Positions 1 through 41,246 of a stretch of 41,246 nucleotides of DNA are shown one piece after another. Source of the DNA: Bacteroidota bacterium (GTDB lineage: Bacteria; Bacteroidota; Bacteroidia; Chitinophagales; UBA10324); NCBI GenBank assembly GCA_014190575.1, contig BJGQ01000027.1:1-41246 (forward strand), given 5' to 3'. Within the stretch, counting starts at the first letter, position 1; the number at the start of each line of letters is the position of its first letter. The notes under the pieces are model-generated. The model made no database searches, was not told where the DNA came from, and saw nothing but the letters and a program-made list of their open reading frames with translations. The position numbers and the translations under genes are program-made.

Positions 1-70
1 ACAAACCATTTTTCAATTTCCTCCTTTGCTATCTTAAAAAATATATTTTAGCACCTCTAAGTTTCAAGCT

Positions 71-838
71 ATGGAATACCTGATAAAGGAAGAAGGCGAT
101 TTTAAATACATTGAAGAGGGCGAAGGCGAAACGCTGATGCTGCTGCACGGGCTGTTTGGCGCGCTCAGCAATTTTCAATTTATACTCGACGAATTTAAGG
201 GGAAGTACAAGGTGGTGATTCCGATTATTCCGATTACGGAGATTGATATTTTCAGTGCAACTGTGAAAGGACTGGAGCGATATGTTCATCAGTTTGTGCA
301 GGTGCGCGGGTACGATACTTTTATCTTGTTGGGCAATTCGCTCGGCGGACACATTGCGCAATTGTATGCACTGGCGCATCCTGAAAAAGTGCGCGCTATG
401 ATACTGACCGGTGCAAGTGGTTTGTTTGAAAGCTCGATGGGCAGCAGTTTTCCGAAGCGCGGCGATTATGAATTTATGAAGCAGCGCACGCAATTTACTT
501 TCTACGACCCGAACACTGCGACAAAGGAATTAGTGGATGAAGTTTTTGAAATGGTGAACAACAGAGGTAAAGCATTGCGCATTATTTCGGTTGCGAAATC
601 GGCGATGCGCGAAAACTTAGCTGCTGATTTACCAAACATTAAATGCCCCGTGTGTTTGATATGGGGAATGAACGATAACATCACGCCGCCGTTTGTGGCT
701 GAGGAATTCAAACATTTAATTCCGCACGCCGATTTGTACTGGATGGATAAATGCGGTCACGCGCCGATGATGGAGAAGCCCGAAGAATTTAATTTGCTCT
801 TACATAAGTTTCTTGATAAAATTTCCGTTTCCGCCTAA
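71..838 (+). CDS. alpha/beta-fold hydrolase
   Basis: Cytoplasmic alpha/beta hydrolase of 255 residues, a normal length for the family. The oxyanion-side HGLFG motif lies at residues 26-30. The nucleophile elbow GNSLGGH is at 88-94, making Ser90 the nucleophile. Asp202 (in MNDNITPP) and His230 (in CGHAPMMEKP) complete the triad. There is no signal peptide. The substrate cannot be read from sequence; esterases, C-C hydrolases and haloperoxidase-like enzymes share this layout. The stop lies 8 bases before the next gene, so it is probably cotranscribed with the CBS gene. The ATG at 71 is the first start in frame and gives a typical N-terminal strand (YLIKEEGDFKYIEEG). Family is certain; function is open. 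Confidence 0.9.
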   Translation: MEYLIKEEGDFKYIEEGEGETLMLLHGLFGALSNFQFILDEFKGKYKVVIPIIPITEIDIFSATVKGLERYVHQFVQVRGYDTFILLGNSLGGHIAQLYALAHPEKVRAMILTGASGLFESSMGSSFPKRGDYEFMKQRTQFTFYDPNTATKELVDEVFEMVNNRGKALRIISVAKSAMRENLAADLPNIKCPVCLIWGMNDNITPPFVAEEFKHLIPHADLYWMDKCGHAPMMEKPEEFNLLLHKFLDKISVSA

Positions 839-846
839 ACACATAC

Positions 847-1509
847 ATGAGAGCTGCTGATTTAATTACGCACTCGGTGCCGGTTTTGAAAAAGACTGAC
901 ACGGGTTCCTTCGCTTTACAAACTATGGCTGACCATCATCTTTCGCAATTGCCCATTGTGCAGAGTGAGAAATTGCTGGGGCTGGTGCGCGAAGAAGATA
1001 TTCTGAATCATCATAACAACGATGCGAAGTTGCAGGAGATGAAACTGAAATTGCTGAAGCCATTCATTCACGACTACGAACATATTTTTGAAGTGCTGAA
1101 AGTTTCGAGCGAGTTGAAACTGAAAGTGATTCCGGTGGTTGATAAGGATGAAAATTATTTGGGCGCCATTACGCTCGAAGACCTGATGAATTATTTCGCG
1201 CGCGATACGGATATACTGGAGCCGGGTGCGATTGTGGTTTTGGAAATTGCGGTGGGTGATTATTCACTTGCTGATATTGCACGAATAATAGAACAGGAAA
1301 GTGCAAAAATTTTATGTGTGTTTGCGGGCACTGATAAAGAGAAAACAAAAATTGAACTGACATTGAAACTGAATGTATCGGACATTCAGGGAATTATTCA
1401 ATCGCTGCAGCGACACAGTTATGTTGTTAAAGATTCGTACCAGGAACCGGAATATTTCGAAGACATGAAAGACCGATATGATTCACTCATGGATTATCTG
1501 GATGTTTGA
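847..1509 (+). CDS. CBS-domain protein
   Basis: A 220-residue soluble protein. Two CBS motifs occupy roughly residues 1-60 and 65-120; the second contains VIPVVDKDENYLGAITLEDL, the usual CBS strand-helix pattern. The C-terminal ~90 residues (EIAVGDYSLADIARIIEQE...) resemble an ACT-like regulatory fold. CBS pairs usually bind adenosine nucleotides, so a ligand-sensing role is likely, but no catalytic domain is attached. It lies 8 bases after the hydrolase and two genes before NAD kinase. I recall a CBS protein next to nadK in many Bacteroidota, which supports the call (established-knowledge inference). The stop codon is followed directly by the inverted repeat at 1519. Confidence 0.88.
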   Translation: MRAADLITHSVPVLKKTDTGSFALQTMADHHLSQLPIVQSEKLLGLVREEDILNHHNNDAKLQEMKLKLLKPFIHDYEHIFEVLKVSSELKLKVIPVVDKDENYLGAITLEDLMNYFARDTDILEPGAIVVLEIAVGDYSLADIARIIEQESAKILCVFAGTDKEKTKIELTLKLNVSDIQGIIQSLQRHSYVVKDSYQEPEYFEDMKDRYDSLMDYLDV

Positions 1510-1518
1510 TTCGAATAT

Positions 1519-1670
1519 TTCGCACGGAGGCACAGAGAGCACGGAGAGAATTTTTTTGTGCAATAAATTTTCAGAAACAATTTTTTCAGTAAAGAATAAT
1601 TATCAAATAAATAATAATCCGCAATCAGCATCCTTCATGTTTCTCCGTGCACTCTGTGCCTCCGTGCGAA
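1519..1670. repeat. Long inverted repeat, two ~30-bp arms
   Basis: The left arm is 1519-1550 and the right arm 1641-1670. The right arm's reverse complement matches the left at nearly every base: both read ttcgcacggaggcacagag, then a short variable stretch, then a cacggag core. The ~90-bp spacer is AT-rich. Similar cacggaggcacagag strings are widely scattered between genes in environmental Bacteroidota and other phyla, so I read this as a dispersed hairpin element, probably non-autonomous. Its right arm is translated as part of the next gene's signal peptide. No transposase is nearby and no target-site duplication could be assigned. Confidence 0.75.
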
Positions 1671-3079
1671 ACCTTTTTTTTATTTTTCTCTTATTCTCCC
1701 AAACTCAAAAATCACAAGCGCAGATTTTAATTGATTCGATTTACAAGAAAGATTTTAAAGTATTCATTCACGATATTGTGATTGAGGGAAATAAAAAAAC
1801 GAAGGAGCAGATTATTTTTCGTCAGCTCACATTTAAAAAAGGTGATTCGATTTCATTTTCAAATCTGCAAACTGTACTGAATGAAAGCAAGCAGTACATC
1901 ATCAACACCGGATTGTTTTATAATGTAACACTCAACATACGCAACTGGGAAGGCAGCAACATGGATATATTTATTTCGCTGGAAGAACGGCTTTACACTT
2001 ACCCGATTCCGACGGTAGATATTTTTGACCGGAACTTTAACGCGTGGTTTGTTGAGCACAATCACGATGGAAAAAGATTGCAGTACGGAATTCGTTTTCT
2101 GCAAATGAATATGCGAGGACGAAATGAAAGTCTGCGCATCAATGCGATGTTCGGGTTCTCGCAAAAGTTTGAATTGTCGTACACGGTTCCATACATCAAT
2201 CAAAAACAGAAAGTCGGATTGCAATTCAAATCATCATACACACGAAGCAAGTTCGCCACTTACGAAACACTCGACAATCACGAGCAGTTTTATTTTAATG
2301 CTGATACTTTTATAAGAAGAACTTTTCTCACGCAATTGGATTTCACTTTGAAACCCGGATACGAAGACAAGCATATTTTCTCTGTCGGATTTTTACATTC
2401 AGAAGTGTATGATACTGTTACACATCTCAATCCGGATTTTTATTTGAACGGAAAAGTGTTACAGGACTATTTTGCACTCGGTTACACTTTCGTTCACGAC
2501 CGTCGCGATATTGTTGGCTTTCCGTTACACGGAAGTTATTTTGATGTTGGTGTTTCTGCTTTTGGAATTCTGCCAACTGACAACACACATCTTTATTCGC
2601 TGCAAATAAATCATGCGAAATATTTTCAGGCAGGAAAAAATTTATACTTCGCTATCCGCAATAAACTGAAATTTTCTTCGCCTGTAAAACAACCTTACTA
2701 CACACAAAAGGGATTCGGTTACAAACTCGATTATGTGAGCGGTTACGAATATTATGTGGTGGACGGACAAAGTTTCTGGCTCGGTAAACTGGTTTCGCGC
2801 TATCGTATTTTGAAATTCGCTTTGCCAAATAATTTTCAAAACAATGTGGTGAAGGCAAGTAAATTTCCTTTCAATGTTTTTCTGATTGGTCAAATGGATG
2901 CAGGTTATGTGAAGGATGATTATTACAACAAAGGAAATCCGCTCAGCAATTCTCTGCTTGTTGGCGGCGGACCCGGAATTGATGTGGTGCTATTTTACGA
3001 TGTAGATTTTCAGTTGCAGTATTCTTTCAACCTTCGGGGAGAAAATGGGTTATTTTTACACTTCAGTTCGTTCTTCTAA
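1637..3079 (+). CDS. POTRA/beta-barrel outer-membrane protein (BamA/TamA-like)
   Basis: About 480 residues from the ATG at 1637. The product has a signal peptide ending near QTQKSQAQ, then one POTRA-like domain (FIHDIVIEGNKKTKEQIIFRQ). After it comes a long run of alternating aromatic/polar strands ending in Phe (FLHFSSFF), as expected for a barrel recognised by the BAM complex. The motif VHDRRDIVGFPLHGSY is typical of the bacterial surface antigen domain. One POTRA is far fewer than the five of BamA, so it is a short Omp85 relative with unknown cargo. The frame is open back to 1478, but that extension overlaps the CBS gene and reads through the inverted repeat, so I reject it. Residues 2-12 of the chosen protein are themselves encoded by the repeat's right arm. 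Confidence 0.82.
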   Translation: MFLRALCASVRNLFFIFLLFSQTQKSQAQILIDSIYKKDFKVFIHDIVIEGNKKTKEQIIFRQLTFKKGDSISFSNLQTVLNESKQYIINTGLFYNVTLNIRNWEGSNMDIFISLEERLYTYPIPTVDIFDRNFNAWFVEHNHDGKRLQYGIRFLQMNMRGRNESLRINAMFGFSQKFELSYTVPYINQKQKVGLQFKSSYTRSKFATYETLDNHEQFYFNADTFIRRTFLTQLDFTLKPGYEDKHIFSVGFLHSEVYDTVTHLNPDFYLNGKVLQDYFALGYTFVHDRRDIVGFPLHGSYFDVGVSAFGILPTDNTHLYSLQINHAKYFQAGKNLYFAIRNKLKFSSPVKQPYYTQKGFGYKLDYVSGYEYYVVDGQSFWLGKLVSRYRILKFALPNNFQNNVVKASKFPFNVFLIGQMDAGYVKDDYYNKGNPLSNSLLVGGGPGIDVVLFYDVDFQLQYSFNLRGENGLFLHFSSFF

Positions 3080-3094
3080 CTAAATAAAAAAACT

Positions 3095-3973
3095 TTGACA
3101 GTAGCGCTTTACAGCAGGCAATTAAATGTGCGACATGCTGTTTTTATTCAGAAGTTATTACACACTTTGCACGACCGCGGATTTCAAACGCTCGTTCATG
3201 CACCATACTATCAGCAGTTGCGCGAGCATCTTGAAGTGCCGAATTCATTCCGCACTTTCAGCAACCACAAAGATTTACATCAACGCATTGAGTGCATGTT
3301 TTCATTGGGAGGTGATGGCACCTTACTCGACACACTCAGCTTTGTTCGCGATTATAAAATCCCAGTGCTTGGTATCAACATTGGTCGCCTTGGATTTTTA
3401 GCAAACATCGGCAAGGAAGAAATTGACTCCGCGCTCGAAGCATTGCAGAAAGGAAGTTATGTGCATGACCGCCGTTCACTCATTGAACTCGACAGCAACA
3501 AACCGCTTTTCGGAAATGTGAATTATGCGCTCAACGAATTTGCGATTCACAAAAAAGATACTTCCGCCATGATTACCATTCATGCTTATATCAATGGCGA
3601 ATTTCTGAATTCGTACTGGGCGGATGGATTAATTGTGAGCACGCCTACCGGTTCCACGGGTTATAGTTTGAGTTGCGGTGGACCTATTCTCACTCCGCAG
3701 TCTGCAAGTTTTGTGGTGACACCTATTGCACCGCACAATTTAAATGTTCGACCAATAGTTGTTCCTGATGATTCTGTTATTTCATTCGAGATAGAAGGTC
3801 GAGGTGATAATTATTTATGTACTTTGGATTCGCGCTACGAAACCATTGACAATTCATTTCACATCGCTGTAAAAAAATGTTCTTTCGCAATTGATTTAGT
3901 CCGCTTACCCGACCATAATTTTTTGAATACATTATCTAAGAAATTGAAGTGGGGTATTGATAGCAGGAACTAA
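3095..3973 (+). CDS. nadK: NAD kinase
   Basis: ATP-dependent NAD kinase, which makes NADP in the cytoplasm; 292 residues, normal for bacteria. The GGDGT signature is at residues 72-76 (Asp74 catalytic). The NE pair is at 147-148 (NEFAIHKKD) and the TPTGSTGYS loop at 183-191. The start is TTG at 3095. It yields MTVALYSRQ, which matches the family's first beta strand, and no ATG or GTG lies nearby in frame. It begins 15 bases after the barrel gene and likely shares its transcript. No frameshift or missing residue is visible. Confidence 0.97.
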   Translation: MTVALYSRQLNVRHAVFIQKLLHTLHDRGFQTLVHAPYYQQLREHLEVPNSFRTFSNHKDLHQRIECMFSLGGDGTLLDTLSFVRDYKIPVLGINIGRLGFLANIGKEEIDSALEALQKGSYVHDRRSLIELDSNKPLFGNVNYALNEFAIHKKDTSAMITIHAYINGEFLNSYWADGLIVSTPTGSTGYSLSCGGPILTPQSASFVVTPIAPHNLNVRPIVVPDDSVISFEIEGRGDNYLCTLDSRYETIDNSFHIAVKKCSFAIDLVRLPDHNFLNTLSKKLKWGIDSRN

Positions 3974-4099
3974 GTCGATTTTTTTATAAAGATTGTACCT
4001 TCGATTAAATAATTTACAGGTAGATTTTTTGAAAGGAGTCGCATTAAGTTGTTTTCGTTATAAATAAAATCTTAACTCAGCAAATTTTACTCTCATTCA

Positions 4100-4543
4100 A
4101 TGCGCGAATTATTAATTTTTTTCTTTTTATTTCTATTCCAAACAAATATAAAAGCTCAGTCTTTTGAAAAAGATGAATTTCAAAAACCTGAATGGGCATC
4201 ATTGATTGATTCAGTTAATGTAAATTATGATACTGCCACTGCCTTATTTAATCATTTCTGGAAAGGGAAAGAAGAACCTGTTGAAGAACAAGATATTTTT
4301 GAAAATGCCCCATCAGAAAATGAAACAGTTGATTCAGAAAAACTCAGTATGGCGGGTGTGCGACCTTTGGGTTTAATTACTGACGACCTAAAAAAAGAGA
4401 TGCGTTATAAAGCTTTTCTTGCTTTTGAATACAAGCGTTTTAAAGATTGGCAACAAGAAGTTTTACCTTATGTACAACCTGATGGAAGCATTTTGAGTGA
4501 ACAGGAGAAAGAAATGATCTGGAAAAAACAAAAAGGGAATTGA
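4100..4543 (+). CDS. Small secreted protein, propeptide-like
   Basis: 147 residues with a clear signal peptide (FFFLFLFQTNIKAQ). I do not recognise a named family. Two stretches, TATALFNHFWKGKEEP near residue 46 and FEYKRFKDWQQEVLPYVQPDGS near residue 113, resemble the N-terminal region that often precedes the Asp-box propeller in large secreted Bacteroidota proteins. There, a 'WKGK' segment is followed by 'FKRW..PDG'. Here that region is a separate gene whose stop lies one base before the ATG of just such a protein. That suggests a gene split or a partner/chaperone; this is inference. A near-consensus -7 box (TACCTTCG) lies at 3996. Confidence 0.6.
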   Translation: MRELLIFFFLFLFQTNIKAQSFEKDEFQKPEWASLIDSVNVNYDTATALFNHFWKGKEEPVEEQDIFENAPSENETVDSEKLSMAGVRPLGLITDDLKKEMRYKAFLAFEYKRFKDWQQEVLPYVQPDGSILSEQEKEMIWKKQKGN

Positions 4544-4544
4544 T

Positions 4545-7500
4545 ATGAAGAAGATTTTATTTTTTCTGATTGCCTCTTTATTTTTTACAGCATTTAATAC
4601 ATATTCACAGAACTGGACTGCTGTTAGCCCTGCGTTTTTTCCAACCAATATGAGTGGACAAATTCACGGCATCAGCCGTGTTTCGGAAATGAGGTATCAT
4701 CCAACTGACTCATTAAAAATGTATGCTGTGAGTGCTCGCGGAGGATTGTTTCTTTCTTCTGACCAAGGAAGTAATTGGACAGTAGCCGCCGGAACTGATG
4801 TGATGGGGCCATCAAAAAGATTTTCAGCAGTTTGCATTGATCCGGTAAATGACCAGATTATTTATCTGGGAATAGGTGATGAAAATTATTATTCTAGCGG
4901 ACAAGGAATTTATAAATCAATAAACGGTGGAACCACTTTTTCTGCCACTACATTGAGCGGAAAAATTGTAGTAGATATACTCATCGATCCGTTAAATCAT
5001 AATACAATAGTAGCTGCAACAAATACCGGAATTTATAAATCAATGGATGCTGGTGCTACTTGGATATTAAAGTCAGTAAGTATAAGCAGTCGTGAAATGG
5101 TTATGAAGCCGAAAGCAACAAGTCGAGTATTATACCTTGCATCAGTCTCCGCTTTTTATCGCTCAACAGATTTCGGCGAAACATGGAATCAAATATCATC
5201 AGGTATAACTACAGCAAGCGGTGGATGTCGGTTAGGTGTTACACCAAGTGATACTCAAACAGTATACTTTGTTTCAAATGTTGCTTATGGCACTATTTAT
5301 AAATCAACAGATGGTGGAAGTAATTTTATAATGCAGAAAACAGGAGATGCTGTTTCCAATTTAAACGGATATAACAATGTAGTTGGAGATGTAGGTCAAG
5401 GCAATTACAATACTGGTTTTTGTGTTGATCGATTAAATCCGAATATCGTTTATTTCGTTGCACATAATGTTTGGAAATCTATTAATGGAGGTGTAACATG
5501 GACTCAATTAACAAACTGGTGGGCCAATGTTCATACAGATATGCACCAGGTTTTTACCAGTCCTTATAACAACAATAAACTATGGAATATAAATGATGGA
5601 GGTGTTTGGTTAAGTACCGATGGTGGAACAAACTGGACCCAGAAGAGTAATGGCATTTATGGTTATGAAATATACAAAGGCAATTGCAGCCCTACCAGAA
5701 GAGACATGATCAGTATTGGCACACAAGACAATGGTGAACTTTATTCTACTTCGGCCGGATGGTTTACAAACAGAGGCGGTGATTGGGGCAGTGAATGTGC
5801 GTTTGATAATAGAGCAAACAGCAGTATGGTTTATTATTTTGGAAATGGGAAAAGAAGGTTTGTTACAAGTAGTGAAAATATTTTTTCCGCTTCTGCTGTA
5901 ATAAATAGCATTGCATTTTCAAAATCAAATCTTAATAGTGCTTTTTTCAGCGATACATTTATTTACAGAACCAATAACTTGTTAAGTGGGGCACCTCCAA
6001 CATGGACTCAACTAACGAACACAAAAAAAACATACAAGCATATTTATTATCCGCCTTCTGATTCAAACAGGTTGTATGTTATTACCGCTGATGGGTTTTT
6101 ATTTAAATCAGTAAACGCTCAATCACCTGTTCCAACTTTTACAATTATTGCATTACCATTTACTACTAACAATGCGGCAAAAATTACCGGTTTGTCAGAC
6201 GATGCTAACAAGTTATATGCTATAATGAACACCCGAGTTTATTACAGCACTGATGGTGGTGCTAGTTGGACCAATGTAACCTACAACCTTCCTTCTGTCA
6301 ATCATGTAAATGTGATTACAGATTATTATTACCCGCAGCAAAACATTGTATATGTAGCAACACCCAATGCAGTTTATTATAAAAAAGGTGCAGCAACAAG
6401 TTGGACACTTATGAGCAACGGAATTCCGGGCTTTCCAACTATAGTTAATTTATCAGATTATGATGATGGTACTGCAAACTCATTGTTAAGAATCGCAACT
6501 TATGGCAGAGGAATGTGGGAAGCACCAATATCTTTTAACAGAGATTTTGATGCTCAGATTACTTCAACCGATTCACTTGATTGTGCTACAGGTAAAATTT
6601 TTCATTTTCATGATGCCAGTAACGGAACTGTTATTTCAAGAACATGGAGCTTCCCCGGCGGCACTCCTTCTTCATCAACTTCTGCAAATCCTAATGTTAT
6701 TTATTCTGCACCTGGAAATTATGGTGTTACACTCATTGCATTTAATGGATTAATTTATGATACATTAACAATCGTAAATTATGTAAGTTATGTAAATGAA
6801 TGCGGACTCGATACGGTTCCTGGTAAAGCAATGTCATTTAGCGGAACCGCTTCTTATGTTACAGTTCCTGCACTTCCAATAAATTCTAATACTGTTACAA
6901 TAAGTGCATGGGTAAAAATTTCTGCCCTTCAACCTGATTACTCAGGAATTTTTATAACTGATGGAACTCCCAATGGTTTTAATTTTAAAGTAAATGGAAA
7001 TACTAATTACATCGGATGCCATTGGAATGGAACTTCAATTTGGAGCAATACTTCAACCGATAGTGTTCCAAGATACAAATGGACACATGTGGCTTTAGTT
7101 GTTTCACCAACCAATGCTAAATTATATGTAAATGGAAAAGCTACAACTATAACAACAACAATGGCTGTCGTAAATTTTAACCTTCTCACAGCTAAAATTG
7201 GACGATATCTAACATGGACGAACAGAAACATGAACAACGCTATGATTGATGAAGTTTGTGTTTACAATCGCTCGCTCACTCAAAACGAAATCAGAGATTT
7301 AATGCATCTGACAAAAAAGCCTTCGAGCGATCCAACATTGATTTTGTATTATCAATTTAATGAACTCAACAGTACAAACTTTGTGTACGATAAAACGGGT
7401 CATAACCTGCATAGTGCAATATTCAATAGTTTTCGTTCAACTTCAACCGGACCATTTGCCGGTGGATCCTCAGCGCGGTTAACTGTAAATAGTGCAGGCA

Positions 7501-8447
7501 ACTATAGTTTTATTGGTACAAATTTGACTTTAACTTTCGCAGCAGGAACTTACCCAAACGGTGATCTGGTTGTTTCACGATTAAACATTCATCCCGATCA
7601 ATTACCCAACAATACTTCATTCCCAACCTCACGCAGTTACTGGGTAATAAATAATTATGGAACGAATTCGGTTTTCTCACCCCTGTCAAGTATCAGCTTT
7701 GATAAAATAGGTGATGTACCTGTTACAACAGGAACTAATAATTTGAAATTATATAAACGAAATTCTTTTGTAGATGGAAATACCTGGGGAGCCTATGTTT
7801 CTTCAAGTAGTTCAATTACAATCGGAAGTGATGGTGGAGTTGTTTATAACAATCCTGGTATAACCAGCTTCAGCATGTTTGATATTGTAAACGAAGGAAG
7901 TTCATTGCCTATAACATGGGTTTCCTTTGAAGTAACTAAAATTAATGAAGGCAAGAGTGGATTACTTAATTGGAAAGTTATAGGTGATGATCTCACTGAT
8001 TATTTTGAAATTGAACGGAGTGCTGATGCTCTCCATTTTGAAAAACTTGCCACTGTTCCATCAACTGAAAATCCCGAACCATTTACAATTGAATATAAAT
8101 TCGAAGATTCTAATCCGGTGAATGGTGATAATTATTACCGTATTAAAGAATTTGACAAGGATGGTTCTTTTTACTTTTCGCTGATAAGAAGTTTAAACTT
8201 CAGTTATATCTATGAAAACCATGTAAAAATTTACCCTAATCCTGTTGGAGAAATGCAACAAATAAATTTTGAAAATGACTGGGGATCAGATATGAATGTA
8301 ATTATTTATGATGTAACAGGAAGATATTTAACCAATGAAATTATTTCAAACAGGAAGTCTTTTAAAGTTAAACTTCTAAGCGGATTTTATTTATACACCA
8401 TTCAAATGGATGGTCGCATTGTAAATGGAAAACTTGCAGTTGAATAA
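4545..8447 (+). CDS. T9SS-secreted Asp-box propeller/PKD/LamG protein
   Basis: A 1300-residue extracellular protein. It has a signal peptide ending FNTYSQ, then a sortilin/VPS10-like propeller over about residues 20-660. Eight Asp-box copies are visible (e.g. STDGGTNWTQ, STDFGETWNQ, SMDAGATWIL, STDGGASWTN). A PKD-like domain follows (RTWSFPGGTPSSS... PGNYGVTLIAF), then a LamG/concanavalin-like jelly roll near 770-920 (SAWVKI, WTHVALVV, MIDEVCVYNRSL). The end is a T9SS type A sorting domain (KIYPNPVGE... YDVTGRY... LLSGFYLYTI). Probable role: surface adhesion or glycan binding. No sialidase or glycosidase catalytic set can be seen, so I do not assign an enzyme. Likely translationally coupled to 4100-4543. 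Confidence 0.88.
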   Translation: MKKILFFLIASLFFTAFNTYSQNWTAVSPAFFPTNMSGQIHGISRVSEMRYHPTDSLKMYAVSARGGLFLSSDQGSNWTVAAGTDVMGPSKRFSAVCIDPVNDQIIYLGIGDENYYSSGQGIYKSINGGTTFSATTLSGKIVVDILIDPLNHNTIVAATNTGIYKSMDAGATWILKSVSISSREMVMKPKATSRVLYLASVSAFYRSTDFGETWNQISSGITTASGGCRLGVTPSDTQTVYFVSNVAYGTIYKSTDGGSNFIMQKTGDAVSNLNGYNNVVGDVGQGNYNTGFCVDRLNPNIVYFVAHNVWKSINGGVTWTQLTNWWANVHTDMHQVFTSPYNNNKLWNINDGGVWLSTDGGTNWTQKSNGIYGYEIYKGNCSPTRRDMISIGTQDNGELYSTSAGWFTNRGGDWGSECAFDNRANSSMVYYFGNGKRRFVTSSENIFSASAVINSIAFSKSNLNSAFFSDTFIYRTNNLLSGAPPTWTQLTNTKKTYKHIYYPPSDSNRLYVITADGFLFKSVNAQSPVPTFTIIALPFTTNNAAKITGLSDDANKLYAIMNTRVYYSTDGGASWTNVTYNLPSVNHVNVITDYYYPQQNIVYVATPNAVYYKKGAATSWTLMSNGIPGFPTIVNLSDYDDGTANSLLRIATYGRGMWEAPISFNRDFDAQITSTDSLDCATGKIFHFHDASNGTVISRTWSFPGGTPSSSTSANPNVIYSAPGNYGVTLIAFNGLIYDTLTIVNYVSYVNECGLDTVPGKAMSFSGTASYVTVPALPINSNTVTISAWVKISALQPDYSGIFITDGTPNGFNFKVNGNTNYIGCHWNGTSIWSNTSTDSVPRYKWTHVALVVSPTNAKLYVNGKATTITTTMAVVNFNLLTAKIGRYLTWTNRNMNNAMIDEVCVYNRSLTQNEIRDLMHLTKKPSSDPTLILYYQFNELNSTNFVYDKTGHNLHSAIFNSFRSTSTGPFAGGSSARLTVNSAGNYSFIGTNLTLTFAAGTYPNGDLVVSRLNIHPDQLPNNTSFPTSRSYWVINNYGTNSVFSPLSSISFDKIGDVPVTTGTNNLKLYKRNSFVDGNTWGAYVSSSSSITIGSDGGVVYNNPGITSFSMFDIVNEGSSLPITWVSFEVTKINEGKSGLLNWKVIGDDLTDYFEIERSADALHFEKLATVPSTENPEPFTIEYKFEDSNPVNGDNYYRIKEFDKDGSFYFSLIRSLNFSYIYENHVKIYPNPVGEMQQINFENDWGSDMNVIIYDVTGRYLTNEIISNRKSFKVKLLSGFYLYTIQMDGRIVNGKLAVE

Positions 8448-8490
8448 TTGAATCGATCGTTTAACAATTCAATTAAAATTATAAAAACAG

Positions 8491-8531
8491 AAAGCGCATT
8501 AGTTCACTAACTGCTCAGGTGGGTGCTTTTT
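8491..8531 (+). terminator. Rho-independent terminator, plus strand
   Basis: The stem aaagcgc pairs with gtgcttt (one G-U pair). The loop itself contains ttagt/actaa, which can form a nested hairpin. A run of five T follows. It lies 43 bases after the stop of the 1300-residue gene. The stem is weak, so termination may be partial. Confidence 0.45.
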
Positions 8532-8756
8532 AAAAAAATGTTATTACTAAGTTGTTGCGCATAAACCCTCGATGAGGGTAGATTCTTTCTATTATCGGGT
8601 ATTTCAAAGAATTAGAAATCCGATTTAATCTCTTTTTCGTTTTTTAGTTTTATTGATCATTGAGATACATTAATAGAAAAAAATGTTGTCTCATAAAAAC
8701 TAGTGCCTCACTTGAAACGAATTAACAAAAAAAAATTTATAAAATAATTATAAATA

Positions 8757-8790
8757 AAAATGCCTCAACATTGAATTGTTGAAGCATTTA
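8757..8790 (-). terminator. Rho-independent terminator, minus strand
   Basis: A 13-bp stem (aaatgcctcaaca against tgttgaagcattt, one mismatch) with a 6-base loop. On the minus strand it is followed by a T-run. It lies 22 bases downstream of the M4 protease stop. Confidence 0.7.
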
Positions 8791-8812
8791 TGAATTTATT
8801 CTGAAAATTATT

Positions 8813-11800
8813 TTACTCAGATTTTACAACTTTTATATTTGAAATAATTTCTCCTTCTTTCCATAATCTAGCGATATAAATACCAGAGGGCAGATCTTTC
8901 CCTATTTCAATTTTCGAAATACTGTTAATAGTTTTTGTTTCCAAAATCCTTCCAGTTACATCAATCATTTCAAGATAATCAGGACCCATATTTCCAAAAT
9001 CAATTGTAATAACTTGGTTGAATGGGTTTGGAAACACAGAAATTTCGTTAGCTGAAATTTCATTTTCATTTCTGCAAACAACAGTAGTTAATGAAAGATT
9101 GGCTGAAAGCTTAGAACATCCCGTTGAAGTCTTAGTTACTTGAATTCTATAGTATCCATTAGCAGAAACGGTATATGTAAGAGAAGTTGCTCCCGAAATT
9201 GAAACATTATTTTTTAACCACTGATAAGCGAGTCCTGTTCCCGTATTTGCGGTTAATAGTACAGTAGCGTTTTTACAAAACGGATTGCTGCCGGTGAGTG
9301 TTTCGGTTGCGGTTGGCAAAGTATTTCTGATAACAGCAAGTCCATTTGAAGTTACCGAACCACAAGTGTTTGTTGCAGTACATGTATAGGTTCCGGTTGC
9401 ATTAGCTGTGTACGAAATGTTAATAGCGCCATTAATATTCACTGCATTTTTTTTCCATTGATAACTCATGCCTGAAACTGAATTGGTGAGCGTCACATTT
9501 AATCCCTGGCAAAAAGTAGTTGGTCCGCCTGCTGTTATAACTGAAGTTGGAACAGGAGTAATTGTAGCAATAACAGTTGTGCGATTGCTTACACACCCCG
9601 GTTCCTGAATTTTCCAATTGTAGAAATAATAATAATATCCCGGAGTTCCTGAATTGGAATTCGTAATCGAAACTGATGAACCAATGTTGTACGGATAAAC
9701 AGCGCCGGATTGATTACGATACAAATTGGAAGTTCCACCAATTCCAAGAATTAAATCATTGGCAACAGGTAAATTGAAATTAAGCATAACTGTATTTACA
9801 CCATCAACAAGATTTACTACCACAGATTGTAAAACAGTGTTCGACGAATTTCTTAACTGAACTGTTCGGTTGCCTGCACCTTGCGCATAAACTACAACAG
9901 AAACTAAAGTAACTGGTGAAGTGCAGTTGAAAATTAAATAACGGTCGCTGCTGTTCGAAAAATATCCTCCTGTTCCAACGGTGTTATTTGGAATACCTCC
10001 GAATATAGGCGAAGGAGTAGTGTTTGATTCAACATAATAATTAGTTGTGGTACTGATAACCCCAGTTGCGTAGGATGTTCCGGTTCCTAAAAATGTTCCG
10101 CCCATTGGAGCATTATACCAATTTAAAGCTCCGTTGCCTGTTGCTGTTAAATTAAAACTTGTAGCACCGCAACCTGATTGATTGGTTGCAATCGGGGCAG
10201 TTGAAGGTTGCAATGAAATTAAATTGGTTTGAGTATTTGTGTTTGAACCACAAGTACCACCATTGTTTATGAGCACAACAGTGTAATTTCCAAATGAAGA
10301 ATAAGTGTGAGAAGGATTGATTGATGTACTGGTTCCGCCATCACCAAAATTCCAACTATAAGAACCTCCACCTGTTGATGTATTTGCAAACTGAACAGTG
10401 AATGGAATAGTGCATGAACTGGTTGAGTTAGCTAAAAAATTGGCAACGACGGGTACTGAAACAAATGATGCACCTACTCCTACTGCATACCACGCATTAG
10501 TAGTTGTAATCACTTCATTTGAACAAGCGCCAAATAAGTCAATTGCCGCTTGAATAGAATAAGCTCTCGCATCAGCATACTGTGAAGTTGAGGTCAGGTA
10601 AAAAGTATTCATGCGAAAAGTTATTGCGGCTGCTTTTGCCAAACCCTGCGCTGATACTGAAAAAGAATTTCCATTGTCATTTGTTCCACTGCCACCTTGC
10701 GATAAAAGATAAAACCAGTAATTCATTACTCCGCTGTTAGTGTGCACACCACCATTATCAGCTGAACCTGAATACCAATTTGTTCCCAGATATGTATCAG
10801 GTTGGCTATATGCATTCGGATTGCTCATGCTTCTGAATGTTGCGCCAATTTCATTTCCAATCAACCAGTTAGCTGTTGCTGGTTTTCCGTAAAACTCAAT
10901 TGCTGTTCCCATGCAATCGCTGAACGCTTCATTCATTGCTCCACTTTCATTTGAGTAATTTAAGTTCGAAGTATTTTCTGTAACACCATGTGAAATTTCA
11001 TGGCCTGTAATATCGAGGGTCGTTAATGGATTAATGGTGGAACTTCCATCGCCATAGGTCATTTCGGTTCCATCCCAAAATGCATTTACATTATTGCTGT
11101 ATCCCATTCCGGTAAGTGATGTATGAACATAACTTTTCAATTTTAATCCAGCGTTGTCAACGCTGTTTCTTCCATAAGTTAAAAAATAATAATCATAAGT
11201 TTTCTCAGTTCCCCAATGAGCATCGGTGGCATATTGGTCTTTTGCTGCATTCACATTGTTCCAGGTATTATCAGCATCGGTAAAATCAGTTGCCGCAGCA
11301 TAGCTGGTTCCGTTATTCATGTTATAAGTTTCTACACCGTTGCCTCTGCCGGTTTCGCGCAGGCGATAAGAACCTGCATTTAAATCTGTGGTAATTGTTT
11401 GTGATCCGCTGTATGCAGTAATAGCAGTTCCGTTTGCATTAGTGTGTTGAATTCGTTCATGATAATTGAAAACTTTTCCGGTTTCCACATCAACAAAAAC
11501 ATATTTTCTTGCTTGCGCATCTCTTAAAAAAATATCGAAGCGATAACACAATCTGAAATTTTGTAACTCATTATTTTCTGAAGTCCATAATAATTCAGGA
11601 GTTATAGAAGAAGAATTTATAAGTGATGACGAATTTCGTTGCGTTTCATTCAAATCATTCACTACAAAATGCAGTGCGGTGGAATAAGCAGAATTCGTGG
11701 AAACAACAATTGGAGAAAAAACCGGAAGACTGTTTTTTAAAACACCATTCATACTTTGAATTTTTCCATTCATGGTATGTACCATCCATACACATCCATC

Positions 11801-12061
11801 AATCGCATTTCCATTATAAATTTCCTGAAAACGATAATGCACCATTCCCAATAAATCATTTTCCTTACTTATAATAGTGAGGGAATAATTTTCCGGTAAT
11901 CCGGATTCTTTCAACACATTCATTAATTGATCAATAGAAGGTTGTTCTGTTTGATTAAAAGAAATCAGTTGTGATTTTCCATCAAACCGAATGGGTTGAG
12001 AAGCATATGAATTACTGAAAATGATAATGAGTAAAAAACTATGGACTAATTTTAACTTCAT
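8813..12061 (-). CDS. T9SS-secreted M4 (thermolysin-like) metalloprotease
   Basis: A 1082-residue secreted zinc protease. It has a signal peptide ending near SNSYAS, then an FTP/PepSY-like inhibitory propeptide (about residues 25-200). The catalytic domain spans about 205-535. HEISH at 354-358 supplies His354, Glu355 and His358; Glu378 in GAMNEAFSD is the third zinc ligand; His440 in GGVHTNSG is the transition-state histidine. A PKD domain (YSWNFGDGG) lies near 540-620. Ig-like repeats (TYTANATGTYTCTATN and TYTVSANGYYRIQVT) follow. The end is a T9SS sorting domain (SVFPNPFNQ... MIDVTGRI... LPSGIYIARL). All catalytic residues are present, so it should be active after propeptide removal. It probably digests external protein. 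Confidence 0.95.
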   Translation of the reverse strand: MKLKLVHSFLLIIIFSNSYASQPIRFDGKSQLISFNQTEQPSIDQLMNVLKESGLPENYSLTIISKENDLLGMVHYRFQEIYNGNAIDGCVWMVHTMNGKIQSMNGVLKNSLPVFSPIVVSTNSAYSTALHFVVNDLNETQRNSSSLINSSSITPELLWTSENNELQNFRLCYRFDIFLRDAQARKYVFVDVETGKVFNYHERIQHTNANGTAITAYSGSQTITTDLNAGSYRLRETGRGNGVETYNMNNGTSYAAATDFTDADNTWNNVNAAKDQYATDAHWGTEKTYDYYFLTYGRNSVDNAGLKLKSYVHTSLTGMGYSNNVNAFWDGTEMTYGDGSSTINPLTTLDITGHEISHGVTENTSNLNYSNESGAMNEAFSDCMGTAIEFYGKPATANWLIGNEIGATFRSMSNPNAYSQPDTYLGTNWYSGSADNGGVHTNSGVMNYWFYLLSQGGSGTNDNGNSFSVSAQGLAKAAAITFRMNTFYLTSTSQYADARAYSIQAAIDLFGACSNEVITTTNAWYAVGVGASFVSVPVVANFLANSTSSCTIPFTVQFANTSTGGGSYSWNFGDGGTSTSINPSHTYSSFGNYTVVLINNGGTCGSNTNTQTNLISLQPSTAPIATNQSGCGATSFNLTATGNGALNWYNAPMGGTFLGTGTSYATGVISTTTNYYVESNTTPSPIFGGIPNNTVGTGGYFSNSSDRYLIFNCTSPVTLVSVVVYAQGAGNRTVQLRNSSNTVLQSVVVNLVDGVNTVMLNFNLPVANDLILGIGGTSNLYRNQSGAVYPYNIGSSVSITNSNSGTPGYYYYFYNWKIQEPGCVSNRTTVIATITPVPTSVITAGGPTTFCQGLNVTLTNSVSGMSYQWKKNAVNINGAINISYTANATGTYTCTATNTCGSVTSNGLAVIRNTLPTATETLTGSNPFCKNATVLLTANTGTGLAYQWLKNNVSISGATSLTYTVSANGYYRIQVTKTSTGCSKLSANLSLTTVVCRNENEISANEISVFPNPFNQVITIDFGNMGPDYLEMIDVTGRILETKTINSISKIEIGKDLPSGIYIARLWKEGEIISNIKVVKSE

Positions 12062-12180
12062 AAAAAGGGATTTTATTTTTTAAATGTTGGCTAATATATG
12101 TGAAAAGCCAAAAGAAACCGAAGTAGAAGCTATTGCATATCAGGTATTTTACAAAAGGTGACTTAACTAAAAAAACAAAA

Positions 12181-12208
12181 TTGTGAATTAAAAAGAAAGC
12201 TATCTTTG
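12181..12208 (+). promoter_or_regulatory. Bacteroidota-type promoter for DUF6089 gene
   Basis: A TTG at 12181-12183 sits 17 bases before TATCTTTG (12201-12208), which fits the Bacteroidota -7 consensus TAnnTTTG exactly. The predicted transcript start is near 12213, giving a leader of about 70 bases to the TTG start at 12282. Confidence 0.55.
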
Positions 12209-12281
12209 CCCTGAACCTCTTCAGAAAATATTCGTTAAACGCATTCGTTATTGAACACTTCTACAAGAAAATTTCAATTTT

Positions 12282-13121
12282 TTGCAATTCAGGTTTCTTT
12301 TAAAAGCATTTATCGGACTTTGTCTGTTTCCAACCTTATCCTTTGCTCAACGCTATGAGTTTGGAACATGGATGGGTGGCAGTACATATTTCGGCGACCT
12401 TAATACCAATACTAGTTTTAAATATACTCAACCTACGGCAGGTGTTTACACCCGTTATAATTTTGATTCACGCATAGCGGCCAAACTTTCATTTACATAT
12501 GGTGGAGTGAAAGGAATGGATTCAGCATCTAATTATTATTTTGAACAACGCAGAAATTTAAGTTATTTTTCATCTATTTGGGAAGCGGAAATACAAGGCG
12601 AATTTAATTTCATGAGTTACTCGTCGCGTAATCCGAAAATGAAGTACTCCCCTTATTTTTTATTAGGTTTTGGTTTATTCGGTTTCGATCCAAAAACTAA
12701 GTACGGAAATACTGTTTTCCATTTACAACCAGTGGGAACTGAAGGGCAGGGTTATCCTGAATACAGTGCAAACGATCCATATAAACTCACCAAACCATTT
12801 TGGACAATTGGTGGTGGGTTCAAATGGCGAGTTTCAAAAAATTTAAGTCTGTTTGGTGAAGGAGCTGTTCGGAAAACATTTACAGATTATTTGGACGATG
12901 TGTCAACTGTATATCCTGACAAGTTGATTTTGCAAAATGAATCGGGACCTCTAACTGTAAATTTATCTGACCGTTCTCTGGAATTAGGAGGGCAACCGGT
13001 TGGTGCAACAAATAAGTACAGAGGTGATTTGAAGAAAGATGATTATTTTTTCTTCGGACTTGGATTTTCGTTTACCATTAACAGTTATAAATGTCCGTTC
13101 CTTTATAAGGATGATTATTAA
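12282..13121 (+). CDS. DUF6089-type outer-membrane beta-barrel protein
   Basis: 279 residues with a signal peptide (FLLKAFIGLCLFPTLSFAQ) and an OmpW-like small barrel. The opening after cleavage (RYEFGTWMGGSTYFGDLNTNTSF), the WTIGGGFKWRVSKNLSLFGEGAVRKTFTDYLDDVS region and the terminal FFFGLGFSFTI strand are characteristic of the Bacteroidota DUF6089 family. Function is unknown. In relatives I recall it sitting beside nadK and uppS-bamA; here it is 8 kb from nadK. The start is TTG at 12282, as no ATG precedes the signal peptide in frame. Its stop lies 3 bases from that of the convergent glycosyltransferase. Confidence 0.83.
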   Translation: MQFRFLLKAFIGLCLFPTLSFAQRYEFGTWMGGSTYFGDLNTNTSFKYTQPTAGVYTRYNFDSRIAAKLSFTYGGVKGMDSASNYYFEQRRNLSYFSSIWEAEIQGEFNFMSYSSRNPKMKYSPYFLLGFGLFGFDPKTKYGNTVFHLQPVGTEGQGYPEYSANDPYKLTKPFWTIGGGFKWRVSKNLSLFGEGAVRKTFTDYLDDVSTVYPDKLILQNESGPLTVNLSDRSLELGGQPVGATNKYRGDLKKDDYFFFGLGFSFTINSYKCPFLYKDDY

Positions 13122-13124
13122 ATA

Positions 13125-14549
13125 TTATTTTTTTTCAAAAACATCAAAATATTCTGTTCCCCAATTCACTTTATTATAATATGGTGAATTGAATTCGCCT
13201 TCTTTTTTTGGATGAAGATAAAAACTGTGACCGCTGGTTCCGGCCACAAATTCAATATTAAAATATCTTCTGAAATACATATGAGCCGTCCAATTGTTCC
13301 ATCCATCGGAAGAAATATCAATCAGGCTTTCGCCCTTTGTTCTAGTTCCGATTTTTAAAACATCGTTTAACATTTCTTTATCGCGTGTAATTTTTCCAGC
13401 AAATAAAAAAACACCTGCAAATCCTAAAGCAATTCCGATCAATAAAATGAAAGTGATTTTTTTCAGAAGGTGAATTTTATTTTGAAAGTGAATTGAAAGT
13501 TGATAGAAATATTTTTCAATTAAAACTGAAAGTGCCAATACAAAATACGGCATTGAGGTTGTAAGGTAAAAAAAGCGCTGTTCAAACGAAACCATCAATG
13601 GTATTGACGCGATCAATCCGATTAATAAAAAGAAAAACGAAATTCTTTTTTGTTCGATAGTGACAGGAATAACAATTCTGAATTTCCATTTAATGAAAAG
13701 AAAAATAGCTATAGATAAAATTATCGGAGGCAGCAATTCAATTAGCAATTCAAAAAATAAATAAAAACGGTTAGCAGTATTTGCATGAGGTGTGTTCGGA
13801 AAACCCGGAAAGCGACTGGCAAAATACACTTTGTAACTTTCCAGAATTTCAGGTGATTGAATCATCAAAAAATAAATTTCAAACATTGCTGATAGTAAAA
13901 AAAAAGTTATCGCAATTGATTTTATGATTGAAGAATTTCTGAAGAATAACCAATAACAAACCGGAACAACAGTGGGAAACAATCCTTGAATTCCTTTAGA
14001 CAAGGAAGCAAGAAATAAAAATAAAAATCCAAGAAATAAATTAAGAAACACCTTTTTATTTCTCATTGCCTTGAATAAAAATAAGACCGAAGCCAAATCG
14101 AAAAACTGCAAAGAGTTTTCAATTAAATTATTGATAACTGAAAACCTTACAGAATAAATACTCAGCCATAAAATAACAGGCAGCCATGCAGTTTTGATTT
14201 CATGATTCAGTTCTTTCCAGAATTTTATAATTATTATAGCTGAAAGCAAAATCAACACGAGAGAATAAATCCGTTCAGGATAAATTGTATCTCCTAACAG
14301 TGTGAAGAAAAATGATTGCATCCAGAATACAAGTGGAGGCTGTTCGTGAAAAAAAATTCCGGTTGGCTCATGACTGTAAATATTCCACAAGCTACCCTGA
14401 CCTAAATAAAAATTTCGGGCGATTGATGCATATAACAACCCATCAGTAAACATTCCTAACTGAAACAATGGAAAAACTATTAACCAAATGAATGCTGTTA
14501 TTGCCAACAACCACATTGTTCCATTAAAAGAAAAATTGAATTTCACCAT
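13125..14549 (-). CDS. GT-C membrane glycosyltransferase (ArnT/PMT-like)
   Basis: 474 residues with about 10-12 hydrophobic helices. The first extracytoplasmic loop has FTDGLLYASIARN, including the Asp expected of GT-C enzymes that use polyprenyl-phosphate sugars, followed by HEQPPLVFWMQSFFF, which corresponds to the PPL segment of ArnT/PMT proteins. A soluble C-terminal tail of about 70 residues follows the last helix. It probably moves a sugar from a lipid-phosphate donor to a lipid or protein outside the inner membrane; the acceptor is unknown. The ATG at 14549 is preceded two bases away by TTTATTTG, one mismatch from a -7 box. Confidence 0.82.
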   Translation of the reverse strand: MVKFNFSFNGTMWLLAITAFIWLIVFPLFQLGMFTDGLLYASIARNFYLGQGSLWNIYSHEPTGIFFHEQPPLVFWMQSFFFTLLGDTIYPERIYSLVLILLSAIIIIKFWKELNHEIKTAWLPVILWLSIYSVRFSVINNLIENSLQFFDLASVLFLFKAMRNKKVFLNLFLGFLFLFLASLSKGIQGLFPTVVPVCYWLFFRNSSIIKSIAITFFLLSAMFEIYFLMIQSPEILESYKVYFASRFPGFPNTPHANTANRFYLFFELLIELLPPIILSIAIFLFIKWKFRIVIPVTIEQKRISFFFLLIGLIASIPLMVSFEQRFFYLTTSMPYFVLALSVLIEKYFYQLSIHFQNKIHLLKKITFILLIGIALGFAGVFLFAGKITRDKEMLNDVLKIGTRTKGESLIDISSDGWNNWTAHMYFRRYFNIEFVAGTSGHSFYLHPKKEGEFNSPYYNKVNWGTEYFDVFEKK

Positions 14550-14618
14550 TGCAAATAAAGCAATCTATGCTAAGTAAGTTTTTACTGTTTCCAGCTAATT
14601 AATTGCCTTTTTTTTCGT

Positions 14619-14625
14619 TACTTTG
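14619..14625 (+). promoter_or_regulatory. Possible -7 box just before the transglycosylase start
   Basis: TACTTTG is a one-base-shorter form of TAnnTTTG. It ends 6 bases before the ATG at 14632, so transcription would start at or next to that ATG, implying a leaderless message. Inference from spacing only. Confidence 0.35.
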
Positions 14626-14631
14626 CTCATC

Positions 14632-15618
14632 ATGCATCGCAAAAGAATGATATCTGTTTCCGGGTTTGTGGGGTTACTATTAGTGCTTGGATTATTCATT
14701 GGTGCAAAGAAGATTGATAGCATGGGCCGACCAATAAATTATCGTTACAGTAATATGCTGTCACCATTCGATAATAAAACTTATCCTGTTAAAATTCCGG
14801 ATAGTCTGGACTTTGCCGGAGAGGAGGTTCCATTGTTTGATTTTGATGTTGTGGAGCGATTAGACCGGGAGTTAATTGTAAATACTTACTGGCATTCACG
14901 CACCATTTTAATTTTAAAAGAGATGAAACAAATCGGTTCAATTATTCGACCGATTATGAAGCGAAATGGATTGCCGGATGATTTTATTTTTCTGGCAGTT
15001 GCCGAAAGTGGATTGCAAAACGATGTGGTATCGCCAAGTGGCGCAACCGGAATCTGGCAGTTTGTTCAGGGAACAGGAAAAAATTATGGATTGCAGATTG
15101 ATGAGTTTGTAGATGAACGATTGAATTATGAAAAGGCCACTGAAGCTGCCTGTAAATATTTAAAAGAATCGAAAGAAAAATTCGGCAATTGGACTCTGGC
15201 GGCAGCAAGTTATAACATGGGACAGGGTGGATTATCACAATCAATAAAAAACCAAAAAGTAGGTTCCTATTATGATTTGTATCTGAACAATGAAACCAGC
15301 CGATATATTTTCAGAATACTTGCATTGAAAGAGGTGATGAAAAATCCACAGGCTTATGGGTTTTATGTTAACGCAACAGATTTGTATCCGCAATTGAAAT
15401 ACCACACAATTACAGTCGATTCAACAATATCTAATCTTACCGACTTTGCTATTTCGCAGGGAACAACATATAAATACCTTAAAGTATTTAATCCCTGGAT
15501 GATAAACACTTCACTGCCAGGCACACCCGGGAAAACTTATTTAATTAAGATTCCGGAACCTGAAATGGTATCAGACGAACTAGAAGTAACAGAGCCGGAC
15601 AATGTAACCGGGCAATAA
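14632..15618 (+). CDS. Lytic transglycosylase (MltD/SLT-type)
   Basis: About 328 residues, anchored by an N-terminal membrane helix (FVGLLLVLGLFIGA). The SLT fold holds the catalytic glutamate in FLAVAESGLQ (Glu125), followed by SGATGIWQFVQGTGKNYGL and AAASYNMGQGGL, the usual goose-lysozyme-like motifs. The last ~60 residues (YHTITVDSTISNLTDFAISQGTTYKYLKVFNPW...) look like a degenerate LysM-type binding domain. It cleaves peptidoglycan to 1,6-anhydro products in the periplasm. An upstream in-frame TTG at 14623 overlaps the putative -7 box, so I prefer the ATG at 14632. Confidence 0.9.
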   Translation: MHRKRMISVSGFVGLLLVLGLFIGAKKIDSMGRPINYRYSNMLSPFDNKTYPVKIPDSLDFAGEEVPLFDFDVVERLDRELIVNTYWHSRTILILKEMKQIGSIIRPIMKRNGLPDDFIFLAVAESGLQNDVVSPSGATGIWQFVQGTGKNYGLQIDEFVDERLNYEKATEAACKYLKESKEKFGNWTLAAASYNMGQGGLSQSIKNQKVGSYYDLYLNNETSRYIFRILALKEVMKNPQAYGFYVNATDLYPQLKYHTITVDSTISNLTDFAISQGTTYKYLKVFNPWMINTSLPGTPGKTYLIKIPEPEMVSDELEVTEPDNVTGQ

Positions 15619-15650
15619 ATTTCATTGAATATTTAAATATTGAAATTTAA
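15618..15650. other. AT-rich palindrome between genes
   Basis: Contains the perfect 14-bp palindrome aatatttaaatatt (15628-15641), flanked by aaatttc/gaaattt, so it could fold as a hairpin. There is no clear T-run. It may be a weak terminator or a protein-binding site ahead of rnhB. Confidence 0.3.
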
Positions 15651-15661
15651 TCTGGCCTTGC

Positions 15662-15668
15662 TACTTTG
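15662..15668 (+). promoter_or_regulatory. Possible -7 box just before rnhB
   Basis: TACTTTG is the same 7-base form seen before the transglycosylase. It ends 2 bases before the ATG at 15671 and 8 bases before a second in-frame ATG at 15677, so a leaderless or near-leaderless start at 15677 fits best. Confidence 0.35.
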
Positions 15669-15670
15669 GG

Positions 15671-16282
15671 ATGCAAATGCTTAAATCGTACATTATAAAA
15701 AACAGATTGGAAGCGGGCTGTGATGAAGCCGGGAGAGGTTGTTTGTGCGGGCCTGTATTTGCGGCGGCTGTTATTCTTCCTCCTGCTTTTCATCATCCGC
15801 TCTTGAATGATTCAAAAAAAATGAATGAAGCAAATCGGTACGAGGTGCGCGAATTTATTGAAGAAAATTCATTATCGTGGGCGGTTGCATTTGTTGACCA
15901 TAAAAAAATTGACGCAATAAATATTTTGCAGGCATCGCTGCTGGCAATGCATCGTGCATTGAGTAAGTTGGAACGACAACCGGAATTTATTTTAATAGAC
16001 GGAAATAAATTTAAATCGTATGGAAAAATTCCGCATCAAACTTTTGTGAAGGGTGATGGAATATATAGTTCAATTGCTGCGGCAAGTGTGCTCGCAAAAA
16101 CTTATCGTGATGATTTCATGAAGAAGTTACACATCAAGTATCCGCAATACGGTTGGGATCACAACAAAGGTTATCCCACTGAAGAACACCGAAGAGCAAT
16201 TGTTCAATTCGGAATCACTTCGGTTCATCGCAGATCATTTCGGTTGTATGGCGACCAAGGAGAACAGGGAGAATTGTTTTGA
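15671..16282 (+). CDS. rnhB: Ribonuclease HII
   Basis: 203 residues; removes ribonucleotides and RNA-DNA hybrid RNA in the cytoplasm. The catalytic acidic set is visible: Asp18 and Glu19 in CDEAGRG, Asp110 in ILIDGNKF, and Asp147 in LAKTYRDDFM. The family-typical GWDHNKGYPTEEH motif is near residue 156. Full length with no lesion. The start could be the ATG at 15671 or the one six bases later; the nearby promoter-like box favours the latter. Confidence 0.96.
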   Translation: MQMLKSYIIKNRLEAGCDEAGRGCLCGPVFAAAVILPPAFHHPLLNDSKKMNEANRYEVREFIEENSLSWAVAFVDHKKIDAINILQASLLAMHRALSKLERQPEFILIDGNKFKSYGKIPHQTFVKGDGIYSSIAAASVLAKTYRDDFMKKLHIKYPQYGWDHNKGYPTEEHRRAIVQFGITSVHRRSFRLYGDQGEQGELF

Positions 16283-16372
16283 AAATATTTTTATTATCAT
16301 ATCACCAAATTATCAAATCATGAAATTGACTTTACTTTAGCGCCGCAAAAAAATTTCAGTTAGAAAAAAAAT

Positions 16373-17896
16373 ATGAAATCAGTTTTCATTAAAGATTTAT
16401 TGAAGCACGAAGGTGAAGAAGTGCAATTGCAGGGGTGGGTTTACAACAAGCGTTCCGGCAAGGGATTGTTTTTTATTGTGCTGCGCGATGGCTTCGGGTA
16501 CTGCCAGTGTGTGGTGGACGAAAAAAGTGTGAATTCCGAATCGTTTGAAGCATCGAAAAATTTAACCCAGGAAAGCTCGTGCACCATAGTTGGTATAGTG
16601 GTGAAGGACGAACGACAAATGGGTGGATATGAAATTCAAGCAACGAGTGTTGAAGTAATTTCTATTGCAGAGGAATTTCCGATTTCAAAAAAAGAACATG
16701 GAGTTGATTTTCTGATGGATGAGCGGCACTTGTGGTTGCGCACGCAACGGCAATGGGCAATCATGTGCATTCGTAACAAGATGATTTTTTCCATTCACAA
16801 ATTTTTTCAGTCGAATGATTTTGTGCAAATGGATGCTCCGATTTTCACAGGCAATGCAGTGGAAGGAACGAGCACATTATTCGAAACAGATTTTTACGGA
16901 CAAAGCGCATACTTGAGTCAGAGTGGACAATTGTATGGTGAAGCAATGGCGATGGCATTCAATAAGATTTACACTTTCGGTCCGACTTTCAGAGCGGAGA
17001 AATCGAAAACGCGCCGACATTTATCGGAGTTCTGGATGATAGAACCTGAAATGGCTTTTCATGATTTGGACATGAACATGGATGTGATTGAAGCGATGAT
17101 GAAATTTGTAGTGAATGAATTGGTGGTGGTTTGTGAAGAAGAATTTAAAATCATAGGTCGCGATGTATCTATTCTGAAAAATATTAATCGTCCGTTTCCG
17201 CGCATTGCGTATGATGATGCGGTGGACATGATTCTCGGGAAAAAAGATGTAGATGGAAAAAACAGCATCAAATTACTGGAAGATGATTTGAAAAATGTGC
17301 AGACGCGAATTGCTGAAGTGAAAAAAGAAACCGAAGAGCGCGAAGCAAAACTGAAAGATGCCGGCATGAAGAAAGGTGAAATTGCTTTCAACCAAAACAA
17401 AATTGATTCGCTGAAAAATGAATTGAAAGATTTGGAAGAAGACGAGCGCAATATTCCGAACTGGTTGAACTCAGCAAAGAATTTTCAACGCGGCGATGAT
17501 TTCGGCGGCTCTGATGAAACAGTGCTCACGCGATTATTTGATATTCCGATTATGGTTTACAACTGGCCGCACGAAGTGAAAGCATTTTATTTGAAGCGCG
17601 ATAAGAATGCACCGCACTTAGCTAAAGGTGTTGATGTGTTAGCTCCCGAAGGTTACGGAGAAATAGTTGGTGGAGGCGAAAGAGAAACAGATATTAATTT
17701 ACTGAAAGAAAAAATTATTGAACACAAATTACCAATGGAAGCATTCGAATGGTACCTCGATTTGCGCCGTTATGGTTCAGTGAAACACGCCGGCTTCGGA
17801 TTAGGATTGGAAAGATTAGTGGCTTGGGTTTGTAAACTGCCGCATGTTCGTGAGACCATTCCATTTCCGCGGATGTATGGGAGGTTGTTTCCATAG
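16373..17896 (+). CDS. asnS: Asparagine--tRNA ligase
   Basis: 507-residue class II synthetase. An N-terminal OB fold (VQLQGWVYNKRSGKGLFFIVLRDG) is followed by motif 2 (TFRAEKSKTRRHLSEFWMIEPEMAF) and motif 3 (GFGLGLERLVAWV). Asn versus Asp specificity is supported by the AsnRS-like opening (GNAVEGTSTLFETDF) and C-terminal RRYGSVKHAGFGLG. Residues about 290-375 form a highly charged, probably coiled-coil insertion (KLLEDDLKNVQTRIAEVKKE...), making the protein longer than common bacterial AsnRS. A -7-like TACTTTA sits at 16333, about 34 bases before the start. Confidence 0.95.
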   Translation: MKSVFIKDLLKHEGEEVQLQGWVYNKRSGKGLFFIVLRDGFGYCQCVVDEKSVNSESFEASKNLTQESSCTIVGIVVKDERQMGGYEIQATSVEVISIAEEFPISKKEHGVDFLMDERHLWLRTQRQWAIMCIRNKMIFSIHKFFQSNDFVQMDAPIFTGNAVEGTSTLFETDFYGQSAYLSQSGQLYGEAMAMAFNKIYTFGPTFRAEKSKTRRHLSEFWMIEPEMAFHDLDMNMDVIEAMMKFVVNELVVVCEEEFKIIGRDVSILKNINRPFPRIAYDDAVDMILGKKDVDGKNSIKLLEDDLKNVQTRIAEVKKETEEREAKLKDAGMKKGEIAFNQNKIDSLKNELKDLEEDERNIPNWLNSAKNFQRGDDFGGSDETVLTRLFDIPIMVYNWPHEVKAFYLKRDKNAPHLAKGVDVLAPEGYGEIVGGGERETDINLLKEKIIEHKLPMEAFEWYLDLRRYGSVKHAGFGLGLERLVAWVCKLPHVRETIPFPRMYGRLFP

Positions 17897-17902
17897 ATAA
17901 AC

Positions 17903-17935
17903 ATAGAAAACAGTCTCGCGCTTTCTATCAATTTT
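17903..17935 (+). terminator. Possible terminator after asnS
   Basis: A 7-bp stem (atagaaa/tttctat, 17903-17909 and 17922-17928) with a 12-base loop is followed by caattttt. The stem is AT-rich, so confidence is limited. Confidence 0.35.
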
Positions 17936-17953
17936 TATTTAATATAAAATTGA

Positions 17954-18058
17954 AAAAGCATACACCAAAAAATCATGGGTGATGGAATTATAAAACAACT
18001 GAAAGTTAAAGCAGGAGATAAGGTGGAGAAGAACCAGTTGCTGATTATGATGGAATAA
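17954..18058 (+). pseudogene. Remnant of a biotinyl/lipoyl domain
   Basis: The open frame from 17954, with an ATG at 17975, encodes IMGDGIIKQLKVKAGDK followed by VEKNQLLIMME and a stop. This resembles the half-domain of biotin carboxyl carrier or lipoyl proteins (PMPGxIIKxxVKxGDxVxKxQxLxxMEAMK). It stops exactly where the modified-lysine motif AMK should begin, and no further domain lies upstream (a TGA at 17951). It is therefore a non-functional fragment of about 25-30 codons, probably the relic of a deleted carboxylase-subunit gene. A functional micro-ORF is possible but unlikely. Confidence 0.55.
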
Positions 18059-18069
18059 AATTTTTTAAG

Positions 18070-18819
18070 ATGATCAATCATTTAAAATATCTTTCTGTAT
18101 TTATTGAAAACACACCGCTTTCAATAAGCACTTATGAATATGCTGTAAACCTTGCGCACTATTGCTCTTTGCCCCTTGAAGTTTATTTAGCAAAAGGATT
18201 GAATAGCGTCGGACTCAAACAAGGAGTGGAAATCAGTTCAAAAATTAAATTTCATAATACTTCAGTAACCGGATTTATTGGAATTTTTGAAGAGCTACCA
18301 AAAGAAAACAACTATATACTTCTGGTTGGGCTTTATTATTCAAAAGAGAAAAATCAATCATTCAATAAGCTGAAAAAGGAAATAGAAAAATTTGAAATTC
18401 CTCTTCTTATTATCAAAAAGGAACTTGAATTTATTTCATTCAAAGAAGTGGTTGTTTGTTCTGACTTTGAAGAAATGAAGGATGACAACAGTTTTTATAT
18501 GCTTCGAGACCTGATATTGCCATTTAAGCCTGAAGTAAAAATTTTACATGTTAAACCTGATCATGAGGCCTCAACAGAAGAGCATGTTTTCGAAGCAGAA
18601 AAAGAGATAAATTATTTTCAACCATATTTTGAAAGTAAATTAAGAACACTTTTTTCGAGTGATATTGTAAGGGCAATCAGGCACTATGTTCATGATAGGG
18701 AAGACATTAATTTGGTTGCGCTTTCAAAACATCGGCATGGGAAACTGCATGATTTTTTTATTACAAATCATACTCATGGGATTATTGAGAATATTGACAG
18801 GCCAATACTGATAATGTAA
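18070..18819 (+). CDS. Universal stress protein (UspA-like)
   Basis: 249 residues with two tandem Usp-like halves. The first half is degenerate. The second runs from EVVVCSDFEEMKDD to LVALSKHRHGKLHDFFITNHTHGIIENIDRPILIM; this end matches the UspA C-terminal pattern where the phosphate-binding stretch precedes a final PxLI strand. The canonical ATP-binding GxxGxxxxxxxxGS is not seen, so nucleotide binding is doubtful. Cytoplasmic, role in stress response inferred. The ATG at 18070 is 11 bases after the biotinyl-domain relic. It converges on the serine hydrolase with a 6-base gap. Confidence 0.8.
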   Translation: MINHLKYLSVFIENTPLSISTYEYAVNLAHYCSLPLEVYLAKGLNSVGLKQGVEISSKIKFHNTSVTGFIGIFEELPKENNYILLVGLYYSKEKNQSFNKLKKEIEKFEIPLLIIKKELEFISFKEVVVCSDFEEMKDDNSFYMLRDLILPFKPEVKILHVKPDHEASTEEHVFEAEKEINYFQPYFESKLRTLFSSDIVRAIRHYVHDREDINLVALSKHRHGKLHDFFITNHTHGIIENIDRPILIM

Positions 18820-18825
18820 GCTTAT

Positions 18826-20031
18826 TTATTCCTCGCCACCCTCATTTAACGAAGCATCTGGTGAGCCGTCGTTCAATATATTTTTTATTTCGTTGAGCGC
18901 ATACACCGAGTGGTTGAATTTATTTCCGAGCACAATAATCACATACTGCTCCTGCGGGTTGGTGTAGAAGACGGTGTTGTAACCCTTCCACCAGCCATTG
19001 TGAAAAATATATTTTTTACCGGGCGCATATTCATACATGCGAAAACCTAATCCATAATTTTTATTTCCTGCATGCTCAAAACTCTGCGGAGTGAATGCCA
19101 ACTCGAGCGATTCTTTCTTGAGGAAGCAATCGGAGGTGAGCATTTTGTACCACTGTAACAGGTCGTGCGTGGTGCTGTACACACCTTTGTCGCCGAGTAT
19201 TCCATCAAATGCATCTGTTGCAATTGAACTCCAGTTGTAATTGTAGCCGCAGGTTTTATGCTCGCATAATTTTTTATCTTCTGTAGTAATGAAGTAAGTA
19301 TTGTTCATGCCCACAGGATTTAAAATATACTGCTGCATGTATTCATCGAATTTCATTCCCGTTACTTTTTCGGTAATAGCAGCAAGCACGGCGTAGTTGG
19401 TGTTACAGTAGGTAAATTTTCTTCCCGGTTTAAACTGTAATGGTGGTGATTGATTTTCTATCCAGCGCATTAAATCCTGATTGTTTATTTTTTTAAAACC
19501 GAGCGCGGCGCTGTCTTCATATGCAAAACGATAATCGGGCAAACCGCTGCGATGACTCAGCAACATTTTTAATGTGATGCCATGAATAGGAAACTTCGGA
19601 TAGTATTCCTGAATGGAATCTTCCAACGCAAGCTTTCCGATTTCAATGAGGTGTAACACCGCAACTGCGGTAAAGGTTTTTGAAATGGAAGCCAGTTGAA
19701 ATTTAGAATCGTCGGTGAGTTTTATTTTTTTTCCGTAATCCTCAAAGCCAAAATTGTTGTCGTAAAGAATTACTCCGCGTTGTGCAATTAAAACATTGCC
19801 GTTAAATCCTAATCGCTTTGCGCGGTAATTGAAAAGCGAATCGAGCAGGTGATGTTTTTTGTCGGCGCGAATTTCTTTGCGGATATTTTGCTCATCAGTT
19901 TTTGAGAGCATGAATTTCTGAATGCACTCCACGCATAAATTGTTTGGTGCTTCATCTTTTGAAAAAAGATTTTTGCAGGAATTGCTTCCCAGCAACATAA
20001 TTACCAACAATAAAGCGAGTTGTTTCTTCAA
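18826..20031 (-). CDS. Serine hydrolase, beta-lactamase class C/PBP-like lipoprotein
   Basis: 401 residues. The N-terminus (LLLVIMLLGSNSC) looks like a lipoprotein signal with Cys19 as the lipidated residue. The catalytic triad motifs of the class C/esterase EstB/DD-peptidase fold are present: SxxK at Ser115-Lys118 (ASISKTF), Tyr208-Cys-Asn210 (YCN) and HNG in FHNGWWKGYN. It is probably a periplasmic or surface-anchored peptidase or esterase rather than an antibiotic-resistance enzyme; sequence alone does not separate these. Its start follows the cyclophilin stop by one base, so the two are cotranscribed. Confidence 0.9.
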   Translation of the reverse strand: MKKQLALLLVIMLLGSNSCKNLFSKDEAPNNLCVECIQKFMLSKTDEQNIRKEIRADKKHHLLDSLFNYRAKRLGFNGNVLIAQRGVILYDNNFGFEDYGKKIKLTDDSKFQLASISKTFTAVAVLHLIEIGKLALEDSIQEYYPKFPIHGITLKMLLSHRSGLPDYRFAYEDSAALGFKKINNQDLMRWIENQSPPLQFKPGRKFTYCNTNYAVLAAITEKVTGMKFDEYMQQYILNPVGMNNTYFITTEDKKLCEHKTCGYNYNWSSIATDAFDGILGDKGVYSTTHDLLQWYKMLTSDCFLKKESLELAFTPQSFEHAGNKNYGLGFRMYEYAPGKKYIFHNGWWKGYNTVFYTNPQEQYVIIVLGNKFNHSVYALNEIKNILNDGSPDASLNEGGEE

Positions 20032-20032
20032 T

Positions 20033-20710
20033 TTATTTCTTCACCTTTTTTGGTTTGAAATCTTTTCCCTGTTTCATGCTGATGATGCGCACATCATCAA
20101 GTGGTCTGTCAGTTTTATCAGTTTTTACAGCGGCAATGGAATCAAGTACATTCATTCCTTCAATCACTTCGCCATATACAGTATAACCCATATCGAGGTG
20201 CGGAGTTCCACCAATTGTTTTATAAATCTCGCGCTGCTCTGCCGACATTTTTCTGCCGGTTTGTTTTTCGATGTTGTCTAAATCTGTGTCATTAAATTTT
20301 TTTCCCTGTACAAGATAAAACTGACATCCAGAAGATGCTTTTGTTGGATTTTCATCTCGGGCCGCAGCCAGGACACCCTTCTTGTGAAATAAAGAAGGAT
20401 TGAATTCTGCATCAACACGGTAACCAACATCTCCGCCACCGAGCATTTGTCCTGGCTTTGCATGTTTCGAATCGGGGTCGCCACCTTGAATCATAAAGTT
20501 TTTTATCACGCGATGGAAAAGCAGCGAGTCATAAAAATGTTCGTTGGTGAGCTTCAGAAAATTGTCGCGGTGCTTCGGAGTTTCGTTGTACAGCAAAATT
20601 TTCATTGTACCGAATTTGGTATTCAGAATCACGGTATGAATTTTTTCTTTCGGCTTGAATGAAACCAGAAAGAAAAGCGGGATAAGAAGGAATAAGGATT
20701 TTTTTAACAT
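20033..20710 (-). CDS. Cyclophilin-type peptidyl-prolyl isomerase
   Basis: 225 residues. An N-terminal hydrophobic stretch (LLIPLFFLVSF) gives export or membrane anchoring. The cyclophilin core follows: LKLTNEHFYDSLLFHRVIKNFMIQGGDP contains the FHR and MIQGGD motifs. The region SSGCQFYLVQGKKF substitutes for FFI, and MGYTVYGEVIEGMNVLD matches the FGxVxxGxxV segment. A charged insertion around residues 145-165 (LDNIEKQTGRKMSAEQ) is common in Bacteroidota exported cyclophilins. Role: protein folding in the periplasm. First gene of a two-gene unit with the serine hydrolase. Confidence 0.95.
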   Translation of the reverse strand: MLKKSLFLLIPLFFLVSFKPKEKIHTVILNTKFGTMKILLYNETPKHRDNFLKLTNEHFYDSLLFHRVIKNFMIQGGDPDSKHAKPGQMLGGGDVGYRVDAEFNPSLFHKKGVLAAARDENPTKASSGCQFYLVQGKKFNDTDLDNIEKQTGRKMSAEQREIYKTIGGTPHLDMGYTVYGEVIEGMNVLDSIAAVKTDKTDRPLDDVRIISMKQGKDFKPKKVKK

Positions 20711-20729
20711 GGTGTTTTTGTGTTGCAGC

Positions 20730-20737
20730 CAAAAATA
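20730..20737 (-). promoter_or_regulatory. -7 box for the cyclophilin gene
   Basis: On the minus strand this reads TATTTTTG, matching TAnnTTTG, 19 bases before the ATG. I see no convincing -33 TTG at the usual spacing. Confidence 0.45.
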
Positions 20738-20794
20738 ATTTTTTCAATACAACCACCACATCTTCTTTTCACAGTGGTAACGATGGATTGTTTA

Positions 20795-21166
20795 TTAATC
20801 CAAACGCTCGAAGTAGTTGATGATGCACTCTTTCAATAAATCTTCCTGCTCTTCAATGGTCATAACCGGAATTTTTTTTGTCTGCACCCAGTGGGGCCAG
20901 CCCTCATCATCCAAACCCTCAAGAGAAAAATAGCCCTGGTCGCTCAACAAACGACAGGTGGCAATGTGCATGAGGTCTTGTTTTTCTTCCTTGGTAAATG
21001 AATCCTGAATTTTTCCAAGTTCGCGCACACCAATGAGAAAAAGCATTGCATTCATATCGGGCGCTTTGCCGAATTGCTCGTGCAGGCTTTTGCGGAGCGC
21101 GAGGAATTTTTTTTCTCTTTCGAGAAATTGTTGCTGCGTGTTTGTTGTTTGTTGTTCGTTGTTCAT
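20795..21166 (-). CDS. Conserved Bacteroidota protein, function unknown
   Basis: 123 residues from the ATG at 21166. Soluble and acidic-to-neutral. The core (LRKSLHEQFGKAPDMNAMLFLIGVRELG... KEEKQDLMHIATCRLLSDQGYF... DDEGWPHW... EQEDLLKECIINYF) strikes me as a conserved Bacteroidota family without a known role. The first ~12 codons are a low-complexity N/Q/T stretch built from repeated aacaac-type triplets. The frame is open further upstream to 21202, but that reaches into the dispersed repeat and is unlikely to be translated. Confidence 0.75.
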   Translation of the reverse strand: MNNEQQTTNTQQQFLEREKKFLALRKSLHEQFGKAPDMNAMLFLIGVRELGKIQDSFTKEEKQDLMHIATCRLLSDQGYFSLEGLDDEGWPHWVQTKKIPVMTIEEQEDLLKECIINYFERLD

Positions 21167-21177
21167 TGTTTGTTTTT

Positions 21178-21230
21178 TCCTTCGACAAGATTCGGATGAC
21201 AAATGCTGTCGTACTGAGTTTATCGAAGTG
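21178..21230. repeat. Dispersed imperfect palindrome (cttcga family)
   Basis: The arms cttcgacaagattcgg and ctgagtttatcgaag (reverse complement cttcgataaactcag) surround a short centre with atgacaaatgctgtcgtac. This type of element (cttcga-aa-ctcag-acgaca) is scattered through many Bacteroidota genomes and often shows up in conceptual translations. It ends one base before the stop codon of the nitrilase gene. It may also act as a weak bidirectional terminator or mRNA stabiliser. Confidence 0.65.
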
Positions 21231-22010
21231 TCACATTTTCATTTCAAATTCATCCCGGTCATTCAGCACTGGAAATTCTTTTCTGTAATCATTAAGCGCT
21301 GATTTTGAAAGTGTAACAGTATGCACTGCTTCCAGATGCGATTTCTGAAAAAGAATTTCGCCCTTCATATCAATTACAGAACTATCACCGCTGTGATAGA
21401 TTTTGTTGCCATCCTCTCCCACTCTGTTTAATCCAATGGTGTAACACTGATTTTCTATTGCGCGGGCAACAAGTAAAGATTTCCAGGCATAATTTCTTTT
21501 CTCAGGCCAGTTGGCAACATAAATCAGCAAATCATAATTCTGTGTGTTGCGACTCCAAACAGGGAAACGCAAATCATAACACACGAGCGGACAAATTTTC
21601 CAGCCCTTGTAATCAATAATTAATTTTTTTGTTCCCGCGGTGTAATGATTGTTTTCTTCTCCTACACTAAACAAATGATGCTTGTCGTAAATCCAGATGT
21701 TTCCATCGGGTTGAACCCAAACCAGACGATTGTAAAAGCTGTTTTTACCCTTAATCATTAAACTTCCGCATAACACAACATTTTTTTCTACAGCAATTTC
21801 AATCATCCACTGCACAGCTCTCCCATTCATTTCTTCTGCCAGTGATTCCGCCTTCATTGAAAATCCGGTAGAGAACATTTCAGGAAGAAGAATGATGTCG
21901 GTTTCTTCAACGGCTGCAATCTTTTCTTCAAACGATTGCAGATTTGCATCCACATCTTCCCAATGAAGATTGCTTTGAATGAGTGTAACGCGGAGATTGT
22001 TGTCTTCCAT
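21231..22010 (-). CDS. Carbon-nitrogen hydrolase, omega-amidase-like (YafV/Nit2)
   Basis: 259 residues from the ATG at 22010. The nitrilase-superfamily triad is visible: Glu in LLPEMFSTGF, Lys in YDKHHLF, Cys in CYDLRFPVWSR. The surrounding LIYVANWPEKRNYAWKSLLVARAIENQ and NRVGEDGN are typical of the YafV/Nit2 omega-amidases that hydrolyse alpha-ketoglutaramate and alpha-ketosuccinamate. Cytoplasmic. The open frame extends 47 codons upstream to 22151, but that stretch is antisense to recO and not family-like, so I use the internal ATG, which has a -7 box 17 bases ahead. Confidence 0.92.
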   Translation of the reverse strand: MEDNNLRVTLIQSNLHWEDVDANLQSFEEKIAAVEETDIILLPEMFSTGFSMKAESLAEEMNGRAVQWMIEIAVEKNVVLCGSLMIKGKNSFYNRLVWVQPDGNIWIYDKHHLFSVGEENNHYTAGTKKLIIDYKGWKICPLVCYDLRFPVWSRNTQNYDLLIYVANWPEKRNYAWKSLLVARAIENQCYTIGLNRVGEDGNKIYHSGDSSVIDMKGEILFQKSHLEAVHTVTLSKSALNDYRKEFPVLNDRDEFEMKM

Positions 22011-22027
22011 TTTTAAAAATGATTTGG

Positions 22028-22035
22028 CAAAAGTA
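22028..22035 (-). promoter_or_regulatory. -7 box for the nitrilase gene
   Basis: Minus-strand TACTTTTG, an exact TAnnTTTG, 17 bases upstream of the ATG at 22010. It faces the recO box at 22056-22063 within a 57-bp gap. Confidence 0.5.
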
Positions 22036-22055
22036 AGGTTAGTGTTGCTTCGATT

Positions 22056-22063
22056 TACATTTG
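22056..22063 (+). promoter_or_regulatory. -7 box for recO, 4 bases before its ATG
   Basis: TACATTTG fits TAnnTTTG exactly and ends 4 bases before the ATG at 22068. Transcription would therefore begin at about the start codon, implying a leaderless mRNA, unless another promoter further upstream is used. Confidence 0.45.
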
Positions 22064-22067
22064 CTTC

Positions 22068-22784
22068 ATGCAGGCAAAAACCGAGGGCATTGTTTTTCGC
22101 ACCGTGAAATATTCTGAAACGAGTGTGATTGCAGGAATTTATACCGAGCAATTCGGTTTGCAGTCGTACATCATTAATGGCGTGCGCGGAAAAGGAAAAT
22201 CGAATTCAAAATCTTCGGCGCTTGCTCCGCTCTCCGTTTTAAACATGGAGGTTTATAAAAAAGAAAACAAGAACATCAATCGCATAAAAAGTTTTGAGCC
22301 GGCGATTGTGTTCAAACAAATTCCGTTTGATGTGGTGAAGAGTTCATTGGTTTTGTTTCTTGCCGAAGTGCTGAACCGAAGCGTAGTGGAAGAGGAGTGC
22401 AACGAACAACTGTATCAGTTTCTCAAGCATTCAATTATTGAATTGGATGCAACAAATAATCCGTCGGATTTTCATTTACATTTTTTAGCGCGGCTCACAA
22501 ATTATTTAGGATTTACTCCGCATGGAAATTATTCGGAGGAAACACCGGAGTTTAATCTTGCCGATGGAAATTTTGTAAAATCTGTTTCGGTGCTGCAACC
22601 CAGTTTTTTGAATGGAGAAAAAGCAAAACGGTTTTCTGATTTATTTTTTAACAACTCAGAATTGCAACTCAATAAAAAAAGCCGCAAAGAATTATTAAGT
22701 GCATTGCTTGAATATTATCGCCTGCATGTTTCGAATTTTAATATTCTGAAATCACTGGAGGTGATTGAGCAGGTTTTTGCTTAA
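22068..22784 (+). CDS. recO: DNA repair protein RecO
   Basis: 238 residues, the usual RecO length. It loads RecA with RecF/RecR at gaps. The N-terminal OB fold is visible (KTEGIVFRTVKYSETSVIAGIYTEQFGLQSYIINGVRG), followed by the helical region (FLAEVLNRSVVEEECNEQLYQFL; LARLTNYLGFTPHGNY). The Bacteroidota version lacks the C-terminal Zn cysteines found in some RecO proteins; only Cys135 is seen. Divergent from the nitrilase and convergent with mnmG (5-base gap). Confidence 0.93.
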   Translation: MQAKTEGIVFRTVKYSETSVIAGIYTEQFGLQSYIINGVRGKGKSNSKSSALAPLSVLNMEVYKKENKNINRIKSFEPAIVFKQIPFDVVKSSLVLFLAEVLNRSVVEEECNEQLYQFLKHSIIELDATNNPSDFHLHFLARLTNYLGFTPHGNYSEETPEFNLADGNFVKSVSVLQPSFLNGEKAKRFSDLFFNNSELQLNKKSRKELLSALLEYYRLHVSNFNILKSLEVIEQVFA

Positions 22785-22789
22785 AGTAA

Positions 22790-24652
<1,863 letters not shown>

Positions 24653-24736
24653 AAGTTATTAGTTAATTGGTTGATTAGTTATTTGTCGGGGAGCGCAAAA
24701 GTATTGTTATGGGAGCGCTTCATGAAATGAAGTTTA

Positions 24737-24772
24737 AGCCTCACCCCAACCCTCTCCTAAGGAGAGGGAGTC
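24737..24772. repeat. Dispersed hairpin (cctcaccccaaccctctcc type)
   Basis: ccctctcctaaggagaggg (24750-24768) is a perfect 9-bp inverted repeat around one base, preceded by cctcaccccaa. This string recurs between genes in many unrelated environmental genomes. It lies in the 198-bp divergent gap between mnmG and the 24851 gene; the rest of that gap is AT-rich with short ttagttaattggttg repeats and no clear promoter. Confidence 0.65.
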
Positions 24773-24850
24773 GTCGCAATTGATTTGCCAATTGGTTTTT
24801 CTGAAATAGTGATTGCCAATTTTATTTTCGTGCCCGAAAAAATTTTCTGA

Positions 24851-25327
24851 ATGGAAAAGGGCTTGTACAGTTTACCGAATAACGGATTTTATAAAATGCT
24901 TTTGAAAATGAGTTTGAGTACAAGCTTGTATTTAATGCTTGAACCGGAATCTGAAATCAGCAAGAAAGTATTTGAATCGGGATTAATCAACTACGACCAA
25001 CTCAAAGATTTTTATGAAGAGATAAAAGATAAAGAGGGTGATGAATTTGAAGTGGATGAACAGGAGTTAATGTTGATTTATACTTGTCACTACATCGCGA
25101 ATTGTTTTGCGCAAGATAAAGAGGCATTTTTCAAGTGGTTCATGCTGCACGATAATGGCCAGGTGGCGAACTCAGAAAAATTACGACTCATTACTATGAA
25201 TGGTCATAAAGGAGCAACGCGGGTTTTTGAAGAGCGCGATTTCTGGGATGAAAAAATGGAACAACGAAAATTATTTCTCGAAAATTTATTCGGAGAATTA
25301 CAGGAAGGCGATGAATTTGAAGTGTAG
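24851..25327 (+). CDS. Hypothetical acidic protein
   Basis: 158 residues that I do not recognise. Soluble and strongly acidic, mostly helical by eye, with two copies of a GDEFEV segment (near residue 58 and at the very C-terminus). No signal peptide or cofactor motif. ATG at 24851. A one-mismatch -7 box (TATTTTCG) lies at 24823-24830. It converges with the cytochrome gene, 10 bases away. Confidence 0.7.
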   Translation: MEKGLYSLPNNGFYKMLLKMSLSTSLYLMLEPESEISKKVFESGLINYDQLKDFYEEIKDKEGDEFEVDEQELMLIYTCHYIANCFAQDKEAFFKWFMLHDNGQVANSEKLRLITMNGHKGATRVFEERDFWDEKMEQRKLFLENLFGELQEGDEFEV

Positions 25328-25337
25328 TGTAACAGTC

Positions 25338-25799
25338 TTATTTTTTCTCTATTTGCGGAGATAACAATTTCATTTGTTCTCCAATTTCTTCTGCGCCCGG
25401 TTCTTTCAATCCGCGATGGCAAGTAATGCATCTCACTGCATGAATGGTATCAGGACGAGTTGATTTTTCCCAGTTAAAATAGTTTGCATTTATTTCGTTT
25501 GCCATGGTCATCATATAACGGGCAATGTCTTTGTGTTCGTTTGCATCGCTTGCAAAATCCAGTTTATGAATAGTAGTATCAGCATTTCGTGCATGACAAA
25601 AACCACACTTCACACCCAGTGCTTCTTTAAAACCATCCATCACTTTATCCAAATCTTCATCGCTGATATCTTTCGGAAGAACTTTTAAATTCTTGAATTT
25701 ATCTCCCGGACGGGAATTAAATTTTACCGTTGCACTGATTGAAATGAATGCGGCAAAAAGAAGAATCACACCAATAGATTTCTGAGAAAAGAATTTCAT
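25338..25799 (-). CDS. Exported di-CxxCH c-type cytochrome
   Basis: 153 residues from the ATG at 25799 (an upstream TTG adds two residues). Signal anchor SIGVILLFAAFISISATV. Two heme-c sites: CGFCH and CITCH. The text FKNLKVLPKDISDEDLDKVMDGFKEALGVKCGFCHARN and LDFASDANEHKDIARYMMTMANEINANYF is typical of the Bacteroidota family annotated as photosynthetic-reaction-centre-cytochrome-like or 'c-type cytochrome', often encoded near respiratory or secreted oxidoreductase genes. Probably a periplasmic electron carrier; partners unknown. Confidence 0.87.
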   Translation of the reverse strand: MKFFSQKSIGVILLFAAFISISATVKFNSRPGDKFKNLKVLPKDISDEDLDKVMDGFKEALGVKCGFCHARNADTTIHKLDFASDANEHKDIARYMMTMANEINANYFNWEKSTRPDTIHAVRCITCHRGLKEPGAEEIGEQMKLLSPQIEKK

Positions 25800-25842
25800 G
25801 AACAAGGATTTAGTTTTCGATAAATGTAAAAACTAAAATAAT

Positions 25843-26193
25843 TTAAACCTTCTTACTCTTTTTTTTGGTTGCCTTCGCATTTTTATTATAATCAAGCGCC
25901 ACATCAACCCAGTACTGAAAATCGTTTTTGTTTTTTATTCCATCGGGAGATACGAAAACAAAACCCTTTATTGGGCGTTTTGTAAAATCCATTGTGCGGC
26001 AGCCTTTTCTTTTTATGGCCGCTTCATGAATTTCAGGATCGAGCCTTACCATCAGTTCGTCTTTCACAATTCCGAGACACATTTTATCATTCACCATAAA
26101 AGTTAATCCGCCCATCATCTTTTTTTCTTCCACATTTTTTATTTCAGCAAGTGCTTCGCGAATGCGGTCGCCAAATTTTTCATCGAATGCCAT
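25843..26193 (-). CDS. TfoX/Sxy N-terminal domain protein
   Basis: 116 residues. FGDRIREALAEIKNVEEKKMMGGLTFMVNDKMCLGIVKDELMVRL matches the TfoX N-terminal domain, which occurs as a stand-alone small protein in many bacteria. In gamma-proteobacteria full-length TfoX regulates competence; no such role is shown for single-domain Bacteroidota versions. The lysine-rich tail (KNAKATKKKSKK) suggests nucleic-acid contact. ATG at 26193. Confidence 0.85.
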   Translation of the reverse strand: MAFDEKFGDRIREALAEIKNVEEKKMMGGLTFMVNDKMCLGIVKDELMVRLDPEIHEAAIKRKGCRTMDFTKRPIKGFVFVSPDGIKNKNDFQYWVDVALDYNKNAKATKKKSKKV

Positions 26194-26340
26194 GTTGATT
26201 TTTTAGTCAGAATAAAATTAACAGAATTTATAAAACGCTGAATTTTCTTTTGTTGAACAGTAGTCAATTTAAATTCACTTATCACCCAAATTACAGTACT
26301 CAACAGAATAATTCGACAAATTTCAACAGGAATTTTATGT

Positions 26341-27375
26341 TTGCGCCCATTAAAAAATCCGTTGTATTTTTTGAAAATAATTGTACCGCTATTAATATTT
26401 TTCTCATTTGCCTTCAACCTTGTTGTTGCTCAAAGTGTTTCCGTTGAAATTCTTCAGCAGGGGAAATCCTTTGATGACTCAGCGTACTACGATATTTTAA
26501 AAGTGGATACTGAAAATTATTGGCTGGTTGGAAAGTATGGAATCATCAGCAACTACAATGTGAATGGCGTAATCACTTCAGTCAACTATCCATCGAATCA
26601 TCGCGATATTTATAAGATTGACCAATTTGATGAAAACAATTTTATCGCCTGTGCTGATAAGGGAAATTTATATTTCTACAATATGGTTTCAAATCAATGG
26701 AAATCAAAACAGATTGCGGGATTTGAAAATTCGTGCTTTTATAATATCACCATCATTGATAAAAAATCAGCGCTGATTTGTGGCGGCTGTTCGGCGATTG
26801 CACATTCCAAGAAGGCAATTCCGAATGGCTTCATTATTAAAACCACTGATGGCGGAGAAACATGGACGAAAGTTTATTCTTCTCCATTCAAAATGATTTG
26901 GTCAGTTGATTACAATGCAGAAAATAAAAAAGCATCGGCATTGGTTTATGTTCCGAATCACACCAATTTATTTTCATCATCAGATTTTGGAAACACCTGG
27001 AAGAAGGAACGAAAAATCGGTCGCGGAATTTATTACGACATTGAATCGGGAAACCAACAGGAACAGATTTGTTACGGAGGAAAAATAAACGGCAGCGGAA
27101 AACTGAAGTACGGAAGTGACGATGAAATTGAATTTAAAGAATCAGGATTAATCTGGTCGAAAACTGTTTTGGATAATTATGAAATCATGACCGCATGTAA
27201 TGGCAATATTTTATTTTCTGATAACGGAACAAACCCGCAACTGATTCATACCGAACTCTCCGATCAATTCAGTTTATATAAAGCCGCATTTGTCAATCCG
27301 ACACAGGCAATTGTTGTGGGCAGTGGCCAAACTATTTTGCAGGTGAATATTCACCCGACAGTTACACAGGAATAA
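26341..27375 (+). CDS. Secreted Asp-box (Ycf48-like) propeller protein
   Basis: 344 residues. A hydrophobic signal peptide (LKIIVPLLIFFSFAFNLVVAQ) is followed by a single seven-bladed-type propeller. Asp-box copies are TTDGGETWTK and SSDFGNTWKK. No T9SS sorting domain, so it probably stays in the periplasm or is a free secreted protein. The start is unclear: TTG at 26341 or TTG at 26371 both give a good signal peptide. It converges with the next gene at 9 bases. Function unknown. Confidence 0.75.
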   Translation: MRPLKNPLYFLKIIVPLLIFFSFAFNLVVAQSVSVEILQQGKSFDDSAYYDILKVDTENYWLVGKYGIISNYNVNGVITSVNYPSNHRDIYKIDQFDENNFIACADKGNLYFYNMVSNQWKSKQIAGFENSCFYNITIIDKKSALICGGCSAIAHSKKAIPNGFIIKTTDGGETWTKVYSSPFKMIWSVDYNAENKKASALVYVPNHTNLFSSSDFGNTWKKERKIGRGIYYDIESGNQQEQICYGGKINGSGKLKYGSDDEIEFKESGLIWSKTVLDNYEIMTACNGNILFSDNGTNPQLIHTELSDQFSLYKAAFVNPTQAIVVGSGQTILQVNIHPTVTQE

Positions 27376-27384
27376 ATTTCTGTA

Positions 27385-28785
27385 TTACAATTCGTTTTTG
27401 TTTTTCAATTCAAGATACAGAGCGAAGCATTGTGAAATCAATGAAGTGGTGTAAGCATCTGATTTAAAGAATAAACATTTTCGAATCACCGTTCCGCCTG
27501 AGAAAAAAACTCCGCCCGTCCAGTGGCATTCATTGCCTGTAACTTTTTTGTTTTGTTGCAGATAGTAAATTGCCGAATCAATAATTCCTCCAGTGTTGTA
27601 TTCCGAAAAATTTCCGACATTCAATAATGCATACAACGCATAAGCGGTTGATTGAATTTTATCCTGATGATTCACAATCTTTTTGCTTGCGAATGAACCA
27701 TCAGTTTGTTGTGTGCTTTTAATATCTGCAATTAATAAATCTACGCAGGACTGTAGCGGTGTTACACCCGCGCGATATGCTTTCGCAACCGCATAATGCA
27801 AATGGTATCGATTGGGATAGTAAATCGCAGCGCTGTTAAATTTCTCTCTTACAATTTTTCGATTGATAAATGCAATGGCGAATTTGTAATTGGCTGAATC
27901 AACGATTTCGTTATTTTCTCCGAGGAACGAAAGAATATTTGCATTCACGATTGCATCCACATCGTTAGTTCCATAAGGCATGTAAGGTTTGTATGCTTTC
28001 GGGCAACACTCACTGATGGGTAAAAAGAAAATGCAGTTCTGTAAAAAAGTATTGACAATTGATTTGGGCCACAGCCGATGTTCTTTCCCAAGCCATGTGA
28101 GATAAGCTCCTGAATTTTTTTTATCAGCGCGGTTATGATTGTACCAGTGAAAGTTTTTCCGGTCGGCATCTCGATAATTATTTACTACAGGCAACAACGC
28201 AAGTGTATCAGTTGAGTAAATTATTTTATTGTGAAGCAGCAAAGCCATAAATCCTTCGGCAGTATCATCAGCATCGTCCATCACATTGGCGGCTTTTTTA
28301 ATGTATCTGTTTTTAAGATTGAAAGTGGTTGGTCTTCGAACCAGCGGACGAATGCCCTCTTTATTTTTTCTATGAAGATTTGATGGAAGCCAGTGCCAGA
28401 AATTAAATGTTACACTGTCGCGGAACAACAATGTTGCATCGTAAGCGCGATTGATGGTTGGATATAAAAAGGCATATTGATTTCTATCAGATAAATAAAT
28501 TTTCGCTAAGCAATTATGAATTGCTGTGGTTGTAAAACAATTCTGGTCTTCGTAATCTTTTGGTTTTCCCAGAAGGGGAAATGGAAGCGATAATCCCATT
28601 GTGCTTTGCCATTCACCTTTGAAACGCACATTCTTTTTTGTTTCAGTATATTGATGATTTATGATGTAAGTGAGCGATTTTTTTAAATCAGATTTTAATG
28701 AATCGGTATTAATGGTTTGCGCTTGCGCCAATGCATGAAATGCAAATAAACCGATTAAGAGACTGCAAAAAAATTTATTAAACAC
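27385..28785 (-). CDS. Secreted alpha/alpha-toroid-like protein, unknown function
   Basis: 466 residues with a signal peptide (SLLIGLFAFHALAQAQ). The protein is rich in aromatic helices. It has repeated lid-like segments (TTTAIHNCLAKIYLSDR; SFASKKIVNHQDKIQSTAYALYALLNVG) and an acidic DDADDTAEG stretch near residue 183. That arrangement recalls squalene-cyclase/prenyltransferase-like alpha-alpha barrels, but a proper DxDD cyclase motif is not present, so I assign only a fold guess. Start is GTG at 28785. No T9SS tail. Confidence 0.6.
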   Translation of the reverse strand: MFNKFFCSLLIGLFAFHALAQAQTINTDSLKSDLKKSLTYIINHQYTETKKNVRFKGEWQSTMGLSLPFPLLGKPKDYEDQNCFTTTAIHNCLAKIYLSDRNQYAFLYPTINRAYDATLLFRDSVTFNFWHWLPSNLHRKNKEGIRPLVRRPTTFNLKNRYIKKAANVMDDADDTAEGFMALLLHNKIIYSTDTLALLPVVNNYRDADRKNFHWYNHNRADKKNSGAYLTWLGKEHRLWPKSIVNTFLQNCIFFLPISECCPKAYKPYMPYGTNDVDAIVNANILSFLGENNEIVDSANYKFAIAFINRKIVREKFNSAAIYYPNRYHLHYAVAKAYRAGVTPLQSCVDLLIADIKSTQQTDGSFASKKIVNHQDKIQSTAYALYALLNVGNFSEYNTGGIIDSAIYYLQQNKKVTGNECHWTGGVFFSGGTVIRKCLFFKSDAYTTSLISQCFALYLELKNKNEL

Positions 28786-28885
28786 CTGGGTATTTCTGTT
28801 GTTTGAAAACTTTCACCAATGATAAACTGAATTGGTAAAAATAACAGCATGCATAAATTCCTTTGACTAAAAAAACTTCTTCGCA

Positions 28886-29529
28886 CTAATTAATTATCCA
28901 TAACAATAATGGCTTGTCTGATGCTTTTAATAATTCATCCAGCTTCAGCATATAATTATTTGAAACGGCAGGGCATCCCCAGCTTTCTGCAGAACCATTC
29001 GGAAATATTTCTTCGTCGGTTACCGCTTCCCACGAATGCAAAACTATGGTGCGCTTCAATGCATTCGAATTCGAAGAGTCCAAACCATACAGCAGGTACT
29101 TGATATTTATTCCCCACTGACTATAGCCTCGTTCGGCAACTTTATATTTTCCTAACGACGAGCAATGGCTATCACAGGTATTGCTGAATTCCGGAGATGT
29201 TCTCGTATTGTCGCCGCTCCATCCATTATTCCCGCAACCATGAGTCACCAGTCCTTGCTGCGAAATTTTGTTTTCGTTAAAACTCCAAACCATAAACCGT
29301 TTTTTACCCGAATGAATACTCATGTCAATCACGAAATAAAAATCAGTATTGAAATTATTTTTTTACAAAATGAAAGTGCTTCAGCGCTCATCGATTTTAT
29401 TTTGGAAGTATCAGTGAGAACAACCATTGCTTTTTCTGATACTGAATTTCCATTGCAGGAATTGAAAACAATGAATTGAAACAACAGAAAACAATAAATC
29501 CAGCCTGAGGATTGCGCTAAAATTTTCAT
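28886..29529 (-). pseudogene. L,D-transpeptidase (YkuD_2 family), frameshifted
   Basis: The gene reads in two frames. The upstream part (from ATG at 29529) encodes a lipoprotein-type signal (FLLFQFIVFNSC) through AEALSFCKK. The frame then breaks in a run of seven A (29358-29364, as T on the plus strand). One extra A restores KKNNFNTDFYFVIDMSIHSGKKR in line with the family, and the downstream part contains HSW and the catalytic SWGCPAVSN motif. Enzymes of this family remodel or crosslink peptidoglycan. It is either a real broken gene, slippage-controlled, or a base-calling error. Confidence 0.75.
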
Positions 29530-29645
29530 AATTGAAATTGTGGAAGCAGAATAACGAAAAGCTGAATGAAAAATTATTTTAAGGTAAAACCACAACTAAA
29601 CACTTGGTTCACTTTGTATAACCGAGCCGGCGCATAAATTCTAAA

Positions 29646-30134
29646 TTATTCAATATTTCTCTCCCGAGGCAACAACGGAAGGTTTTCGTGTTGGGCAATA
29701 CTTTCAGAAAGCAATGCTCCTTCCTTGCTGAAATTCCAGGTAAATAAATTCTTTATCGGATGGTCGTTGCGGATTTGCTGAATGGCATCGAGCGCAATTT
29801 TTTTTGCCAACCCTTTTCTTCTGAATTCCGGCAGCACCAATGCAGAACACAAGTACAATGCATCGTATTTTATATTTAATGGAGTTTTATTCAGCAGTTC
29901 GCTTTCCGAAATTTTTTCTTTGATAAATTCATTCATCAATGATGTGGTTGTTGGAATCAACAGAATCCAAACAACAGGTCCATCGCCTTCATTGTGTTCT
30001 GAAAGAGTGGCCGGATGCAATTGCTCCAGTTGTTTTATTACTTCTTCGTTGACATCGAGTTGATTCGGGTCGTTGTGTGCGGCGAAAGTTTCCACCGCAA
30101 GATTTATCATTCGCTCAAAATTGGAAGAAAACAT
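29646..30134 (-). CDS. GNAT-family N-acetyltransferase
   Basis: 162 residues. The acetyl-CoA-binding signature of GNATs is seen in LYLCSALVLPEFRRKGLAKKIALDAI (RRKGLA being the Q/RxxGxG/A motif). N-terminal ~90 residues are variable. Substrate unknown. It follows the CDF transporter by 48 bases on the same strand and is probably cotranscribed with it and the flavoprotein upstream. Confidence 0.82.
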   Translation of the reverse strand: MFSSNFERMINLAVETFAAHNDPNQLDVNEEVIKQLEQLHPATLSEHNEGDGPVVWILLIPTTTSLMNEFIKEKISESELLNKTPLNIKYDALYLCSALVLPEFRRKGLAKKIALDAIQQIRNDHPIKNLFTWNFSKEGALLSESIAQHENLPLLPRERNIE

Positions 30135-30182
30135 ATTGGAAAGGTTTTTTAATTAATAGAAAAGAAATAATAAAAATAATTG

Positions 30183-31082
30183 TCAGCAAAACTCTTCGTG
30201 ACTCGATTGGCTTTCTGTTTCCAATGTTGCATGATGAATGTTGTTGTGTTCCAGCTCGTGCTTGAGTGTGTGTTTGAGTTCACCAATTTCTTTTTCATTC
30301 ATACCATCTTCCACAATCAGGTGAGCCGTCATTGCGTTTTTTGATGTGCTCATGGCCCAGATGTGTATGTGATGAATATTTTTTACCCTCGGAATTTTTA
30401 ATACAATGAATTTTATTTTTTCAAGGTCAATGCTTTCAGGCACAGCATCAAGAGACAGCCGTAAGCTTTCAGCAAGAATTTTCCAAGTTGAAATCAATAA
30501 CACAAGCATAATGACTAAACTTATTGCAGGGTCAATCCATTTTAGGCGTGTATAGTAAATACAAAATCCGGCAATCACTACTCCAAGAGAAACAATTGCA
30601 TCCATTGCTAAGTGCAGGTAAGCACCTCTAATGTTTAGGTCTTTTGCTCTGTCGCGAAAAAATAAAAGCGCCGAAAGTGTATTGATAATTATTCCAATTG
30701 ACGCAACAATAATAATTGCCCGTCCCGGAGTTTCAATCGGGTGCATGAATCGTTGAATGGCTTCTAATCCAATACTTCCGATGGCAACTAAAAGTATAAC
30801 AGCATTAACAAGCGAAACCAGAATGGTGCTCTTGTGATATCCATAGGTAAATTTTTTTGTGGCTTTTGCTTTTGAAATTTTAAAAGCAATGAGCGCAAAA
30901 CTCAAACCTGCAACATCACTTAAATTATGACCGGCATCAGATAGCAGTGCGAGTGAATTGGTATAAAACCCTGCTGCAAATTCTATCAATACAAATGCAC
31001 TATTCAAAATAATGCCGAGCGCGAAGGCGCGACTTACATTGTGAAACTGAGTGTTGTGATGTTCGTGTTTATGCTCTAACAT
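30183..31082 (-). CDS. Cation diffusion facilitator (zinc/divalent metal efflux)
   Basis: 299 residues with six predicted membrane helices. It has a His-rich N-terminus (HKHEHHNTQFHN), DAGHNLSDV (metal site on TM2) and HLAMDAIVSLGVV (TM5 site). The C-terminal cytoplasmic domain (IPRVKNIHHIHIWAMSTSKNAMTAHLIVE) is the standard ferredoxin-like regulatory fold. Proton-driven export of Zn2+ or Cd2+ from the cytoplasm, by similarity to CzcD/ZitB. Lies 21 bases after the flavoprotein, same strand. Confidence 0.93.
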   Translation of the reverse strand: MLEHKHEHHNTQFHNVSRAFALGIILNSAFVLIEFAAGFYTNSLALLSDAGHNLSDVAGLSFALIAFKISKAKATKKFTYGYHKSTILVSLVNAVILLVAIGSIGLEAIQRFMHPIETPGRAIIIVASIGIIINTLSALLFFRDRAKDLNIRGAYLHLAMDAIVSLGVVIAGFCIYYTRLKWIDPAISLVIMLVLLISTWKILAESLRLSLDAVPESIDLEKIKFIVLKIPRVKNIHHIHIWAMSTSKNAMTAHLIVEDGMNEKEIGELKHTLKHELEHNNIHHATLETESQSSHEEFC

Positions 31083-31103
31083 AAATCGTGTGCCGTTACA
31101 ATT

Positions 31104-32315
31104 CTACTGACCAATCTTCAATGAATTTAAAATACTTGTGGCTGCATAATGTGCCGTAGAAAAACATCCTTGCAATAAATATCCTCCGGTGGGCGCATCC
31201 CAATCCAACATTTCACCAATGACAATGATGTTTGGAAATTTTTTCAACGAGAAATTTTCATTCAACTCTTCCAAAGCAATTCCGCCGACTGTTGAAATAG
31301 ATTCTTCAATGGGCCGCAATGAAGAAACGGGAATGGATAAATTTTTTATGGAAGAAATAAAAGATTCCGGATGTATAAAAATTTCTTTCGAAGTGAATTG
31401 TTTTATCAATGCCAACTGAACTTCATTGAGATTAAAAACTGTTTTATAATTTTTTGTCGGAATAGTTTCTCCAGCTAATTTGTTTTTCAATTGAACAATT
31501 GAATTAAGGGGTTTGAAATCGATGTGAATGATTGGCGCAACATTTTTCGAAATCATTTTTCTCACTTCAGCAATTATCGGATACACGGCATTTCCTTCCA
31601 AACCATAATGCGTAATTAATGCTTCGCCTTTTATTGTAGAATCATTTATTGAAATTGAAATGTTTTTCAGTGGCGTGCCTGCATATTTTGATTTGAAATC
31701 TTCCGTCCAATCCACATTTACTCCGCAGTTGCTGGATTCAAATGGAATTGTTTTGATTCCGATTTTATCAAATTCAGTTCGCCATGTTTCATTCGAGCCG
31801 GTAACCGACCATGAGGCACCGCCCAACGCAAAAATGTAGTAATCTGATTTTGGAACGATTTCAATTTCATTGTTTTTAAAGACCGGACTATTTTCTGAAT
31901 TGAACGAAACAAACTCGTGCTCAAAATGAAACTGAACATTTTGTTTTATTAATTTCTCCTTTATTTTTTGCAGCACTTCAATTGGTTTTATTCCAATCTC
32001 AGGAAATACCCTTCCGCTTGAACCAATATAAGTTGGAATGCCCATTTGCAACAACCAGTTTCGTGTTGCACCTGAATCAAAAGATGAAATTGCATTTCTT
32101 AAAAAACTGTTTGGAGAAAATTTATTTATTAATTCTTTTCCGATTGCGCTGTTTGTAATGTTAAATCCGCCATTGCCTGCAACTAAAAATTTTCGACCTG
32201 CTGTTTTTCCTTTTTCATAAATATGAACTTCACAAAATGGGCTCAACACATCAGCAGCCAATAAGCCTGCCGCACCTCCGCCGATAATGATTATTTTTTT
32301 TCGATTGATAAAAAT
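31104..32315 (-). CDS. HI0933/TIGR03862-like FAD flavoprotein, start anomalous
   Basis: About 400 residues of NAD(P)/FAD-dependent oxidoreductase of the HI0933-like group (KGKTAGRKFLVAGNGGFNITNSA; FALGGASW; GEMLDWDAPTGGYLLQGCFSTA at the C-terminus). The FAD-binding IIIIGGGAAGLLAAD lies at 32265-32299, upstream of the first ordinary start (TTG at 32261), so the gene must begin earlier. In frame I find only non-standard codons (ATT at 32315). An ATG at 32335 reaches the same frame only if the run of eight A (32294-32301) had one more. Role of the family is not well defined. Confidence 0.78.
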   Translation of the reverse strand: MFINRKKIIIIGGGAAGLLAADVLSPFCEVHIYEKGKTAGRKFLVAGNGGFNITNSAIGKELINKFSPNSFLRNAISSFDSGATRNWLLQMGIPTYIGSSGRVFPEIGIKPIEVLQKIKEKLIKQNVQFHFEHEFVSFNSENSPVFKNNEIEIVPKSDYYIFALGGASWSVTGSNETWRTEFDKIGIKTIPFESSNCGVNVDWTEDFKSKYAGTPLKNISISINDSTIKGEALITHYGLEGNAVYPIIAEVRKMISKNVAPIIHIDFKPLNSIVQLKNKLAGETIPTKNYKTVFNLNEVQLALIKQFTSKEIFIHPESFISSIKNLSIPVSSLRPIEESISTVGGIALEELNENFSLKKFPNIIVIGEMLDWDAPTGGYLLQGCFSTAHYAATSILNSLKIGQ

Positions 32316-32395
32316 GAATTGTGATGAGTAAACATAAAACTTAATCAGGTTGTGGATGCTATTTATAAATTTACTGCTGAAAAAAATTCAAACTC

Positions 32396-32935
32396 ATGCG
32401 ATACGCGTTCCTGTTTCTTCTTTTGAGTACTGCAAAATTTGTAACAGCACAATCAGCCTCACCACAATTTTCAAAGTATCCGATTGGCGAATCAAGCGTG
32501 CAGATTTATTTTCCATCGCAACCTGATGAAGTGTATGTTGATTATTCGCCTGATAGCTCAATGGTTTATACAGTGGAGTGTACGGATTCATCAACCGGCC
32601 AGGATTTTCAGTTCGGAGCTATTGTGGTAAACTTGAAAGGTGAAATTGAAGAAGACCGGCAAGAAGAATTATTGATTTCGTATTTTGATTATCTGAAAGA
32701 GTCTTTTAAAATTCAATCCTCATCAGGATACGGGAAGGGTCATACTTTAACAACACATGAAAGTGCGAAAGGCATTATTGATTTGTGGGAAGATGAAGAT
32801 TTACAAAAATGGGAAGTCACAGGTTGGATTGCTGAAAACACCATTGTTGTTTTATTTGAATATGGTCCAGATGAATATCCGAATAAAAAGGTGATTGAAA
32901 TATTTATGAAGGGCGTTCGGTTCTTCGGCGATTAA
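32396..32935 (+). CDS. Secreted hypothetical protein
   Basis: 179 residues with a signal peptide (FLFLLLSTAKFVTAQ). Family not recognised. Acidic, with regular alternating strands. The closing region (WEVTGWIAENTIVVLFEYGPDEYPNKKVIEIFMKGVRFFGD) looks like a compact alpha/beta domain. It lies 9 bases before the thioredoxin gene, so the two are likely cotranscribed. A -7-like TAAATTTA occurs at 32366. Confidence 0.7.
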   Translation: MRYAFLFLLLSTAKFVTAQSASPQFSKYPIGESSVQIYFPSQPDEVYVDYSPDSSMVYTVECTDSSTGQDFQFGAIVVNLKGEIEEDRQEELLISYFDYLKESFKIQSSSGYGKGHTLTTHESAKGIIDLWEDEDLQKWEVTGWIAENTIVVLFEYGPDEYPNKKVIEIFMKGVRFFGD

Positions 32936-32944
32936 ATTTTAAGA

Positions 32945-33349
32945 ATGAAAATTATTTTTATTTCCGCAATAATTATTTTCATTTCTGATTTTTCTATTGG
33001 GCAAACGATAAATAATTCTGCCGCAGATTCATTAATCAATACCTTAAAATCCGGAACTTCGCTCGAAGATTTTAATAAAATATTAAACACCAATAAATAT
33101 GTGTTGGTAGATTTTTATGCTGACTGGTGCTTGCCTTGCAAGCAACTTGCACCCGTGATTGCAACCATTGCGCATGAAATGAAAGATAAAGTTATTGTGG
33201 TGCGCATCAATCAAGACAACAATAAATCGCTTATGGATGAGTTGAAAGTTTGGGAACTACCAACAATTCTGATTTATAAAAATCAAAACATCGAGTGGAC
33301 TGGTATTGGATTTTTCGGAAAAGAAATTATTGAAGAAGAGTTGAAATAA
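32945..33349 (+). CDS. Exported thioredoxin-like protein
   Basis: 134 residues. Signal peptide IIFISAIIIFISDFSIGQ, then a thioredoxin fold with active site FYADWCLPCKQLAP and the cis-Pro segment ELPTIL. Predicted periplasmic thiol-disulfide oxidoreductase. It lies next to the MbnP/MbnH block but on the opposite strand, convergent with it (68 bases apart), so a shared role is possible but not shown. Confidence 0.9.
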   Translation: MKIIFISAIIIFISDFSIGQTINNSAADSLINTLKSGTSLEDFNKILNTNKYVLVDFYADWCLPCKQLAPVIATIAHEMKDKVIVVRINQDNNKSLMDELKVWELPTILIYKNQNIEWTGIGFFGKEIIEEELK

Positions 33350-33417
33350 GTGTAGATAGCTATTCAGGGGACGCACAATATTTCACAGCACGCTTATTTG
33401 TTTTCAGGTTAACGCAA

Positions 33418-34446
33418 CTAATTGGTTTTCAAAAGCAATTCCTTCGGATAAGAAAAATCAGTATTGAACAGAAAACTTCTATCAGTAAGTGTTAGAAGAA
33501 ATGCAATGATGTCAACTTTCTCATTTGAAGAAAGTAAAATAGGGACCTCCAGTTTTTTTGAAAGTGTTTTGCTTTTTTGTATTCCGGAAATGTAATGATT
33601 CAATACATCTGTTAATTTTTTGAATCGACCATCATGCATGTACGGATAAGAAAATTCAATATTGCGGAGTGATGGCACTTTGAAATTTAATGAATCGTTT
33701 GGATCAAGCGTTATTTTCATTCGCCCAATATCATTGAGTGTTGCATCAATTGTTAGTCCGTTATTTTCAAATTGCTGATTAGTGAAAAGTGGTTCTTGAT
33801 GGCAGCCCGAACAGGTTAATTTGAAAAGCGTGTAACCGTTTTTTTCCTGTTCGGTAAATGTTGCTTTCTTTCGCATCACGCTATCGTATTTTGAATTGCT
33901 GCTGATGAGTGTGAGCATAAATTGTGAAATAGCTTTTAAGGTATGTTCACCGGTAATTATGCTATCACCAAATGCTTTTAAGAATAATGTCGGATAAAGT
34001 TTAGTTCGTTGCAGTTTTTTTACAACACTATCTATGTTACTTGCCATTTCTTTTTCATTGGCAATCGGAGCAAGCGGTTGCATATCCAAATGGTTAATTG
34101 CGCCATCCCACATAAAAGATTTTTGCCAGGCCAGGTTCATCAAGGCGGGAGCATTTCTGTTACCTATTAAATTATTTATGCCATGACTTAATGCATGATC
34201 AACATGAGCGAAAGCAGTAAATTGAGAATGACAACTGTTACACGAAATGGTATTGTCTTTTGATAGAACGGGGTCATAAAAGAGTGCCCTTCCCAATTCA
34301 ACTTTATCATGAGTCAACGGATTTTTTGAAAAATCATATTCCGGCTTAGGCCAGTCTTTTGGAACATAAAAAAGTTTTTCTTTTAATATCGTGAAACCTG
34401 ATATCGTAAAACAAATTCCGATTAAAAGCAATAATGATTTTTTCAT
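33418..34446 (-). CDS. Di-heme cytochrome c peroxidase family, MbnH-like
   Basis: 342 residues. N-terminal signal/anchor (LLLLIGICFTISGFTILKEKLF). Two heme-c sites: CNSCH at 69-73 and CSGCH at 212-216. The context HSQFTAFAHVDHALSHGI and RNAPALMNLAW is typical of MauG/CcpA-type di-heme enzymes. Its start overlaps the stop of an MbnP-family gene by four bases (ATGA), the arrangement seen for MbnP-MbnH pairs. In methanotrophs MbnH oxidises a tryptophan of MbnP to kynurenine; plain H2O2 peroxidase is the alternative. Periplasmic. Confidence 0.9.
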   Translation of the reverse strand: MKKSLLLLIGICFTISGFTILKEKLFYVPKDWPKPEYDFSKNPLTHDKVELGRALFYDPVLSKDNTISCNSCHSQFTAFAHVDHALSHGINNLIGNRNAPALMNLAWQKSFMWDGAINHLDMQPLAPIANEKEMASNIDSVVKKLQRTKLYPTLFLKAFGDSIITGEHTLKAISQFMLTLISSNSKYDSVMRKKATFTEQEKNGYTLFKLTCSGCHQEPLFTNQQFENNGLTIDATLNDIGRMKITLDPNDSLNFKVPSLRNIEFSYPYMHDGRFKKLTDVLNHYISGIQKSKTLSKKLEVPILLSSNEKVDIIAFLLTLTDRSFLFNTDFSYPKELLLKTN

Positions 34447-35162
34447 TTTTTTCTATTGCTGAAAACCGATGCGATTTGATTTGAAAATAAAACGGCTTCT
34501 TTCGACGGAGCAACAATGTTGTTCTCATTTACCAAATCATTTAATTCAATAAGTTTTCTCAGGTCAATATCAACATAAATATTTTTTTGCGGTTCAGCCA
34601 ATAAATTAATTGTTTGTATTGAACTGAAAGGAAATTGGTAACCACCAATATGAAACTGAAACTCATTGTTGCGAGTCATGCATAGACTGCATTTACCTTC
34701 CAGTTTAAAATTGATGTATCCGTTTTGCCAAGTCCAGTACATTCCTTTTGTCGGGTCAAGATCACCACCCATTGCACCTGATACATTGGTAATGCTGTCA
34801 ATTCCTAAATTGAATTTTATTTCGGTATAAGAAATATTGAGTGGCGGTTGTATCAAAATGCTTAATAGGTTTTCATTCGCATCAATTAAATGAAAGCTCT
34901 TTTGTTCTTCCCACATAACCTTCCCGTCATTAAGCAATTGTATTCCGGATATATAAAACCGTAATAAATCAAATTGAATACTATCGTTAATTCCTATTTG
35001 ATAAAATGCAGGTTGATTAAAATCAATTACTGAATTTTTAAATAACGGATAAAATGAAACTGATATTTCATTGCTTTTTTGCGCCTGAGTATTTGAATAA
35101 ATTGAATTTAAAAAAAGCAGGAAGACAACAATTCTGATTTTCATCTTTAAAAATTTTGTCAT
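34443..35162 (-). CDS. MbnP-family copper-binding protein
   Basis: 239 residues. Signal peptide (IRIVVFLLFLNSIYSNTQAQ). The MbnP signature is visible: GIDSITNVSGAMGGDLDPTKG followed by MYWTWQNGYINFKLEGKC, with Trp143 and Trp145. A CSLC pair follows (158-161). The family is a secreted beta-sandwich that binds copper after an adjacent MbnH oxidises one tryptophan. The start may instead be the second ATG at 35144. A weak -7 box (TAAAATTG on the minus strand) at 35189-35196 could serve the MbnP-MbnH pair separately. Confidence 0.87.
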   Translation of the reverse strand: MTKFLKMKIRIVVFLLFLNSIYSNTQAQKSNEISVSFYPLFKNSVIDFNQPAFYQIGINDSIQFDLLRFYISGIQLLNDGKVMWEEQKSFHLIDANENLLSILIQPPLNISYTEIKFNLGIDSITNVSGAMGGDLDPTKGMYWTWQNGYINFKLEGKCSLCMTRNNEFQFHIGGYQFPFSSIQTINLLAEPQKNIYVDIDLRKLIELNDLVNENNIVAPSKEAVLFSNQIASVFSNRKK

Positions 35163-35212
35163 CTTGAAATTAATGGTTTTTACAAAAACAATTTTAGCTA
35201 TAAAAGAGTGTT

Positions 35213-35248
35213 AAAAAATCAAGCTATGGCGAATTCACCATAGCTTGA
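35213..35248 (-). terminator. Strong rho-independent terminator
   Basis: A perfect 11-bp stem (tcaagctatgg/ccatagcttga) with a gaattc-centred loop; on the minus strand it is followed by attttttaac. It lies 27 bases after the YHYH gene's stop and separates that gene from mbnP-mbnH. It probably ends most transcripts of the multicopper oxidase unit or sets a ratio between the two parts. Confidence 0.8.
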
Positions 35249-35275
35249 AAATTAAATCAACTATTTTTTTAAACA

Positions 35276-36652
35276 CTACTTTACAATAGTAACTTTCTCG
35301 CGAATGGAATTTGCTCCGTTTAAAATATGAATTACATATTCTCCGCTGTAAAGTTTTTTAGTGTCGAAATAAATTATGGTGCTGCCTGGATTAATGATTT
35401 TTTTATCAATCAGTTTTCCGGTGATATCAAATAACGAAATGTTAATGGGTTCAGTAGTTAAACCATTTGCCTGAATGGCTATAAAATCATTCGCAGGAAT
35501 CGGGAATATTTTAATGTCATTTTCATTCAGAATATTTTCATTAACACCTGAGGCGGTAGAAGTATATACTGTTACAACTTCTGTAATTGAAGTAACCTTA
35601 GCCGCAGTTTTTACACCATAAAAAGTCGGACCAACAACATATGGATAAGCTGAATTCCAGTTTGCATCTACAGTAGCGAAGTAGCAATAGATTTCTTGCG
35701 GATATTCTGGTGTTACACAAAACCGACCATTGTGTTCATCTAAATAATCAGGATTGGAAGGATGACTTACAAACTCATAATCCTCTCTGAAATATCCTAA
35801 AGGATAAGTTGTGCTTACAGTAGGTCCATCAGGAACATTAGTACCATCAGCCCAATGTGTGCGTGTTGTAATATTTCTTAACTGATAGCCCGATTTCATT
35901 CTGGTAATTCCACCGGTTCCGTTAGTATTTAAATGAGCATAAGCGCCATAAATAGGAAAACCATCGTAAGCAAAACCAATCAATGGTGAATGCTGTGTGC
36001 TGTCTATTGCATATAATCCATCGGCTGCATATAAATTGCAAATGGTAGATATAACATTCAGGTCCAAATCAAACGCAGAAGGATTTTGATGATGGTGATA
36101 GTTTCCCATTGCAGGATGGCCTTTCGAACAATCGAAGCCTGGTTTCTCAGCAGGTATTGCATCACGCATCCAATATTGTGTTGCGCCCATTCCGCCCGGA
36201 CAAGGAGGATTTCCTGGACCACCGCATAAAGCATTTGAGGCGCTATCCCATGCTACTCCATCTCTGTAGTCAAACAAGGCAACTCCATTAATAAATAGAC
36301 CAATGTTGCCTCCAGTAGTCGCTGTTGAAGTCCCGATATTTTGCACAGGGTTTAGTGGAATTTTAAAAATTGCATTTTGTGTTGTTGCCAATGACGGATT
36401 TCCATCAAGGAAAGGACCAGTTGGATAAGCAGGTATTCCGTTTGCCCTCACATAAACCCAGCTTGTTGAGTACAAAACTGTTTTAACATTGGCGGAGTCA
36501 TTATCCTGAATGACGGTTGAATTTCCGCTCACATAATGTTGTCCTTTTATTCCTGTTGTGTTTTGAATCCATGAACTGATGGCAGGATTTGTTTGAGCAA
36601 ATACCAGTTGAGTACTTGCAATGATTAGCAGTGTGATGAATTGTTTTTTCAT
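35276..36652 (-). CDS. T9SS-secreted YHYH-domain protein
   Basis: 458 residues. Signal peptide (FITLLIIASTQLVFAQ), then a YHYH domain: GNYHHHQNPSAFDLDLN, FAYDGFPIYGAYAH, LGYFREDYEFV and LDEHNGRFCVTPEYP... YPYVVGPTFYG. The tetrapeptide is YHHH here rather than YHYH. A T9SS sorting domain ends it (IFPIPANDF... LFDITGK... LYSGEYVIHIL). The His-rich domain is presumed to bind metal; no enzyme activity is established. Spaced 7 bases after the arylsulfotransferase-like gene, so cotranscribed. Confidence 0.88.
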   Translation of the reverse strand: MKKQFITLLIIASTQLVFAQTNPAISSWIQNTTGIKGQHYVSGNSTVIQDNDSANVKTVLYSTSWVYVRANGIPAYPTGPFLDGNPSLATTQNAIFKIPLNPVQNIGTSTATTGGNIGLFINGVALFDYRDGVAWDSASNALCGGPGNPPCPGGMGATQYWMRDAIPAEKPGFDCSKGHPAMGNYHHHQNPSAFDLDLNVISTICNLYAADGLYAIDSTQHSPLIGFAYDGFPIYGAYAHLNTNGTGGITRMKSGYQLRNITTRTHWADGTNVPDGPTVSTTYPLGYFREDYEFVSHPSNPDYLDEHNGRFCVTPEYPQEIYCYFATVDANWNSAYPYVVGPTFYGVKTAAKVTSITEVVTVYTSTASGVNENILNENDIKIFPIPANDFIAIQANGLTTEPINISLFDITGKLIDKKIINPGSTIIYFDTKKLYSGEYVIHILNGANSIREKVTIVK

Positions 36653-36659
36653 TGGGGAA

Positions 36660-38297
36660 TTATTGTTGGTGAATTAATTTGATGATTGAAATTTTTGATG
36701 CTGATTTTATTTTGAGGAAATAAATTCCTTTGGGTAAAAGTGAAAAATCATTTGATGCTATTTCACTACCCGAAAAAATTATTTGCCCCACAGAATTACT
36801 TAGCTGGTAATTTTCTTTTTCAGTTTTGGATACGACATTAATGGTTGATGAAAAAGGATTGGGAAATACTTCATCATTATCAGTTGATAAAATTGCAGGA
36901 ACATCAGTTTCAGGAAGCATGGTACAACTGTACGCCAATGGATTCAATTCAATTGGATTGCCAGGAGTTAAGGTCAATCCGTTGAATCCCGGATAGGTTG
37001 TTTCGTAAAGTGTGCATCTGAAAACTGAATTATTAGTAGGAGTTGTTCCTTGTGAAATTATTGAACCTGCTTGTCCGACAGGGCTTACATATTTCCACAC
37101 AATATTTTCAGCGGTATCAATTTCAAAAAAATTTCCTTTCGGACCTTCACAAATTAATGTATGCCCATTTGTTAATCGTTGAGCCCCTGAAATATTCATT
37201 GCATAAAAACTGGTTGGAGTTGTTGCCTGATATGACCAATAAGCTGAAGAAGGTAAGTAGGATTGACCTACGCTTAATGAATAATCTCCATTACCATTAA
37301 CAGGAGGCGCAATAATATCGATAGTAGAAAAATTTCCTGCGGGCCGACCAATACCATTATTGAATATCATAATGTTTCCTGCATCATTCAATCCACTCTC
37401 AATCCACTGAGGGTTGTGTTGGCCGAACAGTTTTTGATCTGTTGCAAGACCTCTGCCGTATGCTTCCGGATTTCCCCATCGATATAAAAAATCACCTCCC
37501 TTGTTGTGGGTGCCACCTGTGTGAGATACAGCTTGTGAAGTAGTGGTGCTATGATCAATGATGTAAAATTCATTTTGATTGTGTGCACTCAAAATAATCT
37601 GATCCAATGCAGCATTGTAATCAAGACCGTTACAGTGAAGCCAATCAGCTTGAGTGCCGAGATTGTAATTAAGATTTATTAATTCCGGATGATCAGCAAC
37701 CACACCATAGTTTGGTTTTGTCTGATCGAAATCCTGAATCAAATGATCCCATGCACGCCATTCCCAAACCACATTTCCTCCGGATGCACCTACAGGTTGT
37801 AATTCAACAATTTTATCACTCCATACCACTGTTCCAATATTTGCAGGATTAGCACCAGCGGCAATTGCTTCGGCAGCAGTTTTTAAATCATACGAAATGG
37901 CTAATACATTTCCGTTTGGTAAAATTCTTATATCGTGATGCTGACATTCTGTAGAATTTGAAATGGTGTAGGTCCATGTAATATTTCCGGCCCAATCAAA
38001 TCTTTCTATAATACCGCCTAAACCACCTGCATTGAATGTTGCATTATTAAGTTTCCCGGTTCTCAATAAAGATCCATCTTCCAGAAAATAACACGATTGA
38101 CCCGGTTGATGAGTGCTGGTCCATGAATGATCCTGGTAGCCACATTTATCAATGAGATAAGTAGTATTTCCAAAATTCGGGGCGAACAAAACATATCCAA
38201 TCTGTGAGCTGGAGATTTGTGGGAATAACCCAACTGTTTGTGCATTTGAAAATTGAATTGCAATAAGAAGAAATAAAATTGAAATTAATTTTTTCAT
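36660..38297 (-). CDS. T9SS-secreted arylsulfotransferase-like propeller
   Basis: 545 residues from the ATG at 38297 (MKKLISILFLLIAIQFSNAQ). The frame is open 17 codons further, but that would overlap the upstream gene and lacks a signal peptide at its start. The propeller carries the histidine sites expected of bacterial ASSTs: CQHHDIRILPNGN, DWLHCNGLDYN and LFGQHNPQWI. A T9SS sorting domain closes it (VFPNPFSSTI... SNSVGQIIFSG... LPKGIYFLKI). ASSTs move sulfate between phenols without PAPS; whether this one does is untested, and a scaffold or metal role is also possible. Confidence 0.85.
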   Translation of the reverse strand: MKKLISILFLLIAIQFSNAQTVGLFPQISSSQIGYVLFAPNFGNTTYLIDKCGYQDHSWTSTHQPGQSCYFLEDGSLLRTGKLNNATFNAGGLGGIIERFDWAGNITWTYTISNSTECQHHDIRILPNGNVLAISYDLKTAAEAIAAGANPANIGTVVWSDKIVELQPVGASGGNVVWEWRAWDHLIQDFDQTKPNYGVVADHPELINLNYNLGTQADWLHCNGLDYNAALDQIILSAHNQNEFYIIDHSTTTSQAVSHTGGTHNKGGDFLYRWGNPEAYGRGLATDQKLFGQHNPQWIESGLNDAGNIMIFNNGIGRPAGNFSTIDIIAPPVNGNGDYSLSVGQSYLPSSAYWSYQATTPTSFYAMNISGAQRLTNGHTLICEGPKGNFFEIDTAENIVWKYVSPVGQAGSIISQGTTPTNNSVFRCTLYETTYPGFNGLTLTPGNPIELNPLAYSCTMLPETDVPAILSTDNDEVFPNPFSSTINVVSKTEKENYQLSNSVGQIIFSGSEIASNDFSLLPKGIYFLKIKSASKISIIKLIHQQ

Positions 38298-38319
38298 TGA
38301 ATTAGAATGTGAAAGGAAT

Positions 38320-38922
38320 TTATTTTCGGAAATGAATTTGACAGCCAATTGATTTTGTTTCAGGAATAGAAACTTTTTTACTTTTTAATAATTCATCAAC
38401 CGCGTCAGAAACATAATGATGTTGCACTTTATCCGGTTCTGCACCATTATCATCAATTGCTCCGCTGTATTTAATGGTCCAATTGTTTTTTTCTTTCCAT
38501 AGAATAAATGCGTGTGGAGTTTTTTGCGCGCCGAAATTTTTTGCAGCCAATTGCTCTCCATCACATAGATAAGGAAAATTGAAATTTTCATTCTTGGCCT
38601 TTTCAATCATCTTTAAAAAGGAATCTTCGGCGTATGTAATGGTATCACTTGAACATATTGCAATTAGCGGTACGCCAAGGTTTTTATATTTTGAATTTAA
38701 CCCGTTCAATCTTTCAGGATACAATTTTGCAAACGGACAATGATTGCAGGTAAAAACAATTATGAAACCTTTAGCGCTCGGATAATCTTTTAACGAAACA
38801 AAATTTCCACCTACATTTTTTAAATGAAAATCATAACTTGATTTATTGCCTTTGATACTGAATCCCAGGGACAAAACGCAAATGGCAACAAGGAGTGAAA
38901 AATCGAAAATATTTTTAATCAT
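38320..38922 (-). CDS. Peroxiredoxin-like (redoxin) exported protein
   Basis: 200 residues. N-terminal signal (FSLLVAICVLSLGFSI) followed by a redoxin fold of the PRX-like1 group: FTCNHCPFAKLYPERLNGL is the active-site region (Cys-Asn-His-Cys-Pro), with FGAQKTPHAFIL giving the cis-Pro loop. A probable periplasmic thiol-based reductase or metal-chaperone-type protein. Its start overlaps the TlpA-like gene's stop (ATGA). Confidence 0.88.
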   Translation of the reverse strand: MIKNIFDFSLLVAICVLSLGFSIKGNKSSYDFHLKNVGGNFVSLKDYPSAKGFIIVFTCNHCPFAKLYPERLNGLNSKYKNLGVPLIAICSSDTITYAEDSFLKMIEKAKNENFNFPYLCDGEQLAAKNFGAQKTPHAFILWKEKNNWTIKYSGAIDDNGAEPDKVQHHYVSDAVDELLKSKKVSIPETKSIGCQIHFRK

Positions 38923-39398
38923 TTAACCAGTTTGTTTAATGTTTGAAGCGACATTGATTCGGAAAAAAATTTTTTATATTTTTTTTCATTGTTAAGAATC
39001 AGAGTTGCGGGTATTGAACCACTCCATTTTTTGTCAACCATGTTTATCCATTTATCAGCATTAGTCTCATCCAGTAAAAAGACAGGTACATTGATTTTAA
39101 ATTTTTCAATTAGTTGCGGCAATGTCTTTATGGAATCTTTTTTCATATCCAAACTCACAAAAATCATTTTAACCTTTTCATTCTTGTGCTGATCTGAGAA
39201 GGAAACAAAATCAGGCAACTCATTCAGGCAAGGCAAACACCATGATGCAAAAAAGTGGATGAAGTATGTTGTGTCACTTTTATTTGAATATATTTTTTGC
39301 AACGAATTAAAATTTATTACTTGAGCATTTTGTGCATGAATTTTTTCAAAAGATGAAATAATGAGTATAAAAAAAAGACAAGTCAAATTTCTATTCAA
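38919..39398 (-). CDS. TlpA-like exported thioredoxin
   Basis: 159 residues from the TTG at 39398, which overlaps the stop region of the multicopper oxidase (ttgaatag); a TTG at 39416 is an alternative. Signal (LFFILIISSFEKIHAQ), then a TlpA/ResA fold with FFASWCLPCLNELPDFV and cis-Pro in GSIPATLIL. TlpA-type proteins reduce cysteines in cytochrome or copper-site assembly, which fits its neighbours. Translational coupling to the oxidase is implied by the overlap. Confidence 0.85.
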   Translation of the reverse strand: MNRNLTCLFFILIISSFEKIHAQNAQVINFNSLQKIYSNKSDTTYFIHFFASWCLPCLNELPDFVSFSDQHKNEKVKMIFVSLDMKKDSIKTLPQLIEKFKINVPVFLLDETNADKWINMVDKKWSGSIPATLILNNEKKYKKFFSESMSLQTLNKLVK

Positions 39399-41118
39399 CA
39401 ACAAATTTTTTAACAATTGTTTGTTTTGATTTTTCGTCAGTCAGTTGTAAAAAATAATTTCCCGAAATCAAATGACTGATATCAATTCCATTTTGAATTT
39501 TTGGCTGAGGAAGCATGTAAATTGTTCTTCCAATCGCATCGCAGATTTTTATGTAATAAACTTTTGTGGTTGGGTCATTTAATGCAATGAATAATTTATT
39601 AGTTGCCGGATTTGGAAATAAGGTAAAATCAAAAGAACCTGAAGAAAGATTATTCTCTGATGTCGAGGAAAAATCTTTAACAACAAATTGTCCCATCATT
39701 CCTTCATCTTCATGCAATGAAATGTGGCAATGAAACATAAAGGGATGAAGGCTGTCAGAATAATCTTCAAACTTCGCTATGAATTTCACAACTGAAGGAG
39801 TGTTTCCTGTTTTGCCCGGAATAAAAACAACATCTTTCCATCCTGCTTGCGCTGCAGCAGGAGCCGCACCGTTGACAGAAATAATATTGAATTCAACATC
39901 ATGAATATGAAACGGATGCCCGAATACAGATGAGCTTGTTATTTGCCATATCTCAGTATTATTTAACGGCACTTCATATTCAATTTGATTAAGGTCAAAT
40001 AATTTATGATTAAGTATAAATGCATTTGGCCCAAGAATCGGGGGATTGGTGACACCGGTACTATCACTAATCGTAAGTAGCCGGGTAATATTTGCGTCAG
40101 CAACATTTAATAAAACATTTGTATTTAGTGTTGTTGGTATTGTAGTGATAGGAGCCCCTGTTTGTGCTGTAATATTTAAATGAAGTATATTAAAATCTGC
40201 ATGTCCAAGTGCATTTGCGAATGGTCCGTTCGGAAAATTTTCACCGCCCGCAATAAATCCGCTCAGTGAAGAATTATATGCTTTCAAATCAACAGAAGTT
40301 CCGGACTGACCGTTACAGTCTACCAGAATTTCAATTCTCTCCCCGGCATGTAATAAATATCTGTTCACTGAAACAGGCGCATCAAGTAAACCACCATCAG
40401 AACATATAACAGAGAAATTTCTGTTATCGCTGAAACCAATATTGTATGAGCGTTCAATGGCTGCATCTAAAATCCGAAAGCGAATAATTTGCGCCGGTAC
40501 CGAATATTGCGGACGAAGAGTTCCATTTACAATCATACTGTCACCATATGGAACGATGGTAAATTGATTAGATGTATTGATATCGCGATCTGTTAAAACC
40601 AAGGGAATATCATCAACACCATATGTTCGTGGCAAAGCCAATGCTGATTCAATATCATCCCTGACAATGATTAAACCACCTAAACCTTTTGTGATTTGTT
40701 CTTCAGTCATCATATGCAGATGAGGGTGATACCAGTATGTTGCTGCATTATTAGTTACTTTCCAATATGGTTGCCAAACAGTTCCCGGTGGAATTACCTG
40801 GTGAGGTCCGCCATCCATTACTGCGGGCAAGTGCATTCCATGCCAATGAACAGTAGTTGAATCATTCAGATAACTATGAATGTTCATGTGAACAGTATCT
40901 CCTTTATGAAATATTAAAGTTGGTCCCCAGAAATTTCCATTTACTCCTGCAGTAATAGTTTGCTGACCGGTTAAAAGCTGTTTGAATGTATCCCTTAAAG
41001 CCAGATTGAAAGTTGTTCCTGATAATGTATCAGGTATCCAAAGGGTATTGAAAGATTGAGCAAAAGAATAATTTATTAGAGTTGAGGTTAGAATGATGAA
41101 TAAATAAATTTTTTTCAT
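39391..41118 (-). CDS. T9SS-secreted multicopper oxidase
   Basis: 575 residues. Signal peptide (LFIILTSTLINYSFAQ). Three cupredoxin domains with the full copper-ligand set: HWHG (91-94), HPHLH (131-135), HPFHIH (401-406) and HCHISLHEDEGM (463-474), giving T1 ligands His401, Cys464, His469 and Met474. A T9SS sorting domain follows (LFPNPATNK... ICDAIGRT... LISGNYFLQL). It should couple oxidation of a substrate (phenolic, metal or Cu(I)) to O2 reduction at the cell surface. It is the promoter-proximal gene of the block; see the regulatory site at 41165-41229. Confidence 0.95.
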   Translation of the reverse strand: MKKIYLFIILTSTLINYSFAQSFNTLWIPDTLSGTTFNLALRDTFKQLLTGQQTITAGVNGNFWGPTLIFHKGDTVHMNIHSYLNDSTTVHWHGMHLPAVMDGGPHQVIPPGTVWQPYWKVTNNAATYWYHPHLHMMTEEQITKGLGGLIIVRDDIESALALPRTYGVDDIPLVLTDRDINTSNQFTIVPYGDSMIVNGTLRPQYSVPAQIIRFRILDAAIERSYNIGFSDNRNFSVICSDGGLLDAPVSVNRYLLHAGERIEILVDCNGQSGTSVDLKAYNSSLSGFIAGGENFPNGPFANALGHADFNILHLNITAQTGAPITTIPTTLNTNVLLNVADANITRLLTISDSTGVTNPPILGPNAFILNHKLFDLNQIEYEVPLNNTEIWQITSSSVFGHPFHIHDVEFNIISVNGAAPAAAQAGWKDVVFIPGKTGNTPSVVKFIAKFEDYSDSLHPFMFHCHISLHEDEGMMGQFVVKDFSSTSENNLSSGSFDFTLFPNPATNKLFIALNDPTTKVYYIKICDAIGRTIYMLPQPKIQNGIDISHLISGNYFLQLTDEKSKQTIVKKFVVE

Positions 41119-41164
41119 GGCACTATTTTAAAATTTGGAAACTTGAAATTGCTTGATCAATATC

Positions 41165-41229
41165 GATTAATTAACCGTAATTAATCAAGGATTAAAGCAA
41201 TAGTATTTCTCAAATTAAATTTGTCAAAA
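41165..41229 (-). promoter_or_regulatory. Candidate promoter with operator-like palindrome for the multicopper oxidase unit
   Basis: On the minus strand a TTTG (41225-41228) is spaced 19 bases from TACTATTG (41198-41205), one mismatch from TAnnTTTG. Just downstream of the predicted start is gattaatta-accg-taattaatc (41165-41186), a perfect 9-bp inverted repeat that could be a repressor site. It lies close to the window's end, so upstream context is missing. Confidence 0.35.
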
Positions 41230-41246
41230 TAGAGTAGGTAAAACGA

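Follow-up and report, generated by a model that had tools for sequence, protein, structure and literature searches.

A diverged MbnP–MbnH gene pair in a Bacteroidota genome, with a predicted kynurenine–copper site and a recurring YHYH-domain neighbour

Introduction

Two overlapping genes on a contig of a Bacteroidota bacterium raise the question whether they encode MbnP and its di-heme partner MbnH, the pair known to make a kynurenine copper site, which of two closely spaced tryptophans would then be modified, and what such a pair would do in a genome of this kind. We analyzed the contig (BJGQ01000027.1, assembly GCA_014190575.1) over its whole stretch of 41,246 nucleotides, referred to here as the window.

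That the pair exists outside a methanobactin context is already known. PMC3621798 (2013) describes the MbnP–MbnH pair as conserved far beyond methanobactin producers and outside methanobactin operons, designates TIGR04052/TIGR04039 pairs as GenProp0940, and finds the MbnP sequence not markedly similar to MopE or CorA. PMC9426467 names MbnPH-like genes among the members of other putative copper operons, and PMC3912023 presents the MopE/SACCP and CorA/CorB systems of methanotrophs, which likewise combine a kynurenine–copper protein with a co-transcribed di-heme protein. A sequence-only reading of this DNA had held that tryptophan-to-kynurenine maturation in this lineage would extend the chemistry; that the context does so by itself is not supported, since PMC3621798 had reported the wider spread and since, among 296 genomes sampled from the phylum Bacteroidota, 78 have a match to the MbnP family (PF20243). 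Less expected are the membership of the pair in a diverged branch that scores below the family cut-offs, and the recurrence of YHYH, ECF and sensor-like genes beside it.

Layout of the locus and pairing of the genes

The pair belongs to a run of genes on the minus strand:

33418–34446, minus strand: MbnH-like di-heme protein, 342 aa (CCP_MauG, PF03150, 179 bits against a Pfam cut-off of 25.6; TIGR04039, 214 bits)
34443–34446, minus strand: ATGA shared by the stop of MbnP and the start of MbnH, read from the sequence (TCAT on the plus strand)
34443–35162, minus strand: MbnP family protein, 239 aa (PF20243, 130 bits against a Pfam gathering cut-off of 27; model matches 7L6G)
35276–36652, minus strand: YHYH-domain protein with a T9SS sorting tail, a recurring neighbour (PF14240, 187 bits; PF18962)
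36660–38348, minus strand: arylsulfotransferase-like protein with a T9SS tail (PF05935, PF18962)
38320–38922, minus strand: thioredoxin-like protein 1 (AhpC-TSA)
38919–39416, minus strand: thioredoxin-like protein 2 (AhpC-TSA)
39391–41118, minus strand: multicopper oxidase with a T9SS tail (PF07732, PF07731)

Both open reading frames of the pair and their four-base overlap lie where the sequence-only reading had placed them. No gene of the run precedes the multicopper oxidase on the contig, which stops at 41246, only 128 bases past the oxidase start and before the run is complete. The CueO model of NCBIfam matches the oxidase with 373 bits, under its cut-off of 525. T9SS sorting tails are matched by Pfam in the oxidase, the arylsulfotransferase-like protein and the YHYH protein; no such tail was found on MbnP, which has a signal sequence and lacks a lipobox (both judged by eye). 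Elsewhere in the window, a beta-lactamase-family serine hydrolase (PF00144) is encoded at 18826–20031.

The genome (3.19 Mb, 91 contigs) holds a single PF20243 match and a single PF03150 match at E ≤ 0.001. Among 80 relatives that we collected with peptide patterns of MbnP, KGMYWTWQ being one of them, a di-heme gene lies downstream in 75/75 with at least 1 kb of sequence there, which places the pairing beyond chance; some of these relatives are close kin and they do not count as 80 independent cases. A second set, drawn by Pfam profile from the sampled genomes and not by motif, comprises 189 unique MbnPs, a part of the matches listed, limited in loci and stretches. Here, 180 MbnPs are paired (same-strand MbnH-type gene at most 1.5 kb away), seven are unpaired (no such gene, with at least 1.1 kb on each side) and two are not classifiable, so that 180 of the 187 classifiable proteins have an MbnH-type neighbour. 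Adjoining MbnP-family matches, three within 2.4 kb in each of two genomes (G399, G408) and two in a third (G370), suggest tandem duplication; the loci concerned are L265, L266 and L267.

A methanobactin operon was considered and dropped, as the MbnB family (PF05114) has no match in the genome (98% completeness), compared with matches in two of 14 control genomes. Families of TonB-dependent transporters were likewise absent among the 19 window ORFs put through Pfam.

Family and fold of MbnP

At the sequence level the kinship with characterised MbnP is distant. TIGR04052 (MbnP_like_WxW) matches the window protein with 31.6 bits and does not reach its cut-off of 140, and it is matched at E ≤ 0.001 by 44 of 44 aligned MbnPs. 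The only cysteines are Cys158 and Cys161; the four-Cys motif, a criterion for TIGR04052 that we took from the molecule name of 7L6G, is not present. A PDB search with the single sequence returned only an unrelated chain (E 0.13) and did not reach 7L6G, and a profile of 44 rows gave 7L6G as its top match at just E 0.081.

The MbnP identity, weak from sequence, is settled by the AlphaFold2 model (mean pLDDT 86). All six Foldseek matches at E ≤ 0.001 are chains of 7L6G, the MbnP of M. trichosporium, on which the model superposes with Z 17.9 and an rmsd of 2.9 over 205 aligned residues at 16% identity; the best entry after 7L6G has a Z of 5.0. The WxW stretch is the weakest part of the model, with blocks within residues 121–150 averaging pLDDT values of 57, 62 and 67 and residues 126–131 below 50, and the geometry of the copper site was therefore not read from it. 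The nearest named relative, 81% identical in MbnP, is a MAG labelled Chitinophagaceae. A plasmid search gave no match to the window MbnP.

The di-heme partner

The partner carries CxxCH motifs at residues 69–73 and 212–216, together with Trp113 and Tyr285, and aligns with MbnH 6E1C over residues 28–334. In NCBIfam the MbnH model TIGR04039 is its best match (214.1 bits), under the cut-off of 362.85, followed by the MauG model with 179 bits and a cut-off of 444; TIGR04039 is matched by 24 of 24 aligned MbnH partners. MauG and the bacterial cytochrome c peroxidases (bCCPs) belong to the same di-heme family, PF03150, but the expected substrate here is MbnP and not an amine dehydrogenase. Two features of the protein deserve separate mention:

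33592–33594, minus strand: Tyr285, corresponding to Tyr in MbnH 6E1C and to Met in the bCCPs 1IQC and 3O5C
34183–34197, minus strand: stretch with His88 (34183–34185) and His84 (34195–34197), which 6E1C and the bCCP references lack

In bCCPs, the methionine is the sixth ligand of the C-terminal heme, and in MbnH the tyrosine is the ligand; the C-terminal heme of the window enzyme is probably His/Tyr ligated. The alignment references were 6E1C and three bCCP stretches, of which that of 2C1U stops before the Tyr285 position. In the thinned alignment set (one in eight from the clade of the window enzyme; proteins below 280 aa and duplicates removed), tyrosine occupies this position in 83/84 MbnP-adjacent enzymes and in 18/26 others, and in a larger set in 158 of 166 MbnH partners. 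Because it also occurs in those 18 enzymes without an adjoining MbnP, it is not specific to MbnH. His84 and His88 are both present in 84 of the 166 partners, and 6E1C has Arg and Ile there; to assign them a role at the heme would be a guess.

Could the di-heme protein instead be a classical cytochrome c peroxidase that happens to lie next to an unrelated MbnP gene? Phmmer ranks the bCCPs 1IQC (140 bits) and 3O5C above MbnH 6E1C (125 bits), in line with this possibility. Phylogenetic grouping speaks against it: in a tree rooted on the bCCP references, with MauG left out, the window enzyme falls within a clade of 95 leaves (support 0.971) that also contains 6E1C, 83 of the 84 MbnP-adjacent enzymes and a further 10. 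All six Met-type enzymes in the sample lie outside these 10, one of which, L178, stands at a contig start and is counted here provisionally. The axial position is held by Tyr and not by Met, and the two pairing counts given above do not fit a chance neighbour. We regard a classical peroxidase as very improbable and dropped this reading on account of Tyr285 and the clade shared with 6E1C.

The MbnP–MbnH identity put forward by the sequence-only reading is borne out by the fold, the MbnH-type Tyr and the grouping with 6E1C; the contrary outcome that it had named, loss of the MbnH active-site residues and grouping with classical peroxidases, did not occur. A search of viral contigs gave no match to the di-heme protein.

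The predicted copper site

Of the two tryptophans in the WxW motif of M. trichosporium MbnP, the first is reportedly converted into kynurenine, with Cu(I) lying close to solvent and to one His and one Met. The motif of the window protein is MGGDLDPTKGMYWTWQNGY, with the two nearby tryptophans that the sequence-only reading had noticed at residues 143 and 145. A profile alignment pairs the following residues with the chain of 7L6G:

34740–34742, minus strand: Met141, predicted copper-site methionine (aligns with Met147)
34734–34736, minus strand: Trp143, first W of WxW and predicted kynurenine (aligns with Trp149)
34728–34730, minus strand: Trp145, second W of WxW (aligns with Trp151)
34650–34652, minus strand: His171, predicted copper ligand (aligns with His182)

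The copper-site role of the aligned Met, Trp and His is one we take over from M. trichosporium MbnP. Absence of the modified tryptophan from such an alignment had been named as a refuting outcome; the residue is present, Trp143 facing Trp149.

Conservation was read from the profile-drawn set, as the 80 pattern-found relatives cannot be used for this purpose: their patterns include KGMYWTWQ, which 79 of the 80 have. Trp143 is retained in 178/180 MbnH-paired versus 5/7 unpaired MbnPs (Fisher p 0.007, shared ancestry ignored). Among the 180 paired proteins His171 is kept in 177, Trp145 in 160 and Met141 in 149, and Trp145 is accordingly less constrained than Trp143. The first Trp is thus near-invariant beside MbnH and lost in two unpaired copies, where it is replaced by F or Q with Met and His retained, which lends evolutionary support to this tryptophan as the target. 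If a single tryptophan is modified, these sequences make Trp143 the more likely one over Trp145, which answers the question that the sequence-only reading had left to an alignment and agrees with the result reported for M. trichosporium. The MbnP at L245:1873–2622, which has no MbnH neighbour, has lost both tryptophans of WxW and retains Met and His.

With a probability of roughly 0.75, we propose that the window encodes an extracytoplasmic MbnP–MbnH pair in which MbnH makes Trp143 a kynurenine for a Cu(I) site, in the service of copper handling. MbnH would most likely draw electrons from Trp143 via its two c-hemes, yielding kynurenine, and the modified MbnP would bind a single Cu(I) close to the kynurenine and to residues His171 and Met141. 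Against this proposal we count the scores of both proteins below the NCBIfam cut-offs, the presence of two cysteines and the paired MbnPs L243 and L255, which lack Trp143 although their MbnH-type partners retain the hemes and the Tyr. On the same side stand the five unpaired MbnPs with Trp143, the distant profile match to 7L6G, the low model confidence around WxW, the phmmer order of 1IQC and 6E1C, the wider occurrence of Tyr285, and the sensor-type profile (run without a positive control) that matched nothing in this genome.

The same evidence bears on an alternative in which MbnH of a diverged branch oxidises MbnP to another product, such as hydroxytryptophan or a cross-link, or in which the site takes another metal. 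Such divergence would be consistent with the low scores, with His84 and His88 as residues foreign to 6E1C, with two cysteines in place of a four-Cys motif, and with a Met141 that is not strictly kept. Opposed to it are the near invariance of Trp143 and His171 in paired MbnPs and a fold and motif as in 7L6G, and we judge it unlikely.

Compared with the M. trichosporium OB3b proteins, the window pair is alike in the MbnP fold, the M-x-W-x-W motif and the His (7L6G), and in the gene pairing, the two CxxCH hemes and the Tyr at the axial position (6E1C). It is unlike them in the lack of the MbnB family in its genome, the low identity, the two cysteines and the additional His84/His88. In TIGR04052/TIGR04039 pairs both models match and the genes are paired, whereas here both matches remain below cut-off. 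The CorA site, according to PMC3912023, has two His, unlike that of the window MbnP. A kynurenine–copper reading would place in the Bacteroidota a diverged yet well-conserved branch of the pair, many members of which are known from metagenomes alone.

Neighbouring genes and the possible role of the pair

The proposed pair would handle extracytoplasmic copper jointly with exported products of the run, the multicopper oxidase and the YHYH protein. Its neighbours suggest an extracytoplasmic task in copper or metal handling, and the oxidase in the same run is counted in favour of a copper-handling pair. According to BLAST matches in the 80 relatives, the oxidase recurs in 15, the arylsulfotransferase-like protein in nine, thioredoxin-like protein 1 in eight and thioredoxin-like protein 2 in three.

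The YHYH gene is a more constant companion, by which the branch gains a recurring third gene. It lies within 7.5 kb of MbnP in 62/80 relatives, and in 32 of the 36 whose sequence extends 7.5 kb in each direction; among the 62, it is on the same strand as MbnH in 61 and directly downstream of MbnH in 43. In a sample not chosen by motif, YHYH matches of at least 150 bits occur in 22 genomes, with MbnP within 5 kb in eight including that of the window, and in the seven other genomes MbnP, MbnH and YHYH stand together. As the remaining 14 of the 22 have no MbnP nearby, the gene also occurs apart from it. The protein shows a conserved Tyr-His-x-His-Gln stretch, a nearly invariant His187 and further conserved His; its structure model was poor (mean pLDDT 39) and left unused. 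PMC7824862 calls YHYH enigmatic and predicts that it binds Zn.

A link between YHYH and MbnPH was not found in our literature search, whose reach excluded most subscription papers, the 2021 MbnP paper included. The abstract of that paper reportedly mentions a neighbourhood analysis, and the link may therefore be in print already.

Of the 80 relatives, 34 encode a small sensor-like protein whose N terminus carries a hydrophobic stretch; its gene stands immediately before MbnP in 33, and in 29 of these an ECF sigma factor gene lies within 600 bases before it (named by Pfam for L004 only and by BLAST clustering for the remainder). Among seven of the sensor-like proteins searched against Pfam, L041 and L011 score above the cut-off for Metal_resist or LTXXQ, three match Metal_resist below its cut-off, and L004 and L008 match neither. 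Twelve aligned proteins share His63, His115 and Cys123 (L008 numbering). Neither gene is seen beside the pair in the window, and a profile of the 12 sensor-type proteins, run without a positive control, had no match in the genome. At L004:357–1652, the ECF sigma factor and the sensor-like protein directly precede MbnP.

The copper might be taken up, stored, or handed on to the oxidase or the YHYH protein. The same chemistry may serve the detoxification of copper at the surface and not its supply, a reading that overlaps with the one we prefer and that we hold to be a real, if less than even, possibility. It fits the CueO-like oxidase in the run and, in relatives, the ECF sigma factor and the sensor-like protein (in some cases matching Metal_resist or LTXXQ) that are encoded ahead of MbnP. 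It fits less well with the low recurrence of the oxidase in relatives, and with CorA, which has a kynurenine at its copper site, is copper-repressible and was suggested by its authors to act in copper acquisition (PMC3912023).

More tentatively still, the kynurenine–copper pair might form a three-part copper module at the surface with YHYH, in which MbnP would load or exchange copper with YHYH, and with the secreted multicopper oxidase, and a metal-sensing ECF sigma system would act as the switch in relatives. YHYH would then be an unrecognised copper protein, and a widespread domain would gain a function if this is true. The window genome has a second YHYH gene, at L140:4233–5495; the ORFs listed for that stretch include neither MbnP nor MbnH, and the genes adjoining the YHYH gene resemble parA and parB by eye.
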